A stretch of DNA of 64,000 nt from a virus. Below, in pieces: positions 1-64,000 of this stretch; the stretch's first letter is position 1; each line of letters opens with the position of its first letter. Made by a program: the position numbers and the translations under genes. The DNA lies in the IMG/VR virus record IMGVR_UViG_3300020474_000001, positions 124,001-188,000 of that record; one strand, 5' to 3'. The notes below the pieces were generated by a model. That model saw nothing but the letters and a program-made list of their open reading frames with translations. It did not search any database and was not told where the DNA came from.

Positions 1-481
1 TACTGTGTCTCAGGTTTTCCTTGTAGTATTCATAAGGGACACCCACAGATAGACGATCTACATCTATACTACCATCTTTAGTAAAGTGGAAAAGATGTTC
101 CCATGTTGGAGATAAAAATCTTTTACTGTTAATTGGTTTTGCATGACCACTAGTCTTACCATTTACATGAATAGACTTGACCCAATTAATATGATTTTGC
201 AATATCCAATCCTGCCTAAGAGCAAGACCCACTTCCATGCCAATCCATGGATCAACATTAGAGTATCCCATATTGACAAATAAATGCCCATCATCTTTAA
301 GAACTCGTTTTCCTTCTCGGAAGATTTCTACCAACCAGTCAAGATACTCCTGACGTGGTTTATTGTCATCATACTTACCGTATTTAATTTTAAGATTATA
401 CGGAGGAGACGTAACGATAGCATCAATACTACTATCCTCCAGTTTTTTCATACCCTCTAAACAATCAAGCAAATAAAGCAT
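1..481 (-). CDS. DNA methyltransferase, SPPY type (3' part outside window)
   Basis: The visible 160 residues begin at an ATG and run off the left edge, so the C-terminus is missing. Residues 24-29 read TSPPYN, the catalytic motif IV of N4-cytosine and beta-class N6-adenine methyltransferases. It follows a short strand ending in IDAIV, as is usual for the family. A FVNMGYSN segment about 50 residues later fits motif V. The start overlaps the upstream gene by 17 bases, so the two are probably translated together. That upstream gene looks like a nuclease, which makes a restriction-modification pair possible. The target base and site cannot be read from the sequence. Confidence 0.85.
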   Translation of the reverse strand, partial: MLYLLDCLEGMKKLEDSSIDAIVTSPPYNLKIKYGKYDDNKPRQEYLDWLVEIFREGKRVLKDDGHLFVNMGYSNVDPWIGMEVGLALRQDWILQNHINWVKSIHVNGKTSGHAKPINSKRFLSPTWEHLFHFTKDGSIDVDRLSVGVPYEYYKENLRHS

Positions 482-902
482 CACGATCTTTGAATGGAAT
501 GGAACCTTTGACGTATTTGGTGAGATCAGATCCGCGTTTGAATACAACGCTAACCTTAGGAAATTCAACAACGTCACAAAAAATATAAATCATGCCAGTA
601 GCATGTTCCCAAAGTTTTTCTTCATCCACATATCGACCAGCACCTTGCATCACACTAGGAGAGAACTTAGAACCACCCTTAGTAAAACACTTAGCATCAA
701 ACAACTCTTTCATGTATTTGTAACGATGATCATACCCCCTACCATCTTCAAAGACAAGACCTTCAAACCACTCTTCAAGTTGCAATTCAAGAAACCTAGA
801 TGCACAGCGACCATCAGTGAACAATCTATTCACACGTTCTTGAGATAAAGTGCCAAAAGATGCAGGGCACTCAAAATCATATACTTTATTGAGTTGTAGC
901 AT
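465..902 (-). CDS. putative PD-(D/E)XK-type nuclease next to a methyltransferase
   Basis: A protein of 145 residues that I do not recognise by name. The centre has a hydrophobic strand with FDAKCF (a D-x-K signature), followed by a G-rich S-x-M-x-G-x-GR segment, and acidic helix residues precede it. That layout resembles small type II restriction endonucleases with a PD-(D/E)XK core. The gene overlaps the following methyltransferase by 17 bases and has its own promoter immediately upstream. The nuclease call is inference from motif spacing and context. A conserved phage protein of other function is possible. Confidence 0.45.
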   Translation of the reverse strand: MLQLNKVYDFECPASFGTLSQERVNRLFTDGRCASRFLELQLEEWFEGLVFEDGRGYDHRYKYMKELFDAKCFTKGGSKFSPSVMQGAGRYVDEEKLWEHATGMIYIFCDVVEFPKVSVVFKRGSDLTKYVKGSIPFKDRDALFA

Positions 903-925
903 AAATTAAATCTCTTTACAAATTT

Positions 926-954
926 ATTGTAGCAAAAAAAGACCTCCCAGTCAA
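926..954 (-). promoter_or_regulatory. sigma70-type promoter overlapping a terminator
   Basis: On the minus strand TTGACT (949-954) is followed by 17 bases and TACAAT (926-931). The expected start site lies about 15-20 bases before the ATG at 902. The -35 hexamer is exactly the loop of the upstream regA terminator hairpin, and the T-tract lies in the spacer. Confidence 0.65.
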
Positions 955-962
955 GGGAGGTC
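934..962 (-). terminator. Rho-independent terminator after regA
   Basis: Read on the minus strand, an 8-bp stem GACCTCCC / GGGAGGTC encloses the loop TTGACT and is followed by seven T. It lies about 50 bases past the regA stop and closes the replication operon. Confidence 0.9.
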
Positions 963-1010
963 TTCGGGTTTCCGACATTCGTAGAGTCTGCACGAAAGAC
1001 TCAAAAATAT

Positions 1011-1442
1011 TTATACACTTTCTTCCTGAGGTTTGGTTTTTTTCCCAATATTATATTTCTGCTCAAGCACCCAATCTGGTTTGTCTTTATAAGCTAAAAC
1101 TTTAATCTGATTCAAAGGTGCAATGTCAGCGATTGCATCTTCACTTGATACTTGAACAAGACCCCAATCAGAAATAAGTTTAATGATTCTATTACGTCTT
1201 TGCACATCGTTAATAGTAAGGTTTGTATTCTTACCGTCAAGAGCAAACAACTCTTTAAAGTGAACGATAAAATACCTTCCCTGCTTATGAAGGATATGAC
1301 AAGATTGATATAACTTCTTTTCTTTTCTCGAAGCAACACCTATTCTCGTCAAGGTCTCTCTAACTTTCAAAAAGTCATCAGGTTCACTGAGAAAGATTTC
1401 AACCATCTTATCTTGTGACCAATCATATATTGGTTCAGTCAT
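1011..1442 (-). CDS. regA: RegA translational repressor
   Basis: RegA binds the start regions of early phage mRNAs and represses their translation. The 143-residue product matches the T4 protein closely in several blocks: DDFLKVRETLTRIG, LYQSCHILHKQGRYFIVHFKE, and the RRNRIIKLISDWGL region near residue 85. It ends with the W-x-L-x-x-KYNIG motif also found in T4. It has about 20 more residues than T4 RegA (122). Its ATG overlaps the gp62 stop by four bases (ATGA), preserving the T4 order gp44-gp62-regA, though a restriction-like cassette has been inserted earlier. A strong terminator follows. Confidence 0.95.
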   Translation of the reverse strand: MTEPIYDWSQDKMVEIFLSEPDDFLKVRETLTRIGVASRKEKKLYQSCHILHKQGRYFIVHFKELFALDGKNTNLTINDVQRRNRIIKLISDWGLVQVSSEDAIADIAPLNQIKVLAYKDKPDWVLEQKYNIGKKTKPQEESV

Positions 1443-1822
1443 TTCATTCCTCCAATTTCAAGTTTTTTCTTTATATAACTAAGTTGTTCTTTGGTGAGGA
1501 TCTTCAACGCTTGAAATGCTTTCTCATTACTATAACCATAGTATTCTTTTACACATTCTAAGTCTTGAATGGAATCCTTTCGGATCCAAGGAGAGAATCT
1601 CTTCCTTTTCCTCAAACTATTTAGATAAAAAGAATATTGCATATCTTTCTGTAAAAATGAATACTTATTCATTTCATTGGCAAACATGACACAATCAATG
1701 TGGCCAGACAAACAACGATTAACGATATATGGAGGGTAAGAGCTAATGTTTTCACTTAAGTCAGTTTTCGTAAAATTGATCGATTGTAACCAGTCTTTCA
1801 GTTCTGGATTTATTTGGTTCAT
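1439..1822 (-). CDS. gp62: sliding-clamp loader small subunit gp62
   Basis: gp62 joins gp44 in the five-subunit loader that opens and closes the gp45 clamp. The protein has about 127 residues, shorter than the T4 protein (187) but usual for cyanophages. It carries the characteristic PPYIVNRCLSG and MQYSFYLNSLRKRKRFSPW blocks. I chose the ATG at 1822. An upstream in-frame TTG at 1876 would add 18 residues unlike the family. The start lies inside the 3' end of the methyltransferase gene (62-base overlap), and the stop overlaps regA. There is no strong Shine-Dalgarno, so coupling to the upstream gene is likely. Confidence 0.92.
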   Translation of the reverse strand: MNQINPELKDWLQSINFTKTDLSENISSYPPYIVNRCLSGHIDCVMFANEMNKYSFLQKDMQYSFYLNSLRKRKRFSPWIRKDSIQDLECVKEYYGYSNEKAFQALKILTKEQLSYIKKKLEIGGMK

Positions 1823-2684
1823 AGTTAAAAAGTAGAAGTTCTTTACGTTCTTTTTGATCTCGCATATATTCTCCAACAGACCTCATTGTATATGTGAGGT
1901 CGAACTCTCCTGTTTTGTATCCTTTAAATCGTTCTTTAATAAGTTGAGACGAATTGTAAGAAATAAGTTGAGGACCAGCAGAGCTAGAGCAAGAGGAAGC
2001 AAAATCATCGTGGTTGAACCCGCTATGCATACCCCCTCGTTTCCCATATAAATTAGATCCAATTTCGTAGGGTGGGTCAAGGTAGGTAAAGGAGTCATTG
2101 TTGTCAATGAGTAGTTGTTCATAACTAAGATTGGTAATTTTCCAATTGACAATTAATTTTGAATATTCTCTAATTTTCTCAATTCCTCGCATTGAGAAGT
2201 TGGAGACACTTGCTTGTTTGCTGAACGAGGAGGACTCAGTGAGACCAGAAAAAGAGCACTTGTTAATAATGTAGAAAGCACAAGCGCGATGTATATTGGA
2301 TACGGTAAGGTCATTTACCAACTCCTTCGATTTCAAAAATAAACTCTTTGCTGGAATTTCATAACCATTTTCTTGTGGTCCATAAACTGGATCTGGATGA
2401 GAAGATTTCTGAGACCTTAGTTCCTCATAAAGATCATCTCCATTTTCTTTAAGAACTACCCAAAAATTATATAAAGGTTCATATAAATCATTTACCCATA
2501 CTTTTATGTCTGGGTATTTCTGAGTAACGTATATAGCTACACTTCCACCACCCAAAAAAGGTTCTCGATACTCATCATAGTCACTAAGATCCGGAAAGAA
2601 AGGATCCATTTTCTTACAAGCACGAGACTTCCCTCCAGGATAGCGGAGAGGAGTTTTCAAAGAACTTGTAGTCATATCAATCAT
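1761..2684 (-). CDS. Dam-type (D12 class) N6-adenine DNA methyltransferase
   Basis: Transfers a methyl group from S-adenosylmethionine to adenine in DNA. Features seen are the RYPGGKS N-terminal motif (about residues 14-20), the SAM-binding FLGGGS motif (about 43-48) and the catalytic DPPY (about 203-206). These fit the alpha or D12 class that includes Dam, DpnM and MboI methylases, and the length of 307 residues also fits. The ATG at 2684 overlaps the stop of the upstream nuclease-like gene by ATGA. The pair sits between gp44 and gp62, an unusual place. GATC is plentiful in this window, so if GATC is the target the phage has not shed it. Confidence 0.92.
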   Translation of the reverse strand: MIDMTTSSLKTPLRYPGGKSRACKKMDPFFPDLSDYDEYREPFLGGGSVAIYVTQKYPDIKVWVNDLYEPLYNFWVVLKENGDDLYEELRSQKSSHPDPVYGPQENGYEIPAKSLFLKSKELVNDLTVSNIHRACAFYIINKCSFSGLTESSSFSKQASVSNFSMRGIEKIREYSKLIVNWKITNLSYEQLLIDNNDSFTYLDPPYEIGSNLYGKRGGMHSGFNHDDFASSCSSSAGPQLISYNSSQLIKERFKGYKTGEFDLTYTMRSVGEYMRDQKERKELLLFNYEPNKSRTERLVTIDQFYEN

Positions 2685-3208
2685 CAAATAGAATTTATAA
2701 AAGATAAATCAAAATCATCAGATTCTGCAAAATAGTCTCTAGGTTCTTCTCTTCCTTCAATTAAATTGTAACCAGTAAGAAAGAAATCAGAAGGTTCGGG
2801 ATTAGCACTTGCAGTCATCACAGCACCAGTATCTTTAAAATTATAAAGTTGTGATGATGGAATGCAACACGCTTTCCCTTTTTTCACATCAGCAATAATG
2901 AAATAATCAGCAAGTTTGTCATCATGGTCTCCAGCAGAACGGCGATTTTTGACGATCAAAGACCTAACAGCAATTTGCGATTTATTCTTAAACTGCGTAA
3001 CCTTAGATTCATAAGTTGTCCCGTTTGGACCAATGAGATCAACTCCTGGAAGATTTACTCTAGTTAGCAGTCCATTACTGTAAACATCGAGTGCTTTCTC
3101 AACCAACTCCCCTGCTTTAGGATACCTGAGGTTGTTCTGAGTATAACCACCAATTGTTCTTAAAAGTTTAGAAAAACGATTAAGGTCAAAAGATTCAAAA
3201 TCAATCAT
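2684..3208 (-). CDS. probable type II restriction endonuclease (PD-(D/E)XK)
   Basis: The 174-residue protein contains a clear PD-(D/E)XK layout. A helix with E34 and E37 is followed by GVDLIG with D57, nine residues, then YESK with E67 and K69 at the end of a strand. A downstream strand reads LADYFIIADV. Its stop is fused by ATGA to the Dam-type methyltransferase, the usual arrangement of a type II system. I do not recognise the exact subfamily. Alternatives are a nicking or repair nuclease, or a nuclease that cuts host DNA while phage DNA is methylated. Confidence 0.6.
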   Translation of the reverse strand: MIDFESFDLNRFSKLLRTIGGYTQNNLRYPKAGELVEKALDVYSNGLLTRVNLPGVDLIGPNGTTYESKVTQFKNKSQIAVRSLIVKNRRSAGDHDDKLADYFIIADVKKGKACCIPSSQLYNFKDTGAVMTASANPEPSDFFLTGYNLIEGREEPRDYFAESDDFDLSFINSI

Positions 3209-3223
3209 AATAAAAAATAATAA

Positions 3224-3469
3224 TTAATGAAACTGAACAGCACATGTATTAGATGATTCTACTACTTTTGAAAGTTGAGAACCAATGTAGAATTGCCCCG
3301 CCACCACTGAGATTATTGCGATACCCCAGAAAACGTTGTGTTTTTTTAACTTATAATGTGACTCTTCTATTATACACTGTTTTTTCTTGATTGCATCCAG
3401 TTCCCTATGAATATCTCGATGATGAAATCTTAGAGACTTGTCAATCAATTTAGAAATACGATTTTTCAT
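3224..3469 (-). CDS. small membrane protein, unknown function
   Basis: An 81-residue protein with a basic, His-rich N-terminal half (FHHRDIHRE and the following KKK), then a single hydrophobic segment around residues 46-65 (VFWGIAIISVVAGQFYIG). It ends in a short polar tail. The ATG at 3469 is five bases past the stop of the preceding gene. I do not recognise a family. It belongs to the string of small genes between gp44 and the restriction-like cassette. Confidence 0.65.
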   Translation of the reverse strand: MKNRISKLIDKSLRFHHRDIHRELDAIKKKQCIIEESHYKLKKHNVFWGIAIISVVAGQFYIGSQLSKVVESSNTCAVQFH

Positions 3470-3474
3470 AGTAG

Positions 3475-3648
3475 TTAATCAACTCTGTCAAATCCCTCGA
3501 TCATATTTACAGGGACACTGTATTTATCGGCAATACGATACCAATGAGTTCCTTCTCCTTCACCAATATACTTGATTTCAGTTTCAGGAATGTTATGCTC
3601 TCGCATTGCTGCTTGAATTTTTAGATGCATCAAGTCGTCTTTGTTCAT
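3475..3648 (-). CDS. small protein, unknown function
   Basis: A 57-residue acidic protein starting at the ATG at 3648 (MNKDDLMHLK), with GGTGGA nine bases upstream. A longer reading from a TTG at 3681 overlaps the upstream small gene and is less likely. The helix-rich first half is followed by an HWYRIADKYSVP segment. No family is recognised. The start lies one base after the stop of the upstream 44-residue gene (TAACATG), so the genes are translated in series. Confidence 0.6.
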   Translation of the reverse strand: MNKDDLMHLKIQAAMREHNIPETEIKYIGEGEGTHWYRIADKYSVPVNMIEGFDRVD

Positions 3649-3649
3649 G

Positions 3650-3784
3650 TTAAAAAGTCCACCCTTTGAGAATTGAGACAATGTTTAAGTAAGCCCAGGC
3701 AGTAAATACCTGGGGGACTATGAAGGCAATCATAGCCACGATCCAGAACCAGTAGTAATAGTTTTCTTTGTTTTGTGTTCTCAT
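3650..3784 (-). CDS. 44-residue membrane microprotein after gp44
   Basis: A short gene of 45 codons. Its ATG (3784-3782) overlaps the gp44 stop in ATGA, and its TAA is one base from the next ATG. The product has a polar start (MRTQNKEN), then aromatic and hydrophobic residues (YYYWFWIVAMIAFIVPQVF) forming one membrane segment, and ends in LKGWTF. Tight coupling on both sides and continuous hydrophobicity argue that it is real. The function is unknown. Confidence 0.65.
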   Translation of the reverse strand: MRTQNKENYYYWFWIVAMIAFIVPQVFTAWAYLNIVSILKGWTF

Positions 3785-4728
3785 TTGAATTCACACTCCA
3801 CCATAATTTCAGTTAAACAAGCAAGCATATTTATTTCTTGATCCGCCACGAACGCCATCTGATACTGATACTTAGCAATAATAAGGACAGCAGAAGGAAT
3901 GCTATTCGGAACCAAGGAAATATTAAGAGCATCGTAAATACGACGCAAAAGTAAATTAGTATCATTGTCCAGGTTATTGACAACCCACTTACGGCACTCA
4001 CCGTAATCCTTGTTTTTAAGTTTCTTAACCAGTTCATCTGCATTTACATCACTGAACGTTGCAAGAATTCCCGTATCAATCTTACCAGAAGAAGAGTATC
4101 GTTGACATTCGTTGAGGACTCTTCTCCAGTCGGGGAAGTGCTTGTTGATGAGTTCATAGATGACTTTTGTGTCATATTCGACTCGCTCTGCATTAAGTAT
4201 TTCTTGAATTCGTTTGGAGAAGGACACAGCGATTGCTGGTTTTTGTTTTCCGCCAATTCCGAATTCAACCACAGCGCAACGGGAATGAAGTGGTTCGATG
4301 ATTTTGTTTTTGAAGTTGCAGGTGAGGATGAACCTGCAGTTGCCAGAAAACTCCTCTGTAAACGCCCTAAGTAAGAGTTGTACGTCGTTTGTTGTGTTAT
4401 CCGCCTCATCGATGATGATGACTTTGTGTCGAGCATCTGACGAAAGCGATACAGTGGAAGCGAAATTTTTTGCAGTATTTCTGACCGTATCAAGGAAGCG
4501 TCCCTCATCGGATCCGTTAATGACATAATAATCTGCTCCTAATTCATGACATAGTGCTTTTGCTACTGTTGTTTTTCCACATCCAGCAGGTCCAGAAAGG
4601 AGAAGATTTGGTACTTCTCCTTTACTTAAGAATCCCCGAAAGGTTTTTTTGATATCCTCTGGAAGGATGCATTCTTCAATTGTTTTGGGACGATACTTCT
4701 CGACCCAAAGAAACTCATCACGACTCAT
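3781..4728 (-). CDS. gp44: sliding-clamp loader ATPase subunit gp44
   Basis: The AAA+ subunit of the gp44/gp62 clamp loader, which uses ATP to place the gp45 ring on primer-template DNA. The 315 residues (T4: 319) include the KYRP N-terminal motif, Walker A GPAGCGKTT (46-54), the DEAD Walker B (107-110) and the SRC arginine-finger motif (149-151). The gene lies seven bases after the cupin-like gene and is followed at once by a microprotein gene. In T4 gp62 follows directly. Here about 2 kb of accessory genes intervene. Confidence 0.97.
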   Translation of the reverse strand: MSRDEFLWVEKYRPKTIEECILPEDIKKTFRGFLSKGEVPNLLLSGPAGCGKTTVAKALCHELGADYYVINGSDEGRFLDTVRNTAKNFASTVSLSSDARHKVIIIDEADNTTNDVQLLLRAFTEEFSGNCRFILTCNFKNKIIEPLHSRCAVVEFGIGGKQKPAIAVSFSKRIQEILNAERVEYDTKVIYELINKHFPDWRRVLNECQRYSSSGKIDTGILATFSDVNADELVKKLKNKDYGECRKWVVNNLDNDTNLLLRRIYDALNISLVPNSIPSAVLIIAKYQYQMAFVADQEINMLACLTEIMVECEFK

Positions 4729-4735
4729 AATTTAG

Positions 4736-5209
4736 TTACTCACCAATGTTGTGGATTACTGGTTTCTCATGAGCCAGTATATCATAAAGTTCGGAGTTTT
4801 GCCCAGAGGAGACCTCCGAGAACTCTTTTTCTGGATCAAACTCATCATCACGAATTGCTTGATTGATAACTATTGATCCATCCTCTCCTGAGACACTCCT
4901 ATGAAATGTTTGGGGAGGAATGATCAATGCACCACTCTGACGATTCAAGTGAACAATATGATATGGAAACTTCCAACTCAAATTTACAAGTTCAAATGTG
5001 CGAGTCCCAGATAAAACTCGATTGTGATCAGTTTGGTGATAATGAATATAAAATTGCTTTGCCCCAACAATATCATCTGGAGGAGAAATAGCAGGTCCCG
5101 TATGAACCACTAGATCAGACGCATTGGAATCTTCTACTGAAATATCATAGAAGATTACAGATTCAGTTTCTCGAAAGACACGATGTTTTTTAAATTGAAC
5201 GAAACTCAT
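4736..5209 (-). CDS. cupin-like conserved phage protein, unknown function
   Basis: About 157 residues from the ATG at 5209. An in-frame TTG four codons upstream is unlikely to be the start. A run of beta-strand-like segments with H-x-H and later PPQTFHRSV is compatible with a small beta-barrel (cupin or jelly-roll) fold. The end is acidic. I do not know a function. The start overlaps the stop of the upstream gene by one base (TAATG), which places it in the same operon as gp44. Confidence 0.6.
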   Translation of the reverse strand: MSFVQFKKHRVFRETESVIFYDISVEDSNASDLVVHTGPAISPPDDIVGAKQFYIHYHQTDHNRVLSGTRTFELVNLSWKFPYHIVHLNRQSGALIIPPQTFHRSVSGEDGSIVINQAIRDDEFDPEKEFSEVSSGQNSELYDILAHEKPVIHNIGE

Positions 5210-5751
5210 TATTCTACCCAATCAGGTTTACGACTAGGAATACGCCTGTAATTACTCTTTACCCACGCCTTAGAAGAAATATACATTTTATATGCAGTGA
5301 ACGTATCTATTGATTCGTCATTCTTAAACTCATCTGGCATTGCACGAACAAAGGATTGTGGACCTTTACCAGATCTACCAGCAGGATCTGGAACCGGAAA
5401 GATTTGATTTGCGTATGCAAGAGTATGCAGGCAAGAATGAACCTTTCCATACCGATTAGAGTATTCTTCACAGAGTGCAAGTCCATGACGAATGACCCAA
5501 CGCCAATTATGAACAAATGATCCAGTCCATACTGTACATGGATGGTTCCTGAATGCCCCCTTCTCGGTGCTGTAAGGTGTTCCATCTGCCTTAGGTAGGG
5601 AACCATACCCACGACCCCATTTTTCCGAAGCAACAACAGAAAGCATCTGACAGCACTCCAGAGGCATCTTGACAATATGCTTGTCAGGAAGAACATACGC
5701 AGACTTGATTGGACATGGGTCTGTGACAAAGATGTTCAAGGGTTTCTCCAT
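5209..5751 (-). CDS. conserved phage protein of unknown function
   Basis: A 180-residue protein with a distinctive conserved-looking core: LPDKHIVKMPLECCQML near the N-terminus, then HPCTVWTG and NWRWVIRHGLALCEEY. The last third carries an SKAWVKSNYRR segment. The K-H-V-K-M-x-L-E and H-P-x-x-x-W pattern is one I associate with a family found in cyanophages and other large DNA viruses, without an assigned activity. It overlaps the preceding membrane-protein gene by 16 bases. Confidence 0.7.
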   Translation of the reverse strand: MEKPLNIFVTDPCPIKSAYVLPDKHIVKMPLECCQMLSVVASEKWGRGYGSLPKADGTPYSTEKGAFRNHPCTVWTGSFVHNWRWVIRHGLALCEEYSNRYGKVHSCLHTLAYANQIFPVPDPAGRSGKGPQSFVRAMPDEFKNDESIDTFTAYKMYISSKAWVKSNYRRIPSRKPDWVE

Positions 5752-5999
5752 AAGATGGTTGAGTCTCCAAATGAATCAACTGATCCACTCTCTCTTGAGT
5801 ATACAACTGCAAGAGTGATCCAGCAAACAAGCCAAATGAAATTAAACATTAAATTCTGCTTCCACATGAATTTACGGAACGATACAAACTCCGGTTTCTG
5901 AATAGTAACTTCGAGGATTAGTGATAAAACAAATCCAAAAATAAGCGGAATAAAAAGTATATCTGAGAAACTCAGAAGAAACAATAAAAATTCTTTCAT
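5736..5999 (-). CDS. membrane protein, two transmembrane segments
   Basis: 87 residues. A first hydrophobic stretch (FLLFLLSFSDILFIPLIFGF) starts at residue 4 and a second (FNFIWLVCWITLAVVY) lies near residue 52, with a basic loop between them. The ATG overlaps the stop of the preceding gene in ATGA. The family is unknown. It is one of several small membrane proteins between gp45 and gp44. Confidence 0.65.
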   Translation of the reverse strand: MKEFLLFLLSFSDILFIPLIFGFVLSLILEVTIQKPEFVSFRKFMWKQNLMFNFIWLVCWITLAVVYSRESGSVDSFGDSTILWRNP

Positions 6000-6319
6000 A
6001 ATATTTCCTTAGGTATAAACCAATATGATACTGACTGCCATCTCTTTCCTAGCAAATATGCCTCATAAAAATCCTTTACATCTTTCCATGTGTTGCGATA
6101 ATTCTTAGGATATATCGTCAAACTCATCAAAGCAAAGATAATCACATGGAAGAAGTGACCTGCGGGATGGTGACCCAATTGAAAACCAAGCAATCTTGCT
6201 TCATCATTAACACTAAAACCCAAATCAAAGTGCTTATGCAAATGATCATGAAGTTCGGTGCTTTCACCAATTCCAGGTATCCAATTCTCTAAAAACTGGA
6301 CGTAAGGATCGGGTTCCAT
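5996..6319 (-). CDS. unknown protein, His-rich centre, hydrophobic segment
   Basis: A 107-residue protein with several histidines (LHDHLHKHFD and LGHHPAGHFFHV) followed by a hydrophobic stretch FHVIIFALMSLTIYP. The histidine clusters could bind metal, but no known motif is complete. The gene overlaps the upstream membrane-protein gene by 31 bases and the downstream one by ATGA. No family is recognised. Confidence 0.6.
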   Translation of the reverse strand: MEPDPYVQFLENWIPGIGESTELHDHLHKHFDLGFSVNDEARLLGFQLGHHPAGHFFHVIIFALMSLTIYPKNYRNTWKDVKDFYEAYLLGKRWQSVSYWFIPKEIL

Positions 6320-6525
6320 AGTTTAGATACTCCGATTACAATAAGAAAACTGAGCATAATCACCATATCCCATATTTTAAATTTTACAAAGTATGGGATA
6401 CAAATGAGGTCAGCAATCAAGTGAATAATTGTTCCTGACATTACACTCACGTATACCATGGCGAAATGTGCAGAGACAATGAGGGAGCACCCAAGCACCC
6501 TCATGTATGTTAAGACTTTGTTCAT
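6289..6525 (-). CDS. small membrane protein
   Basis: 78 mostly hydrophobic residues, probably with two or three membrane spans (VLGCSLIVSAHFAMVYVSV, then TIIHLIADLICIPYF, then WDMVIMLSFLIVIGV). The ATG overlaps the gp45 stop (ATGA), so its expression follows the clamp gene. The function is unknown. Confidence 0.65.
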   Translation of the reverse strand: MNKVLTYMRVLGCSLIVSAHFAMVYVSVMSGTIIHLIADLICIPYFVKFKIWDMVIMLSFLIVIGVSKLWNPILTSSF

Positions 6526-7205
6526 CCAAAAGTAGAATCAGGTTCCATAGCAATATAATATGTCAGATCACTATTCTTTGCTGTGAATCTAGAGAGAAGT
6601 TTTTGTGAAACAACCACTTCATAAGTTCCAGGAAGAATCTTGATATTTTCAACTTTAAAGTTGAAACAAAATACCGAATCAGTTTCACCAACAACTACTG
6701 AATAATCGTTTGAGGTATCATTCTTCTTGTCACGAACAACAAGTTTAATAACTCCATTATCACCAATAGCAGATAAATCTGGAGTCTGATATACAGCTGA
6801 TGCTTTTAGCAACTTATCCAGTTGCTCGGTGCTTACCTCAAAACAGACATCTTCTGTAGGAAGAGAAATCTCTTTATCTGGAGGAGAGACAATCACATTT
6901 GGATCTGCAAAGAAATACTTTGAACGAGACTTCCCCTCTTTAATGACAACATAACTGTCATCTTCAAAGTTAAGTTCTGGATTTTGATACAAACTCAATC
7001 CATTCAAGAATTGATTCAAATCATAGACACCAAAGTCTTTTGGGAAATCTTCTCGAACAGTAACCTCAGCAAGAATATTCTTCATAATGCTGATTGTACG
7101 CAACTTGCTTCCTTCTTTAATCAAGATAGATTGATTAATAGAAGAAAAGTTCTTCAAAAGAGAGATTGTTTTTTCAGAGAGTTTCATGCGATCTAAAGTT
7201 TTCAT
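6522..7205 (-). CDS. gp45: DNA polymerase sliding clamp gp45
   Basis: A ring-forming processivity factor for gp43 polymerase that also acts as a coactivator of late transcription with gp55. The 227-residue product (T4: 228) starts MKTLDRMKLSEKTI and has the alternating strand pattern of the clamp fold, ending in YYIAMEPD-x-TFG. The ATG at 7205 is three bases past the upstream stop. A TTG two codons earlier is not needed. It heads the replisome operon that continues to gp44, gp62 and regA. Confidence 0.93.
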   Translation of the reverse strand: MKTLDRMKLSEKTISLLKNFSSINQSILIKEGSKLRTISIMKNILAEVTVREDFPKDFGVYDLNQFLNGLSLYQNPELNFEDDSYVVIKEGKSRSKYFFADPNVIVSPPDKEISLPTEDVCFEVSTEQLDKLLKASAVYQTPDLSAIGDNGVIKLVVRDKKNDTSNDYSVVVGETDSVFCFNFKVENIKILPGTYEVVVSQKLLSRFTAKNSDLTYYIAMEPDSTFG

Positions 7206-7207
7206 TA

Positions 7208-7831
7208 TCAATAGGGGAAATCGGATTTGGTTACTTTGTAGTGGTTATCAAAATGCAATAGCAGCATAGCATAATGAATGACTTTCAACAAGTCTTTCTT
7301 ATTTTGACCATCTTTATCACCATATCGTGTCCCATACTTTATGATATTTGATTGGCAGAATGCAGATGCAAGTCCTTTAGCTGCCATCAAATCAATAGTT
7401 TGAATATCTTTAAATCCACTATTCTTTCCAGTGTAGTGACTACGATAGGTGCCACTAACATACTCATGAATGTCCTTTAGGATAACATCCTCATCATACT
7501 TCCAACGTCCATTATTGTTATCTGGAGATCGTGGAAGATCTGGGACATCGATCTGTAGATCATAACCTTCAAGTTTTGTGTAGTCCATATCTCCTGTTGA
7601 GGTGTAACCTTGCCAAAAATCACCATAATCTTTCTGAGTTGCTTCACTGATGTTAAAAGAAACAGAATCAGTTCCTTCAGCACCAATGATTCCATCAGCA
7701 GTCTTTTCATAAAGACGATTTAGGCGATCTGGATCATTACGATTGTAATCGTAATAATACGTAGAATGTTCAGTCATTTTGTTGTTTGAATAAAGTTCAT
7801 CATACAGGAAACTCCAGGAGTTTGTCATCAT
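7208..7831 (-). CDS. DUF3310-like protein
   Basis: About 207 residues from the ATG at 7831 (or the adjacent ATG at 7828). An earlier TTG at 7858 overlaps the ATPase gene. The C-terminal 65 residues contain the DUF3310 pattern: TIDLMAAKGLASAFCQSNIIKY, a charged loop, then DLLKVIHYAMLLL. DUF3310 proteins are common in phages and have no settled function. The first 130 residues are polar, Asp- and Tyr-rich, and unlike the family. It sits directly before gp45. Confidence 0.65.
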   Translation of the reverse strand: MMTNSWSFLYDELYSNNKMTEHSTYYYDYNRNDPDRLNRLYEKTADGIIGAEGTDSVSFNISEATQKDYGDFWQGYTSTGDMDYTKLEGYDLQIDVPDLPRSPDNNNGRWKYDEDVILKDIHEYVSGTYRSHYTGKNSGFKDIQTIDLMAAKGLASAFCQSNIIKYGTRYGDKDGQNKKDLLKVIHYAMLLLHFDNHYKVTKSDFPY

Positions 7832-7838
7832 TCTACCA

Positions 7839-8930
7839 TTAGAAGTTGTGCTCGTCAAGACACTGCTCTTGATGATCCTCTTCAGTAGGCATCACAAAGT
7901 CAGCATCAACTTTGTCATAAAGTTCCATAAAAGCTTGCTTAGTATCATCATCAAAACGATTTACACAAACTTCAATTGCTTTTGCCTTATCACCGAAGAT
8001 ATTATATGCCTGAACGATATGAACCAGACGACGGGTGCTAATGATCTCCTCAATACCACCATCGTAGAAAGTCTTGCGGATGATATCTGCCCAGTCAGCT
8101 AGACGCTTACAGAAGTTCGTATCGCCACACAATTTATTGAGGATCTTGGTTTCAATTGCAGCACTTGGATACTCCTGCTCAAAGGTAACAGGAAACCTCT
8201 CCAGGAACGCTTCGTTGAGCACGTTAGTTCCAATAAACCGACCATCATCAGATCCCTTACCCTTTGTATTGGCAGTGGCAAATACATTAAACCCTTTTGA
8301 CGGATTAATGTACTGACCTACCTTCTTCAGGAAGACACCTTTCCCTTCGAGGATTGATTGAAGGCAAAGAATCTTGTTGGAAGCCAGGTCAATCTCGTCA
8401 AGCAGTAGAATCGCACCGCGTTGCAACGCTTCGATGACCGGACCATTGTGCCAAACGGTTTCGCCATTGACAAGGCGGAATCCACCAATGAGATCATCTT
8501 CATCAGTTTCAATAGTAATGTTTACTCGAATCAATTCACGACCCAGTTGAGCACACGCTTGCTCAACCGAGAACGTCTTGCCATTACCAGATAGACCCGT
8601 AATGAACGTTGGATAGAATAGACCGGAAGAAATAATTTTCTTAACATCATTGAAATTGCCAAACTTGATGAAGGAATCATTTTTATTAGGAATCAGGGTT
8701 TGCTTTTCGACTGAAGGAACATTATAACTCTCTTCGAGATCCTGAATTGTCTCAGAAGTTACTTCAAGATTCCACTTACCGCGACCGACCTTATACTCTT
8801 CAAGTTTCTTGGTCACAGTAGCGTAAGTGGTTCCGTTCATGGCACACCATGCGCGGAGATCTCCAGCAGTCACAGACTCACCATAAAGACTTTGAAGTGA
8901 AGTGCGAATGTAATCGGCAGAAAGTGCCAT
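7839..8930 (-). CDS. cobS: MoxR/CobS-type AAA+ ATPase
   Basis: A 363-residue protein annotated in many T4-like cyanophages as the cobaltochelatase subunit CobS. Walker A GLSGNGKT lies near residue 112, Walker B LLLDEID near 177, and sensor-like ATANTKGKG near 217. It is preceded by a small N-terminal region (LRAWCAMNG-x-TYATV). Only one gene away upstream is a VWA protein, which fits the known pairing of MoxR-type ATPases with VWA partners. The ATPase call is firm. A role in cobalamin synthesis is traditional and not shown by the sequence. Confidence 0.88.
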   Translation of the reverse strand: MALSADYIRTSLQSLYGESVTAGDLRAWCAMNGTTYATVTKKLEEYKVGRGKWNLEVTSETIQDLEESYNVPSVEKQTLIPNKNDSFIKFGNFNDVKKIISSGLFYPTFITGLSGNGKTFSVEQACAQLGRELIRVNITIETDEDDLIGGFRLVNGETVWHNGPVIEALQRGAILLLDEIDLASNKILCLQSILEGKGVFLKKVGQYINPSKGFNVFATANTKGKGSDDGRFIGTNVLNEAFLERFPVTFEQEYPSAAIETKILNKLCGDTNFCKRLADWADIIRKTFYDGGIEEIISTRRLVHIVQAYNIFGDKAKAIEVCVNRFDDDTKQAFMELYDKVDADFVMPTEEDHQEQCLDEHNF

Positions 8931-8952
8931 TGCCTTTGTTTGAACTACAACT

Positions 8953-8958
8953 AGTATA
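8953..8958 (-). promoter_or_regulatory. possible -10 element for the CobS-like gene
   Basis: TATACT on the minus strand lies 23 bases before the ATG at 8930 and directly after a terminator T-tract. No good -35 is visible at 16-18 bases, so this would be a -10-only or activator-dependent promoter. Confidence 0.35.
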
Positions 8959-8962
8959 CATG

Positions 8963-8986
8963 AAAAAAGGGGACCGTGTGGTCCCC
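8963..8986 (-). terminator. Rho-independent terminator
   Basis: Minus-strand stem GGGGACC / GGTCCCC with a four-base loop, then six T. It lies 10 bases past the stop of the 52-residue gene and separates the VWA operon from the ATPase operon. Confidence 0.88.
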
Positions 8987-8996
8987 CAGTGGACAG

Positions 8997-9155
8997 TTAT
9001 TCAAGTGTCCTCTGTTCGTAGTAATTCTCAGATATTATTTTGGCAGTGTATCCAGGATAATACCTTTGAACCCATGCGTTGATCCCCATAGCAGTAATTG
9101 CACTACTACAAACAACTAAAACTTCTTTAGTATCTTCCAATACAATGTGCTTCAT
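8997..9155 (-). CDS. 52-residue protein coupled to the VWA gene
   Basis: The ATG at 9155-9153 overlaps the stop of the VWA gene in ATGA, and the reading frame runs 53 codons to a TAA just before a terminator. The product has a polar start (MKHIVLEDTKE), a short hydrophobic middle (VLVVCSSAITAMGINAWV) and a tyrosine-rich end. I do not recognise it. Its placement suggests it works with, or is dosed to, the VWA protein. Confidence 0.55.
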   Translation of the reverse strand: MKHIVLEDTKEVLVVCSSAITAMGINAWVQRYYPGYTAKIISENYYEQRTLE

Positions 9156-11281
9156 ACTACTAAAGAAATAAACTCTCCTAGAACTTTTTTATTTAGTTTC
9201 TTTGTTTTAAGAGACTTAATGAAAGCGGATTTAATCTGACCCTTTGTTGCACCATCATTAATGTCAAAATCAGAGTTCTGAGAAAGTGTGGTTGATGACA
9301 TTCCAAAGTAAGCATGATAACCGGACCTAGTGATGCAGAAGCTTCTATTCTTTTTCCAGTCAGAAAAGATCTTATCATAAGAATCGCTACCATAACTATG
9401 GTATTGCCTGATAAAACCATTTGCTTCGCGAGGTGGCAATACTCGGATACCAATAAAGTTTACGTTTGGAAAACTTCCTTTAAGATCCTTCAATAAGGTA
9501 TCTGTAAATTCGTGGAAATATACACCAAAATTCAAAGTAGTTCCGGTCTTCCTATTACGAAGATACCCACGATCACTAGGAATTTTACGTTGACCCAGGT
9601 AAGGTTCATCTTCCCAAGGACGATCTACTAGTACGTGTCTCGCAAGTGGTCCAGCCTCACCGTCTGTAAGAACTATACACTGAACTTTTTGAACACCGGT
9701 TTCTTTACTAAATTTTGGAAGTATATTATGTAGAGTAATCAGAGCCTCATTCAAAGGAGTCCCAGATAAAGAAAGTTTGTCAGGAATACTGTAATTAGAT
9801 TGCCTTAAAGTAAAGTAAGAAGCAATCCTCCAAATGTTAATCATCTGAGTTTGTAAATCCTTACCACTCACTTTACTGGTTAATAAATTCAACATACTAA
9901 AGCAATCATCTACACAGATTAACCCATTTTCTCTTTCATAGTGTGGAGACATATCAACTGCAACATAACGTCCATATTCAGAAGAATATTCCATCTTGTT
10001 CCACTCATTTGTAAAAGCATAAACCTCAAAGGGAATTGATACTTTCTTACAGAACCAAATCAAATTATATAATTGCTTGATCGTATCCAAGAGAACATTA
10101 GACATTGAACCCGACCAATCGAGAACAAACACCAGTCCATGATTCTTTCCATCAGAAAGAGTGGTTACTTTCTTAAAAAGATCTTCACTATACTTATACG
10201 TATGAAGTTTAGAGCAGTCCAAAACACCAGTTCTAGAAGTACTAGCACGGGCATAGGAGTCTGCAGCTTTCTTGCACTCAAACTCCTTTACTAGATAATT
10301 GACTTCTTTTTGTGCTGATTTTTTGAAAGACATGAATTCTGAATCAACAGATTCATAAATGTTCCATGGGGAGACATCATATTCTTTACAATGATCAATC
10401 ATTCTCTGTTTCGATGCATTCTCATATCGGAGACACTCTTTATGAATATCAGAATTGGAAACAATAACTGTATCTAGATTAACATCAGGTATTTCCACAT
10501 ACACATTATCTGAAGAATTATCTCTATTAAGATCTTTAAGTTTTTCCTCAAGACTGTCTACAGTATGTGTGGATGTCTCACTAAATCCACCACCTTTCTT
10601 AGGAGCATCATTCGAATTATTACCATCAGCATCTTCAGATGCCGGATTAATTCCATTTTCTTTTGTTTTTGTACTATCAGATTCTTCTGAAGATTCGGAT
10701 GATTTATTGTGAGAGGCAGGAACAGAAGATTTTTCTTGATCCTTAGATTCACAAAACTCATACAGTTTTCTTGTAGCAGCAATAGCATCTTCAAAGGTTT
10801 CACACTCTGCAATCATTTGAACAATAGGTTTTTCACTATTCTCAAAGGATATATCACCATGACTACCAATCTTAAAATAAAGATTGACTCGATCAGGTAA
10901 GCTCATTTTAGAAATATCTTCTCCAGAAATGCAAAAGAAATCTCTATCAGATAGCTCTTTGTATCCCTTAAAGAAACTTTTTGAAAGACCAGGATACCTA
11001 CGCTTCATCAACTTTTCAATACGAGCATCCTCTACAATATTGAACACAGAGTGAGGAACTTCTTTTGGTGGATCCACATTTGGAGTGAACAGAGCATGTC
11101 CAACTTCATGACCAACCAACAAATCATAAACAGAATTGCTGGCACGATCCCAGAGAGGAAGGGTCAAAACTCTGGTTTCTACATTGAACTGTGCTGTCTC
11201 AACACTTCGGTTCTCTACAATGATATCTTCCGTAGCGAGCAACTTTGCCAGTTGAGACTTGATTTCGTGTGAAATGGGCAT
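9152..11281 (-). CDS. VWA-domain protein with N-terminal HExxH metallopeptidase motif (CobT-like)
   Basis: 709 residues in three parts. Residues 1-130 carry HEVGH (58-62) and a following NIVEDARIE, which together resemble a zinc-metallopeptidase H-E-x-x-H...E site. Residues about 180-260 are a Ser/Glu/Asp/Lys-rich linker. From about 375 a VWA domain has the metal-site motif DWSGS (near 385) and later T-D-G-E. Cyanophage annotations call it CobT or a peptidase. It pairs with the AAA+ ATPase downstream, as in MoxR-VWA chaperone systems. An adapter or protease that remodels a target is as plausible as cobalt chelation. Confidence 0.82.
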   Translation of the reverse strand: MPISHEIKSQLAKLLATEDIIVENRSVETAQFNVETRVLTLPLWDRASNSVYDLLVGHEVGHALFTPNVDPPKEVPHSVFNIVEDARIEKLMKRRYPGLSKSFFKGYKELSDRDFFCISGEDISKMSLPDRVNLYFKIGSHGDISFENSEKPIVQMIAECETFEDAIAATRKLYEFCESKDQEKSSVPASHNKSSESSEESDSTKTKENGINPASEDADGNNSNDAPKKGGGFSETSTHTVDSLEEKLKDLNRDNSSDNVYVEIPDVNLDTVIVSNSDIHKECLRYENASKQRMIDHCKEYDVSPWNIYESVDSEFMSFKKSAQKEVNYLVKEFECKKAADSYARASTSRTGVLDCSKLHTYKYSEDLFKKVTTLSDGKNHGLVFVLDWSGSMSNVLLDTIKQLYNLIWFCKKVSIPFEVYAFTNEWNKMEYSSEYGRYVAVDMSPHYERENGLICVDDCFSMLNLLTSKVSGKDLQTQMINIWRIASYFTLRQSNYSIPDKLSLSGTPLNEALITLHNILPKFSKETGVQKVQCIVLTDGEAGPLARHVLVDRPWEDEPYLGQRKIPSDRGYLRNRKTGTTLNFGVYFHEFTDTLLKDLKGSFPNVNFIGIRVLPPREANGFIRQYHSYGSDSYDKIFSDWKKNRSFCITRSGYHAYFGMSSTTLSQNSDFDINDGATKGQIKSAFIKSLKTKKLNKKVLGEFISLVV

Positions 11282-11302
11282 CGTCGTTTTGCGTATGCAT
11301 CA

Positions 11303-11308
11303 ATTATA
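11303..11308 (-). promoter_or_regulatory. possible -10 element before the VWA gene
   Basis: TATAAT on the minus strand, 22 bases before the ATG at 11281. Upstream a CTGCCCC motif occurs twice with a short spacer (about 11316-11335), where a -35 or activator site would lie. No TTGACA is visible. Confidence 0.35.
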
Positions 11309-11348
11309 GGGAAGGTGGGGCAGGTTCTGGGGCAGAGTAGACAGTTTT

Positions 11349-13064
11349 TCAACTGGTCACCATGCGACTAAATCCCTTAATCTTCTCAAACTTAATGGTA
11401 TCCTGAAACTTATCAAATAAACTTTCTTTGTGTGAGATGACAAAGACATTGGCATCACTCACAACATAATTGATAATTTTTAGAAACTCTTCTGTTCCAA
11501 ATGCATCGAGAGAACTATCAAATACTTCATCCATGATTAGTAGATTAGTATTTACAGAATTTTTCATTCTTGCAACTTCTCTCCAGGTAAACAAAAGAGC
11601 CAAATCTATTCTCATCTTTTCACCTTCACTAAAAGAAGAGTAAGAGAAATTATCATGTATAGCAGATTGTATTGTCTCATTAAACTCACCATCAAGACTA
11701 AAGTTGATGTAGATATCCATCATTTGAAGATATCGATTTACCTGCTGATTGATTAGAGGAAGATACTTACTAACAATCTTAGATTTAACCCCACCATCCT
11801 TTAGTAGCGAGTATGAAAACTCATAGTGACAAACTTTTTCACGTATCTCTGCTATTTGTTCAAGAGATTCTCCCAATCTTTTTTCATACTCTTGCAGTTT
11901 TTCGACTTCAGTATTTTTGTCTGCAATCTGGGAGGTAATTCCTTGAATTTCCGATTCCAAACTCTTGATTTGTTTGCGAATCTCAGAGATCGTAGTATTG
12001 TTTGTAGATATGCCATGCGTTAGAGATGTTATCTCCTTTGTGAGTTTATTGAGTTGATGCTCTCTCTCTTCTTCATTTTTAATTGCCTGTTCAAGTTCTG
12101 TAAACCCGGATTGCAACTCTACTATTTTATTTTGAGCATCGTTAATTTTATTTATTCTGAAGTCTTCGTCAATGGACTGCGTGCATGTCGGGCAAACCGT
12201 ATTGCTAGTAAAAAACTTATGATCTTTAGATACCGACTCGATGCGATGAGATATCTTCCCTCTAAGTTGATTCAACTTTTTTAACTTAGTTTTTCCATCA
12301 GACCAATCATCAAATTCAATCTGCTTCTCAACAATACTATCTTCATACTTCTCATTCTTCTTCATATGATCCAACATCTCATCTTCCAGTTTATCAATTC
12401 GATTGTGCTTTGATTCAATCATGAACTCAGCATCACGCTCAACCTTTTCGATAAACTCCTTTTGCATATTATACTTATCTGTAAGGGAAGTTTTTTTAAG
12501 ATCAGATATCTTAAGATTTTCTTTTAACTCTCTTATCCTTTCCTTAATCAACAAATTCATATTAGAAAATACTCTAATGTCCAACAAATCTTCAATCACT
12601 TCACGACGATTTGCTGGTGATAATTGCATGAATGGGACAAAACTACTACTTCCCAAAATTACAAGTTGTGTAAATGACTTATAATTCATCTTCAAAACAT
12701 TTTGTTCAAACCACTTCTGCTGATCTACAGCTGAAGCATGTTGATCTAGCAAACTATTATTTCTCCATATTTCAAATACATTCGGTTTTATCCCCCGAAC
12801 AACTTTCCACTTAACAGAAGAGATTTCAAACTCTATCACCACCAAGCAATCCTTTTCATTTACCGAATTTGGAAGCTGTGGTTTATTGATTTTACGAAAA
12901 GGTTTAGCAAACAAAGAAAATGTCAATGCATCCAAAATAGTGCTTTTGCCAGCACCATTTGTGCCAATAATCAACGTAGTTGATTTACCGGTTAAATTCA
13001 CTTCTGTAAATTGGTTGCCAGTAGAAAGAAAATTCTTCCAACTAATCTTCTCAAATAAAATCAT
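11349..13064 (-). CDS. gp46: recombination endonuclease subunit gp46 (Rad50/SbcC-like)
   Basis: The ATPase of the gp46/gp47 complex that resects DNA ends for recombination-dependent replication. The 571 residues (T4: 560) show Walker A GTNGAGKS (34-41), two long coiled-coil arms, a CPTC zinc hook near residue 292, the SFSEGEKMR signature near 480 and Walker B LLIMDE near 516. It overlaps the DUF3110 gene, which lies between it and gp47. Confidence 0.96.
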   Translation of the reverse strand: MILFEKISWKNFLSTGNQFTEVNLTGKSTTLIIGTNGAGKSTILDALTFSLFAKPFRKINKPQLPNSVNEKDCLVVIEFEISSVKWKVVRGIKPNVFEIWRNNSLLDQHASAVDQQKWFEQNVLKMNYKSFTQLVILGSSSFVPFMQLSPANRREVIEDLLDIRVFSNMNLLIKERIRELKENLKISDLKKTSLTDKYNMQKEFIEKVERDAEFMIESKHNRIDKLEDEMLDHMKKNEKYEDSIVEKQIEFDDWSDGKTKLKKLNQLRGKISHRIESVSKDHKFFTSNTVCPTCTQSIDEDFRINKINDAQNKIVELQSGFTELEQAIKNEEEREHQLNKLTKEITSLTHGISTNNTTISEIRKQIKSLESEIQGITSQIADKNTEVEKLQEYEKRLGESLEQIAEIREKVCHYEFSYSLLKDGGVKSKIVSKYLPLINQQVNRYLQMMDIYINFSLDGEFNETIQSAIHDNFSYSSFSEGEKMRIDLALLFTWREVARMKNSVNTNLLIMDEVFDSSLDAFGTEEFLKIINYVVSDANVFVISHKESLFDKFQDTIKFEKIKGFSRMVTS

Positions 13065-13323
13065 TGTTTCCTTCCTGAGGTACTACAAAATCGTTTTTCG
13101 TAATAATTGCATACTTACAGTCATTAACTTCACAACTACTAATAGCTACATCCGTATCAACTTCGATTACATGCATCTCTGGAGATCCATCTTCTTCAAG
13201 CATTAGACTAAATCTAATAGCATCATCTTCTTCTTCAAAAAAATATATTACTTCCTCCTTTTTCTCATTGATAGCATAGTAAATGGTTTCTGCTTCTCTG
13301 CCCAAAATAGTAATTACAAACAT
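13051..13323 (-). CDS. DUF3110 family protein
   Basis: 90 residues with the pattern of the cyanobacterial DUF3110 family: an N-terminal strand, VIYFFEEEDDAIRFSLMLEEDG, then E-M-HVIEVD and a cysteine-containing end. The function is unknown. Presence of this cyanobacterial family supports a cyanobacterial host. It sits between gp47 and gp46 and overlaps the gp46 start by 14 bases. Confidence 0.75.
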   Translation of the reverse strand: MFVITILGREAETIYYAINEKKEEVIYFFEEEDDAIRFSLMLEEDGSPEMHVIEVDTDVAISSCEVNDCKYAIITKNDFVVPQEGNNDFI

Positions 13324-13324
13324 A

Positions 13325-14365
13325 TTATATCATCTCACATGCTTCTTGGTAAACTTGCTTCATAATCATCTGTATCTTGGATTTGTCAATATCAACTTCG
13401 GACTCTTCAATATACCTATTCAAAATGGACAAAGTATCTTCAGTTTCAAAAGCCTCAAACTCTTCATTCTCATGTATATCAAAGTTCTCAACAATTTTAA
13501 GATCAGCAACTCCAGCTGAATATAACTTATCGATTACCTTTTCAAATTCTTTAGGTCTAGGTTTATTGCGAACAATTACCTTGACAATTTTATCTTTATA
13601 TGGTCTTGAATCAAGAAGAGATGCTGGTTCATCATCATAATACAACTTTGTAAATAACTTGTAAGGATTATCGATCGGTGTAAGTTCTAAAGTATCGGTG
13701 TCAAATATATGAAATCCTCTAGGATCATCCACATCATTCCAGTAAATTTCATAAGGATTTCCCAGATAAGTTATTTTCCCATCAGTTGATCGAGTGTGAT
13801 AATGACCACTGAATACCTTATCAAACTTATTAAATGATTCGCGATCAAAACCATGCTGCATGAAGACGTGCTTATTAGCTGCAAATCCTGCTAGTTCAAG
13901 GTGTCCCATTGACACTCTACAATCTGTCTTATCAATAAGTTTAAAAGTTTTTTTCTCGTTTTGAGAATTGATCCAAGGAATGAATAAAATCTTGAGTTTG
14001 TCTACCAATACCTCTTTTGCTTCTGAATATACACTCACATTATCATACTCACGAAGTAACAAATCTACTGCATTTACATCGTTTGTATTCTTATGATATG
14101 CATCATGATTGCCAACAATCAAATGAACTTTGATTCCACGTTCTTTGATTGGGTCAAAAATATTATTCTTTGCCCAAGACAAGGCACCAAAATTTACCCC
14201 AGTCCGATTATCAAAGGCATCTCCAAGATGTAAGATAGTACTAATACCTTCTTTGTCTATTGTAGGGAAGAAAACGTCATTATAAAATTTCAAAAAATAA
14301 TCATGAAATAGTTTAGAGTTTTTACGGGCACCGTAGTGTGTGTCCGTAATAATTGCAACTTTCAT
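13325..14365 (-). CDS. gp47: recombination endonuclease subunit gp47 (Mre11/SbcD-like)
   Basis: The nuclease partner of gp46. The 346 residues (T4: 339) contain the metallophosphoesterase motifs ITDTHYG (6-12), HLGDAFDNR (mid-40s), VGNHDAYH (mid-80s) and FSGHYHTRS (near 185). The ATG at 14365 overlaps the gp55 stop by one base (TGATG). A TTG one codon earlier is not needed. Confidence 0.96.
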   Translation of the reverse strand: MKVAIITDTHYGARKNSKLFHDYFLKFYNDVFFPTIDKEGISTILHLGDAFDNRTGVNFGALSWAKNNIFDPIKERGIKVHLIVGNHDAYHKNTNDVNAVDLLLREYDNVSVYSEAKEVLVDKLKILFIPWINSQNEKKTFKLIDKTDCRVSMGHLELAGFAANKHVFMQHGFDRESFNKFDKVFSGHYHTRSTDGKITYLGNPYEIYWNDVDDPRGFHIFDTDTLELTPIDNPYKLFTKLYYDDEPASLLDSRPYKDKIVKVIVRNKPRPKEFEKVIDKLYSAGVADLKIVENFDIHENEEFEAFETEDTLSILNRYIEESEVDIDKSKIQMIMKQVYQEACEMI

Positions 14366-14901
14366 CAATACCGAAGTTTGGAGTGTACCTGGTCCTTAAT
14401 TTGATTATAGTCAGAATAGTTCGATCCGTCAAGTGTGTTGCTATCATCAAACACTTCGTTATAACCTGACCTCTCAATAATTTTATTTTTAATATCTAAC
14501 TGACGCTTCTCTCTTTGGATACGACGAAGGAATGCGTAGTGAATGATTTGTGTGAAGTATGCAAAAGGATTCTGAGATTTCTGTGGATCAAAATTATGAA
14601 TGTACTGAACACAGTTTTCAATCCCATCAGATATCATATCCTCCTTGAACATATAGTTCACAAAGTTTGGTTTGAATGACAAGTGATTCGCAATCTTTAA
14701 AAAACACTCACCAATGTAATTTGGTATTGGTGGTTTTGTATCCCATCTAGTTGCTCTATCTGCCTTCTCTGGCTCTCTGCCGTACTTCTTAATAAATGTT
14801 CTCTCAACCTCTGCTCTGTATGCAGAAAGTGCTGCTAAAAACTCTTTATTATTAACATAGTGCTCTGATCTTTTTCTTTTTGCCACAGTATTTCCCAACA
14901 T
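14365..14901 (-). CDS. gp55: late-transcription sigma factor gp55
   Basis: A highly diverged sigma factor that directs host RNA polymerase to ATAAATA late promoters with gp45 as coactivator. The 178 residues (T4: 185) contain the diagnostic DGIENCVQYIHNFDP and NPFAYFTQIIHYAFLRRI blocks, followed by REKRQ. I use the ATG at 14901. A GTG five codons later (14886) is an alternative start. It is driven by a strong consensus promoter directly upstream. Confidence 0.95.
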   Translation of the reverse strand: MLGNTVAKRKRSEHYVNNKEFLAALSAYRAEVERTFIKKYGREPEKADRATRWDTKPPIPNYIGECFLKIANHLSFKPNFVNYMFKEDMISDGIENCVQYIHNFDPQKSQNPFAYFTQIIHYAFLRRIQREKRQLDIKNKIIERSGYNEVFDDSNTLDGSNYSDYNQIKDQVHSKLRY

Positions 14902-14926
14902 AAGATACTCTAATAATTATGTAGTA

Positions 14927-14955
14927 ATTATATCACTGAAACGTGGTATTGACAA
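14927..14955 (-). promoter_or_regulatory. strong sigma70-type early promoter before gp55
   Basis: Minus strand TTGTCA (14950-14955), 17-base spacer, TATAAT (14927-14932), with an extended -10 TG one base upstream of the hexamer. It lies 26 bases before the gp55 ATG and should be read by unmodified host polymerase, giving early gp55, gp47 and gp46. Confidence 0.8.
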
Positions 14956-15018
14956 ATCCTCAAAATACCTCTAGAATAACTATGTCAGGGTTGATAAGAA
15001 ATACTATAGATATAGATA

Positions 15019-15432
15019 TTACTCAGTATCAGTTTCAGTTTCTTTGTTAAAGAGTCTTTCTAAAATCTCTTTGGCATCATTAATATTGGAGATATATCCC
15101 ATTTCTTTAGTAATGTTTCCAGATCCACCCTTGTTCTTTTTTTTATTCTGATGAATAAACTCTTGATGCATTTTAATTACATCTATATCAGAAGATTCTG
15201 ATATTGTTAGTACATCGTCTAAACTTATTATATACATGTCATCTTTAGACATTTTGATCCAAGGTTCAACTTTATATCCAATCACATCTCCTTTAATGTG
15301 AACCTCTCCAATTATAACAGGATTTGATAGTATAAGGAATATTTTGTCACCTTCTTCTGAAGCAGCTACTTTTGCAAATATTTCTTCACTATTCTTCAGT
15401 TTTATGACTGCGTAAAAATCCTCTTCTATCAC
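15019..15432 (-). CDS. conserved cyanophage protein, Sm-like fold possible
   Basis: 137 residues. The first 80 form a run of short strands (FYAVIKLKNSEEIFAKV, DKIFLILSNPVII, GYKVEPWI and onward), a layout like an Sm or SH3-like barrel. The rest is a charged linker with KKKNKGG and a helical end. It overlaps the uvsW stop by four bases and is the last gene of the uvsY-uvsW operon. The function is unknown. The fold is inferred from the strand pattern only. Confidence 0.6.
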   Translation of the reverse strand: MIEEDFYAVIKLKNSEEIFAKVAASEEGDKIFLILSNPVIIGEVHIKGDVIGYKVEPWIKMSKDDMYIISLDDVLTISESSDIDVIKMHQEFIHQNKKKNKGGSGNITKEMGYISNINDAKEILERLFNKETETDTE

Positions 15433-16916
15433 ATTGAATCTCCTTTTCTAATTTGAATTGTGATTATCTCATAATTAAATTTTTCTTCATTATAGATTTT
15501 AATTCTTTCAATTAAATGGTTAAGTGTGTAGTTATTTCTGGACCCCTTTCGGATATCATCACCAATATCATATAGAACTGCTTTTGATTTAGTGCTACTT
15601 CTTCGCAATACCCTGCCAATAGACTGGAGATTCCTAATTCTAGACTTGGAAGGAGAAGCAAAAATGACATTATGCAAATTCTTTATATTAATACCTGTAG
15701 AGAATGTGCCATAAGAAGCTACAATGATTGCATGATTTTCTCTCTCAGTAATCTCACGAATCAATTCTCTTTGTTCAGTGTCAACTCCACCATGGACAAA
15801 GAATACTTTATGGTCATCTCGCTTATCACTATTTATCTTTTCATATAGTATAGCTCCATGACTTTCAACTCTTTGAAAGAGAACCAAAGTATTTCCTTTG
15901 AGATCTAGTGCTAAATTTTTAATGAAGTTGTTTCTTTGATCGTGTGTTATTAGATATTGAATTTCATCTTCATAAGTTTCAAATGTATTCTCGGGATGTT
16001 TTAATACAAGACACTGAATATCTAATTGAGCAAGATGTCCTTGTCTCATCAATTCTTCTGTTTTTGTTACTTTGTATGAAGGTCCAAACAATCCCTCTAA
16101 GACCCACTTATGCGTCTGTGTGCCGTCTAAAGTGCCTGTAAACCCAAATCTATACTTTGCATGGTGTAATTTGGTCATGATTTGAATCAATGACTTGCTC
16201 TTGAATAAATGAGCTTCATCACCTATAATGACGTTGTAATCTTCAAAGAAAGATCTATCTAACTTGTAAATAGATTGCCATGTAGTAATTGTAACTGGCA
16301 TTTCATTACTTTTCTCTCTACCAGAATAAATTTTGTGACAATATGACTGAGAATCCCAACCATAATCTTCAAAGTCCTTATACAACTGCTCTACTAAAGA
16401 TGTCGTTGGAAGAACTAGTAATATTTTTTCGCCTTGAGAATGATAGTATCTCACGATTGAGTAAATCATCAGAGATTTTCCAGAAGCAGTTGGACTTATC
16501 AATAGCTTCCTGTTATGTCTTAACGCACCATAAACTCCTTCAACCTGATACTTTCTAGGTCTGTGTCTACTGATTGCCTCCATGTATCCCTGGACACCCT
16601 CATAAGTAATATCGTCGTTCTCCTCATATGGAGTGCCATAGAACTTATTGTCTTCAAATTTGTAGGTATAATTATAATTATTACAAAACTGCACAATTTT
16701 ATCTAACAGACCAACATATATCTGCTTAGATCTGATATCAAATAAGTGTATCTCTCCATTCCAGTTTCTACCACGATACTGTGGCATAAACTTTGCATTT
16801 GGTACTTCAAACGTGAAGTGGTCTCTTAACTCATACTCAATATGAGGTTCTGTTTTTACTTTTAAAAATACTTCGTTTGACTTTGAAATAATAAGATTTC
16901 CTTTTGCTTCAATCAC
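15429..16916 (-). CDS. uvsW: UvsW RNA-DNA/DNA helicase
   Basis: A superfamily 2 helicase that unwinds R-loops and branched DNA during the switch from origin- to recombination-driven replication. The 495 residues (T4: 503) include Walker A SPTASGKS (141-148), the DEAH box (233-236), RFGFTGTL motif III and a C-terminal SIGRVLRRS motif VI. The only suitable start is a GTG at 16916 with a weak ribosome site. Confidence 0.95.
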   Translation of the reverse strand: MIEAKGNLIISKSNEVFLKVKTEPHIEYELRDHFTFEVPNAKFMPQYRGRNWNGEIHLFDIRSKQIYVGLLDKIVQFCNNYNYTYKFEDNKFYGTPYEENDDITYEGVQGYMEAISRHRPRKYQVEGVYGALRHNRKLLISPTASGKSLMIYSIVRYYHSQGEKILLVLPTTSLVEQLYKDFEDYGWDSQSYCHKIYSGREKSNEMPVTITTWQSIYKLDRSFFEDYNVIIGDEAHLFKSKSLIQIMTKLHHAKYRFGFTGTLDGTQTHKWVLEGLFGPSYKVTKTEELMRQGHLAQLDIQCLVLKHPENTFETYEDEIQYLITHDQRNNFIKNLALDLKGNTLVLFQRVESHGAILYEKINSDKRDDHKVFFVHGGVDTEQRELIREITERENHAIIVASYGTFSTGINIKNLHNVIFASPSKSRIRNLQSIGRVLRRSSTKSKAVLYDIGDDIRKGSRNNYTLNHLIERIKIYNEEKFNYEIITIQIRKGDSM

Positions 16917-16943
16917 AAATGTTCATCCATCTGTGAGTATTTA

Positions 16944-17144
16944 TCACATCTCGTGGAACTTATGATCCAATATACAACGATACAAATTATCTCTCAATTC
17001 CCACAACTGCTCTTGCTCTTCAACTGGTCTAGCAGGAGATCCTGGCCAATTTTTGATTGTTTCTTGAACACAATGATACATTAAGTATATATCTTCTATA
17101 CTTGCATCTAGTTGATAGTACCCATCACCGAACTCTTCTTCCAT
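16944..17144 (-). CDS. small conserved protein between uvsY and uvsW
   Basis: 66 residues, probably all helical, with YLMYHCVQETIKNWPG followed by PARPVEEQEQLWELRDNLYRCILDHKF. The ATG overlaps the uvsY stop region by one base. A small gene also sits at this place in T4, but I see no clear sequence match. The function is unknown. Confidence 0.65.
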   Translation of the reverse strand: MEEEFGDGYYQLDASIEDIYLMYHCVQETIKNWPGSPARPVEEQEQLWELRDNLYRCILDHKFHEM

Positions 17145-17581
17145 TATCCTAGACCTGCATTAAATTTCATGAACTCAAGAGATGCATTTATTTGATATGA
17201 TCGATTGGCAATCATTTTAAGTATACTCATTATATATTCTAAAGTAACATCATAATATTTAATTTTCATCGAAAGTCCTGAGAGTTTATCATCTGCATCC
17301 AAATACTTTTGCATAGTTTCCTTATCTCTAATCTTTTTGGGAAATGGATTCTCTTGATAGACCTCTGGGTCTGCTTTCCCTGAATAGAATTCGTATCTTT
17401 CATGCCTTATATTTTTTCTCTGCTGTTCTGCTCTAGATTTAAGTAACATTATATTATTATACAAATCATGATATTTTGCATGAAGAACTGGAATGTTAAT
17501 TGCTTCAGTGTGAAGATTGTCCATATCCATCTTTGAATCCTTCTCCCACATTTTCTGAATCACTTCAAGATCAATGCTCAT
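17144..17581 (-). CDS. uvsY: UvsY recombination mediator
   Basis: UvsY loads UvsX recombinase onto gp32-covered single-stranded DNA. The 145-residue helical protein (T4: 137) starts with the typical L-x-x-IQKMWEKDSKMD and carries LHAKYHDLYNN and the basic K-x-RAEQQRKNIRHERYEFYSGKA segment of the family. Its start overlaps the upstream structural gene by ATGA, and it sits beside uvsW as in T4. Confidence 0.92.
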   Translation of the reverse strand: MSIDLEVIQKMWEKDSKMDMDNLHTEAINIPVLHAKYHDLYNNIMLLKSRAEQQRKNIRHERYEFYSGKADPEVYQENPFPKKIRDKETMQKYLDADDKLSGLSMKIKYYDVTLEYIMSILKMIANRSYQINASLEFMKFNAGLG

Positions 17582-18159
17582 AAGGGTCGCCCTTCTTTAT
17601 CGAGTATACTGTACATAGTATACTTGAAACCTACCTCTGCTGTAAAGTACTCGATATCTGTGTCAGTGGCATCAAACTCAAGTGTAGTTAATGTGTATGG
17701 AAATAGATCTTTGAAGTTTATTTCGAACTTTGGTGTAAAATTACTACCAAGAACTTGCAGAGTCCCATCAGAGTAAATGTTATGTCCAGATCCCCACTTT
17801 ACCTTAGTTTTTTTATATTCTTGTGTAAACATTAGAGATTCTCCTTCTTCATGGAGCTTTGAAAATTGTGTAGAATCTTCTGGGAATCCTAGTCCTCTTA
17901 TCCAGTTTTGTATCTCCAAATAATTCTCCAGATCTTCATCTACCATAAATCTAATATTTAAGTCACCAAACTCTACAATCTCACCTGGTTGTGGAATAGG
18001 TCTATAGTAATTTGGTTGCACTGTCGTGCCGAGTGATATATCTGGAATATTTGCTTTGTTGCAAAAGAATGCAACTTTAGGACTACGATTCAAAGAGAAT
18101 TTAAATCCTACTGGAGACAAAAAATTTCTATTTTCAATTTGTCTTGCAAAATTTGACAT
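17578..18159 (-). CDS. gp3: tail completion / tail-tube-fold protein (gp3-like)
   Basis: 193 residues with features of the T4 tail-tube family: N-terminal FKFSLNRSPKVAFFCNKANIPDISLG, then FGDLNIRFMVDEDLENYLEIQNWIRGLG, and a C-terminal beta-rich half ending in a short helix. In cyanophages the gene at this place, between gp23 and uvsY, is usually called gp3 (tail completion and sheath stabiliser). Similarity to gp19 suggests a tube-end protein. It is read from its own late promoter after the gp23 terminator. Confidence 0.6.
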   Translation of the reverse strand: MSNFARQIENRNFLSPVGFKFSLNRSPKVAFFCNKANIPDISLGTTVQPNYYRPIPQPGEIVEFGDLNIRFMVDEDLENYLEIQNWIRGLGFPEDSTQFSKLHEEGESLMFTQEYKKTKVKWGSGHNIYSDGTLQVLGSNFTPKFEINFKDLFPYTLTTLEFDATDTDIEYFTAEVGFKYTMYSILDKEGRPL

Positions 18160-18168
18160 TTTATTGAA

Positions 18169-18176
18169 TATTTATG
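18169..18176 (-). promoter_or_regulatory. late promoter CATAAATA
   Basis: T4-type late promoter on the minus strand, 10 bases before the ATG of the gp3-like gene and directly after the gp23 terminator T-tract. Confidence 0.65.
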
Positions 18177-18180
18177 GATA

Positions 18181-18206
18181 AAAAAAGAGGGTCTCGAAAG
18201 ACCCTC
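18181..18206 (-). terminator. Rho-independent terminator after gp23
   Basis: Minus-strand 8-bp stem GAGGGTCT / AGACCCTC closed by a TTCG tetraloop and followed by six T. It lies 33 bases past the gp23 stop. Confidence 0.92.
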
Positions 18207-18238
18207 AAACACTTCCTTCACACGGAAATTATATTATA

Positions 18239-19705
18239 TCACATAAGGTTCTTAACCATTACACGTCTGTAGTAACGGTTGGAGTTCATTGTCAGTCTTC
18301 CAAGACCTTGTGCGCCGTTAGCGGTATCTGGACCTTCAGCGAATGGGTTTGCTACCAGACCGTAACGGGTCTTGAAGCCAATCTTAGGCTGGAAGGTGTT
18401 CTCTCCAACTGCACGTACCATCTGCAGAGGTACATATGGGCAGTAGAACATGCCAGCGTCATAAGGTGAAGAACCCTTATAACCCATGACATAATACTGA
18501 GAACCATTTGCTCCAGGGTTTGAACCACCTGAATAAGGATCGATATATACGCGATACTTGCCTTGCAGAGTTCCTGCGAAGGTGCTACCGGTATCATCAA
18601 CGTTCAGGTTTGCGTTGAGTGCAGGTGTGTAATCGAGAACACCAGCCATGGTCAGTGCAGAAGCAACGTCTGCTGAGCACATGACGATGTTGCCCTTTCC
18701 GCGACGTGTTCTTTGTGCGATTGCGTTTGCATCACGCTCCATCTGGAACAGAAGACCCTTGAACTTCTCAACAGACCAACGACCGTTGGAGTCAACATCG
18801 AGGTCAAACAGACCAGCAGTTGCAACGTTGTGCTGTGCGCCAGGTTCAGCAACCTTATACAGAGTTCTGATGACTTCACGGTTGATTTCAGAAAGAATCT
18901 CAGTTGACAGAATGTTTGCCAACTCAGCTTCTGCATTCAAACCATGAATCGCCTTCAGATCCTGTGCAAGCTCAAGGCTGTATTCTGCCTTCAGTGCTCT
19001 GGACTTAGCAGTTACAGTGACCTTCTCGATTGAGAATGCCATCTGATTGAAGTGATCACCAGCTGCGCTTCCGAGTGCCTCAGAATCTGCAGTTCCCATG
19101 CCCTGACCAGCGTTATACTGAATTTGCTGTGCTCTTTGTGCAGCAGCATCAGCACCAACTGGGTTCAGAACGTTGGGGTTGGATCCGGACTGTGCAGTTG
19201 TGCCGAATCCAGCATTTGCTCCATCGGAACCTGCAACATATCCACCCTGGGTGATATCAAATCCTGCATCCTGACCAGAGAATGCTGAATCAACTTCATC
19301 GAAGAATGTCTCTCTTCCGGATTGATCTTCATAGCGTGAACGCATTGCGAAGATAAGTCCAGTAGGACCGTTCATAGGCTGAACGCCTGCCAGGTCATAA
19401 GCGACCAGGTTAGGCATTGAACGTCTGATCAGTGAGATCAGAACGGGGTCGAAACCTGCAACAGGACCTGCTGCAGCAGCATCACCAGAGAAACCAGCGG
19501 ATGCTCCGCTGTTGGTGTGCATGTTTGGTGTTTCTGTGAGCATTGAAGTGCCGCCTTCAAATGCAGCTTGCTCACGGAGGAATTTTTCTTGGTTTTCGAG
19601 CAGGACGGCAGTAACTGCCTTACGGTGGGAATCCTGGATAGGATCAAGACCCTCATGATTGAGGAGAGGTGCCCACTTTTCCTGCAGATGCTCTGAATGG
19701 AACAT
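18239..19705 (-). CDS. gp23: major capsid protein gp23
   Basis: The hexamer-forming shell protein. The 488 residues contain the gp23 landmarks: LISLIRRSMPNLVAYDLAGVQPM near residue 87, IEKVTVTAKSRALKAEYSLELAQDLKA near 220, and LSTEILSEINREV. They also contain the C-terminal PLQMVRAVGENTFQPKIGFKTRYG. A prohead cleavage site for gp21 is expected after the first 60-70 residues. G+C is locally higher than in neighbouring genes, as is common for highly expressed capsid genes. A strong terminator follows. I did not find a canonical late promoter immediately upstream. Confidence 0.98.
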   Translation of the reverse strand: MFHSEHLQEKWAPLLNHEGLDPIQDSHRKAVTAVLLENQEKFLREQAAFEGGTSMLTETPNMHTNSGASAGFSGDAAAAGPVAGFDPVLISLIRRSMPNLVAYDLAGVQPMNGPTGLIFAMRSRYEDQSGRETFFDEVDSAFSGQDAGFDITQGGYVAGSDGANAGFGTTAQSGSNPNVLNPVGADAAAQRAQQIQYNAGQGMGTADSEALGSAAGDHFNQMAFSIEKVTVTAKSRALKAEYSLELAQDLKAIHGLNAEAELANILSTEILSEINREVIRTLYKVAEPGAQHNVATAGLFDLDVDSNGRWSVEKFKGLLFQMERDANAIAQRTRRGKGNIVMCSADVASALTMAGVLDYTPALNANLNVDDTGSTFAGTLQGKYRVYIDPYSGGSNPGANGSQYYVMGYKGSSPYDAGMFYCPYVPLQMVRAVGENTFQPKIGFKTRYGLVANPFAEGPDTANGAQGLGRLTMNSNRYYRRVMVKNLM

Positions 19706-19754
19706 TTGCGTTTACCTTTGTGTGACGTTTACGGTTTGATTTAATAAATCAGTT

Positions 19755-20954
19755 TCAGTTTCTTACTGTACTTCCCAGTGCTCTGACATATGCATTCATC
19801 GAACCAGTATATTGCTGGTGATCGTTGCTTACACCTTCAGAAAGGGTTTCAGTTGTTGTTGATGCAGACTGTTTCTTAGGGGCAAAATATGCTTCCTTTA
19901 AAGTCTCCAACTTTTCACGATATTGGGTTTCACTTTCAAACTCTACACTTTCGGCAAGTGAGGCGAGCTTCTCTTTCTGTGTCTGTGCAAGACCTTCAGA
20001 GACTTGATCTACTATTCCATCAGCAACAGACTCGGAGAGACGTTGGTTGAGGGAAACATTTTTCTCAATCTGCTCGTTGAGTTTATTCTCCATTTCATCA
20101 AGTTTATTTACCATGCTATTGAGAACATCATATTTATCTTCAGGGATTTCTACATAATGTGCTTCAAAAAGATCCTTCATGCCTGAGAGGAAACTCTCAG
20201 TCATGTCAATCTTCAGACCTTTTTCGATGCTGATCATGTTCTCAGTGAACCACTCATCAGCAACATACTCAAGGTAAGAATCCACTCTTTCAGTGAGTGA
20301 ACTCTTCATAACTGCAACTTCTTCTTCAAATGCTGCCTCATACTTCTGAGTCAGCTTCTCGTTCAATTGATCGATCTTAGAATTGATTGCAGCTTCAAAA
20401 ATTGTTTTTGCTTTATCTTGGAATTCTTCTGAGAGTTCCTCACCTTCAAACAATGCATTGACATCTTCTTCAATGCTGTATTCAACAGTGATTTCTTCTT
20501 CAGAAACTTCTTCGCCTTCTTCTTCAGTTTCTTCGTAAGTAGCTTTCTTCTTCTTTGGCTTGCTACCGCATGATCCTTCTTCAAGTTCATCTTCGGCAAC
20601 TACTTCGCCTTCGACCTGAGTCTCTTCAGATTCCACTTCAGATTCTTCAGATTCTACTTCTTCTGGAAGAGCGTTTTTCTTATCCAAGGTTGGCATTGGG
20701 TCAGCAGCCTTTGCTCCCTTTGTGATAATATCTTTGACTTGCTTAAGGGTTGCTGAAGCATCTTTGAACTTTGCAGAGTCATCGTCTGGCTTATAGTTCT
20801 CAGGTGTTGGACCACCAAGATCTTCAATAGCCCCCAGTTGTGTTCCGGGATCTGCCATTTTTGGCATTGGTTCAGCAGGTTTTGCACCAGCATTTACAGC
20901 AGTCTTGGACTGCTTTGTGCTTACTTCCATTTCTTGTAAATCTCCACTGGACAT
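19755..20954 (-). CDS. gp22: prohead core scaffolding protein gp22
   Basis: Forms the internal core on which the capsid assembles and is digested by gp21. The 399-residue protein (T4: 269) has an unstructured N-terminal half rich in Glu, Pro and Lys, with long acidic runs and a GSCGSKPKKKK patch near residue 130. A long helical, coiled-coil second half spans about residues 160-360. The extended acidic N-terminus is typical of cyanophages. A GGGAGAA ribosome site precedes the ATG. Confidence 0.85.
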   Translation of the reverse strand: MSSGDLQEMEVSTKQSKTAVNAGAKPAEPMPKMADPGTQLGAIEDLGGPTPENYKPDDDSAKFKDASATLKQVKDIITKGAKAADPMPTLDKKNALPEEVESEESEVESEETQVEGEVVAEDELEEGSCGSKPKKKKATYEETEEEGEEVSEEEITVEYSIEEDVNALFEGEELSEEFQDKAKTIFEAAINSKIDQLNEKLTQKYEAAFEEEVAVMKSSLTERVDSYLEYVADEWFTENMISIEKGLKIDMTESFLSGMKDLFEAHYVEIPEDKYDVLNSMVNKLDEMENKLNEQIEKNVSLNQRLSESVADGIVDQVSEGLAQTQKEKLASLAESVEFESETQYREKLETLKEAYFAPKKQSASTTTETLSEGVSNDHQQYTGSMNAYVRALGSTVRN

Positions 20955-20988
20955 GTTTATTCTCCCAATTTAACCTTTGGATAATCTA

Positions 20989-20996
20989 TATTTATT
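20989..20996 (-). promoter_or_regulatory. late promoter AATAAATA
   Basis: T4-type late motif on the minus strand, 35 bases upstream of the gp22 ATG. Confidence 0.5.
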
Positions 20997-21003
20997 TAGT
21001 AAT

Positions 21004-21654
21004 TTAAAGTTTTGATATAAAATCTTCAAAGAGACCTAACTTATATTCGTCAAGCAATCTTTGATCAACTAATGTATTTATTTTCTTTTTAGTATTCTGT
21101 GCCAATTGTTCACGAAGAATACCACCATCCCAAACCCACTCTCTTCCTTCCATAATTCCATTAACAAATGCATCTGGAGCAGATGGGTCTGCAACAATAT
21201 CAGCAGCAGTTGCTAACTGAAAATCTTCACCAACCTCTTTATATCCATCTTTTGTCTCTCTTAATGAACCAATACCACGAGAAGAGACGCCAAGAGTTAC
21301 ACCCTCTTTTAACAGAGATTCTGCAATTTTACCCATAGGTGTTGAAAGAATTTGTGCCTTTCCAATAAAATTGTTACCCTCTCTATGAAGACCTACAATT
21401 TTATGAGAAACTCTATCAAGATTGATTGTTGGTCCATCTGGATGACCAAGCTCACCTAGAGCACGACCTTTATTAATGTAAGATTCTGTGTAACGTCCTA
21501 CCTCAGGTTCCATTACATTCATTCTATACATTCTTCCATTTCTATTCTTCATTTCTGTTTGAAGAAATGGTCCTTGAATAAAGAGTGTTTTTTTGCCATT
21601 TACATTTTCAGTAATGACTTCTATGTTCTCTATCTCTTCTCTAATTAGTTTCAT
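21004..21654 (-). CDS. gp21: prohead maturation protease gp21
   Basis: A serine protease of the herpesvirus-assemblin-like fold that cleaves gp22, gp23 and core proteins during head maturation. The 216 residues (T4: 212) contain FIQGPFLQTE, the RALGELGHPDGP-x-INLDRVSH catalytic-histidine block (near residue 66) and the GVSSRG serine motif (near 122). The start lies four bases from the upstream gene. Confidence 0.93.
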   Translation of the reverse strand: MKLIREEIENIEVITENVNGKKTLFIQGPFLQTEMKNRNGRMYRMNVMEPEVGRYTESYINKGRALGELGHPDGPTINLDRVSHKIVGLHREGNNFIGKAQILSTPMGKIAESLLKEGVTLGVSSRGIGSLRETKDGYKEVGEDFQLATAADIVADPSAPDAFVNGIMEGREWVWDGGILREQLAQNTKKKINTLVDQRLLDEYKLGLFEDFISKL

Positions 21655-21658
21655 TTTT

Positions 21659-21919
21659 TTAGTTTGTAAATCCTACTTTTGCTCCTTTCAATGATGCACT
21701 GCACCAAATGGAGTATGTTGGTTTCTTTTCAATAAATTCAACTGAATTTGCCATTATGGTAATAGATACAGATTCTGCATCATCATTAATCATGGTCAAA
21801 GTTTCTGAAGAAGATGTAGAATTTACTACTCTAACTACAGTTGCAGAATCAAAAGTGCTTGCAGAATTACTTGCTGTTGGGACTGTTATTTCGTCCCCAA
21901 TCATCAATGTTCTATTCAT
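21659..21919 (-). CDS. small beta-rich protein between gp67-like and gp21
   Basis: 86 residues from the ATG at 21919 with CTGGAG as ribosome site. A TTG-started longer reading overlaps the upstream gene and is unlikely. Ser/Thr-rich short strands with IGDEITVPTA and TVVRVVNSTSSSETLTM suggest a small beta barrel. It sits in the prohead cluster where T4 has gp68, but I see no similarity to gp68. The function is unknown. Confidence 0.6.
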   Translation of the reverse strand: MNRTLMIGDEITVPTASNSASTFDSATVVRVVNSTSSSETLTMINDDAESVSITIMANSVEFIEKKPTYSIWCSASLKGAKVGFTN

Positions 21920-22085
21920 CTCCAGTTTCCTCCTGTTCTGCTCCCACTTCAAAAGTAGTTTTTGCTACCATTGGTTGAAATGCATCAACCCTTTGAGTTG
22001 CTTTTTGGAATAAAAGCTCTTTAATAGAATCGCTCACTTGGGAGGGTGACTCATCCCGTGAAATCATATCTAATAGCTCATCCAT
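21912..22085 (-). CDS. prohead core protein, gp67-like
   Basis: A 57-residue gene between the portal gene and gp21, the position of gp67 in T4. The sequence begins MDELLDMISRDE, continues with a helix SDSIKELLFQKATQRVDAF and ends in an acidic tail (GAEQEETGDE). This is the same layout as gp67, a helix followed by an acidic tail. It overlaps the next ATG by eight bases. The assignment rests on position and composition. Confidence 0.6.
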   Translation of the reverse strand: MDELLDMISRDESPSQVSDSIKELLFQKATQRVDAFQPMVAKTTFEVGAEQEETGDE

Positions 22086-22118
22086 AGTTATAAAATATTA
22101 AAGTTTACTAACAGTTAT

Positions 22119-23825
22119 TTATATCTCACCGCCCTTGGGCATTTCTGGTGCTTTTGTTGCTCTTGCTTGTTGTTCTAAATCTGGTTCTGCCGGGACTTCA
22201 CCCAACTGCCCACCATCTCCGGCAGCTGCTGGATCTGCTGACATCGATGCATCTAAAGGCATTCCAGTTTCTGGATCTACTGGTTGATTTGGATCAGGAA
22301 TAACACCATCTCTAATTTCTTTCTCGATAATCTTATCCTGCTCATAAATTTCCTCATCAGTCTGACGAAGAATCTTTCTACGCACATAATCCTGAGAAAA
22401 ATATTTCCCAACATATGGTTGAGCAGTTTCAAGAAGACCAAACCTATCTTGCATTAGTTCAGATTCTTTCAGTTCTGAGAAGTGATTATCATATAAGAAG
22501 TCAAATTGAATATGCTCCTTCATTCTTTCCCAGTCTTCTGGAGTAACTACATTTTTAAGAATTAACTGAGTTCTCAAAATGTCATGAAACATATTAGAGA
22601 ATCTCTTTCTTAGACGACCAACAAATTTTGTAAATTTTAACTCATCCCTAAGGATTTCAGATGATCTACCCAAATTAAATCCACCTTCTCCGTCCATACG
22701 CGACGGCGGAACATTAAGGGACCTGTAAAGTTTTTTCTTAAAGTACTCAATATCTGTGATTTCTCCGAGGTTTTGACCTCCAGGCAGAGTAGTAATTTCA
22801 GTTCCACGTCCTCCCTCTCTTCTAGGAAGCCAGAAGTCCTCAAGCATAGACATGAACTTTTTATCATCTCTGATCTCTCCTGTTGATGCATCATATACTA
22901 ATTTATTACGATATCTCATCATAACGTCGCGCAGATATTGTTCTGCTTTTACTTTAGGAAGATTGCCTACATCAATGTAAAAAATACGACGCTCTGGTGC
23001 TCTTGATAATCTGTAAATTACAAGACTATCTTCAATCATTCGAAGTTGATTGAGTGCCTTGATTGACTTATGAATATAAGATAATGTAGTTCCTTTATTT
23101 CTATCTACAAGACCTGATGTGCAATATGCAATAGAATCCTTTGCAATCCGTATGCCACGGGTTGTATTTGTTTGCATCGGATTTCCAGTTCCAGTTGTCT
23201 TTGGATTGTAGATGAAATATTCTTCAATCTCTGGAAAATTATATGCCATTGGATCTTCATCCATTAGCATATTTTTAGTTACTAATTGATCATACTTATC
23301 TTTTTCTTTCTTCTTTTGCTGCCTGACATATCGCATTTTCATTGGATCGATATATCTAAGCTCTTGAATTCCTTCTTCTGGTTTCTTTAAATCGATGATT
23401 TTATGATAATAAAGTCTTCCATCGACGTACCAGTTTCTATAAATTTCATGAGATTTTTTTTGAAAATCAAGCATATCTAAAATGTGCTTGAACTCTTCTC
23501 TAATTGTCTTTTTTATGCCATCACTTACATTTAAATTTGATAGTTCAATTTCAATTGGACTATTATTTTGGTCAGATACAATAGCTTCATTTACAATGTC
23601 TTCAATTGCAGTATCTACTTCTGGATGAAGAGACATCTCACGATATCTCTTAATTAGATCAAATTCGGTTTTATATACACCCTCAATATCAACATAAGAT
23701 CCAAAAAATCCACTGCTCATATAGTGGTCAACCCCGTCCTCATTATTTGGAGGAACGGGGGAAACCGCTGACTTACTCAGCTTGTCTTCATTATTATCAA
23801 TTGAAAAACCAAAAAGCCTTGCCAT
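22119..23825 (-). CDS. gp20: portal vertex protein gp20
   Basis: The dodecameric portal through which DNA is packaged and on which the head assembles. The 568 residues (T4: 524) carry the standard blocks used for cyanophage gp20 typing: HPEVDTAIEDIVNEAIV near residue 72, IREEFKHILDMLDF near 110, LRYIDPMKMRYVRQ near 155, NVPPSRMDGE near 365. They end in a disordered Pro/Asp/Ala-rich tail. An exact TATAAATA late promoter lies 24 bases upstream. Confidence 0.97.
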   Translation of the reverse strand: MARLFGFSIDNNEDKLSKSAVSPVPPNNEDGVDHYMSSGFFGSYVDIEGVYKTEFDLIKRYREMSLHPEVDTAIEDIVNEAIVSDQNNSPIEIELSNLNVSDGIKKTIREEFKHILDMLDFQKKSHEIYRNWYVDGRLYYHKIIDLKKPEEGIQELRYIDPMKMRYVRQQKKKEKDKYDQLVTKNMLMDEDPMAYNFPEIEEYFIYNPKTTGTGNPMQTNTTRGIRIAKDSIAYCTSGLVDRNKGTTLSYIHKSIKALNQLRMIEDSLVIYRLSRAPERRIFYIDVGNLPKVKAEQYLRDVMMRYRNKLVYDASTGEIRDDKKFMSMLEDFWLPRREGGRGTEITTLPGGQNLGEITDIEYFKKKLYRSLNVPPSRMDGEGGFNLGRSSEILRDELKFTKFVGRLRKRFSNMFHDILRTQLILKNVVTPEDWERMKEHIQFDFLYDNHFSELKESELMQDRFGLLETAQPYVGKYFSQDYVRRKILRQTDEEIYEQDKIIEKEIRDGVIPDPNQPVDPETGMPLDASMSADPAAAGDGGQLGEVPAEPDLEQQARATKAPEMPKGGEI

Positions 23826-23848
23826 TATTTAAATAATTTGTTTTCTAC

Positions 23849-23856
23849 TATTTATA
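23849..23856 (-). promoter_or_regulatory. late promoter TATAAATA (exact consensus)
   Basis: Perfect T4 late promoter on the minus strand, 24 bases before the gp20 ATG, flanked by AC and GT. Confidence 0.8.
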
Positions 23857-23866
23857 GTATCAAAAA

Positions 23867-24442
23867 TCAGGTAGATTCAGCTTTTGTAACATCCTCTGGA
23901 GTCCAGTAGTTGACTTGCATCTCTACCTGGAATTCTTCGATCGCATTTGTGCTTTCATAATTTAACTGAATTGCACCCAGACTAATTGGGAATATATCAT
24001 GGAAAGTATATGTTGCAAGAACTTTAAGACCTGATCCCTCTGCTGCAGTTTCTGTAGTTTCTTTTCTTCCAAGTTGCTTCACTTTTGCAGTTTCCATATA
24101 ACTTCCTGGTTTTGATAGACCAGAAGCATCTGCATATTGTGCAATTCTCTGCATCCATCCTTCAAAATATTTTCTAATTTTATAATCCTCATCATTAATG
24201 ACTGTTATAGTCCAAGTCTCAAATGTTCTGTCACCAGCAACTTTGAGAATTCTGCCTCTAAATGGAACATCGATAGATGCTACTGTAGATGCAGGGATTT
24301 GAGCAGCTTTGCACAAATATTGAAAATCTGCTTTGGTTTCCGCATCATCAATTGAAGTCATTTCTACTTGGAATAGATTGGGGCGAGCTCCCCCACCCTT
24401 TAATCTCGACTTAAAATCTACGATAGAATGTTTTGATGCCAT
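23867..24442 (-). CDS. gp19: tail tube protein gp19
   Basis: The hexamer-ring protein of the inner tail tube. The 191 residues (T4: 163) include ARPNLFQVEMTSI, the LCKAAQIPASTVASIDVPFRGR block, FETWTITVINDEDYKIRKYFEGWM and a C-terminal HDIFPISLG segment. All are typical of T4-like tube proteins. AAAGGAG lies eight bases before the ATG. The gap to gp18 is 35 bases. Confidence 0.95.
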   Translation of the reverse strand: MASKHSIVDFKSRLKGGGARPNLFQVEMTSIDDAETKADFQYLCKAAQIPASTVASIDVPFRGRILKVAGDRTFETWTITVINDEDYKIRKYFEGWMQRIAQYADASGLSKPGSYMETAKVKQLGRKETTETAAEGSGLKVLATYTFHDIFPISLGAIQLNYESTNAIEEFQVEMQVNYWTPEDVTKAEST

Positions 24443-24477
24443 GGTTCTTTTCTCCTTTGTTAGTTTTTAATTTATGA

Positions 24478-26604
24478 TCAAGCTCTACCAGTCACTTCTT
24501 CAAAACTTACACCAGTTCGTGTAGCAACAAAGGTTAGAGTTATATAATTGATTGATTTAAGTGGTTTCAGGAAAATGTCAGCTCTAAACTCATTATTATC
24601 AATTACATCTGGAGTATTGTTTGTAGAGTCACAAACAACTACGAAATCAGATAATCCTCTATTTGATTGAACATCACGAAGATATGGTTCAACAATATTC
24701 AAGAATGAAGATCTTGTGAGTTCATCATTGAGTTCAAATAATTGAGCTTGTGCTGCACTTTCAAGTGCTTGCTCGATCGTTAAGAATAAACGGCGAACAT
24801 TGATTCTGTCAAAGGCAGAGGGGTAAGAAAGGGCAGTCTTATCTCCAAATAAGAATGTTCCTTTTCCAGATTGTGTTACAAAAGAATTAATTCTCTGTGG
24901 ATAAAGTCTATCTCTCTGTGACTTAGATGGATTATATGCAAGTTTGATTGCATTGTTGAGAACACCTCTATTTTCTCCAGCAGGAGAGAACCATGGGAAC
25001 GACTCTAAATTTGTGCGAGCCATAATACCAGCTACATCGGCATTACATGCAATATAACGGAATTTATTATTAAATCTATCATAGGTGTACTTATATCCAC
25101 TATCAAATACTGCATAAGATGATGATGCAATAGATCCAAAATATGAGATTAGATTATCGGTTTGTACCTCTGGGTTTGATTGACCAACCAAATCGGAGTA
25201 GTGTGGTCCAACAACTGCCATACAATCTTTTCTTTGCTCAGCAATTGAAATTATATAATTTGCTTTTGCCTGAGATTCAAATCTATCAATAAGACCTGGT
25301 CCCATGATGACAAAGTCTAGTGAGATTGCTTCATCGAGGAAAAGACTATATGAATTCATCAAATCTGATAGTGTGGCATCCATACCACCATCTGATGAAT
25401 AATCTTCTCCACCACTAAATGTGAATGTCAAATTACCTGCAGATTTAAATACACTACCTTGTGCATTTTCTCCCCATTCTGCAGAAGTTGGAGTATATCC
25501 AGTAGAAAATGATGTGGCAACTTTATTGATACTCTTGCCACCACAGTAGATATTTTCTGAAAAATCAGCTAAGTATGTTTTAAAGTAATTTTTCTGAGGA
25601 GCATTTGAAGAAGAAGTAGAATCCTTTGCTTTAGAAAGACCGAGGTGCTTCTCCAAAATAGACCCACGAACACCAGTTACAGTTCCCAAATCATCAACAA
25701 CTACGACGTGCATACTATCGCTCTTTCCTTGTCTGGAAAGAACATAGTTGTTTGATGTTGGTTTTGGTGCTATTGATTTCCAGTATATTGTATTGTTAGT
25801 CAAACTTAAAGTTTGATTATCATACCAGTCAGAGACAGATTCTACACTTGAAGAACCTGCAGTTGATCCAGAATTATCTACAAATGTTACATTTGCACTG
25901 GAGGAGAATGCTGCATAGTTGCTCATTGGAATATAATCCATGGCAGTTTCTTCTCCAGAGCTGGATACTCTAGATACAACTTTTACTGTGATCGTAGAAT
26001 CAGATGATGCAGAATCATTCACCGAGGTAATAATACCTTTGATGTGACCACTAAATGGTGTTGTTGATCCTGAACCAGGAATAACTGCATTGCTTATTGG
26101 TGCAGTAACTCCATATCCAACAGCAGCTCCAGCAGATCCAAGATCATCTGTATTGATTCCAATGATTTGATCTGCAAAATCATCAACAACACAGACCTTC
26201 ATTCCATTTGCCCAGGTTCCTGGATTTTTTGCAATGAAACTGTAATCACTAGCATCTGTGTGATACAACTGATAATCATCATAGTTTTTAATAGTCGATG
26301 ACACACCAGCATCATTTGCATTCTTAAGGTTGCTTCCTGATGTTCTAATAATCGACATATTTCCCCCGTAAGAGAGATATGTTGATGCACTCATCCAATA
26401 TTCAAATTGACTATCATTTTCACTTGGTTTTCCAAAAACTGAAATCAGATCTTTCTCACTTGAAATATTGATAGGTTCGTCTACTGGTCCAATTGAAAAT
26501 GGTCCAGCAAATGCTCCTGTGATATCAACTACATTATCAACTCTACCAACCGTTAGATCAATTTCTCTTGAAACTAATCCTGGAGATAATTGTGGAGTTG
26601 CCAT
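24478..26604 (-). CDS. gp18: contractile tail sheath protein gp18
   Basis: The sheath subunit that contracts to drive the tube through the cell envelope. The 708 residues (T4: 659) begin with LSPGLVSREIDLTVG and AGPFSIGPVDEP, and end with the conserved sheath domain: FGDKTAL, FDRINVRRLFLTIEQALE, and LKPLKSINYITLTFVATRTGVSFEE. The variable middle is Ser-rich and protrudes in related sheaths. A late promoter and CGGAGAA ribosome site precede it. Confidence 0.97.
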   Translation of the reverse strand: MATPQLSPGLVSREIDLTVGRVDNVVDITGAFAGPFSIGPVDEPINISSEKDLISVFGKPSENDSQFEYWMSASTYLSYGGNMSIIRTSGSNLKNANDAGVSSTIKNYDDYQLYHTDASDYSFIAKNPGTWANGMKVCVVDDFADQIIGINTDDLGSAGAAVGYGVTAPISNAVIPGSGSTTPFSGHIKGIITSVNDSASSDSTITVKVVSRVSSSGEETAMDYIPMSNYAAFSSSANVTFVDNSGSTAGSSSVESVSDWYDNQTLSLTNNTIYWKSIAPKPTSNNYVLSRQGKSDSMHVVVVDDLGTVTGVRGSILEKHLGLSKAKDSTSSSNAPQKNYFKTYLADFSENIYCGGKSINKVATSFSTGYTPTSAEWGENAQGSVFKSAGNLTFTFSGGEDYSSDGGMDATLSDLMNSYSLFLDEAISLDFVIMGPGLIDRFESQAKANYIISIAEQRKDCMAVVGPHYSDLVGQSNPEVQTDNLISYFGSIASSSYAVFDSGYKYTYDRFNNKFRYIACNADVAGIMARTNLESFPWFSPAGENRGVLNNAIKLAYNPSKSQRDRLYPQRINSFVTQSGKGTFLFGDKTALSYPSAFDRINVRRLFLTIEQALESAAQAQLFELNDELTRSSFLNIVEPYLRDVQSNRGLSDFVVVCDSTNNTPDVIDNNEFRADIFLKPLKSINYITLTFVATRTGVSFEEVTGRA

Positions 26605-26637
26605 TTGTTTCTCCGTTAACTATATTAAACTAAAAAT

Positions 26638-26645
26638 TATTTATT
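26638..26645 (-). promoter_or_regulatory. late promoter AATAAATA
   Basis: Late motif on the minus strand 34 bases upstream of the gp18 ATG. Confidence 0.6.
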
Positions 26646-26681
26646 AAAAGGACAAGTTTCAACGGGGAAACTAGACGTGAA

Positions 26682-26918
26682 CTACCAATCTGGATAGATA
26701 TCTTCTGAGTATTCTTTACTTGATCTCCTTTTTATAACTCTTTTCTTAGTACATTCCTTACACTCATATGAATACGAAGATGCTGCTGGACCTCTATCTT
26801 TACGTGTTCTATAAAATCCATCTACTAGATCCTTTACCTCACCACACTTCCGACACTTCCTATCGGTGAGTAATAAATGACCTAGTTTAATTTGATTGTC
26901 ATCAAATCCTTCTATCAT
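26682..26918 (-). CDS. zinc-ribbon protein upstream of gp18
   Basis: 78 residues with two CxxC pairs: CRKC at 22-25 and CKEC at 53-56, separated by DGFYRTRKDRG and an SYSYE turn. This four-cysteine pattern resembles the zinc ribbon that precedes HNH nucleases, but no HNH follows. The C-terminus is basic and then acidic. A DNA-binding or regulatory role is possible. It overlaps the preceding small gene by four bases. Confidence 0.65.
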   Translation of the reverse strand: MIEGFDDNQIKLGHLLLTDRKCRKCGEVKDLVDGFYRTRKDRGPAASSYSYECKECTKKRVIKRRSSKEYSEDIYPDW

Positions 26919-27121
26919 TTCTCTGCCGCATACAATGCAAATGTAGAGGTAGTTATAACAGTCATCATATTAGCAATATGTTGTTTGTCCGCTTCTGCAC
27001 ATTTATTGGACTTAGCAATAAAGCAACCGAATATGGTTACTCCTACTATTATTAATTGAACAAAAATAACAAAGCGTATTAGATCAATAACTTTTTCTTT
27101 GGTGGTTTTTCTGTTGATCAT
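26915..27121 (-). CDS. small membrane protein after terminase
   Basis: 68 residues from the ATG at 27121, which overlaps the gp17 stop in ATGA. Two hydrophobic segments (VIDLIRFVIFVQLIIVGVTI, then MMTVITTSTFALYA) flank a polar loop. The function is unknown. Confidence 0.6.
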   Translation of the reverse strand: MINRKTTKEKVIDLIRFVIFVQLIIVGVTIFGCFIAKSNKCAEADKQHIANMMTVITTSTFALYAAEK

Positions 27122-28767
27122 GACAGATAATCCCACATGTAAGCACTATCTCCATATTCATCAACATGCCAGCGATCACCATTTTTATCTACAAAACTTT
27201 CTGTATCTTCTAACCCATCAGACATAAATCCGAAAGGTGCCATATCTTGTTCAATTTGATTTTTCTGTTCCTCATACAATCTCTTCCTTACATCCTGATC
27301 TGTTAGCTCCTTGAAATAATCCTGTGCAACTAACCAAGCGTAAATGACAAGACACATTGCTAGGTCATCATTACATCCATCTTCTGCTTCAAAGGAATTT
27401 TTTTTCGAAATGAAAGTTGTAAGTTCTGAAATAATTTCATAGTCAGAGAAAAGAAGCTTATCTTCTTCTATTAATGTCTTCAAGTTGAGAGACCCAACTT
27501 TTTTTACAGTCTTTGACATCTTTAGTCCAAGTTGAGTTTTCTTTCCAGAAAATCCTTGACCAACTATTTGACCAGCTCTACCTCTCATAGAGCACATAAG
27601 AAGATTTTGATACTCTAAATCATATTGAATAATTGAAGCTACTTGATCTCCAACATCATTAACTTCGCATAAAATATATGCACTATTAAAACTTCTTGCG
27701 ACCTCCCAAATAATATTGGGGAATAGCATTGGTTTTATCTCATTATTTCTATACTTTGCTACTACTTTGTGTGGGAATTCTGTAATATCTACAACTATGA
27801 ACGCTGAATAATCTTCTCCAACTCCACGAGCAACATCAACTGTAATTACATAGTCATGATTCTCTATGGGGTCCTGATATACATCAAGACCGGCATTCAT
27901 AGTCTTTGGATTCTCATATATTAAAGACTTCAGTTTGCTGGGTGCGATTAAAGTATCAACAGATCCTAAGAATTCACACTCAAACTCAACCTTGAACTGA
28001 GATTCAGATGTGTTTGAAATTGTTTGTTTTTTCCACTTATCGTCTCTGCCTGGAACTTCTGACCAGTGAACTTCAGTTGGTACATATTCGCTAACTGATT
28101 TCTCAGCATCATGCCACATTCGGTAGAAATGATTCATACCATGTGGCGTAGAAACAATAATTACTTTGGTGCTTTTACCAGAAGTAATAGTAGGATAAAC
28201 AGATGCAAAGAATTGATCAGCAACGTGATTTGGGACGAACGCGAACTCGTCGAGAAAGAGGATGTTAAACGACATACCTCGCACAGCACTTGCAGACGTA
28301 GAAGCTGCCAATATTTTACTGCCATTTTCTAATTCAATATTACCCTTGTTCCAGTTTATCACACCTTGCTGCATCCACTTTGGAATGTTTTCATATGCAG
28401 TTGCAAGTCTACTTAAAAGTTCTCTAGATGTTGATGCTTTGTTTGCTAGAATACCAATACTTACATTTGCATTAAATAGCATGAAGTGTAGGAGATATGA
28501 TATAACTGTTGTAGATTTGCCAGTTTGTCGTGGCATCTTACAAATATTAAATCTATTCTCATGGAAGTTATTAATTAATTTCTCCTGAAAATCATATGGT
28601 CTAAATTGAGTTAAACCTTCGTCAAGTGAAACAATTTTAATATAATTATTAGCAAAGTAAACTGGATCATTCTGGGACTTTACTATTTCTATAATTTGTT
28701 CTTCTGTAAATTCATGTGTTGTCCCATACTTCTTAAGTAGGGGATTGCCAAGATAAGAATCAGTCAT
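27118..28767 (-). CDS. gp17: terminase large subunit gp17
   Basis: The DNA packaging motor ATPase and headful nuclease. The 549 residues (T4: 610) include the adenine-binding FRPYDFQ segment (55-61), Walker A PRQTGKST (79-86), LDEF Walker B (172-175), the VSTPHG coupling motif, and the RNase H-like nuclease motif VDVARGVGEDYS (near 308) with later acidic partners (NDLAMC). The start follows the stop of the upstream gene by nine bases. Confidence 0.97.
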   Translation of the reverse strand: MTDSYLGNPLLKKYGTTHEFTEEQIIEIVKSQNDPVYFANNYIKIVSLDEGLTQFRPYDFQEKLINNFHENRFNICKMPRQTGKSTTVISYLLHFMLFNANVSIGILANKASTSRELLSRLATAYENIPKWMQQGVINWNKGNIELENGSKILAASTSASAVRGMSFNILFLDEFAFVPNHVADQFFASVYPTITSGKSTKVIIVSTPHGMNHFYRMWHDAEKSVSEYVPTEVHWSEVPGRDDKWKKQTISNTSESQFKVEFECEFLGSVDTLIAPSKLKSLIYENPKTMNAGLDVYQDPIENHDYVITVDVARGVGEDYSAFIVVDITEFPHKVVAKYRNNEIKPMLFPNIIWEVARSFNSAYILCEVNDVGDQVASIIQYDLEYQNLLMCSMRGRAGQIVGQGFSGKKTQLGLKMSKTVKKVGSLNLKTLIEEDKLLFSDYEIISELTTFISKKNSFEAEDGCNDDLAMCLVIYAWLVAQDYFKELTDQDVRKRLYEEQKNQIEQDMAPFGFMSDGLEDTESFVDKNGDRWHVDEYGDSAYMWDYLS

Positions 28768-28776
28768 AATTTAAAT

Positions 28777-29100
28777 TCACTTCTGTTTATTTTTTCCTGC
28801 ACAGTGTGCTTTTTGAGAAAACCCTTTTGGGTTGTTACAGTCAATAGATTTCTTATATTTTTTGCTCCAAGATTCTGTGGCATAATTGCCTTCTCTTTTT
28901 GCTTGATCTCTGAGTGCTTTAATCAACTTACTATCACCAGGAGCGTCTCCAGGTTTTTTCTTTAAGTTCTCTCTTCTCTGCTTTTCAAATTCATGTCGCT
29001 TTGCAGCAGACATTTGTTTCTTAGGCACCAATTGTCCAGTATGAGCACCAATTTCGGTCTCATCCTTTGCCTCTATCATAAATTCTCTTAATGTTTTCAT
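28777..29100 (-). CDS. small basic protein between gp16 and gp17
   Basis: 107 residues from the ATG at 29100, which overlaps the upstream stop by one base (TGATG). It has a basic, Lys-rich body (KKQMSAAKRHEFEKQRRENLKKK with flanks) and a C-terminal SKKYKKSIDCNNPKGFSQKAHC motif. I have seen such Cys/Lys ends in marine phage proteins of unknown role. A DNA- or capsid-associated protein is a reasonable guess. Confidence 0.6.
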   Translation of the reverse strand: MKTLREFMIEAKDETEIGAHTGQLVPKKQMSAAKRHEFEKQRRENLKKKPGDAPGDSKLIKALRDQAKREGNYATESWSKKYKKSIDCNNPKGFSQKAHCAGKNKQK

Positions 29101-29801
29101 CAGCAATTCCAACGACGACGTGCTGCTCTACCTCTTTCACCATTCCAACTCTTCGAACGAGCACAGAAACTCTTTCTGCGTTTTGCTGCTTTAGATCCTG
29201 GATTTAGTTTAGATGGGGGTGTAGTCACGGCAGTCTTCAAATTGCCACCAGTGCGTCTATTATATTTTGCGACACCCTTTGCAGTCATACCTGCACCACT
29301 CTTAGTGCTTCTCTTGTCACCAGATCTCTGAGACATTCCTGACATATCTTCAACTTGCAGGAATGGTTGTCCGGGAACTACCTGTGATGCTTTGTAAGTT
29401 ACAACACGAGCTCCTGGATATGCTTTTATGATTTCGTCTTGAATTTCTCCCTTATTTGGCATTTTCAGATTTGGGAAAAACATTTTCATTGAAATATATT
29501 TTCCTCTCCAATTCAAATACACATCAACCATATGTCCAGTTTTTGCTGGAATTCTTACTGCTTCAGAGATATTATAGTAATCTCTTATATTCTTGCTTCT
29601 GATAATATCCACTACATTTGCAAATGCTTTTCCATTTGCATCATTTATAACAACAGATTCTCCTACTCCACCTGATTCTCCAGCATCTCCCTCATCTGGA
29701 TCTTCTCCTGTAGTAAATCTATCCCAAGAAGAACCGCCATATCTGCAGTTAGATCTTAATTCTTTACGGTTGCATCTTCTACAATACTTTTCTTCTACCA
29801 T
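29100..29801 (-). CDS. zinc-finger-like protein with DUF6321-type C-terminus
   Basis: 233 residues. The N-terminus has CRRC and a third cysteine, a possible zinc site, followed by an acidic Gly-rich linker. The middle (about 45-150) is an alpha/beta region of unknown fold. The end has GMTAKGVAKYNRRTGG, KTAVTTPPSKL, AAKRRKSFCARS and a final RRRWNC, the pattern of the DUF6321 family found in marine phages. It lies between the two terminase genes and is read from a late promoter at 29824-29831. Confidence 0.6.
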   Translation of the reverse strand: MVEEKYCRRCNRKELRSNCRYGGSSWDRFTTGEDPDEGDAGESGGVGESVVINDANGKAFANVVDIIRSKNIRDYYNISEAVRIPAKTGHMVDVYLNWRGKYISMKMFFPNLKMPNKGEIQDEIIKAYPGARVVTYKASQVVPGQPFLQVEDMSGMSQRSGDKRSTKSGAGMTAKGVAKYNRRTGGNLKTAVTTPPSKLNPGSKAAKRRKSFCARSKSWNGERGRAARRRWNC

Positions 29802-29822
29802 TGAAAAAAATATATTCTTGTT

Positions 29823-30245
29823 TTATTTATCAAGATCCTTAAGACCATTCTTTAACAACTTTGATAGTTCTGCAGTTGATCCAACAAATAATGCATTATT
29901 TACTGTTGATGGACCTTTTGTTTTTACACTTTCCTCTTCAACATCTTTTAATTTTTTCTGAAGCTCCATCAACTTGTCTGTAGTGTCTGAAACATTCTTG
30001 ATCAACTGTCCTAGAACTTCGTATGCTCTTGGTTGTTCTGTTTCTTGTGCCAATTCAAGAACACTATCTATTGCTTCCTGACCTTTTTCTATAATTGAGT
30101 ATAAGTTTCCACGAGTGTATTCATAATCTTTTTTAATATCTTCGACAGATGAGCTAATATCTTCTATCTTTTTTATCTTCTTACTTTCGACTTCCTTTGG
30201 TTCGATGTCGAAAGTTTCATTCAATTTATCAAATTTATCAGTCAT
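29823..30245 (-). CDS. gp16: terminase small subunit gp16
   Basis: The DNA-recognition and regulatory subunit of the packaging motor. The 140 residues (T4: 164) align with T4 gp16 in order: a DYEYTRGNLYSIIEKGQEAID helix (T4 DDYGVVRRN), EQPRAYEVLGQLIKNVSDT (T4 SPRHMEVFATLMGQM) and a coiled-coil LMELQKKLKDVEEE. It ends with NNALFVGSTAEL (T4 NATVFMGSPTEL). Confidence 0.85.
   Translation of the reverse strand: MTDKFDKLNETFDIEPKEVESKKIKKIEDISSSVEDIKKDYEYTRGNLYSIIEKGQEAIDSVLELAQETEQPRAYEVLGQLIKNVSDTTDKLMELQKKLKDVEEESVKTKGPSTVNNALFVGSTAELSKLLKNGLKDLDK
29824..29831 (-). promoter_or_regulatory. late promoter GATAAATA
   Basis: Late motif on the minus strand, embedded in the last codons of gp16 and 23 bases before the next ATG. 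Confidence 0.5.
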
Positions 30246-30247
30246 AT

Positions 30248-31249
30248 TCAGAATATATCTCCATTAAATCCAAAATCATCACCTTCTTCAACCAATACAT
30301 CATCCTGTTGATTGATGATCTTAACTGCTGCTCCTCTCAAGTGAGAAGTGACTACAGTTTTGTCTCTACCACGATCTACCAAAACTTTTGAATCGGAAAT
30401 TGTTTTAATATATATCTGCTCTCCCTCAATATCAATATAAGAATCTTCTGTCAACACACTAGAGTCATCAACTTCAATAATAGTGGTTGATGCGTCAATA
30501 TCCTTAGATACTATTGTCACAACATCTCCATTATAATCTTTAATTGCTCTAGGAGATACTGAATAACTAAGTCCTCTAACCGCTGAGGTGCTAGATCGAC
30601 CTTCCAGATAATTGATAGTAGCTTTCTTGATAATATCTTTCGATGCCGATGTAACTGGACCAAATAAGTATGTCTTTGCGTTAAATTTTAAAGTATAAAG
30701 TAATACTCTTCTACTGGTAAAATCTCCAGTGTAATCATCTTGCATTGTGATATTATCAAGAACAATCGGAATATCTCTTTTTTCTTTTATCCCATCAACT
30801 AACTCAATGGAAATATTATACGCAGGTTGAAAGTATGGAAGTATTTGCTCAATTATTTGGAGCATATCATCATTGACCTTAGCCATTATACTAAGCTCAA
30901 ATTGCATAGTGTATGGAACAGGCATATATGTCTTTTTGCACTCAGACCCATCTTCAGAGTCTATTGATACAAACTGCTGTGTTGTAGTTACCTTTCTAGA
31001 TGAATCGTATGTTAATCCATTGAATTCGAATGACATTCTTGGGAGAGTGATTGCAGTTGATTTGTTTAAATCTGGAGACTGCTCTAATCTTGCAAGAAAT
31101 TTTTGTGTTGGTCCATACGCAAGAGGAACTTTTACAACATCAAGCACATTGTTACTACTATCAAAGTGCTTGATAGAAATATTGTTAAACATCGTGCCAA
31201 AGGCGATGATGGTTTTTCTTAATATTTCGTTATAAAAATACTCAAACAT
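30248..31249 (-). CDS. gp15: tail sheath terminator gp15
   Basis: Forms the ring that caps the sheath and joins tail to head. The 333 residues (T4: 272) start MFEYFYNEILRKTIIAFGTMFNNI and contain KVPLAYGPTQKFLARLEQ and LPRMSFEF near residue 65, all diagnostic. They also carry the MPVPYTMQFELSI and ILPYFQPAYN segments. A C-terminal extension (about 230-333) is not found in T4. Confidence 0.93.
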   Translation of the reverse strand: MFEYFYNEILRKTIIAFGTMFNNISIKHFDSSNNVLDVVKVPLAYGPTQKFLARLEQSPDLNKSTAITLPRMSFEFNGLTYDSSRKVTTTQQFVSIDSEDGSECKKTYMPVPYTMQFELSIMAKVNDDMLQIIEQILPYFQPAYNISIELVDGIKEKRDIPIVLDNITMQDDYTGDFTSRRVLLYTLKFNAKTYLFGPVTSASKDIIKKATINYLEGRSSTSAVRGLSYSVSPRAIKDYNGDVVTIVSKDIDASTTIIEVDDSSVLTEDSYIDIEGEQIYIKTISDSKVLVDRGRDKTVVTSHLRGAAVKIINQQDDVLVEEGDDFGFNGDIF

Positions 31250-31270
31250 GACTATTGCTTTTATATAAAA

Positions 31271-31278
31271 TATTTATG
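31271..31278 (-). promoter_or_regulatory. late promoter CATAAATA
   Basis: Late motif on the minus strand overlapping the gp14 stop codon, 22 bases before the gp15 ATG. Confidence 0.6.
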
Positions 31279-32692
31279 GGGTTCCAAATGGATTTATTTC
31301 AGAGAAATCAATGATATCATCTGACTCTGCTTCAATATTATAATTATCGGCAAAACCATCATCAGTTGGAAATTTATCGACAAATAAAATCCTATGTGTT
31401 GCTTTTGATTCTGAACCAGTCAATATTTCTCCAATTTTGAACTCTCCAGATATATGAGACAATTCTAGAACATTTGTATAATTCCAAGTTCTAACTCTTG
31501 CTGTAGTTCCACTCTCAGAACCAGTTACAGTTTCATTGAAAATGAAGTTTCCTTGAGATTCCAAATATGGATTGGATATGGTTATCGCAGGAGCCTCTGT
31601 ATACCCAACACCAGCATTAATTAGGTTGATTGTGGTGATTTGTCCATCAACACCTATTACAGCGGTTGCAGACGCTCCTACGGTCGAATTACCGGCAATG
31701 GTGATGGTAGGTTGATCTATATATCCAAGACCAGGATTTGTAATCTCAAATGAACCAACAACACCATCTGCAATTTGAGTTACAGCTTCCGCTCCATCTC
31801 CGCTACCAAAGAACTTTATACCAGGCGCTTCTGTGTATCCTGCACCAGTATTAACAATATCAACATTCTGAACCAACCTAGAACGAGTTCCAAGAGTTGC
31901 ATTATGTACATTTATGCCACCAATTAATCTTGTGGTCGCTATACCAGTAACTCCACCACTAGGTGCAGATGAAAAACCAACCGTTGGATTATCAAAGTAT
32001 CCACTTCCTCTATTTGTTATAGTTACCAATTGAATTCCACCATCAGCAATTGTAGCTGTTGCAGTAGCAGTAATACCAATACCTGTAACAAGAAGTGTCT
32101 GAGTTGGTCCAAGAATAACTGGAGTTCCGTCAGCATTTCTACCATCAATTTCATTTCCGATTAAATTGTCATCAATTTCATGAATATCGGTATCTATAAT
32201 TTCATTTTCGTAGCGGAACAACTCACATCTCAACTCATACACATAGTTCTTCTGGAGTTGATAGAATGGTTTTTCATGTTCGACATATTTAATTTCATAC
32301 AATCTATCACCTAAAGGAAGATATACTAAATCCCCTTCTTTTGGTCTAGATGATAACTTAATATTTGGTTTATCCTTTATCAGAGGTTCGATATAGTTTT
32401 CCCATCTTTCTTTGGATATTACAAATGTAATTTCCTGAGTTTGCTCGATACCAAACTTTGAGAGTAATACTGGATTTTCGGCATACCCGTCATAGTTTTG
32501 AATATATGCTTCTATTGGATATGAGTTTGTAAATGCAGACTGAGTAACTTCTCTTACTATATCATTTTCACTTACGAATGATCTTGGCATGTAGTGAACC
32601 TCTATGCCATACATTCTTAACTGTTCGTTAATGATATCTTGAATTAAATTCTGCTCACCGGATGTTCCTTGAGTAAAAAATGGATTTAGCAT
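31274..32692 (-). CDS. gp14: neck protein gp14 with Gly-repeat insertion
   Basis: With gp13 it seals the filled head and prepares it for tail joining. The 472 residues (T4: 256) have the family N-terminus (MLNPFFTQGT, EQLRMYGIEVHYMPR) and a KFGIEQTQEITFVISKERWE segment. Between about residues 205 and 385 lies an insertion of at least four repeats of the type G-x-GY-x-x-x-P-x-(V/I), for example GSGYFDNPTV, GAGYTEAPGI, GLGYIDQPTI and GVGYTEAPAI. The ATG at 32692 follows the gp13 stop by one base. A TTG three codons earlier is less likely. Confidence 0.93.
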   Translation of the reverse strand: MLNPFFTQGTSGEQNLIQDIINEQLRMYGIEVHYMPRSFVSENDIVREVTQSAFTNSYPIEAYIQNYDGYAENPVLLSKFGIEQTQEITFVISKERWENYIEPLIKDKPNIKLSSRPKEGDLVYLPLGDRLYEIKYVEHEKPFYQLQKNYVYELRCELFRYENEIIDTDIHEIDDNLIGNEIDGRNADGTPVILGPTQTLLVTGIGITATATATIADGGIQLVTITNRGSGYFDNPTVGFSSAPSGGVTGIATTRLIGGINVHNATLGTRSRLVQNVDIVNTGAGYTEAPGIKFFGSGDGAEAVTQIADGVVGSFEITNPGLGYIDQPTITIAGNSTVGASATAVIGVDGQITTINLINAGVGYTEAPAITISNPYLESQGNFIFNETVTGSESGTTARVRTWNYTNVLELSHISGEFKIGEILTGSESKATHRILFVDKFPTDDGFADNYNIEAESDDIIDFSEINPFGTP

Positions 32693-32693
32693 A

Positions 32694-33542
32694 TCAACCA
32701 ATCATATCTAGTGGTGGTAATTCGTATGTATTTGACATATCATCAAGGATGAATTCAATTTCTCTCTGCGCATCTTCATAGATCATTCTTCCATTTAACT
32801 CAACTCCTCCTGGGAGTTTTACTCCTTGGAATTTGATCAGATTCTGCCCCCACTGTCTCTTAACCAATGCTGTCAAATATCTCTTCAAGAAGGAATCGTT
32901 CCATACTCCAGTATATTCGTTTGGGTCTATGAGACGATAGCAATCAATAATCAAGTGCTCTCCTGCCTTTACAGCAGACCAATCGATATCAATATATAAG
33001 CGATCCATTCTCTGGTTAAATCTGATTTGCTTCTCAGTAGTTAACAAAAAGTTAAGATCTTCTAAGTATGTCTTAGTCATTGCATACTGAAGTATTTCCA
33101 TAGAACCCCAGTAATACAAATCATTCAGGAACATTTGGTACTTCAAACTGAACATATTATTTGTAGTAGTATTTGCACCATCAAAGTGATATATCTTTGT
33201 GATTCCAATCACTGCTGGAGGAATTTGTAAATAGTTTCCTGCCTCATTATATGAGAATGTGACTGTACCTATACCAGAAACATTCGAGCTTGCAGTTGTA
33301 GTTGTTACACCAATATTCCCGTTTTCTTCTTTTGCTCTACCTCTATCAATATCGTCTTGAGTTACTTTATATTTCAAGAAAGTTTGCATTACACCGTCAA
33401 AGTGTCTTTCATGAAAATACTGCAAGGCATCATCGACCAAATCATCAAGTTGCTCATCAGCGACATTAATTTCTAATACTGGAGCTCCTAGTTGCCTTTT
33501 ACAATAGTTTATTAACTCAGACCTACTTGATGGTTGTGACAT
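32694..33542 (-). CDS. gp13: neck protein gp13
   Basis: The head completion protein that joins portal and gp14. The 282 residues (T4: 309) begin with the typical SRSELINYCKRQLGAPVLEINVADEQ and DDALQYFHERHFDG blocks. They later show QIRFNQRMDRLYIDIDW and LKRYLTALVKRQWGQNL. It is followed one base later by gp14 and preceded by a late promoter. Confidence 0.95.
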   Translation of the reverse strand: MSQPSSRSELINYCKRQLGAPVLEINVADEQLDDLVDDALQYFHERHFDGVMQTFLKYKVTQDDIDRGRAKEENGNIGVTTTTASSNVSGIGTVTFSYNEAGNYLQIPPAVIGITKIYHFDGANTTTNNMFSLKYQMFLNDLYYWGSMEILQYAMTKTYLEDLNFLLTTEKQIRFNQRMDRLYIDIDWSAVKAGEHLIIDCYRLIDPNEYTGVWNDSFLKRYLTALVKRQWGQNLIKFQGVKLPGGVELNGRMIYEDAQREIEFILDDMSNTYELPPLDMIG

Positions 33543-33567
33543 TTACTTAAAATAGACCTATTAATAG

Positions 33568-33575
33568 TATTTATC
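33568..33575 (-). promoter_or_regulatory. late promoter GATAAATA
   Basis: Late motif on the minus strand, 26 bases upstream of the gp13 ATG. Confidence 0.6.
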
Positions 33576-33580
33576 ATGAT

Positions 33581-33841
33581 TTATATATCGCAGTCACCCC
33601 AGATACCAGTCTCTTGATATTTCAGTTCTTCATACATTTCTCTTCTAGAATCTTCTTGATGAAATACAGACCAACACCAAGACAATGCCATTTTCCGCAA
33701 TTCCTCAATGTCATCACATTCTTCAATCATTGGGATCATATGCTTAAATTGTGGATGCCGAGGTGGATTTTTAAAACACTCTTCTTTTAATTGCTCAAAA
33801 TTTAACATATTTCCATTTAAGATAAGTTCATCATAATCCAT
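33581..33841 (-). CDS. small conserved protein, unknown function
   Basis: 86 residues, acidic, with FEQLKEECFKNPPRHPQFKHMIPM and a C-terminal MALSWCWSVFHQE helix with two tryptophans. It overlaps the coiled-coil gene upstream by 11 bases. No family is recognised. Being inside the late operon suggests a structural or chaperone role. Confidence 0.6.
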   Translation of the reverse strand: MDYDELILNGNMLNFEQLKEECFKNPPRHPQFKHMIPMIEECDDIEELRKMALSWCWSVFHQEDSRREMYEELKYQETGIWGDCDI

Positions 33842-34031
33842 CTGTCAACTTTTTTAACATCTCTTTAATATCGTTTATTTCTTCACGTATATTGTCAAGA
33901 TCTATTTTGAATCTGTCTAATTTTTTGTCCTCTTTGATTTTGGAATTTCTTTTTGAAATGTATTCTTTATATTTTTCCGCATTTCTATTTGAAATAGAAT
34001 TTGTTGCACCATCTCTTTCAAAATCGCTCAT
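33831..34031 (-). CDS. small coiled-coil protein
   Basis: 66 highly charged residues. The second half (KLDRFKIDLDNIREEINDI and onward) has a clear heptad pattern, so a coiled coil is likely. It follows the 2393-residue gene by one base and overlaps the next gene. The function is unknown. Confidence 0.6.
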   Translation of the reverse strand: MSDFERDGATNSISNRNAEKYKEYISKRNSKIKEDKKLDRFKIDLDNIREEINDIKEMLKKLTDGL

Positions 34032-34032
34032 A

Positions 34033-37000
34033 TCATGCTAAAGCTATTACTTTTAAATTCTTAATTTTTGGAACTTGTACTTGATTCTTAGAAGTCATAA
34101 TAATTTTTACTCTATATGAAATGAAAGAGGACAAACTGTCAGCAGTGAATGTATATTCGGAATATTCCGATGACTTACTAATAATCTCATCAGATTTACC
34201 GCCATTCAAATCATCATATCCCGAGAATGGAACAAACGTTGGTTCAAATCCTTCAGAATCGCTGATTGCATAGAATGCTCTAATATCATTTTCTTCCATC
34301 AAGTCCGCATCTAGAATAATTTTTAATCCAGTGGCAGGATTATCAATATTCATCTCTTTCGAGATATATTGGCATGCAGTTGGATCTGTAAATATTTTAT
34401 TAACTCTTCCATCCTCAGCATAATCTTCAATTATGTTATTAATACGGTTGGATGTAAGTATCATACTTACTCTTTCAGAATCAATGATTGGTGTAAGTTT
34501 TGAATTTGTTGTACTCAAGAATAATCTAAGGTTTGAAGACTTATTTCCTATATTTGCAGATAGTTTATTATCCTCATTTACTTTTGAACATATGATTCTT
34601 GGAGATTTGAGATAGTTTGGTTTATTGATTGAAATCTCTTCAAATCCAGTATTTATAAATGGAACTTCATCTCCACTTTGTGACTGTCCGGTTGTAGTTC
34701 TCAATTGTGCTGATATGCTCGTTCCCTCAATGCTCAAATTATGAATGTTGGGAGTTACAATCTCGAATGGAATATTTTGAGTTGCTTTTGATAAATATCC
34801 TCCACATGTTTTTGTTTTATTTGCATGCAATTTCTGGAATCCAGCATCATTGCTTCTATCATCGTTATTTTGGTTGAAAACTTCTTCAGTATTCAACTTA
34901 ATATGATATGAATCAAATGTTATTGGATCATCAACCTCAACATCTGAGAAGTTGTGAATTTTATTAACTCTTAGCAAGTTTACCCCATTAATCTCATACT
35001 TATAAACAGGTGTTCCCGATGGGTATGATTTGGAGAGAGTATTGTTAACACCTCTCAAGATTCCGCCAACTTGAGTGTCAGATACCTGATTATATTCAAT
35101 GATTTCATCTTCAATCAACAGGAATCCTATATTTGTGGTTCCAACTCCAACGTTTTCAAAAGTTGAAAACTCTGAAGTATCATCTATTGATATTGGAGAA
35201 GTTGATTCTGAATCATATGCTAATGTCAGCTTGGTTGGTCTAACATCAGAAGAAACTCCGAATATCTCTACCCTATTGTCACTTGAGTGCATACCGTGAT
35301 TCTGGTGATTTATCTTGATGTGCAATCCATCAGAGTCAGTTACAATATTGTTGATATAAACTGGACCTTCACTATTATCTTTCATATCCGAAGACACTCC
35401 AGTGAGTCTCTTATATTGAAGTTTATTGTCTGATTGGTTGATTACGAAATCTCCTTGAACATTATCAAAAATCAACTCACTAGTCTCTCCAACAGTAGCA
35501 ATAGTAAGTCTTGCACCAGATCCAGAACCAGTAGTAGTTATTCCCAACACATCACCAACATTATATCCAGATCCACCGTCAGAAATTGTTGCACCAGTGA
35601 TTTCTCCTGCAGAAAGTGTCACGTCTGCTTTTGCACCTCTACCATTACCAGTAATTGTAGTCAAATTAATATCATCAAATGCAGTTGCACTTGCATCATA
35701 CCCGGATCCAGCATCTGTTATACTCAATGTACCAGTAGCTGTTGCCGCCGTACCTACTAGTGTTGCTGCTGCATTGGTTTTGTCTTGATAATAGACAACT
35801 CCAGGTGACAAAGCATAACTATCCATATCTGCAGAAGAACCCACTGCAGTTGACAATCCAGCTCTTATTTTCTTTGCTTTGAATGATAAAGAATCTGGCA
35901 TCAACTTAGCAATCTGACAATTTTGTGCAGAAAGTTGAGAATTGTAAAATTCAACTGTCCCAGAATCTAAGAAATCTGCTCTATACATCGTAAACTTCAA
36001 ATTCTCTGAAGAATTTGCTTCCCAGTCAGAAGTATTTTGTGATTTGAAAAGTGGTCCGAGATACGAATGATTTGATATATACGAATCTGAAATTATATCA
36101 AACTCACCAATTTTAGAAACAAATACACTATACTTTGTTGAATTTGATTTCAAACAGATTGCATACTCAGAGTTTCCTCCTTCCAAATATACTGGAGATT
36201 TAAATTCAAATGAAGTTGCTATAGATCCATCTGCAGAAGTTTGAACATCTTCTGGATTTATTGCAACTCTAGTTCCAGGTATAATCTTTTCTGATGGGAC
36301 ACCACTCTTCATGGGTCTTATTTGCATTTCAACAGGAATGCTATTTGCATCTTTTGTTCTAAAGAAAATATCGCATCGAGTTATAAAAATACCCGTTTCA
36401 TCTTCCACTTTAAATGATTGTGCAAGTGGATCGTACCATGCAATAGTTTTTTCTTGAGATGAACTTGTTGATGATCCTGATACAAGTTCAGTATCAATAG
36501 CATCTCTAACAGAAGATAATTCAAATTCTGGTCTTTCTTGAACAAGTGGTGATCGAACAGATACTATGTTATCATTAACGGTTTCAATTATGCCAGAAGA
36601 TGTAAATGTTCTCTCTGCTCTTGATATTACATCATTTGTATCGTTGCTTTCACTACTGGTCAAAGTAAATGTTTTTTCTCCAGATTCAAAGTTTGGATTT
36701 GAAACTCTTGTAGAATCTGGAATATAAAAACTACCGAGTAAACAGGATGCTGAATCTGATAATAATCTTATATTAGTTACAACTGCCTGTGCCCCACTAT
36801 CCCTACCTGAAAGTGTCATTCCAACTTCCACTAATCCATAGTAAGAAGATTCAGATTCACTTGACAGTGATAATGTATCTACATTTAATACTGTTGAAGT
36901 TGCTGAATATATTTCAGGTAGCTGTGTGTTATTGTATGGATTTTCATCATATACTTTTACTGGAGAGTTGTATGGACCTTCTTTATGGTTCAATTGCGCC

Positions 37001-40000
37001 AATCTGAAAATTATACATGAAGTTTCTCTAGTCTTTTGATCTAAACCATTGGCAATCACTTTTCCTTCTACCGTTTCACCAGACTGAAAAACTCCTTCAA
37101 TCATAGAAATTTCAAGTAACTTTGGTATGCAGTAATTTGTTACTTCTTTTCCATCAAAGAATGCATACATTCTTGTGTTTGGTTTTACATTTTTAGATTC
37201 AAAGTGAATATTTGTTGATTTTGATTTCAAATCAATCTTATTTAAAACCTTTCCTTGAATTGATATCCCATCAATATTGGAATTATCCATACCAATCCAA
37301 TTCTTTTGCCATGAATTCCAAACAGTTGGCTCAAAACCAACCTGCATGTCCACTTCTTTATCTTTTCTAACATCAATCCAGTCATCAGATCTTGGTTTGA
37401 GATCCAACATGCCTTGCCAAAAACTAACAGTGAATGGAGTGACATTTTCAGTTCTTGTCGCAAAGGTTTGAGATAAACACTCGATTTCCGAATAATCTAG
37501 GGTTATCAAGTTATCACTTCTTTGTATATTCACACCTTCTGCATTTGAAAAGTATAAATCATCTCCTGGAGCAATCTGATCCACTGGTCCTAGAATCATT
37601 CCTATAGACGTAGTATAGTGTTTTGGTCTCAATTCATTGTTTGACTCATCTATACTATTATTGATATAGACAGAAGTATCTTGTGATTTTGTTGTTGCAA
37701 AATCATCTACAAAGAATCCAGATTTAAATCTATCACTAGAATTTTGATCTCCTATAAACATATTTGCAGTAGATGTTTCAAGAAGTGATAACTTTGTTTC
37801 CTTCTCCAATTTTGACAATCTATCACTAATATGCTTAACATCTTTCATAGTATATCTCTTATTTTCCGATGTTAAGATGCTTGCGTCTTTAGTATCGTAG
37901 AGATATGGTGGAAGATTAATAGTTGCTATTTCTAAAGTTCCATCTACTTGATCTGGTTTTTCAGGAATATCTGATGGAACACCATATTTAACTTGAAATC
38001 TTCCAGATTTAGTTAAGAATATGCTATCAATTCTTCCTCTGTGATAAGAAAAATCTAAATCTATTGGTTCACCTGAAGCCAAAATATTTTTAGATGTGTT
38101 TCCTTGCTGCAAAAATCTCCTTCCCATAAACTCTAGCGGAGAGCGATCTTCTACTTGAGTAAAATTGGAAACTCTTGGTCGGATATCGATAATATCAGTA
38201 TTTCTGATTTCACCAATAGATGAAATCTCACTACTATAATCAAAATTTGAATATGAATTTACTGTTGTTATATCTCCACCATCAGTAGAATCATAAGATG
38301 CATGTGAAAAGTAAACTTTTAATTTTCTTGTCGGCTCTTCTACATCACTTTTTCTAGTTATTGTCGAATAATCATAAAATGTATTTTTTTGTCCACTAGA
38401 GAATGTATAATTTGACGTAATATCAAAACTTGGCGATTCTATTGAAATTATACTTGCTGAGTGCTCAGATTGCTCTAGTACAATAGATTCTCCAACCTTA
38501 AATTTATTCTCGTTTTTATATAAGATTGAGATTTCTTCTGCAGCATTTTTTTCAGATAATATTGCAACAGCACCACTTATCTGTCCAACGATTCTTTCTC
38601 CAATAATAAACTCAGATGTTGTTGATGAACTAGAATTAATTGTAGATAGAAATAGTTTTGGTGAACTAGGATCTTCTACATCTGTCGATTCAAATATGCC
38701 ATGAATAGAGATAACATCTGGTGTATTCAATGAAATGATTTCATCTTGAACTCTGGTTCCGAATGCATATCCATTAGTGCCGTAGTCCAATCCATCATTT
38801 AATGTTGTACTACCAACTCCAGATGATAATAACTTTGAATTGTTGATAATTATTGAACTTACTTTATTGTTTATTTTTTCTTTTGCTGATGGTGAAGATT
38901 TTTTCAGAGAAGCCATTAATGTGGCTCCAGTATCATCTGCACCTAAATTGACTATGGTTAGTGATTTTGAATCAATAGCTAATTGAACTTTGCTAAAATC
39001 CAACTCTTCAATACTACCATCAGATCTAATTAATGAGTATCTTGATGGAGAAAACTGCATAAACTCTTCCCCAATATCAGCATTCGGAGTAGTATTTGTT
39101 GTTATTCTATTATTTGCTATATTAACAATAAATTTCTTTCTAATAGAAATATTAGAATTATTTAAATTTATATTTGATATATTTGTTTTGGGTAGTTTTG
39201 TAAATAGAGATTTGTCAGATGATTTGTCTAGATTTGTCTTTAGAATAGATAAATCAACTACATCAATATTTGATGTCGGTAGAGATCCATCAAAAACTCC
39301 AGTTACAGATGTAATTGAAGAAATTTCAATTGAATTTTCTAATACTTGTGTAACTTTGGCTGCTCTCTTTTGAGAAGATATCGTATATTGAAGCAAATCA
39401 TTTACGTATATATTTTTGGGGAATCCTTCCTCTGAACTAGTAATAGTGCTTGTTCCTGAAGATTCTGCTGTTATAGATGCTTTACCTATCACTTTGGGGG
39501 ACTGAATTGTATCGCAACTGAAATCAACATCTCCATTCTCATCTGTTGAGAATATTGACTTCACATTAGATACGCCAAAATTGTCGATAGATACTATTTC
39601 CCTACTAGATTCTAATCCATCAAATGACAGCGTCTCATTTTCTACAAAGGTTCCTTTTTTATCATAAACTGTAATAGAAGTACTATCTGTTACACTATTT
39701 TTTAGGAATGCTGTTGCCCCGCTATTTTTTCCCTTTATAAATGTTGGTGTACTTAAGGTTACTGCAGAATTAAGGGTAAGAGTGGAGAATATATTTAAAT
39801 CATATAGTGATATTGACCACTCATTTATGTCTTTGTTAGAATTGTAGTTTGATTTTAGTTTAAAATCATAAACTCTGGCAACTCCGATCTCATCTCCAGA
39901 TAAAGTTGTGGATGCTGCGCCAACCCTATCAGATCTAAGACTAACATAGTAAGATGTTCCAATACCAATATTTGGTGCCCCATAAAGTCTATTTACTGAT

Positions 40001-41214
40001 AGCGTACTACCGGTGTTAAATGATAAAGACTGATTTTCTAAACTTTTTGTTACCCTTGGTTTTTGCACATCAATCATTACTGGAGATGTTGTCTCCACTT
40101 CATACCCACGAACATATGCCTTTCCTGTGGATATCTTATATACAGATAAATTATCAGAAGGTATTCCTCCACTAGGAGTGAATTGTGATTCTGTGAATAG
40201 TCCTTTATTTCCTACTCTATCATTTAATGAATTTTCTAAAGAAACCTCAAATGGTTTTATATAATAACTTCCCGAATCAGAAAAACTTCTATCGGATAAA
40301 CTATCAGATATATTCTTTTTTAAATTTGAGTTGGAAGAAGAACTTTTATTTGCCTTTAGAACTCCATCTTCAATTATTGCTAACTCAATAAAATTTGTAT
40401 CGTCTAGATCACTTAATGGTTTCTTAAACAAACTTACAGATAATTTTAATCTATCTGCACCAGGTGCAGAATAGTTATTATATCCCTGAGAATTATCGTT
40501 TAGAGATTCGTCTATATCTGCCGTTATAACTTCCTCACTAATAAACAATCCAACTCTATAGTTTGGAGTGTTTGTATATTGGTCTAGAATTAAATATTCT
40601 TTTTCAACTTCAACAAAGTTTCCTCTTATAAAATATACTCCACTATCAATTTGAAATACAGAACCAGTTGCAGCAGAATCCTCAGAAAAAGTTGTTGCAA
40701 ATGGAGTTCCTTCTTGAATAAATGGATTGCCAATAAGAGTTGATGCAATCAGTTTATTGCAAACCAATTCCTCACCATCTAAAAAGGTTTGCGTCGTATT
40801 GTTTTGAGTGCTTGAGCTGAGATAATTTATATAAAGAGTTATATTGCCCACCTCTGATTCTTCTTGAGGAAGAACAAAATCCACATAAGCAGATACTCCA
40901 GATGTTTGACCAGTAATTTTCGTACCAACAAGTTGGTCTGCATATGCAGAAACTGGTATCCCCAAGTGAGTATTATTTAATTGCACACAGTAATATAATT
41001 GAGAATATCCTGTATTCCCCGGAATTACTTTAGATCCCTCTTTGAAAAAATGTTGGCCAAATTTTTCAATCTGATCTTGAAGTATTGTTTGTAGAGTTGT
41101 TAACTCTCTAGCCTGTACCGGATAACCCGGTTTAAATAATACTCGATGATAATCATTATTTGAATCAAAATCATCAAAGTACGGCTCTACGTTTAGATTA
41201 GTTTGCTGTGGCAT
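34033..41214 (-). CDS. giant baseplate structural protein with DUF4815 domain (gp10 position)
   Basis: 2393 residues. The N-terminus (NVEPYFDDFDSNNDYHRVLFKPG, ARELTTLQTILQDQIEKFGQHFFKEGS) matches the DUF4815 phage structural family. The body is a long Ser/Asn/Thr-rich beta region. Near residues 1820-1900 are Gly-rich GSGYDAS, GNGRGA, GSGYNVG and GSGSGA repeats like those in gp14 and gp7. It occupies the place of gp9/gp10 after gp8, so a peripheral baseplate or fibre-attachment role is likely. Low G+C and no frame breaks over 7.2 kb. Confidence 0.8.
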   Translation of the reverse strand: MPQQTNLNVEPYFDDFDSNNDYHRVLFKPGYPVQARELTTLQTILQDQIEKFGQHFFKEGSKVIPGNTGYSQLYYCVQLNNTHLGIPVSAYADQLVGTKITGQTSGVSAYVDFVLPQEESEVGNITLYINYLSSSTQNNTTQTFLDGEELVCNKLIASTLIGNPFIQEGTPFATTFSEDSAATGSVFQIDSGVYFIRGNFVEVEKEYLILDQYTNTPNYRVGLFISEEVITADIDESLNDNSQGYNNYSAPGADRLKLSVSLFKKPLSDLDDTNFIELAIIEDGVLKANKSSSSNSNLKKNISDSLSDRSFSDSGSYYIKPFEVSLENSLNDRVGNKGLFTESQFTPSGGIPSDNLSVYKISTGKAYVRGYEVETTSPVMIDVQKPRVTKSLENQSLSFNTGSTLSVNRLYGAPNIGIGTSYYVSLRSDRVGAASTTLSGDEIGVARVYDFKLKSNYNSNKDINEWSISLYDLNIFSTLTLNSAVTLSTPTFIKGKNSGATAFLKNSVTDSTSITVYDKKGTFVENETLSFDGLESSREIVSIDNFGVSNVKSIFSTDENGDVDFSCDTIQSPKVIGKASITAESSGTSTITSSEEGFPKNIYVNDLLQYTISSQKRAAKVTQVLENSIEISSITSVTGVFDGSLPTSNIDVVDLSILKTNLDKSSDKSLFTKLPKTNISNINLNNSNISIRKKFIVNIANNRITTNTTPNADIGEEFMQFSPSRYSLIRSDGSIEELDFSKVQLAIDSKSLTIVNLGADDTGATLMASLKKSSPSAKEKINNKVSSIIINNSKLLSSGVGSTTLNDGLDYGTNGYAFGTRVQDEIISLNTPDVISIHGIFESTDVEDPSSPKLFLSTINSSSSTTSEFIIGERIVGQISGAVAILSEKNAAEEISILYKNENKFKVGESIVLEQSEHSASIISIESPSFDITSNYTFSSGQKNTFYDYSTITRKSDVEEPTRKLKVYFSHASYDSTDGGDITTVNSYSNFDYSSEISSIGEIRNTDIIDIRPRVSNFTQVEDRSPLEFMGRRFLQQGNTSKNILASGEPIDLDFSYHRGRIDSIFLTKSGRFQVKYGVPSDIPEKPDQVDGTLEIATINLPPYLYDTKDASILTSENKRYTMKDVKHISDRLSKLEKETKLSLLETSTANMFIGDQNSSDRFKSGFFVDDFATTKSQDTSVYINNSIDESNNELRPKHYTTSIGMILGPVDQIAPGDDLYFSNAEGVNIQRSDNLITLDYSEIECLSQTFATRTENVTPFTVSFWQGMLDLKPRSDDWIDVRKDKEVDMQVGFEPTVWNSWQKNWIGMDNSNIDGISIQGKVLNKIDLKSKSTNIHFESKNVKPNTRMYAFFDGKEVTNYCIPKLLEISMIEGVFQSGETVEGKVIANGLDQKTRETSCIIFRLAQLNHKEGPYNSPVKVYDENPYNNTQLPEIYSATSTVLNVDTLSLSSESESSYYGLVEVGMTLSGRDSGAQAVVTNIRLLSDSASCLLGSFYIPDSTRVSNPNFESGEKTFTLTSSESNDTNDVISRAERTFTSSGIIETVNDNIVSVRSPLVQERPEFELSSVRDAIDTELVSGSSTSSSQEKTIAWYDPLAQSFKVEDETGIFITRCDIFFRTKDANSIPVEMQIRPMKSGVPSEKIIPGTRVAINPEDVQTSADGSIATSFEFKSPVYLEGGNSEYAICLKSNSTKYSVFVSKIGEFDIISDSYISNHSYLGPLFKSQNTSDWEANSSENLKFTMYRADFLDSGTVEFYNSQLSAQNCQIAKLMPDSLSFKAKKIRAGLSTAVGSSADMDSYALSPGVVYYQDKTNAAATLVGTAATATGTLSITDAGSGYDASATAFDDINLTTITGNGRGAKADVTLSAGEITGATISDGGSGYNVGDVLGITTTGSGSGARLTIATVGETSELIFDNVQGDFVINQSDNKLQYKRLTGVSSDMKDNSEGPVYINNIVTDSDGLHIKINHQNHGMHSSDNRVEIFGVSSDVRPTKLTLAYDSESTSPISIDDTSEFSTFENVGVGTTNIGFLLIEDEIIEYNQVSDTQVGGILRGVNNTLSKSYPSGTPVYKYEINGVNLLRVNKIHNFSDVEVDDPITFDSYHIKLNTEEVFNQNNDDRSNDAGFQKLHANKTKTCGGYLSKATQNIPFEIVTPNIHNLSIEGTSISAQLRTTTGQSQSGDEVPFINTGFEEISINKPNYLKSPRIICSKVNEDNKLSANIGNKSSNLRLFLSTTNSKLTPIIDSERVSMILTSNRINNIIEDYAEDGRVNKIFTDPTACQYISKEMNIDNPATGLKIILDADLMEENDIRAFYAISDSEGFEPTFVPFSGYDDLNGGKSDEIISKSSEYSEYTFTADSLSSFISYRVKIIMTSKNQVQVPKIKNLKVIALA

Positions 41215-41220
41215 AACTCT

Positions 41221-42774
41221 TTAGAATTGCAAAATTACCTTTATGTCTTCTTTTTGATTTTGTGATCTAGTAATAGATGGTCGATTATCTACATAGATGA
41301 TATTTCCAGAATATTTTTTCACCTCTGGAGATGACAAACCATTAAAAAATTCTTGGCCAAGGTAATAGGTTCTATTATTTATTGACGTTGAAACACCGGA
41401 AAAACTGGGATCTATTTCCAAATTCTGACCAGAAGATGGAGTAATAGTTAAACTTCCACCAGACTCTGGAAGACTTGTGAACTCTAATGACTCAAACCCA
41501 AATTCTGGATTTACTACAGGATCTCCAGATGTAGTAAATCCAGAGGATGTTCTATCCTGCCAATATTTTAAAACTCCAGTAACTTGATCATAATTAATTA
41601 CTTTACCAACAGCGGTTAAACCAGTCCCAACTGTTTGAGTTACAATAGAATCTGATGCAAAAGATGCAGAACTATAACCAATACCTGTAAGCTTAAGTGC
41701 ATATACAGCACTTGCCTTATCCAAACTCAATATAGAATTATCAGTCTGCTTTGGATTTTCTACAATTCCTACTCTAGCTATTTGATTTCCAGTTACAAAA
41801 TCTGGGTTTGACGAATCATTATCAATTCTAGAATATAAGAGTACATTATACGCTCCAAGTTCTCTGTAAATATCTGCACCATGTCCTCCTTGTGGAGACA
41901 TGATTACATCAAACTCTGGATTGACTGTTCCCTCAGGTACTAGTCCTGCAGTTAAATCAACAGTTCCAAAAGTATAATTTGATCCCTGATTTGAAATAGT
42001 TATAGATTCTACCCTTCTATCATTATTTGTAATGATAGTACACTCAGCACCTTCTCCGTCACCTTTAATTGGAACTCTAGTATACTCCGTTCCACCTATA
42101 GGACCAACACCTTCTCCACGATTTAAAATAACAGATGTTTTTATTGAACCATCAATGGCGTTATCTCTAACGGATGCATTATCTGTACTCGTACTCCAAT
42201 CATCAGGAACTGGGATAAAATCTGTAGACTCGAATTTAATAATATCATTTGGTTTAATACTATAAAGATATTTCCAAATATAACCATCACCACTACTTCC
42301 AGCAGCTCTTGGTTCTAAATCCTTAAACAATGGTTCATCTAATGATGGTTTTCCATTTAGATTGTCTGGACTTGTTCCATTTTGCAAACAAATATAAACA
42401 CTATATTCACTGTTTATAATATAAAAAGATGATGTGTATAAGTTAGTTGCACCAGAAATTTTAGCAGTATTTGATCTACTATAATCATGCCTGTACATGT
42501 CATAAGTTGTTCCAGAATTCCACAGTCTTCTTATAACAACCTGCCTCACATCTGAAGAGTTTATTTTCTTCAAAGCAATCATAGTATCCCAATAATTGTT
42601 TTCTTCATCAAAACTATCTTTTGGTGAAGGTGGGCTTACATTCCAGTCTGACTGAAAATCAGTAGCATTTGGAAGACCAATAAATGAATAATATGAATTA
42701 TCTGAAGACTTTACTTCGTTTACAAAATTCTTTGCATTTAAAATTCTAATTTGATCTGTAATTATTGCAGCCAT
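41221..42774 (-). CDS. gp8: baseplate wedge protein gp8
   Basis: A wedge subunit of the baseplate. The 517 residues (T4: 334) start with AAIITDQIRILNAKNFV and contain the typical YSFIG, W-x-x-SPPSP-x-DS and MIALKKI segments, then VIRRLWNSGTTYDMYRHDYS and GDGYIWKYLYSI near residue 165. A Gly-rich insertion in the middle (GSNYTFGTVD) accounts for part of the extra length. It is preceded by two overlapping late motifs. Confidence 0.9.
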   Translation of the reverse strand: MAAIITDQIRILNAKNFVNEVKSSDNSYYSFIGLPNATDFQSDWNVSPPSPKDSFDEENNYWDTMIALKKINSSDVRQVVIRRLWNSGTTYDMYRHDYSRSNTAKISGATNLYTSSFYIINSEYSVYICLQNGTSPDNLNGKPSLDEPLFKDLEPRAAGSSGDGYIWKYLYSIKPNDIIKFESTDFIPVPDDWSTSTDNASVRDNAIDGSIKTSVILNRGEGVGPIGGTEYTRVPIKGDGEGAECTIITNNDRRVESITISNQGSNYTFGTVDLTAGLVPEGTVNPEFDVIMSPQGGHGADIYRELGAYNVLLYSRIDNDSSNPDFVTGNQIARVGIVENPKQTDNSILSLDKASAVYALKLTGIGYSSASFASDSIVTQTVGTGLTAVGKVINYDQVTGVLKYWQDRTSSGFTTSGDPVVNPEFGFESLEFTSLPESGGSLTITPSSGQNLEIDPSFSGVSTSINNRTYYLGQEFFNGLSSPEVKKYSGNIIYVDNRPSITRSQNQKEDIKVILQF

Positions 42775-42788
42775 TAGACAAAGTTTTT

Positions 42789-42800
42789 TATTTATTTATT
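42789..42800 (-). promoter_or_regulatory. late promoter, two overlapping AATAAATA
   Basis: AATAAATAAATA on the minus strand, 15 bases upstream of the gp8 ATG and just past the sulfotransferase-gene stop region. Confidence 0.6.
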
Positions 42801-42820
42801 ATACTAATCGACTGGTTTTT

Positions 42821-43519
42821 TTAGAAGGTATACTTAAAGTAGTCGATGTCTTTTTCAAAAAGTTTTGCCACAACTTTTTTATTGTAGTCAGAGTAAACTT
42901 CTTTGTATTTATCTGCCTTGTTTACTCTATTCAAATACTGGTTTTTAATACATATCTTCCCGTCAGTCTCTTCCTTAATTCTGGTTATAGCCCTATCTAT
43001 CTCTTCTACCTTATAAATGTAATCGGCAATTATATTGCCTTCACGATCCTCAAACCAATCTAACTGACACTTTGTTTTCAATGGATGTATGCAAGTATCA
43101 CTAGAAAAACTGAGTCTATCTATGAACATAGAAAATGTCATTTCATCCCGACAACCTACTCCTTCTCTGCGAGTGTATAAAGAATATACTCTTGCCCAAG
43201 GATTTCTCACTGATCCAAATTTATACATCTCGTCGAATATTTTCTGCGAAGCTATCCGAAGGTCTTCATCTGATGGGTGAAAATCTGATGTTGGGTGACT
43301 TGAATTTGTACCAAGATTGCATCTAAGGAGATATGGATATATTATATCCCTGAGTTGATTTAAAGTTAGATGTGGATTTGGTATAAAATTTTTGCCATTA
43401 CTTGCCAATTGGTCTCTAATTGATGTTGTACCTGTTTTAGGGATCGCTACAAAAATACAATTCAAGTGTATATTGATTGCTTCATTTATACTATTGAATT
43501 CTTTACAAAAAAACTTCAT
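42821..43519 (-). CDS. sulfotransferase
   Basis: 232 residues with both PAPS-binding signatures. The 5'-phosphosulfate loop IPKTGTTS lies at 26-33 and the 3'-phosphate motif RNPWARVYS at 105-113, with a probable catalytic histidine between. These fit the carbohydrate sulfotransferase (Sulfotransfer_2) group, which moves sulfate from PAPS to sugar hydroxyls. It sits inside the baseplate cluster between gp7 and gp8 with its own pair of late promoters. It is therefore made late and may modify a virion glycan or host surface polysaccharide. The substrate is unknown. Confidence 0.82.
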   Translation of the reverse strand: MKFFCKEFNSINEAINIHLNCIFVAIPKTGTTSIRDQLASNGKNFIPNPHLTLNQLRDIIYPYLLRCNLGTNSSHPTSDFHPSDEDLRIASQKIFDEMYKFGSVRNPWARVYSLYTRREGVGCRDEMTFSMFIDRLSFSSDTCIHPLKTKCQLDWFEDREGNIIADYIYKVEEIDRAITRIKEETDGKICIKNQYLNRVNKADKYKEVYSDYNKKVVAKLFEKDIDYFKYTF

Positions 43520-43526
43520 AATACAA

Positions 43527-43544
43527 TATTTATTAATATTTATT
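43527..43544 (-). promoter_or_regulatory. two late promoter motifs AATAAATA
   Basis: Copies at 43527-43534 and 43537-43544 on the minus strand, 8 and 18 bases before the sulfotransferase ATG. The upstream one overlaps the gp7 stop. Confidence 0.6.
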
Positions 43545-46500
43545 GCAAATAATTAATATATTGTAGAGGGATAGATCTTCTTATTACTGTAGATGAAGAT
43601 ATGCCAACATATCCATTTAAGGATGATGGATCATATGTGTTCTGTTTTGTTCTTTCTTTCAAAATAATTTTACCCCAACTAAAAGACCCCAGATATCCTG
43701 AAGAAACTAAATCACCTGAATATACTGTTGGTGCCGTAGTACTATCAAAGCGATTTATTCTGCAAGAAACTCTTTTAAGTGTAGTTTGGACACCATCAAT
43801 ATTTCTAGAAATTATTTCAGCATCTTCTACAAAAAATGTAGAATCGATAAAGCTTGTAGTCATACCAACTATATTAAAGTTAGTATCATATGAGATCAAA
43901 GGAACTAAACTTGATTCTGGAGTTATTAATGATGAACTTATTGTAAAATAATCCCCCGAAGATAATTGACTGACAGTAACTGCTGTTCCAACTAAAGACT
44001 CATCTCTCATAATAGAATCATCCGGTATCTGTAAATCAAATATCATTCTATTATGGGGATCAGTTGTTACGGCGAACCCAACAACAACACCAAAATCTCC
44101 AGAATATTGTTCAACCTTACAATTCTCAGTTTTTACTTCAGTTTGTGACAGAAGAGTTATTTCATTTTGGAACGATGTGTCTTTATCATTCTCACTGACG
44201 TTGTCAAATGCAGGTCTCAGCGTATCAGCATAAATTATAGTTTGACCAACACCAACAGGATTTATTAAATATGATACTGGGTTTATAGAAGGTTCATAAA
44301 GTTCTCTATCTTTACCAACCTCTTGATCATTAATTATTTTATCTTCAGTTTGTTTGGTCCATATTACTGGTCTTAATAAATCTTCATTACTGACGTTTCC
44401 TGGTCCAAAATATGCATTGGTGTTAATAATATTTGTTGACTCTACACTTTCAGCAATTCTTGTATCTTCCTTTAGGTGAGAATTTTGACCAACAGATGGA
44501 TCGTTTATTATTTGAATCTCATCTCCTCTTTTAACCGTTTCAATAATATTTCTCTTTATAACATCAATATTCCCACTTCCTCTGTAGAATAAAATCTCTA
44601 CAGTATCTCCAAGTTCTAGAGGCTCTGTAAATGTTATGAGACTTCCTCCAGAGAATATATATCCTTCTCCAGGTATTTGCAGGATATTATTTACAAATAC
44701 AATCAATACATTCTGAACATCAACACTCGATCCTTCACCAGATATAATTGATTGTGATATATTGGATTTTGTTAATGGGAAAATTTTTCTAGTTCCGTCA
44801 ATAAACTTTTCAATATTATCCAACAATACCAATTCCCCCAATGACCATGCACTAAACTTATCTGTGACAGTTCTATCTACTGTTATGATAAATTCTTGGA
44901 ATCCTGTTGTAGTAGGTATGCCAACAGAAGATCCAGATGGCAATGTCAATACTTCACCAATTTCATATCCATATCCAGAATTTGTTAAAGTAAAATCAAT
45001 TACCTTAGAATCATTTCCAACAATAATATCAGCAACTGCACCTGTCCCTATACCAGATCCAGAAGATGTTGAAGAGTATACTAATGGAATATTGTTATAA
45101 CTCAATGGAGCATCTACAATAATTTTTGGTGGAGTTGTGGAAGTGTAACCACTACCTGGATTAGTAACAACATAATCAGTTACATGTCCATCTAATACGT
45201 TTGCACTTCCAACTACTTCAATATCATTAAAGTCATTATATACAGATACATTGACTGTTTGTATTCCAGATCTGTAACCAGATCCAGTATTTCCAACAGA
45301 AATAGATTCTATTGTTCCATCAGAAGCAATTCCAGCAGAACCTCCAGCAGTAACTAATGGTTGATAACCAAATCCCTGTGATGAACCAACAGAAATTATA
45401 GATCCACCTCTTGGAATTGATATCGTATTGTCTCCAGAATCGTCAAATGTGATCGTAGATATTCCCAAATTTTGATCGAGACTGTAGTTTACAGAATCTG
45501 GATATTGGAATATATCATTAATTAGAAGAATTGGATTGGGAATATCACTTACATTAGACGAATCATGTTTTAAAGTGAACTGGTTGTTTATAGTATTGAA
45601 TTGATGTGAGATATCATCAAATACATAATTCTTATTATATGTTTCCTCAGAGGTATTTGGAATTCCAGATCTTAAGAATACTCTACCATTGAAATTTGAA
45701 CTTGTAGATATTCCTGTCCAATCTCTATCTTCTGGATCATTTGTTGGAGAACCTATGGGAACTCTTCCATATGGAGCTTCGGCAAAGTTAATCTTATTAT
45801 CAACAATATTATAATTTCCACCCACTTTCCTTATATCTGCACCAGATGTATGTGAATAAATTCCAGTACCTAATTGAGATCTTCTAACGCGAATAGCATT
45901 TGTTGTTCCGACCCCAATACTGTCAACCAACATAACCTCATCATTTATTTGAATCAATTCTCCTCCAAATAATCCACTTACATCATTTACAAGGACTTTA
46001 TCATCAGTTATAAGTATATCTCTTACACTAGTTTTATTCAATGTTGTTGAGAATATTGGCGATTGAATAACGTTATCAATTGTAACTAAAACTTTAGAAT
46101 TTTGGTTATTAGATGTTAATTTATGGTCAGAACCAATACCCACGTTTGCGAATCTAATAAACTCTGGAGTTCCTTTTAACGCATTCTCTGGGGTAGAAGC
46201 TAATTTTATAACATTATTTGTGACTTTAATTGCAAATACACTAGATGGCAATCTATTAGTCACACCAATACCAACAAAATCTGTTGGTTCAATTTCTATA
46301 GACTCAAATACACTATTACTTTCTCCTGAAGCATTTGAATTATATGTTAGTGATTCTCCAGTAACAAAGAAATGATTTTGCAAGTTTATACTGTGATTAG
46401 ATACATCGACTACAGATGAATCTTCCCCACTGAATATATTCTCAAAAATAGGAGATCCTCCATTTGTCATATCAAATGATTTTTTGATGTCAGCGTGAGT

Positions 46501-49500
46501 TCCTTCATAAGATCCAGAAAAACTGCTAACCAATCCATCAATTGCATCCAAGTTAGTTTTGCTCTCATCTGAGATGTTTATCGCAGTCATGAAAACATTT
46601 GCATGAACATCAATATTTTGAATTGGTGTAAAAATTAATTGAGTTTTGTAAGAAGTGTCAAATATTATTCTAGAACTTATTGTCCCAACAGTTTCTCCAT
46701 TAGATATGATTCCATATTGAGTTTGATATGTGTCATATGTTGGTACTTCCTCTTGATAGGTATCAACTAGTATTATTTCGGAAAATTCTACAGTATTATT
46801 TGTAGTATCTGAAATCTGAACTATGAAATATGCCGCATCATATCCATCTGAAGATTGATACTCAGCAATAACTTCTGGTTGTGGAGATGCAGATGCTGCT
46901 ATTGATGTTGTTTTTGATTCTACTCTACCGAACTTCAAATCTGAAAATCCATTATCAGTTGAGCTAAAATCTTTTAATGCAATTACAAGAGAATTGGCAA
47001 CACCAGAATTTATAGTAATATTTTGATTTGGTGTAAAATCTATTTTTATTTTAGAATCTTCAGTATACGCACGATATGTCCCAAATCCAACAGAACTAGT
47101 TACCTGAAGATCTGTTGATATCTTTGTGCTTTCTAAAATATGAATATCTGAACCTATCTTGACGATATTCATTTCAGTAACTTCAAATTCTTGATTTTCG
47201 CTTGGATCTGGATCAATTTCCACAAGAATTTTAAATGAAGTATAGGTGTCATCTATTTCAAAGATGGTAGTTGTTTCTTCTTCTTCAATACTCTCTGTAG
47301 AAGTCGTCAATAATGCTCCACCTATCTCACCAGTACCTGTTGATTGAAGTGTTTCATCTAAATTGAAAGAAACTGCTGTTATATCGTAATTGTTTATCTC
47401 AGTTTTGTTTGGATAAAATAGCAAAAGTCCCCTATCACCGAAAACTGAATAATCAAAAGATCCCAAATCGTATGCGGTTTCAACTCTTGCATATTGATTC
47501 ATATATGCATCGGAACCATCATGCAAAAGGTCTACGACCATCAATTGCCTCTGCTGTGTGAATCTTTTATCTTTTACATATGTTAAATATTTTCCAAATC
47601 TTCTTTCTGAAAATACAAATGGTGCTATCTCACTAAACTCATCTGCTCTTGGATTGCTATTAAATTCTTCAGATATATTGTCAATTTCTAATACTCTATT
47701 TCCAACTGATTCAAAATAATCTCCTAAGATTTTACTATTAAATACTATCTTCGTAGAAGCACCGTCTATATTATTTTCAGATGCCAAATCAAAGTCAAAT
47801 ACAGAATTCAAATTACATTTGCCAATTAAATTATTAATTTGCTCAAATGTTCCTGTAGATAGACCGACAATCATAGAGTTTGGGTTTTCTACAAAAGACT
47901 CCAATTGATAATCTGAGAATTTCTTAAATCCTGTCGTATGTGCTAGAGGAGATACATCATCATTCCAAGTATCATAATCTACTCTTGATCTAACAGAGTA
48001 TGAAAACTTTTGGTAGTAGTCACTATCTTGAATTTTTTGCAGATTATTGTTTAAAAATCCAGATTCCGTTTTCGAGCTTGTTTTAACACTTAAAGAAGAG
48101 TTTAAAGGCAAATATGGACTTATTCTAATAGACTCTGTAACTATCCCTTCAGCTTTGGATGAAATTCCTTTAACTGAAGATCCAACCTCATAATCATCAC
48201 TTGATGATATGTGCATAACACCAGTTTCCGAGTCCCAATACTCAATAGTTCCAGAGTGATCTTTTCCTCTTATATTTTCATGTAATTTATAGGTTTCTTT
48301 TGTTAAAAAATCACTTTTCCTAAGTGTAGTTGAAAATACTGGAAAATATGACTCTGGTATTAATTTTCCAAAAGATCTAGTATCATCAAATTGTCCAATA
48401 GTATCGCCAATTTCTATAAGATCGGATATATTGTATGTTACTGATCCGTATAAACTAGATCCAATATTTTCTACTGTAGATATTGCTTCAAATAAAGTAT
48501 AATTGTAATCTTTGGAATTGAATCCACGTCCAGAAGTTTTATTGATTACATTTTCTATTAAAAATCTATCTCCAACTTTTACTGGAAAAGATTCGGTGTC
48601 ACTATACTGAACATTTAAAGAAACTGTAACATCATTAGTTGCTTCATTATATGATATTGTACTAATTCCGACTCCATTGCTATTTTGGGTGGGAATTATT
48701 ATTGGTTCAGAATTGCTAAGTCTGGTTGTATTTTTTAATACCTCTATAGAAGAATTTTCCAAGTCATAATTTAAATCTAAGTCATCAATAACTTCATTTC
48801 TGGTGGAATCTTTAACGATCAACTTAGGGGCAACTAAATAAGGTTTTCCATTTGATGAAATTGATATTGAGTCGATAGTGTATAGTGGATCAACCTTTAA
48901 TATTTGAGTTAAACATGCAGTTGGTCTAAGAGTCTCGTCAGAAGGATAACTTTTCTTTACACTTGAAATCCTTACACTATTAACTTTTCCTATAGAATTA
49001 CTTAATGGTTCTAAAACAGCATTTTCACCAAGCTGACTATCTATTGATGAAATTTTAGGAAGTTTTCTATAATTTTTCCCTTTGTTAGATACAAAAATTT
49101 TAGAAATTGGTCCAGAAGCTGTTAATGACGTTGTCGCATAGTTTATATCAGAAATATCTGGATCATAACTTTCACTTTCTACAATTTTTTTAGTATTAAA
49201 TTTAAATGATTTTTCTGACAATACCTCTATATTATAAACTCCATTATAATTACTATCCTTAACAATTATCGAAGAAGAATCTAATAATTCGTCGTCTACA
49301 AAAAGTTCAAGTTTGGATTCTGGAGGAATATTCTCAATTATTGGGTCAAGTCTATAATATAAAAATTTAGGTGTTTCATCGCTTATTGACAATGTCACTT
49401 TGGCATCAGAATCTATTCCTGGTCTTCCTACTCTATTTGCATTCAAAATAGATTCTTGCCAAATCATTTCATAATCCCTATCAAGATAGAAATTCAGTTC

Positions 49501-52500
49501 AAATGCAGAATATCTTACAGATTGTCTTAAATATGAAAGAGATGGATCTGACATATCAAATATTAATGTAGAATCTTTGTAAATACTTAATTTTGGATTT
49601 ACAGATCCAATCTCGCCAGAAGAAGATGTTAAAATACTTACGATTTTGTGAGATAGTGAATTGTTGTAAGTATCTGATAATTTTATAGTATCACTATCAA
49701 CAAATACTACATAATAAATCTGGTTATTCAACAATCCATCAGAAGGATTTGATGAAGTGTATATGATCTTATCCCCTGTGAATAATCCATGATTTGAAAT
49801 TGTAATCGAACTCATCTGAGTGTCTACATCTCCTTGATCGAATGACTTTTTATCTAAGATCATTCTTCTAGTATCATCATTATATGAAATAATATGTGTA
49901 AATGATTCTTTTGGATTTACAGAAAGAACAATCCCATCTTCTGCTGATAACTCGTGATTTTCTACAGTATTAATATAGATTTCATTTTTTGAGATATTTC
50001 CGATCAAATTATCATATGTTGTCTCAAAACTGTGGTAAATCCCAGTCCCAACATCATTGAAAAATAGCGTTCTAGACGCTTCAGAATCGCTTGTAATGCC
50101 CACAAAAGAACCTTCAGATCCTATCCCTACCTTAACGGTAGATATGCCGATTAGATCCTCAGAAATTCTAGCAACATAGAGATTTTGGTTGTTGCTTAAA
50201 GTAAATCCAATACCGACATTTTCTTCTGATACGATAATACCTGTACCAGAATTTATTTTATACTTAACTAGATCTCCAGTTCTTAATCCATGATCTTTAA
50301 GATATATTGATTTAGTTGGGATATACAAAGAACCATCATCAGTGCTAATCGTCGTGCCGATTCCAATACCAGAAATAGTTCCAATTCCAATCGATTGAAC
50401 TGGATTGAAATATATTTCTTTATTCTGCTGGCTTATATAATTTTCCTTAGATTTGATTTTTAATCTTCTGGGAATTTCAGATAATCTGGAAAATATTGTA
50501 TGGGAATCTCCAGATGTCCCATCAAATTCTCTTAAGACCCTAATATAAGATTGAGTCTTATTGATATTCAATACCTTTACTTTTTCCGAGTCAATTTGGT
50601 AAATATCATTTTCTTTCACTTCAGATAATGCATTGTTTCCCAATACTTTAAAGATTGTGACAATACCAGTCTGACCAGAATCTTGAATAGATTCAGATAT
50701 TCTTAAATTTATTGGATTTACACTTGCAATATATGTTCCTTCAAGATTAAAATTTGAAGAAATTCCAGAAATATTAATTATATCATTATTTCCCAAATCA
50801 TGTGGTGTATTGGAAGTTATGAGGTATGTATCTTTTTGATTTAAAGATGATACTTCAACATTATCGGATTGAACTGTTTCAAATCTTATGGATTCTACAG
50901 ATTTTCCTTTAACATGAGAAACTCTTCCTGATGCATTTGATCCACCACTATCAACATCATTAAATAATACTCTATCATTAACCTTATAATAGTCTCCAGG
51001 ATTTTTTACAATAATAGAATCGAGTTCTCCCGGTTTAATAGATTCTATTACCAGTCTTTGTGAATTATCACTTGGTACATCAAGATAATCGTAATTCTTT
51101 CCAGAATTACTTAAATTGTACGGTTTTGTATTTCTAGCCCAACTCTTATTAAAATTGAAATGGTTCTGATTTGAATTTCTTTCGAAGTTGAATTTTATTG
51201 GACTACTTTGATAGAAGTTTCCAATCAAATATGGGAATTCTGGTTTTTTGTATTTAATAAATGGTCCAGAAGATTCTACCGTAGTTGGATTTAGTGTTGC
51301 AAAGTAGGCATAAGTCCCATTTGGGAAATCTGGAGTTATACAAAATCTTCCATTATTTGGATCTAGAATATCTTCGCTACTTGAGTTTACATAATCATAG
51401 TCTTCTACAAAAAATCCTTCTGGAAATATAGATGTTGGTGGTCTCCCCTGTTTTATATTCAGTTTATATCCAGATTTCATTTGAGTGATACTACCTCTAC
51501 CATCTTTTTTGGAATATGCATATGGTCCATAAATTGGATTGCCATCATATGCCCAACCAATGATTGGAGAGTGATTTATTGAAGATACTTCAATATTATT
51601 TGATTTCCTTAAATCTTTTTTCCCATATAATTTTTCTCCGTTAGAATCTATAGAATGTATAGTCTCCCTCAGACCTCTTGGAGCATATATGTAAGAAGAT
51701 TGCAGACCTTTACTGGAATCAACTCCATTAGAAAGAACAGTATCGTCAAATTCTACATTTGATATATTTTTTTCAAAAAGGTTGACACTCCAGGATTTTA
51801 CTATTGGATTTAAATTTGCATCCTGTCCCGAAGGTTCAATATTTACAAAAGTTTCTTGAGTAAATCCAAATCCACCACTTATTACATTAATATCTCGTAA
51901 AAATCCGTTCTCAATTATAGGAGTTAAAACTGCACCTGTACCATTACCTATAATTATCAAATCTGGTGGAGAGGTATACCCACTACCCTGATTCAATATG
52001 ACTACATCTACAATTTCTCCGTTGTTTACTACTGTTTTTGCTTGAGCATTGACACCAAAGTTAAATTCAACAATTGGATCTCTATTATAATTGATTATCT
52101 CAGAAGATCCATATCCAACACCTCCAGAAGATACATGTACTCCTGAAATTTCTCCTCTGAAAATAGGTTGAACAACAACTTCAAATGTTTCTCCACCAAT
52201 AGAAGAAATACCAACTTTACTTATGATGTCTACTCTAATTTTTTGGTAATTAAATATGCTAATGCCACTGCCTTTTGAACTCAGATTTACATACTTTCCT
52301 TCAATGTAGTTTTTCTGTTCATCATCACTTTCACTAACTTCAGATAACTTAAACTCGTCATCATTTAACTTTTTCACGTAATATTCTTTACTTAATTCCA
52401 ATCCACCAATAGTACTTCCAGTTGATGAAACATATTCTACTATTTCCCCAGATTCATATCCATGATTTTGGAGGGTAATGCATTTTTTCTGTAAATTTAC

Positions 52501-55290
52501 ATTATTTTCTCTTATTGCTCTTCTCTTATTTTGGTAATTTTGACCCGAATTAAGAATATTGAAAGATTCGACTGTAAATTTCTTCTCTATAGATTCGATA
52601 ATGTGATCACCAACACCCAATGCAGTTAAATTTACTGGATTTGAACCTGAAATAGAGTCATCTCTTGTATTGTATAGAGAAATTGTATATTCATCTTTGG
52701 ATTCCACAAAATAATTTGAACCATTAGATAATCCACCGACAGACTGCTGGTCATTTGTTATATAAACAACTTGTTCTCCTGTTTTAAATTTGTGATATCC
52801 GGAGAATATAATTTTATTGTCTGTAGTTGAAATTCCCACAGAATTGAATTTTTCAAAATGTCTAGATCTCACCATATTTGGAGATACTAATGCCCCAGAA
52901 CCATTTCCACCAGTAATTGTTACGATTGGTGATTCTTGGTAATCAAATCCAGGATTTATAATTCTAAGCTCACTTAAAGATCCTGATACATCTAAAAGTG
53001 CTTCAGCACCAGTTCCAAATTTATCAGAAATTGTCAAATCTGGCGGATTTATAACATCAAAGTCAAATCCAGGAGAAAGTACGTCAATTTTCTCAATTTC
53101 TCCAAATTTTATACAATCAAAAGATTTGTAATTTAAAATTTCTACACCATTTATCATTATTCCAGTAAAACCTGGACTTGTTTCCACTTTTTTTGAAATT
53201 TTTTCTGGATTTTTTAATTTTCTAAGTAAATTTTGGTTATCTAAAGACTTTTCTCTTAATTCATATGGTTCAAGTGTATTATTATTAACAATTTTATCAG
53301 AATCTAAAGAAATAAATATAGAATTTTCAATATTTGAGAGACTGAGTGCAAATTTTACTTCAGTTGAAGAAATTCTTTTGATAAAATATTGCCCAGGATC
53401 AAATAAAGATGATAATGTTCTCTCAACAACAGTAAATCCATCTAAAGATGCATCAGAATCTTCAATTCTTTGCACTTCTACCTCTGGTTTATAGAAAACT
53501 GAGTCTCCAGTGTAAAATCCATGATCATTTATGTCTGAAATTGCGAAAATTTCTTCTCCTTCTTGAAAATTTCCAGAAAAATACAATTTTCTCTCGGCAT
53601 TTTCTCTTAAATTTGAAGGAATTGATGATGATGCTATCAAATATTCCTCTTCTTCATTATGTTTGTATAAATTTTGAACATTTGTGATATAATTATCATC
53701 ATATTTAAGAATATTTCTCTTAATTTTTACATAATTTGCATCTAGTGAGGAATTGCAGCGTACTGAAATCACTTTTTCTGATATAATATCAGTTATTTTG
53801 CCCGAAACAATTTCTTGAGATGTGGAAATTACCTCAAATTGGTCATTCACTATGAAATCGTGAGAATTTTTTAGAATTATTTGGTAACTATTATCAAACT
53901 CAGCAATTAAATCAATATTTTTAATATCAAACGATGGAGAAGTGTTGTAAATCCAGTTATCATTCTTAAAATCTTCTTCATAATATCCCAAGTGCTTGAA
54001 TTTGACTGAAAGATTTTTATGATAACCATAGGTATCATCAGGAAATTCTACTTTTTCTGGTATTGAGTGAATTCTTACCTTAATAGTATCGTCACCAGAC
54101 TTTGCATATGCAAATGTATTGATACTAACTGGAGTCGCATCTAAAATTTTTGATGAAACATTTCTACAACCAAAGAATTGATTGAGAGATTTCATCTTAT
54201 AAGACACCACACCGTTACTTAAATTGTCATAAGTTACATATATCTCACCCTTTTCTGGGAAACCTATAGTAGAATCTACAGTAATTGTTGTTGCGCCACT
54301 CTCTATATTGCCAATAACTCTTGTTTGTGGATGTACTTTAAAGTCTCCATAGATAGAACTCTTTAAACCACTATCTCTGTTAGAACCAAGACCAGAGTCT
54401 AACTTTGCTTTATAATATATTTCTCCAGTATTTGAGTCATCTATTTTTTCAACACCTGTAATTGGTGCAAATGCTTCTCCTATTATATCTTTGTATGGAT
54501 CTTGACATAGTGTAGATAGGCTTAGCTTATCGGGATTTCCAGAAATAACTTCCAAAATTATTTCATCGAATGTCTCATAGTTGGAATTTGATGGGGTAAG
54601 GAGAAAATCTTTAGGAGTTAGGATTTCAACTTTCTCTCCATATAATAGTTTGAATAGTAATTCAAATCCAACTTCAGTTCCTTTTGATGAATAAAAATCT
54701 CTACTATTTTGAATAAAGATATTTTCATCAACTGAGTAGTCAAATTTTTTATTTTCTAGTCCAGGTAAAAGCTGATGTTTTAATTTAAGTAATAGTTCTT
54801 TTAAAAATAATGAACTGAGATTATGAATAGTTGCACCGGATGCATGCTTACTGATATTTGTAGATTCAAATGTAAGATCTCCCATCTTATCTTGATCTCT
54901 GTATCCAGAAATACCACTAAATCCTCTCACACATCCAGTAAACGAGAAACGAGTTTTTCCCGTATATGTGATAATTTCATCATCTATCTTGAGAAGTCCA
55001 TAGGCATCTGGAAATCCATTTGTTCCAGTATAGGAAGTGGATGGATTGATTCTTATCGTTCTGTCACCAAACCCAATATCTCCCTGTAAAATTGCAGATT
55101 CTGTGCAATTGGTCAGTTCGTCTAACTTTACATACTTGTCTATGTTCTGAATTAAATCATATGGACCACCAGGATACTCTTGACCAGTGTAATACTGCTG
55201 CAAGAACTCTTCAAAAAGAGGATATTCTTCACGAACATATGTTGGAATCTGGCTCTTTAAAACCTGACTGATTTTAATTCTTTGAGACAT
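43540..55290 (-). CDS. gp7: giant baseplate wedge protein, gp7-like, with YHYH domain
   Basis: 3916 residues, almost four times T4 gp7 (1032) and the longest gene here. The N-terminus (LKSQIPTYVREEYPLFEEFLQQYY) and the location between gp6 and gp8 identify it as the cyanophage gp7 counterpart. Around residues 1235-1330 is a YHYH-type domain (HSPIIGWAYDGNPIYGPYAY, later NGTYAYF). Gly-rich repeats such as PGFDYQESPIVTI and GSGYTSPPDLIII recur throughout. The long middle probably forms repeated beta domains that decorate the baseplate. No frame break in 11.7 kb. Confidence 0.85.
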   Translation of the reverse strand: MSQRIKISQVLKSQIPTYVREEYPLFEEFLQQYYTGQEYPGGPYDLIQNIDKYVKLDELTNCTESAILQGDIGFGDRTIRINPSTSYTGTNGFPDAYGLLKIDDEIITYTGKTRFSFTGCVRGFSGISGYRDQDKMGDLTFESTNISKHASGATIHNLSSLFLKELLLKLKHQLLPGLENKKFDYSVDENIFIQNSRDFYSSKGTEVGFELLFKLLYGEKVEILTPKDFLLTPSNSNYETFDEIILEVISGNPDKLSLSTLCQDPYKDIIGEAFAPITGVEKIDDSNTGEIYYKAKLDSGLGSNRDSGLKSSIYGDFKVHPQTRVIGNIESGATTITVDSTIGFPEKGEIYVTYDNLSNGVVSYKMKSLNQFFGCRNVSSKILDATPVSINTFAYAKSGDDTIKVRIHSIPEKVEFPDDTYGYHKNLSVKFKHLGYYEEDFKNDNWIYNTSPSFDIKNIDLIAEFDNSYQIILKNSHDFIVNDQFEVISTSQEIVSGKITDIISEKVISVRCNSSLDANYVKIKRNILKYDDNYITNVQNLYKHNEEEEYLIASSSIPSNLRENAERKLYFSGNFQEGEEIFAISDINDHGFYTGDSVFYKPEVEVQRIEDSDASLDGFTVVERTLSSLFDPGQYFIKRISSTEVKFALSLSNIENSIFISLDSDKIVNNNTLEPYELREKSLDNQNLLRKLKNPEKISKKVETSPGFTGIMINGVEILNYKSFDCIKFGEIEKIDVLSPGFDFDVINPPDLTISDKFGTGAEALLDVSGSLSELRIINPGFDYQESPIVTITGGNGSGALVSPNMVRSRHFEKFNSVGISTTDNKIIFSGYHKFKTGEQVVYITNDQQSVGGLSNGSNYFVESKDEYTISLYNTRDDSISGSNPVNLTALGVGDHIIESIEKKFTVESFNILNSGQNYQNKRRAIRENNVNLQKKCITLQNHGYESGEIVEYVSSTGSTIGGLELSKEYYVKKLNDDEFKLSEVSESDDEQKNYIEGKYVNLSSKGSGISIFNYQKIRVDIISKVGISSIGGETFEVVVQPIFRGEISGVHVSSGGVGYGSSEIINYNRDPIVEFNFGVNAQAKTVVNNGEIVDVVILNQGSGYTSPPDLIIIGNGTGAVLTPIIENGFLRDINVISGGFGFTQETFVNIEPSGQDANLNPIVKSWSVNLFEKNISNVEFDDTVLSNGVDSSKGLQSSYIYAPRGLRETIHSIDSNGEKLYGKKDLRKSNNIEVSSINHSPIIGWAYDGNPIYGPYAYSKKDGRGSITQMKSGYKLNIKQGRPPTSIFPEGFFVEDYDYVNSSSEDILDPNNGRFCITPDFPNGTYAYFATLNPTTVESSGPFIKYKKPEFPYLIGNFYQSSPIKFNFERNSNQNHFNFNKSWARNTKPYNLSNSGKNYDYLDVPSDNSQRLVIESIKPGELDSIIVKNPGDYYKVNDRVLFNDVDSGGSNASGRVSHVKGKSVESIRFETVQSDNVEVSSLNQKDTYLITSNTPHDLGNNDIINISGISSNFNLEGTYIASVNPINLRISESIQDSGQTGIVTIFKVLGNNALSEVKENDIYQIDSEKVKVLNINKTQSYIRVLREFDGTSGDSHTIFSRLSEIPRRLKIKSKENYISQQNKEIYFNPVQSIGIGTISGIGIGTTISTDDGSLYIPTKSIYLKDHGLRTGDLVKYKINSGTGIIVSEENVGIGFTLSNNQNLYVARISEDLIGISTVKVGIGSEGSFVGITSDSEASRTLFFNDVGTGIYHSFETTYDNLIGNISKNEIYINTVENHELSAEDGIVLSVNPKESFTHIISYNDDTRRMILDKKSFDQGDVDTQMSSITISNHGLFTGDKIIYTSSNPSDGLLNNQIYYVVFVDSDTIKLSDTYNNSLSHKIVSILTSSSGEIGSVNPKLSIYKDSTLIFDMSDPSLSYLRQSVRYSAFELNFYLDRDYEMIWQESILNANRVGRPGIDSDAKVTLSISDETPKFLYYRLDPIIENIPPESKLELFVDDELLDSSSIIVKDSNYNGVYNIEVLSEKSFKFNTKKIVESESYDPDISDINYATTSLTASGPISKIFVSNKGKNYRKLPKISSIDSQLGENAVLEPLSNSIGKVNSVRISSVKKSYPSDETLRPTACLTQILKVDPLYTIDSISISSNGKPYLVAPKLIVKDSTRNEVIDDLDLNYDLENSSIEVLKNTTRLSNSEPIIIPTQNSNGVGISTISYNEATNDVTVSLNVQYSDTESFPVKVGDRFLIENVINKTSGRGFNSKDYNYTLFEAISTVENIGSSLYGSVTYNISDLIEIGDTIGQFDDTRSFGKLIPESYFPVFSTTLRKSDFLTKETYKLHENIRGKDHSGTIEYWDSETGVMHISSSDDYEVGSSVKGISSKAEGIVTESIRISPYLPLNSSLSVKTSSKTESGFLNNNLQKIQDSDYYQKFSYSVRSRVDYDTWNDDVSPLAHTTGFKKFSDYQLESFVENPNSMIVGLSTGTFEQINNLIGKCNLNSVFDFDLASENNIDGASTKIVFNSKILGDYFESVGNRVLEIDNISEEFNSNPRADEFSEIAPFVFSERRFGKYLTYVKDKRFTQQRQLMVVDLLHDGSDAYMNQYARVETAYDLGSFDYSVFGDRGLLLFYPNKTEINNYDITAVSFNLDETLQSTGTGEIGGALLTTSTESIEEEETTTIFEIDDTYTSFKILVEIDPDPSENQEFEVTEMNIVKIGSDIHILESTKISTDLQVTSSVGFGTYRAYTEDSKIKIDFTPNQNITINSGVANSLVIALKDFSSTDNGFSDLKFGRVESKTTSIAASASPQPEVIAEYQSSDGYDAAYFIVQISDTTNNTVEFSEIILVDTYQEEVPTYDTYQTQYGIISNGETVGTISSRIIFDTSYKTQLIFTPIQNIDVHANVFMTAINISDESKTNLDAIDGLVSSFSGSYEGTHADIKKSFDMTNGGSPIFENIFSGEDSSVVDVSNHSINLQNHFFVTGESLTYNSNASGESNSVFESIEIEPTDFVGIGVTNRLPSSVFAIKVTNNVIKLASTPENALKGTPEFIRFANVGIGSDHKLTSNNQNSKVLVTIDNVIQSPIFSTTLNKTSVRDILITDDKVLVNDVSGLFGGELIQINDEVMLVDSIGVGTTNAIRVRRSQLGTGIYSHTSGADIRKVGGNYNIVDNKINFAEAPYGRVPIGSPTNDPEDRDWTGISTSSNFNGRVFLRSGIPNTSEETYNKNYVFDDISHQFNTINNQFTLKHDSSNVSDIPNPILLINDIFQYPDSVNYSLDQNLGISTITFDDSGDNTISIPRGGSIISVGSSQGFGYQPLVTAGGSAGIASDGTIESISVGNTGSGYRSGIQTVNVSVYNDFNDIEVVGSANVLDGHVTDYVVTNPGSGYTSTTPPKIIVDAPLSYNNIPLVYSSTSSGSGIGTGAVADIIVGNDSKVIDFTLTNSGYGYEIGEVLTLPSGSSVGIPTTTGFQEFIITVDRTVTDKFSAWSLGELVLLDNIEKFIDGTRKIFPLTKSNISQSIISGEGSSVDVQNVLIVFVNNILQIPGEGYIFSGGSLITFTEPLELGDTVEILFYRGSGNIDVIKRNIIETVKRGDEIQIINDPSVGQNSHLKEDTRIAESVESTNIINTNAYFGPGNVSNEDLLRPVIWTKQTEDKIINDQEVGKDRELYEPSINPVSYLINPVGVGQTIIYADTLRPAFDNVSENDKDTSFQNEITLLSQTEVKTENCKVEQYSGDFGVVVGFAVTTDPHNRMIFDLQIPDDSIMRDESLVGTAVTVSQLSSGDYFTISSSLITPESSLVPLISYDTNFNIVGMTTSFIDSTFFVEDAEIISRNIDGVQTTLKRVSCRINRFDSTTAPTVYSGDLVSSGYLGSFSWGKIILKERTKQNTYDPSSLNGYVGISSSTVIRRSIPLQYINYLQ

Positions 55291-55298
55291 GTTTCTAA

Positions 55299-57230
55299 TT
55301 ATACTCTACTTGGACGAACTAAAGAATATGAACCGTAGCTTGATGATACGATATAGTTTGATGCTGATGGATCTAATCCAGATGATATATTATCAATGAT
55401 AGTTTCAAATATACTATTACTAGTATCTAGTTGCAAATAAAGATCTTGCAAACCAATTACGTCGTTTGAGCTTGGGCACAGTGACATTTCAATTATAGAT
55501 TGCCCATTCTTTAACATAGCTCCTGTTATATTGATCGGATTGAGAATAATAATTCCATTACCATAATTTATGGTACCAACATTCCTTTTTACAATTGTTG
55601 GTGTCAAAGAATTCTCTGATGGTAGTGTGAACAAAAATAGAGATCCTGTCTCTAAGTCAGCATTTGGTAAATCACTTAGGTATACATCTGAGTTTATACC
55701 ATCAACTTTAAATGCTGTTGTTTTAAGATTATACCCATCAGTAGATTTTATATGAAAACTATTTCCAAATCCAATAGCATACTCTGCAAAACTATTTAAA
55801 ACTGGTCTTAAATCTCTTCTAATAGAAATTGATGTAATATTAGATGTAATACCTTGATGACTATCGTCGATAATCTTTAGGAATTTACTATACTTAAATC
55901 TAGATCCATAACGATTCAATTCAGATGAATTTGCATACTTACTTGCATTATTTTGAACAATAGTAGATACATCTAAATCAGTTACTTGATTTGAGTTATA
56001 ATAAATTTTTGAATCAACTTCAATGTAGAGATATTTGAGGTCAAGTATCTCAGGAACAATTCCTGTGACAGCATATTTCTTTAACCTAAGCTTAATTTCT
56101 TGCTTTGCTAAGTTTGATAGGAAATCTCCAGTTTTTGGTTTAATGCTGATAAACACCTTTCCATATTGTGGAGGAACTAACTCTTCTCCACCAAATACAG
56201 ATATTGACTCAGTTTCTGGGTATATTTTACTTGGTATTAATACCTCATAATCTTGTGCAGTAACAGCTCTATTTTGTGTGCCGTATATTCTTGGCGCATA
56301 CTTTCGAATTGACTCTACAGATTCGATAGATGTTCCACCATATGATGGGGAAATAGTTGATATTGCAGATATGCCTTGTGTAGCATTATATTCTGCACCA
56401 TTTCGTATATAATACAAACTACCAGTAAATGCAAATCCACTTATACCATTTGCAGCTTCTCCATGAGATGTGATATACTCTGCGGTAATATAGTTACTAT
56501 CATCTAATTTATCACCAAAAATTCCATCACCAAAGAAGATTTCATATCTCTCATCTGATGACTCTTGAATATAAAAAACCTTTGAGTTATTTTGTAAGTT
56601 TAGAATATCAGTATATAGATTATATGTTGTTGAAGTAGTTGATTGCTCACTATTCTTTACAGATACATTGATTAAATCAGTATCGATACCGACATTTGGT
56701 AATAGAAATTTCTGCCTTGGATTTCTTGTAGAAAATGTAAAAGAAGAACTTAAGAAAGTTCCTTCATATATTTTTATGCTATCAAATAATGCAATACCGT
56801 TTACGACAGGAACAGTGATATCATTTAATATTGAATACACATAAGATTGATTTCCAATACCAGCACTGGATATTGCAACAGGTCCTTTTCTTAAGGTGAT
56901 CGTTGAAGGTGCAGGTACAATATTAGTTGCATCAACATTAAAACTTATATTTGCAGATGAAGCTTTTCTTGACTTTGGCAGATATCCAATATTCTTTGCC
57001 AATGATACTACATTCTCTCTTAATGTTGCACTATCAATAAAAACTTCATTTGTTACCATATTTGCATTATACGATGTGATATACGTATTGTATGCAAGTA
57101 AATTAATGATAGTCGATAAGTTTGAACCTTCAAAATCATAATCCGTAAAGTCCGAATTTGATTTTAAATAATCTTTTAATAATTCCTTAATTTGTTCAAA
57201 ATCTAAACTTGTAAAATTGATAAGTGACAT
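55299..57230 (-). CDS. gp6: baseplate wedge protein gp6
   Basis: The core wedge subunit (baseplate J-like) that forms the ring around the hub. The 643 residues (T4: 660) start with INFTSLDFEQIKELLKDYLKS and contain LLAYNTYITSYNANMVTNEVFIDSA, LRENVVSLAKNIGYLP and YITSHGEAANG. They also carry NRAVTAQDYEVLIPSKIYPE near 305. All are typical for gp6/J proteins. It sits between gp25 and gp7. Confidence 0.95.
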   Translation of the reverse strand: MSLINFTSLDFEQIKELLKDYLKSNSDFTDYDFEGSNLSTIINLLAYNTYITSYNANMVTNEVFIDSATLRENVVSLAKNIGYLPKSRKASSANISFNVDATNIVPAPSTITLRKGPVAISSAGIGNQSYVYSILNDITVPVVNGIALFDSIKIYEGTFLSSSFTFSTRNPRQKFLLPNVGIDTDLINVSVKNSEQSTTSTTYNLYTDILNLQNNSKVFYIQESSDERYEIFFGDGIFGDKLDDSNYITAEYITSHGEAANGISGFAFTGSLYYIRNGAEYNATQGISAISTISPSYGGTSIESVESIRKYAPRIYGTQNRAVTAQDYEVLIPSKIYPETESISVFGGEELVPPQYGKVFISIKPKTGDFLSNLAKQEIKLRLKKYAVTGIVPEILDLKYLYIEVDSKIYYNSNQVTDLDVSTIVQNNASKYANSSELNRYGSRFKYSKFLKIIDDSHQGITSNITSISIRRDLRPVLNSFAEYAIGFGNSFHIKSTDGYNLKTTAFKVDGINSDVYLSDLPNADLETGSLFLFTLPSENSLTPTIVKRNVGTINYGNGIIILNPINITGAMLKNGQSIIEMSLCPSSNDVIGLQDLYLQLDTSNSIFETIIDNISSGLDPSASNYIVSSSYGSYSLVRPSRV

Positions 57231-57235
57231 CTTCT

Positions 57236-57643
57236 TTATCTAGTTGGCTGTAAAACAAATTCTAACTGCTGGATTTGTGAATTAATATCAATCCCAATGA
57301 TTTCATATACAATTGATACATTAAATTCACCATTGTCATAATCTGAACCTACATCAACTTCGATTAATTTCACTCTTGGTTCATAATTTATAATGGAATT
57401 CTCAATTTTATCTTTGAGGATGTTTGCACTAAAGGTATCTATGTTCTCAAACAATGATGCGGTAACATCCGTACCAAAATCATAGTCAAAAAATTTCTCA
57501 CCAAATTGGGTATACACAATATTCCGAACACTTCGGGCAATTGCAGTCTCATTCTTTACTGGAAATATATCATCAGTTAATGGGTTCTTCTTAAATGATA
57601 AACTAATATCCTTAAACCCCTTACTGACCCTTTCTAGTGGCAT
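57236..57643 (-). CDS. gp25: baseplate wedge protein gp25
   Basis: The lysozyme-like wedge protein that starts sheath polymerisation. The 135 residues (T4: 132) contain NETAIARSVRNIVYTQFGEKFFDYDFGTD and the conserved EPR motif in NYEPRVKL. It lies five bases upstream of gp6. Confidence 0.93.
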   Translation of the reverse strand: MPLERVSKGFKDISLSFKKNPLTDDIFPVKNETAIARSVRNIVYTQFGEKFFDYDFGTDVTASLFENIDTFSANILKDKIENSIINYEPRVKLIEVDVGSDYDNGEFNVSIVYEIIGIDINSQIQQLEFVLQPTR

Positions 57644-57649
57644 TTAAAT

Positions 57650-57787
57650 TTATAAATCTTCTTTTTTATTTATTCCCTTTTTTTCAGATTTTTTCTGCTT
57701 CAAGTACTTATCACTACTTACTTCCGTAATTAGTGTCATTCCTGATTCAATAAAATTTTTGCTTTTGTCAACTGGTGAATTGCCCAT
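57650..57787 (-). CDS. 45-residue late protein upstream of gp25
   Basis: A 46-codon gene from the ATG at 57787, with CGGAGA seven bases upstream and a late promoter 64 bases upstream. It ends seven bases before gp25. The product starts MGNSPVDKSKNFIESGMTLITEV and ends in a very basic, helical tail (KQKKSEKKGINKKEDL). The ribosome site and promoter support reality. The function is unknown. Confidence 0.6.
   Translation of the reverse strand: MGNSPVDKSKNFIESGMTLITEVSSDKYLKQKKSEKKGINKKEDL
57667..57674 (-). promoter_or_regulatory. late promoter AATAAATA for gp25
   Basis: Late motif inside the 45-residue gene, 24 bases before the gp25 ATG. Confidence 0.45.
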
Positions 57788-57850
57788 AATAGTCTCCGAG
57801 ATACTACTGTAAGAACTTTTGTATGGGGTTTCTATCCCGCTGCTCAGATG

Positions 57851-57858
57851 TATTTATC
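57851..57858 (-). promoter_or_regulatory. late promoter GATAAATA
   Basis: Late motif on the minus strand, downstream of a terminator. It opens the 45-residue gene, gp25, gp6 and gp7 run. Confidence 0.6.
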
Positions 57859-57892
57859 AAAGAGCTACGTCGCGCCGTATAAACCCCTATAT

Positions 57893-57927
57893 AAAAAAAT
57901 GAGAGCGCCCCATTGAGACACTCTCAT
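57893..57927 (-). terminator. Rho-independent terminator
   Basis: Minus-strand stem ATGAGAGTG / CGCTCTCAT (nine pairs with one G-T), 11-base loop, then seven T. It lies seven bases past the stop of the 46-residue basic protein. Confidence 0.82.
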
Positions 57928-57933
57928 AAACAC

Positions 57934-58074
57934 TTAACCTTTCCCTTGTCCTCGATAACGCTTTCGAGCTTTGTTACGTGAACTGGCAGCATACTTTGTA
58001 TGTTTCCCAGCACCTTGTCTTGTGTTCTTGGGAGTTGGTACAATTAAATCGCCAGTCTTACTTCGCATTGCCAT
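57934..58074 (-). CDS. 46-residue basic protein, conserved-looking
   Basis: A 47-codon gene from the ATG at 58074. The product MAMRSKTGDLIVPTPK continues with a Lys/Arg-rich body (HTKYAASSRNKARKRYRGQ) and ends GKG. A net charge this high suggests nucleic acid or capsid binding. It resembles small proteins I associate with Synechococcus phages, with no known role. It follows the glycosyltransferase-like gene by 11 bases and is closed by a terminator. Confidence 0.65.
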   Translation of the reverse strand: MAMRSKTGDLIVPTPKNTRQGAGKHTKYAASSRNKARKRYRGQGKG

Positions 58075-58085
58075 AATTCTTTACC

Positions 58086-58865
58086 TCAAATAATACGAGT
58101 CTTTTCATGTCCGACACGAATGCGTGGATCACAGAGAATACTAAAACCAGCTTTCTTTGCATCTAAACAAAAACTGACATCCTCGCCACACATGTCCTGC
58201 ACTTCACCACTCTCAAATACTTGCATCTTAGGTGCAAACCATGGATATGGTAATCCCTTATCCTCAAATACTCCCTTCCGAATTAACATCCACCCAAATC
58301 CTGCATAATCTACAGTGAATGGTTCGGTACGACCACTTAGACTTGTTAATGTCTCGTGATTCATTACCCCACCGTTATCCTTGAATCCATTCTCATCCAT
58401 CCAATGTGCAACACTCGATGACTTGCCATCTTCTGTACAATACCATCCAGTCGTAATTGCATTCTTCTTTCCTTCCTCAGGTTCTGCTAATGCACATAAC
58501 TGCCAGAATTTCTCCGTGTTGAATACAATATCACTATCAATCCATAATTGATAATCATACTCTAACTTACCGTCCCATGGCTCTTGGTCGGGTCCCCTCA
58601 ATACATTGGCACCCAAACATTTGCAACGGGCGAAATTTACCATTGAACTGTAATCTTGACTAATCTGTATAGCCATTCCATTCTGTACTAAGTCAAAACA
58701 TAATTGCACAAAATTTTTGAGAAATGTATACGATACTCCCCTGCCTGGAAGGCAAAATACAATCGTCTTCCCTCTCATACTCTCTTTGATACTCTCGTAA
58801 TCCCACTCAGGCTCTGATACACTCACAGCAGCGGCATCCTCCTTGATACTGAATCCTTTAGACAT
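58086..58865 (-). CDS. glycosyltransferase-like protein (GT-A fold)
   Basis: 259 residues. LWIDSDIVF with a D-S-D motif at 110-112 follows a nucleotide-sugar-binding-like N-terminal half (TIVFCLPGRGVSYTFL). A later FTVDYAGFGWMLIRKGVFE and GEDVSFCLDAKKAGF are the pattern of GT-A enzymes that lack a signal. It could glycosylate a virion protein or a host polymer. It is read from the strongest consensus promoter in the window, unlike the late genes beside it, so early expression is likely. Confidence 0.7.
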   Translation of the reverse strand: MSKGFSIKEDAAAVSVSEPEWDYESIKESMRGKTIVFCLPGRGVSYTFLKNFVQLCFDLVQNGMAIQISQDYSSMVNFARCKCLGANVLRGPDQEPWDGKLEYDYQLWIDSDIVFNTEKFWQLCALAEPEEGKKNAITTGWYCTEDGKSSSVAHWMDENGFKDNGGVMNHETLTSLSGRTEPFTVDYAGFGWMLIRKGVFEDKGLPYPWFAPKMQVFESGEVQDMCGEDVSFCLDAKKAGFSILCDPRIRVGHEKTRII

Positions 58866-58888
58866 AATCTTTCAATGACTACTCCGTA

Positions 58889-58917
58889 ATTATAACAAAT
58901 TTATATATACCTGTCAA
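58889..58917 (-). promoter_or_regulatory. consensus sigma70 promoter TTGACA-17-TATAAT
   Basis: Minus strand TTGACA (58912-58917), 17-base AT-rich spacer, TATAAT (58889-58894). Both hexamers are perfect, 24 bases before the ATG at 58865. Confidence 0.88.
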
Positions 58918-59112
58918 TATTGTTACCCTTGACCACCCTTTTATATCCCACGGATTTTTTTCTGAAACCTTATACAAAAACCCTTTTTGGGTGGCAAAAA
59001 TTTTTGGCGTTTTTTTATATACATCGCGTTTTGTCACCTCTGTAGGTTAGGGATGTTTGCTTTTTTTAATACGCGCAAATATAAACAATTAACAATAAAT
59101 CGTAATTACTGT

Positions 59113-59200
59113 GTATTACTAATAGATAGTGATTTGCTATGTATTACTAATAGATAGTGATTTGTTATTTGATAATTAGCAGATTACTATTTGATAATTA
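59113..59200. repeat. iteron-like direct repeats
   Basis: A 24-base unit beginning GTATTACTAATAGATAG occurs at 59113-59136 and 59141-59164 (28-base period). It is followed by ATTTGATAATTA at 59167-59178 and 59189-59200 (22-base period). All copies are exact. Such phased AT-rich repeats resemble protein-binding iterons or an origin unwinding region. Confidence 0.8.
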
Positions 59201-59239
59201 AGCGATTGCTATGTAATAAGAATAGATAGCAATCGCTTA
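59199..59239. repeat. perfect 14-bp inverted repeat
   Basis: TAAGCGATTGCTAT and its exact complement ATAGCAATCGCTTA are separated by 13 bases. No T-tract follows on either strand, so it is not a standard terminator. It lies 29 bases past the stop of the 80-residue gene. Confidence 0.8.
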
Positions 59240-59267
59240 TATATTACTATATTGTGGATAGTCAATA

Positions 59268-59510
59268 TTAATAGTCTGCCCATTCTGCTAGCATTTCATT
59301 CAATCGCGCAACGTCCAAATCAGCATGCTTCCAATACACACCATCAGGAGTAACTGCACCGTAAAGTTCAACTAATTGGTGCGAGAGTGACTTATAACCG
59401 TGCTCCGCAAACATACGAGCAAGGTTATACATTCCCTCATCATTACCCAACCAGAGAGCAACATTCCAGGTTTCGTAGTTTGCCCAACCGTTGCAAGTTT
59501 GAGTGCTCAT
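59268..59510 (-). CDS. conserved small phage protein
   Basis: 80 residues: CNGWANYETWNVALWLGNDEGMYNLARMF, then helices and AEWADY at the end. The N-Y-E-T-W-N-V-x-L-W-x-x-N-D-E block is shared by a family of small proteins in phages and cyanobacteria, with no known activity. G+C is higher than in the structural genes. Confidence 0.75.
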   Translation of the reverse strand: MSTQTCNGWANYETWNVALWLGNDEGMYNLARMFAEHGYKSLSHQLVELYGAVTPDGVYWKHADLDVARLNEMLAEWADY

Positions 59511-59547
59511 AATTCAGGGGGAAGATGTAAAGAATGGGGAGCGTTGC

Positions 59548-59739
59548 CTAGTCAAGGAGAACAGCAGCGTGATCGTTAGCGAAGCGGCGAGCGTTACAGG
59601 CAGCGATCTGCCATGCGGGACGCCCTGCTGAGGGTTCAGGGAACGCTGCGGAAATGGCAGCATCGACGCCCTGGTGGATGGAGCGTTCAACCCATACGTG
59701 GGAACGATCAGAGAGGGAGCAAGCGGGAGAGAAGGGCAT
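59548..59739 (-). CDS. possible small protein in a G+C-rich stretch
   Basis: 63 residues. An Ala-rich helical second half (HQGVDAAISAAFPEP, AWQIAACNARRFANDHAAV) reads like a real protein, while the first 15 residues are less convincing. There is no Shine-Dalgarno before the ATG at 59739. A 132-residue alternative frame in the same place has a Pro/Arg/Ser-rich composition typical of chance frames. The region is near 60% G+C, unlike the rest of the phage. Confidence 0.4.
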   Translation of the reverse strand: MPFSPACSLSDRSHVWVERSIHQGVDAAISAAFPEPSAGRPAWQIAACNARRFANDHAAVLLD

Positions 59740-59764
59740 TGGAAGAACGGGGGGAGAGATACAT

Positions 59765-59782
59765 GGGGGCGACGATGCCCCC
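59765..59782 (-). terminator. hairpin without T-tract
   Basis: GGGGGC / GCCCCC with a six-base loop, 16 bases past the stop of the 72-residue gene. No T-run follows, so it may act as a 3' end stabiliser or pause site and not as a full terminator. Confidence 0.4.
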
Positions 59783-59797
59783 GCTGTGTTGTGGTGC

Positions 59798-60016
59798 TTA
59801 GGGGAACATCAAGTCGGTAAAGCGCTCGGAGTGCCATGCCCGCAACTCGCCTAGGTCGATTCGCTCGCCCATCAGGCGTCCGTAGTCGATGGCGAACTGC
59901 TGTAGAAGGCAAAGTTCAGGATTAACAGGGTCCCAGACATAGCGAACTGCCTCTGGAAAGGAGATGGTGCCATTGGCATCAGCGGTGGGCATTGGTTTCG
60001 TTTGAACTAAACCCAT
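59798..60016 (-). CDS. small protein, unknown function
   Basis: 72 residues from the ATG at 60016, or 64 from a second ATG at 59992. The body reads ISFPEAVRYVWDPVNPELCLLQQFAIDYGRLMGERIDLGEL. Acidic, helical, no family recognised. Its 5' leader is shared with the gene at 62394-62759 (CCTGAGATCTCG, then GATTAT) and carries a copy of the right-arm repeat element and an operator-like dyad. Confidence 0.6.
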   Translation of the reverse strand: MGLVQTKPMPTADANGTISFPEAVRYVWDPVNPELCLLQQFAIDYGRLMGERIDLGELRAWHSERFTDLMFP

Positions 60017-60022
60017 AATCGC

Positions 60023-60034
60023 CGAGATCTCAGG
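60023..60034 (-). promoter_or_regulatory. conserved leader motif CCTGAGATCTCG, copy 1
   Basis: Found a few bases upstream of the ATG on the minus strand. The same 12 bases, followed by a similar GATTAT stretch, precede the ATG at 62759. A shorter version (CCTCAGATC) precedes the ATG at 61011. Contains the palindrome GAGATCTC. Confidence 0.55.
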
Positions 60035-60051
60035 AGAAATCTATAGGCACT

Positions 60052-60070
60052 GTGCCAGTTTGCCAACTGG
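60052..60070. promoter_or_regulatory. operator-like dyad A
   Basis: CCAGTT, four bases, AACTGG: a perfect inverted repeat, with GTG preceding. It belongs to a family with half-site GTGNCASTT and its complement, spaced by four bases. Confidence 0.55.
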
Positions 60071-60132
60071 TTTTGACTGGTTTTGAAATGTTAAGAGTTG
60101 TGAAATATTCGCGATTCTGCCTCTCGGTGCGC

Positions 60133-60218
60133 TACACTATGGGAGACAACCAAAGGAGGGGTGAGGTAGCCCTGATGACGCCAACGGTCGCCACTCCCCC
60201 TGCAATCAATTAAGTATA
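60133..60218. repeat. right-arm element, copy 1 (with 12-codon micro-ORF)
   Basis: Bounded by inward-facing -10 boxes: TACACT (60133-60138, plus) and TATACT (60213-60218, minus, with extended TG). Inside are AAGGAGG (60153-60159), GTGAGGTAGC, and an ATG at 60175 opening a 12-codon frame to TAA at 60211-60213 (MTPTVATPPAIN). AGGAGGGGTG can pair with CACTCCCCCT around the micro-ORF. It aligns nearly without gaps to copies 2 and 3 and to the inverted copy 4. Whether it is transcribed left, right or both ways is inference. Confidence 0.7.
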
Positions 60219-60270
60219 TCATTTTGTTACAAAATCCCTGTCAATGGGTTGTGTGCCACTATGGCGGGTG

Positions 60271-61011
60271 TCACACCCCGGCATGCTGTTGCTTATATGG
60301 TTTCAAAAATGCGGCGTTAAGTTTTACTTTAGCGTTAAGATTCGACTCCTTTGACTGACCGCCGTGCAGCAACAGTGCAAAGGGACCATCCATGAAACAG
60401 CGTTCTTCGTGGCGGTACTCGACACCGTCAATTGGCAGATTCAGTTCTGCCGCTTCTGCAATATCCTGCACGACCTTTACATAGCGAGGGAACCTGCCAG
60501 CATCAATTAATGCATCATATCTGCCGCCATAAGATGCTGTCATATAGAAATTATCAGGCAAAATAACACTGCGGAACAAGTGCAACGACTTAGAGTAGCA
60601 ATAGAATTTAAGACCTGGCATTCTCTTGGCGACCTTAATCCATGCTTTTAAATACTCAATATTGAAAAAATCACCAGACTCATGTATACGAATGCGAGTA
60701 TACTTACGGCGGCGCTTCTTTAACTCTACCTGAATCGATTGATAGATTAACTCCTCAATATTGTCACTAGCATTAATTAAATCAAAATTATGCTTTCGTG
60801 CATCATAAACTGCAGGATATTGTGCTTCAGCACGGGCAGCGAAACAAGTGAATTCAGTGTTATCACCACGCACTAGATTGCGCTTGCCGCTGTTAACAAC
60901 TGCCCATGCCCTACACTTATCAGCACCGGGACAGGTTCTACCCGCAGGCAGGTTGAAAATCAAGGTGTCGGGGTGCAGTTTAGCGTTGCCAGCGGAGAAC
61001 TTAAGAAGCAT
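60271..61011 (-). CDS. Gp88-like phage protein
   Basis: 246 residues from the ATG at 61011, chosen because MLLKFSAGNAKLHPDTLIF matches the usual start of the family and the CCTCAGATC leader motif lies just before it. Upstream in-frame ATGs would add up to 19 residues. Motifs are FNLPAGRTCPGADKCRAW, FTCFAARAEAQYP-x-VYDARKHNFD, then RIRIHESGDFF and KFYCYSKS. They fit the Gp88 family of actinophages and other phages, whose function is not settled. Four cysteines near the N-terminus could hold metal. Confidence 0.7.
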   Translation of the reverse strand: MLLKFSAGNAKLHPDTLIFNLPAGRTCPGADKCRAWAVVNSGKRNLVRGDNTEFTCFAARAEAQYPAVYDARKHNFDLINASDNIEELIYQSIQVELKKRRRKYTRIRIHESGDFFNIEYLKAWIKVAKRMPGLKFYCYSKSLHLFRSVILPDNFYMTASYGGRYDALIDAGRFPRYVKVVQDIAEAAELNLPIDGVEYRHEERCFMDGPFALLLHGGQSKESNLNAKVKLNAAFLKPYKQQHAGV

Positions 61012-61072
61012 GGATCTGAGGTCGATTGATACCAGTATTGCCGGGATTCGCATGCATGCTGGGGTCATTGTG

Positions 61073-61088
61073 CCACTATGCCAACTGG
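61073..61088. promoter_or_regulatory. operator-like dyad B (degenerate)
   Basis: GCCACT, then ATGCC, then AACTGG. One half is good and the other diverged. Same place relative to element copy 2 as dyad A to copy 1. Confidence 0.4.
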
Positions 61089-61150
61089 TTTGAAACGTTA
61101 CAAGATGTTAAAGGTTCGTGAATCTGCCGCACTTCCCCCATCCGATACGC

Positions 61151-61235
61151 TATGATGTGGGAACAACAGAAGGAGGGGCAGGGCAGCCCTGATGACGAAA
61201 AAAGGCGACACTCACCCTGCAACGAAATAATCATA
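61151..61235. repeat. right-arm element, copy 2 (with 12-codon micro-ORF)
   Basis: Inward -10 boxes TATGAT (61151-61156, plus) and TATGAT (61230-61235, minus). AAGGAGG is at 61170-61176, and an ATG at 61192 opens 12 codons to TAA at 61228-61230 (MTKKGDTHPATK). A local hairpin CAGGG-CAG-CCCTG competes with a longer GCAGGG/CCCTGC pairing, so two structures are possible. Confidence 0.7.
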
Positions 61236-61241
61236 AGATAT

Positions 61242-61263
61242 GTGACACTTTATGAACTGTCAC
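61242..61263. promoter_or_regulatory. operator-like dyad C
   Basis: GTGACACTT, TATG, AACTGTCAC: 22 bases with eight of nine pairs symmetric. It lies between copies 2 and 4 and just upstream of the minus-strand -10 of copy 2. Confidence 0.65.
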
Positions 61264-61291
61264 AGTGCCACTTTTATATGTGGTTTTATTA

Positions 61292-61381
61292 CATAATTGT
61301 ATTTTATGGCAGGGTAAGTGGCGATCGTTGTCGTCTTCGGTGCTACCTCACACCTCAATAAATTGTAACAATCAGAGCATA
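61292..61381. repeat. right-arm element, copy 4 (inverted, micro-ORF lost)
   Basis: Reverse orientation to copies 1-3. Outer -10-like boxes are CATAAT (61292-61297, plus) and TATGCT (61376-61381, minus). The minus strand shows GTGAGGTAGC, identical to copy 1, then GACGACAACGATCGCCACT and CCTGCCATAAAATA, nearly as in copies 1 and 3. The ATG is AAG and the stop is TAC here, so the micro-ORF is broken. Confidence 0.6.
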
Positions 61382-61489
61382 ATGGTGTTTCCCAACTGAT
61401 CGTATCTTAGCACAGCAGGAGCAGATCCGTGACCCACTCCGTAACATAATGAAATATTATCACTTTGCCAGCATAGAGTTTGAGTGATA

Positions 61490-61714
61490 TTATTCTTCCT
61501 CCTCCTCTACTTTTACGACCTTGAGTTTACCTGCGGCAATAAGATCCAACAGCATACCAGTCGATCCCTTCAAAATACCGTCTCCGTCAATACGCAGACA
61601 CTGAAATTCTTTGGCAATGTCATCTACAATGTCCGGCGTTATTTCCCCACAACGGATGGCATATACTCGTCTTGTATGCTCGTCGTTGATGTCAAGACCC
61701 AAATAGTTTCTCAT
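61490..61714 (-). CDS. small acidic protein, unknown function
   Basis: 74 residues: MRNYLGLDINDEHTRRVYAIRCG, then helices and GILKGSTGMLLDLIAAGKLKVVKV, with a final run of five glutamates. Compact and well-formed but of no family I know. There is no Shine-Dalgarno before the ATG. Confidence 0.6.
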   Translation of the reverse strand: MRNYLGLDINDEHTRRVYAIRCGEITPDIVDDIAKEFQCLRIDGDGILKGSTGMLLDLIAAGKLKVVKVEEEEE

Positions 61715-61765
61715 GATGATGAAGATGAAGATGATGTTAGCGAAGGTGATGATTGTGAAGGTGAT

Positions 61766-62002
61766 TCAATACTGTGGATCAATGAACATAACAGTGCAGG
61801 ATCCACGCGGACGAAGAATAATGGTTTCGCCACATTCTTCTCGGTCACATTTCACTCCAGATAATCCTATTGCTTCCTTACATGCTAGGACAATCTGTCG
61901 ATCAGTGGCACAATCTGAGAGACTAATTGTCTCCCGATCACACCAACTGTAGTTTGCTTCACCACCGAATGTGTCAGTGTACTCAACCTTAAAGTTCTGC
62001 AT
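61766..62002 (-). CDS. small protein, unknown function
   Basis: 78 residues beginning MQNFKVEYTDTFGGEANYSWCDRETI, with cysteines at about 21, 31, 41, 52, 57 and 69, and ending MFIDPQY. The look is of a small alpha/beta domain, similar to short proteins seen in cyanophages. It belongs to a co-oriented set of four small genes (61.5-62.8 kb). Confidence 0.6.
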   Translation of the reverse strand: MQNFKVEYTDTFGGEANYSWCDRETISLSDCATDRQIVLACKEAIGLSGVKCDREECGETIILRPRGSCTVMFIDPQY

Positions 62003-62040
62003 GATTCAAAAAAAGAATAAAGTTTGCGGGTAAAATCTTA

Positions 62041-62304
62041 TCAGGTGTGAGTGCTACCATCAGGTAACATGCAACCGTGAAGACCACAATTTGGCAAAAT
62101 ACCTTCGATGATGACACTGTAGGTGCCATTATGATGGTTTCCTTGCACATCTTCCTCCACCATTAACCCCTGCATAAGTTCAACAACACTCTTGCCTGTT
62201 TGTATGCTCCACATAGAAAACTTTGCGAGTTGCTGATAAGTCAGAACCTGGAAGTGATCACCCAGGGTTCCATCAGATTCGAGAAGTGGTGCTCTGTAAC
62301 GCAT
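62041..62304 (-). CDS. small protein, unknown function
   Basis: 87 residues: MRYRAPLLESDGTLGDHFQVLTYQQLAKFSMWSIQTGKSVVELMQG, then a beta-rich end with SVIIEGILPNCG. No family is recognised. It has its own promoter at 62327-62355 with an operator-like dyad just upstream of the -35. Confidence 0.6.
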   Translation of the reverse strand: MRYRAPLLESDGTLGDHFQVLTYQQLAKFSMWSIQTGKSVVELMQGLMVEEDVQGNHHNGTYSVIIEGILPNCGLHGCMLPDGSTHT

Positions 62305-62326
62305 TTGGTTGGTTGCGATTGATATA

Positions 62327-62355
62327 AGTATGGGTCAGAGTGGACAACTTATCAA
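62327..62355 (-). promoter_or_regulatory. sigma70-type promoter TTGATA-17-CATACT
   Basis: -35 at 62350-62355 and -10 at 62327-62332 on the minus strand, 23 bases before the ATG at 62304. Dyad D lies seven bases upstream of the -35. Confidence 0.5.
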
Positions 62356-62362
62356 CCTCAGA

Positions 62363-62385
62363 GTGACAGTTTGCCAAGTGTCCAC
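62363..62385. promoter_or_regulatory. operator-like dyad D
   Basis: GTGACAGTT, TGCC, AAGTGTCCAC. Same family as dyads C, E, F and G, placed directly upstream of a promoter. Confidence 0.65.
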
Positions 62386-62393
62386 TAATGTTA

Positions 62394-62759
62394 TCAAGCG
62401 ATTGCCCTTTCTATCATTTTAATAATAAGTTCACTTGGCGCTACAATATCATTAACTACGCTTTCTTCCCCCGTTGCTTCTAAGGGAACACAAGTTAAGT
62501 GCATCTTCCAATCATATTTTCTATTGTTGAAGAACAACATAGAATAATCTACAGCATCGACAATATCAGCACCGATAACAGCAAGGGATTTTGTATTCTT
62601 TTCTTTGCTAACTTTCCATTCTTTGACAGGTTCCATACCTTCGCCGTCGAGAACATCAAACGCAACAAGATTCCAACCTGCATCATCAAGTTTGCGAATA
62701 ATCTTCCGGGCGTTGCTGCATGTCTTGGAGATTGCCATGGGGTTGATGTAACTGAACAT
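62394..62759 (-). CDS. unknown protein
   Basis: 121 residues from the ATG at 62759, or 114 from the second ATG (MAISKTCSNARKIIRKLDDAGW). It has a helix, then a strand WNLVAFDVLDGEG, a basic KVSKEKNTK loop, IGADIVDAVDYSMLFFNN and a C-terminal helix. The function is unknown. Its leader shares the CCTGAGATCTCG motif, a dyad and element copy 3 with the region upstream of the 72-residue gene. Confidence 0.6.
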   Translation of the reverse strand: MFSYINPMAISKTCSNARKIIRKLDDAGWNLVAFDVLDGEGMEPVKEWKVSKEKNTKSLAVIGADIVDAVDYSMLFFNNRKYDWKMHLTCVPLEATGEESVVNDIVAPSELIIKMIERAIA

Positions 62760-62767
62760 ATAATCAT

Positions 62768-62779
62768 CGAGATCTCAGG
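62768..62779 (-). promoter_or_regulatory. conserved leader motif CCTGAGATCTCG, copy 2
   Basis: Identical 12 bases to copy 1 and at nearly the same distance from the ATG. The next 30 bases remain similar between the two leaders. Confidence 0.55.
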
Positions 62780-62796
62780 ACCAATCAATACCAGCT

Positions 62797-62819
62797 GTGA
62801 CAGTTCACCAAGTGTCCAC
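62797..62819. promoter_or_regulatory. operator-like dyad E
   Basis: GTGACAGTT, CACC, AAGTGTCCAC, between the leader motif and element copy 3. Confidence 0.65.
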
Positions 62820-62848
62820 CGATGCCCTCAGAGGCACCTAGGAGGCGC

Positions 62849-62932
62849 TATAATATAAACAAATCAGAAGAGAGGTGGGGTAACCTCGATGACAACAAAT
62901 ATCGACACTACTCCTGCCATAAAATAATTATA
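62849..62932. repeat. right-arm element, copy 3 (with 12-codon micro-ORF)
   Basis: Inward -10 boxes, both perfect: TATAAT (62849-62854, plus) and TATAAT (62927-62932, minus, with extended TG). AGAGAGG precedes an ATG at 62889 opening 12 codons to TAA at 62925-62927 (MTTNIDTTPAIK). A GAGGT/ACCTC hairpin sits before the ATG, and TCGAT/ATCGA can pair around the first codons. Confidence 0.7.
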
Positions 62933-62947
62933 TCAAAATGTAACAAT

Positions 62948-62969
62948 GTGCCAGTTTGCCAAGTGTCAC
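62948..62969. promoter_or_regulatory. operator-like dyad F
   Basis: GTGCCAGTT, TGCC, AAGTGTCAC. It is upstream of the minus-strand -10 of element copy 3. Confidence 0.65.
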
Positions 62970-62970
62970 A

Positions 62971-62993
62971 GTGCCAGTTCATAAACTGTCCAC
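62971..62993. promoter_or_regulatory. operator-like dyad G
   Basis: GTGCCAGTT, CATA, AACTGTCCAC. In tandem with dyad F, 23 bases centre to centre, close to two helical turns. Confidence 0.65.
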
Positions 62994-63114
62994 TCGGTCC
63001 TACTGCCTCCCTCCCGTGCTCCACCCTTCCACTGTAGGGGCTGCTGCCCGCTGCTGCTGTATAAACCACTACGATTTTATAAATTGTCACAAAGACACAT
63101 AAAGCACTGGCACT

Positions 63115-63135
63115 GGACAGTTCTCGAAGTGTCCA
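63115..63135. promoter_or_regulatory. operator-like dyad H
   Basis: GGACAGTT, CTCG, AAGTGTCC. A partial relative of the right-arm element (TTTATGGCGGGGGTG and GGCGATCGT) begins about 30 bases further on the plus strand. Confidence 0.6.
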
Positions 63136-63179
63136 CTGTGTGAAAATCGCGACCTTATGAATTTTTATGGCGGGGGTGC

Positions 63180-63208
63180 TTGACAAAACGGCGATCGTGT
63201 GATAACAT
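63180..63208 (+). promoter_or_regulatory. plus-strand sigma70-type promoter TTGACA-17-TAACAT
   Basis: Perfect -35 (63180-63185), 17-base spacer, TAACAT (63203-63208) with TG one base before it. It faces a region with no convincing gene, so the product may be an RNA. Confidence 0.6.
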
Positions 63209-63240
63209 GCTGCCCAAGATCACAAGGTCTCAGAGGGTTT

Positions 63241-63281
63241 CATAAGACTTTACATAAGACTTTACATAAGACTTTACATAA
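63241..63281. repeat. 12-base tandem repeat, 3.4 copies
   Basis: CATAAGACTTTA at 63241-63252, 63253-63264 and 63265-63276, then CATAA. All copies are identical. It lies about 30 bases downstream of the plus-strand promoter start. Confidence 0.85.
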
Positions 63282-63407
63282 CAATTCAAAATATAAACAC
63301 TACTTATATTAGATATAAGAAAAACAAATACATCATCCCTTAGCAGACAAATACATACATGTCAAGAGATAAGTTACAAAATTTAAGATAATTTTTGTTA
63401 CATATTA

Positions 63408-63437
63408 TTTTCCACAATTCCACAGAGTTATTCCACA
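63408..63437 (+). repeat. three DnaA-box-like nonamers
   Basis: TTTTCCACA (63408-63416), AATTCCACA (63416-63424) and TATTCCACA (63429-63437). The first equals the DnaA box form reported in cyanobacteria. The set lies in AT-rich sequence. Confidence 0.45.
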
Positions 63438-63721
63438 AGATGATGATTATGAAGATGATGATGATAATGAAGATGATATGTATGCCCGTGAAGATGATAC
63501 TCTAGATGCTTCGTAGATACTCTGTAGCACCTTCCTAGACACTACTGAGTGCATTTGAATAAAAAACGAAAGTATATTTATTTAACCATTTTTTATATGT
63601 TTTTGCACTATTTTGTAGGTAATAATGCTCAAATATATGACTGAAGATGACATTTAGTCTTTTCTCCATCACGGGACTGTCATAAATGCCCTGGTGGTCA
63701 TGCTGCTGCTGAAGATGACAT

Positions 63722-63749
63722 AAAAAAAGGAGAGTATTAACTACTCTCC
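63722..63749 (-). terminator. Rho-independent terminator after the His-rich gene
   Basis: Minus-strand stem GGAGAGTA / TACTCTCC, five-base loop, seven T. It starts 19 bases past the stop codon. Confidence 0.92.
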
Positions 63750-63767
63750 ATATATTATGCTTAATCA

Positions 63768-64000
63768 TCAATGAAAGTGAGTTTTTATTGTATAGTGATA
63801 AGATCTAATACCATGATGTTTGTGACCATCTCCGTGCTTATGTTTGTGCTTATGAGTAATACCTGATTTGAAATGAGTATGCCAATGATTGTGCTTAATT
63901 ACATGAACATGATAATGTTTATGATGTCCATGTCCATGATGTTTAGTATGAGCAAATGCTGGGGCAGTTGTAATCAGCAGACCAGCAGTGAGAAAGAGAA
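63768..64000 (-). CDS. histidine-rich exported protein (5' end outside window)
   Basis: The frame is open from the right edge to a TGA at 63768-63770. The first visible residues LFLTAGLLITTAPAFA are the end of a signal peptide with an A-F-A cleavage site. The remaining 60 residues contain 23 histidines, mostly alternating with Gly, Lys and Thr (HTKHHGHGHHKHYHVHV, then THKHKHKHGDGHKHH), and end THFH. A strong terminator follows. Such composition suggests binding of zinc, nickel or copper in the periplasm. It is unlike T4-like phage core genes and could be host-derived. The family is not recognised. Confidence 0.75.
   Translation of the reverse strand, partial: LFLTAGLLITTAPAFAHTKHHGHGHHKHYHVHVIKHNHWHTHFKSGITHKHKHKHGDGHKHHGIRSYHYTIKTHFH

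Follow-up and report, generated by a model that had tools for sequence, protein, structure and literature searches.

Organization of the locus

The window analyzed here, meaning the whole stretch of 64,000 nt corresponding to positions 124,001-188,000 of the IMG/VR record IMGVR_UViG_3300020474_000001, belongs to a T4-like genome of the cyanophage type. Three open reading frames, coding for a VWA protein, a 52-residue microprotein and a CobS-like AAA+ protein, are located at positions 7839-11281, on the minus strand, as are all the features described below. The VWA protein (9152..11281; 709 residues) matches the PHROG 459 'peptidase' profile over its full length (residues 4-708, E 3.6e-258), and consists of a predicted N-terminal gluzincin domain, a disordered acidic linker and a C-terminal VWA domain. 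Its stop codon overlaps the start of the microprotein ORF (8997..9155) in the sequence ATGA (9152..9155). The AAA+ gene (7839..8930) codes for a MoxR-type ATPase of 363 residues, which is annotated as CobS in relatives. A terminator-like hairpin with a T-run after it (8968..8987) lies between the microprotein ORF and the AAA+ gene; it is a consensus match only, and the terminator scan gave a total of 3 against a shuffle mean of 4.2, that is, no excess.

The pair sits between a gene for a gp46-like recombination nuclease subunit (11349..13064) upstream and one for a gp45-like sliding clamp (6522..7211) downstream, both named from the gene order of phage S-SM2. This placement is conserved among relatives: the gp46-like gene is found upstream and on the same strand in 54/55 loci, and the gp45-like gene downstream in 64/67. 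The gene order points to phage replication and recombination genes, rather than to the host targets that the first-pass annotation had in mind.

The AAA+ ATPase and the VWA domain

The AAA+ protein scores 66.7 bits with the AAA_5 model (cut-off 22). Its Walker A motif (GLSGNGKT, residues 112-119; 8574..8597) is present in 59/59 distinct relatives, as is the arginine finger, and Walker B is present in 58/59. The domain search also revealed a CbbQ/NirQ/NorQ C-terminal domain, a feature shared with NorQ, and the best sequence match among solved structures is midasin.

The VWA domain contains a complete MIDAS of the DxSxS-T-D type. The motif DWSGS (residues 388-392; 10106..10120) contributes D388, S390 and S392, and the site is completed by T508 and D540 (9662..9664); all five residues are invariant in the 65 aligned rows. 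The closest structural match is the MIDAS domain of midasin (MDN1, Z 16.2), followed by the VWA domain of NorD (Z 14.6). When solved structures were searched with a profile of the entire family, nothing relevant was returned. The similarity with the NorQ/NorD system extends to the overall design, in which a MoxR AAA+ protein is combined with a VWA partner and a disordered linker, whereas the gene context differs. Midasin (Rea1/MDN1) shares the combination of AAA+ and MIDAS-VWA, but it is a single giant polypeptide and serves eukaryotic ribosome assembly. Median dN/dS values are 0.12 (VWA protein) and 0.14 (AAA+ protein).

A conserved HExxH site in the N-terminal domain

The first-pass annotation had noticed, in the VWA protein, a sequence resembling a zinc-peptidase site, and this observation is borne out. 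The motif HEVGH occupies residues 58-62 (11096..11110), with H58 and H62 as candidate zinc ligands and E59 as candidate catalytic residue, and is followed by NIVEDARIE at residues 81-89 (11015..11041), where E84 is the candidate third ligand. HExxH and the downstream glutamate are therefore both in place (H58, E59, H62, E84), as in gluzincins. In an alignment of 65 relatives, 28-76% identical, H58, E59, H62, N81, E84, D85, R87 and E89 are all invariant (65/65). Since some of the loci had been chosen with an HE-containing pattern, the count was repeated with 63 full-length loci retrieved independently of any such pattern, and HExxH was present in all of them; from composition alone, 0.03 occurrences per 709 residues would be expected. 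The motif is found in S-PM2, S-SKS1, MbCM1, the SAR11 phages Mosig and HTVC008M, Rhizobium phage RHph_N2_6 and Cobavirinae phage T5S1; it reads HESAH in Ochrobactrum phage OC (locus L004) and HEVSH at locus L180. Of 13 genome loci, one (L183) comprises the VWA part only and has no N-terminal domain to test. Among 12 named phages checked, the site is lost in two, ANB28 (DREVST) and ZY21 (DSEISK), and both keep the pair. The lack of conservation that had been named beforehand as the observation speaking against a functional site was thus not encountered among the 65 relatives, although these two more distant phages have lost it. In the literature collection searched, which is not exhaustive, we found no statement that a viral CobT keeps the HExxH site.

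The N-terminal domain (residues 1-186; 10724..11281), folded alone with AlphaFold2, gave a model with pLDDT 93.0 and pTM 0.87. Its best Foldseek matches are the minigluzincin metallopeptidases jannalysin, abylysin and selecase, the best E value being 0.031, with no match below 0.001. Aligned to jannalysin with VIA-align, the model gives Z 7.3 over 98 residues, the highest value obtained; all values are below 8, a range in which a common arrangement may account for the match. The predicted fold shares with minigluzincins the HExxH motif followed by a helix carrying the candidate third ligand, but these are stand-alone proteins of about 100 residues, without a VWA fusion. One HExxH-domain entry among the listed matches, 8s5f, is described as an oxygenase, so that HExxH need not mean peptidase.

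A different reading of the pair, which we consider unlikely, is that it is a MoxR/VWA remodeller or an insertase for a metal cofactor, whose HExxH domain would bind a metal or a target without cleaving. Known MoxR/VWA pairs, as far as described in PMC9976466, mostly remodel rather than cut, NorQ/NorD being an example. Moreover, at the position where the phage protein has HExxH, two NorD-like relatives (loci L223 and L226) show HMVGH...EDxRI (hhalign 95.4%); in these, the metal ligands are kept and the catalytic glutamate is missing. Since ANB28 and ZY21 retain the pair without the site, remodelling without cleavage must be possible at least there. On the other hand, the candidate catalytic residue E59 is itself invariant in 65/65 relatives, and metal binding alone would not need it.

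Comparison with cobaltochelatase

The name CobS carried by relatives of the AAA+ protein implies a role in cobalamin synthesis, and Liu et al. 2021 (PMC8651126) include the proposal that viral CobST hijacks the host CobN for cobalamin output. Several observations are in keeping with a CobS/CobT cobaltochelatase that would recruit host CobN to raise cobalamin during infection. The AAA+ and VWA genes adjoin, as in CobS/CobT (TIGR01650, TIGR01651, PF06213, PF11775). The score of the AAA+ protein is 67.6 bits against TIGR01650, the CobS model, and 71.4 bits against solved CobS, and the CobT Pfam domain aligns weakly near NIVEDARIE (17.8 bits). Proteins of the CobN/ChlH type were found in 59/61 sampled genomes of the presumed cyanobacterial host family, on the basis of PF02514, which covers ChlH too; a CobS was found in 1/61 of the same genomes, and there the contig encodes the phage VWA protein as well, so that the sampled genomes lack a CobS of their own.

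However, these scores lie far below the curated cut-offs (17.8 vs. 26.1 for PF06213; 67.6 vs. 558.55 for TIGR01650), and TIGR01651 (CobT) is not among the listed NCBIfam matches of the VWA protein. The zinc site that is invariant in the phage family is absent from true CobT: in the best 30 of 39 CobT matches, the 9 weakest having been left out, HExxH occurs in 0/30, the aligned site is mostly RGxADSxA and both histidines are gone. In addition, the phage has no CobN (no PF02514 match in the 207,655-base record, which is possibly incomplete), and it encodes subunits of a class I ribonucleotide reductase, an enzyme that needs no B12. The same pair is encoded by a T4-like phage contig in the assembly of Nonlabens xiamenensis, where CobN/ChlH gave no match. 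The pair is also kept in SAR11 phages, and SAR11 is not known to make cobalamin. Taken with the evidence in its favor, we judge the cobaltochelatase reading to be quite unlikely.

This does not mean that the phage and CobT N-terminal domains are unrelated. A bacterial relative (locus L222, with HEAAH) attains the cut-off of the Pfam CobT model along its entire N-terminal domain (49.3 bits), which indicates that the two are related. A direct profile-profile comparison of the phage domain with 16 CobT N-terminal domains gave a probability of only 6.6%, and the relation is deduced from this bridging protein together with the alignment of the phage EDARIE region to EQARVE of CobT. The solved CobT structures 9uka_G and 21vu_H are absent from the listed fold matches of the N-terminal domain, which does not argue for a different fold. 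An intact zinc-protease site distinguishes the phage protein from the real B12 enzyme, and makes it more likely that the pair acts on proteins, by reshaping or cutting them while the viral DNA is replicated.

The 52-residue microprotein

Relatives of the microprotein are encoded at 73 IMG/VR loci, and it is a genuine family, with a median dN/dS of 0.35, calculated over non-independent pairs, corresponding to moderate purifying selection. It has no match in Pfam, PHROG or PADLOC, and none over the cut-off in NCBIfam. The coupling to the VWA gene that had been noted at first is present here as the ATGA overlap, but it is not general: most relatives start shortly after the VWA stop, and some start several hundred bases after it.

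That the microprotein might be an obligate third subunit of the AAA+/VWA machine is suggested by its position, since nearly all the IMG/VR loci found with it have it between the VWA and AAA+ genes, and by the selection acting on it. When loci with both ends of this slot present were considered, however, the family occupied it in 26/66 and was absent in 40/66. The slot contains an unrelated 49-residue ORF in S-SM2 and no annotated gene in S-PM2, and in S-IOM18 the microprotein relative is located elsewhere. An obligate role is thus very improbable; the microprotein, though conserved beside the pair, is at most an optional partner and a putative subunit of a complex.

Discussion

The analysis reveals conserved, intact motifs in all three functional sites, a conserved linkage of the two genes and their placement among replication genes. 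The first-pass annotation had offered a MoxR-type remodelling or proteolytic system as an alternative to cobalt chelation; conservation, fold and context favor this alternative, which is overall supported in part. We consider it somewhat probable that the pair is an ATP-driven MoxR-type AAA+/VWA machine, equipped with a gluzincin domain, which remodels or cleaves a protein and is probably linked to replication.

In such a machine, the AAA+ protein would form a hexameric ring that consumes ATP. In analogy to NorQ/NorD and midasin, the VWA domain may dock on the ring and use its MIDAS metal to grip an acidic target residue. The site in the N-terminal domain, which we infer to bind zinc, would be held at the end of the flexible acidic linker, and may cut the target or the part of it exposed by the motor. 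The target would most likely be a protein bound to phage DNA, to the replisome or to the recombination complex. The microprotein would have an optional, accessory role and may act as adaptor or inhibitor.

A similar set of components has been described in MoxR-vWA conflict systems, which, by their description in PMC7159879, come with a linked zincin and a small precursor peptide, so that MoxR, VWA, zincin and a small ORF are found together. In those systems, however, the zincin is a separate gene (PMC7159879), and the phage pair has no PADLOC match. A defence-system reading was dropped on this last ground.

A broader proposal, which we regard as possible though doubtful, is that cyanophage 'cobS' is the motor of an energy-dependent metalloprotease acting at the replication/recombination complex and is no B12 gene, that CobT and NorD, adaptors for cofactor insertion, descend from such a protease design with a decayed catalytic site, and that the slot between the VWA and AAA+ genes accommodates interchangeable small proteins by which the machine is steered or restrained. 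According to the same proposal, the decay of the catalytic site in CobT and NorD would have turned a proteolytic machine into a metal-insertion machine.

Among the auxiliary metabolic genes of marine T4-like cyanophages, cobS is counted as a core member, and it serves as a marker for their communities in the environment (PMC9983427). Should the pair prove to be a protease that remodels proteins, the B12 role ascribed to it in many viromes would be mistaken, and an energy-dependent protease encoded next to the phage replication genes would have gone unrecognised. The reading favored here also calls into question the published view that cobT genes labelled 'peptidase' are mis-annotated. Finally, our comparison suggests that the N-terminal domain of CobT is a decayed zincin, which provides a testable idea on the origin of class I chelatases.

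Three open reading frames on the minus strand

The virus record comprises 207,655 bases, of which the window covers 124,001-188,000, and on the minus strand of the window lie the genes for a 709-residue VWA protein (9152-11281), a 52-residue microprotein (8997-9155) and a 363-residue AAA+ ATPase (7839-8930). The first-pass annotation had described an HEVGH...NIVEDARIE site in the VWA protein and a 52-residue gene coupled to it by ATGA. Both features were confirmed, with all three frames in place: HEVGH occupies residues 58-62, NIVEDARIE residues 81-89, and ATGA is the overlap between the stop of the VWA protein and the start of the microprotein. The microprotein gene is set off from the AAA+ gene by a terminator-like hairpin (8968-8987), a hint that their transcription may be controlled separately.

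Conservation of the candidate zinc site

Across 65 aligned relatives that share 28-76% identity with the VWA protein of the window, H58, E59, H62, N81, E84, D85, R87 and E89 never vary, and neither do the MIDAS residues D388, S390, S392, T508 and D540. Since part of the aligned loci had been retrieved by a pattern containing HE, a separate count was made on loci found by patterns lacking HE or by way of the microprotein, and all 63 full-length proteins (48 distinct) contained HExxH. The motif was also present in 10 of the 12 named phages whose protein was read (S-SM2, SynMITS9220M01, Ochrobactrum phage OC, HTVC008M, RHph_N2_6, T5S1, S-PM2, S-SKS1, metaG-MbCM1 and Mosig) and in two bacterial proteins, L222 and L224. 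The exceptions are the distant phages ANB28 and ZY21, which have lost HExxH and kept the gene pair. As judged from these alignments, the putative peptidase site is real and strongly constrained. By tblastn, the VWA protein was matched in 463 of 50,697 phage records; in the deposited annotation of S-SKS1, both genes of the pair are unannotated.

The microprotein family (core SAITAMG...YYPGYTAKI) is real, with 73 IMG/VR loci in which it nearly always lies between the VWA and AAA+ genes, but its conservation held only in part, since it occupies this slot in just 26 of 66 loci. These 66, retrieved by way of the VWA family and covering both ends of the slot, were drawn from the best 80 of 597 and hence are biased towards relatives of the window. 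Its median dN/dS was 0.35 vs. 0.12 for the VWA gene and 0.14 for the AAA+ gene (pairs non-independent). Direct matches came from only three phage records, two of which, both S-IOM18, have it away from the pair; in one of these it lies between a dehydrogenase and the terminase gene (L002:4001-4144). In another locus, two microprotein-like frames stand in tandem within the slot (L167:7931-8355). The microprotein is thus an optional accessory.

Predicted structure and the AAA+ partner

The full-length VWA protein was modelled with a mean pLDDT of 79.8. For its VWA part the best match was midasin's MIDAS domain, with Z 16.2 and rmsd 3.9 over 222 residues; NorD gave Z 14.6 and rmsd 5.1 over 244 residues. 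Folded alone, the N-terminal domain reached a pLDDT of 93.0; its top five Foldseek matches were chains of jannalysin, abylysin and selecase, the best E-value being just 0.031, and ArdC, M61, IrrE/PprI and thermolysin, among others, followed further down. With VIA-align, jannalysin (rmsd 2.8, 98 residues) and BepA both gave Z 7.3, and most of the rows listed were zinc metallopeptidases by title. A zincin-type fold of the N-terminal domain is predicted as likely, though not proven.

The AAA+ protein scored 66.7 bits with AAA_5, and 67.6 bits with the CobS model, below the cut-off of 558.55. Among distinct relatives, Walker A and the arginine finger were intact in 59 of 59 and Walker B in 58 of 59; its matches among solved structures were midasin, CobS, NorQ and CbbQ. 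Sequence and fold together identify the pair, with high confidence, as a MoxR AAA+/VWA machine. By eye, a Cys/His pattern resembling a zinc finger stands at the start of the AAA+ protein in RHph_N2_6, ANB28 and ZY21; no such pattern was seen in the cyanophage AAA+ protein.

Comparison with CobT and NorD

PF06213 matched in 39 of 150 Pseudomonadota genomes, and HExxH was found in none of the 30 CobT loci examined among these 39. CobT keeps the VWA MIDAS motif (30/30), as the phage protein does, and its EQARVE segment matches the phage EDARIE, whereas the HExxH position mostly reads RGxADSxA. A direct profile comparison of the phage and CobT N-terminal domains was not significant (6.6%). The bacterial protein L222, which has HEAAH, passes the CobT Pfam cut-off across the whole N-terminal domain and also aligns with the phage family in the region of the site; it bridges the two. 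In two NorD-like VWA proteins of about 780 residues from Pseudomonadota (L223 and L226), HMVGH...EDxRI stands where the phage protein has HEVGH...EDARI, possibly metal ligands without the catalytic glutamate. The simplest reading would be that phages retained an ancestral zinc site which degenerated in CobT and NorD.

Gene order and the cobalamin pathway

Of the 55 loci whose flank was long enough, 54 have a gp46-like gene upstream in the same orientation; downstream, a gp45-like (sliding clamp) gene is present in 64 of 67. The annotated order in S-SM2 and S-PM2 is gp47, gp46, VWA protein, AAA+, gp45, gp44; in Ochrobactrum phage OC the two endonuclease subunits come first, followed by the VWA protein, AAA+, clamp and clamp loader. 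Four other types of phage have the pair near a DNA polymerase gene. This context points to, and does not prove, a replication-linked role. In both Pelagibacter myophages, a ribosomal protein S21 gene lies close downstream of the AAA+ gene (L219:7042-7245, L231:8742-8951).

The pair could instead be CobS/CobT, hijacking host CobN to raise cobalamin output during infection, as Liu et al. 2021 (PMC8651126) proposed for viral CobST. In favour of this, CobN/ChlH-type proteins occur in 59 of 61 host-family genomes, which lack CobS save for a single contig on which the phage VWA protein is also encoded. We nevertheless consider this unlikely, given the invariant zinc site, the class I ribonucleotide reductase subunits of the phage and the failure to find CobN in the 207,655-base record. 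Moreover, the Nonlabens xiamenensis assembly, which gave no CobN/ChlH match, contains a contig of a T4-like phage, assigned by exact sequence match, that carries the pair. The pair is also present in two phages of Pelagibacter HTCC1062, a host that is not known to make cobalamin. Clokie et al. 2010 (PMC2984593) had earlier reported cobS as not found in the hosts, and gave the effect of extra cobalamin as unknown.

On balance, we slightly favour the reading that the MoxR AAA+/VWA machine also functions as a metallopeptidase. The chief importance of the finding is the doubt it casts on a published re-annotation of 'peptidase' as cobT, which becomes testable with the single mutant E59A.
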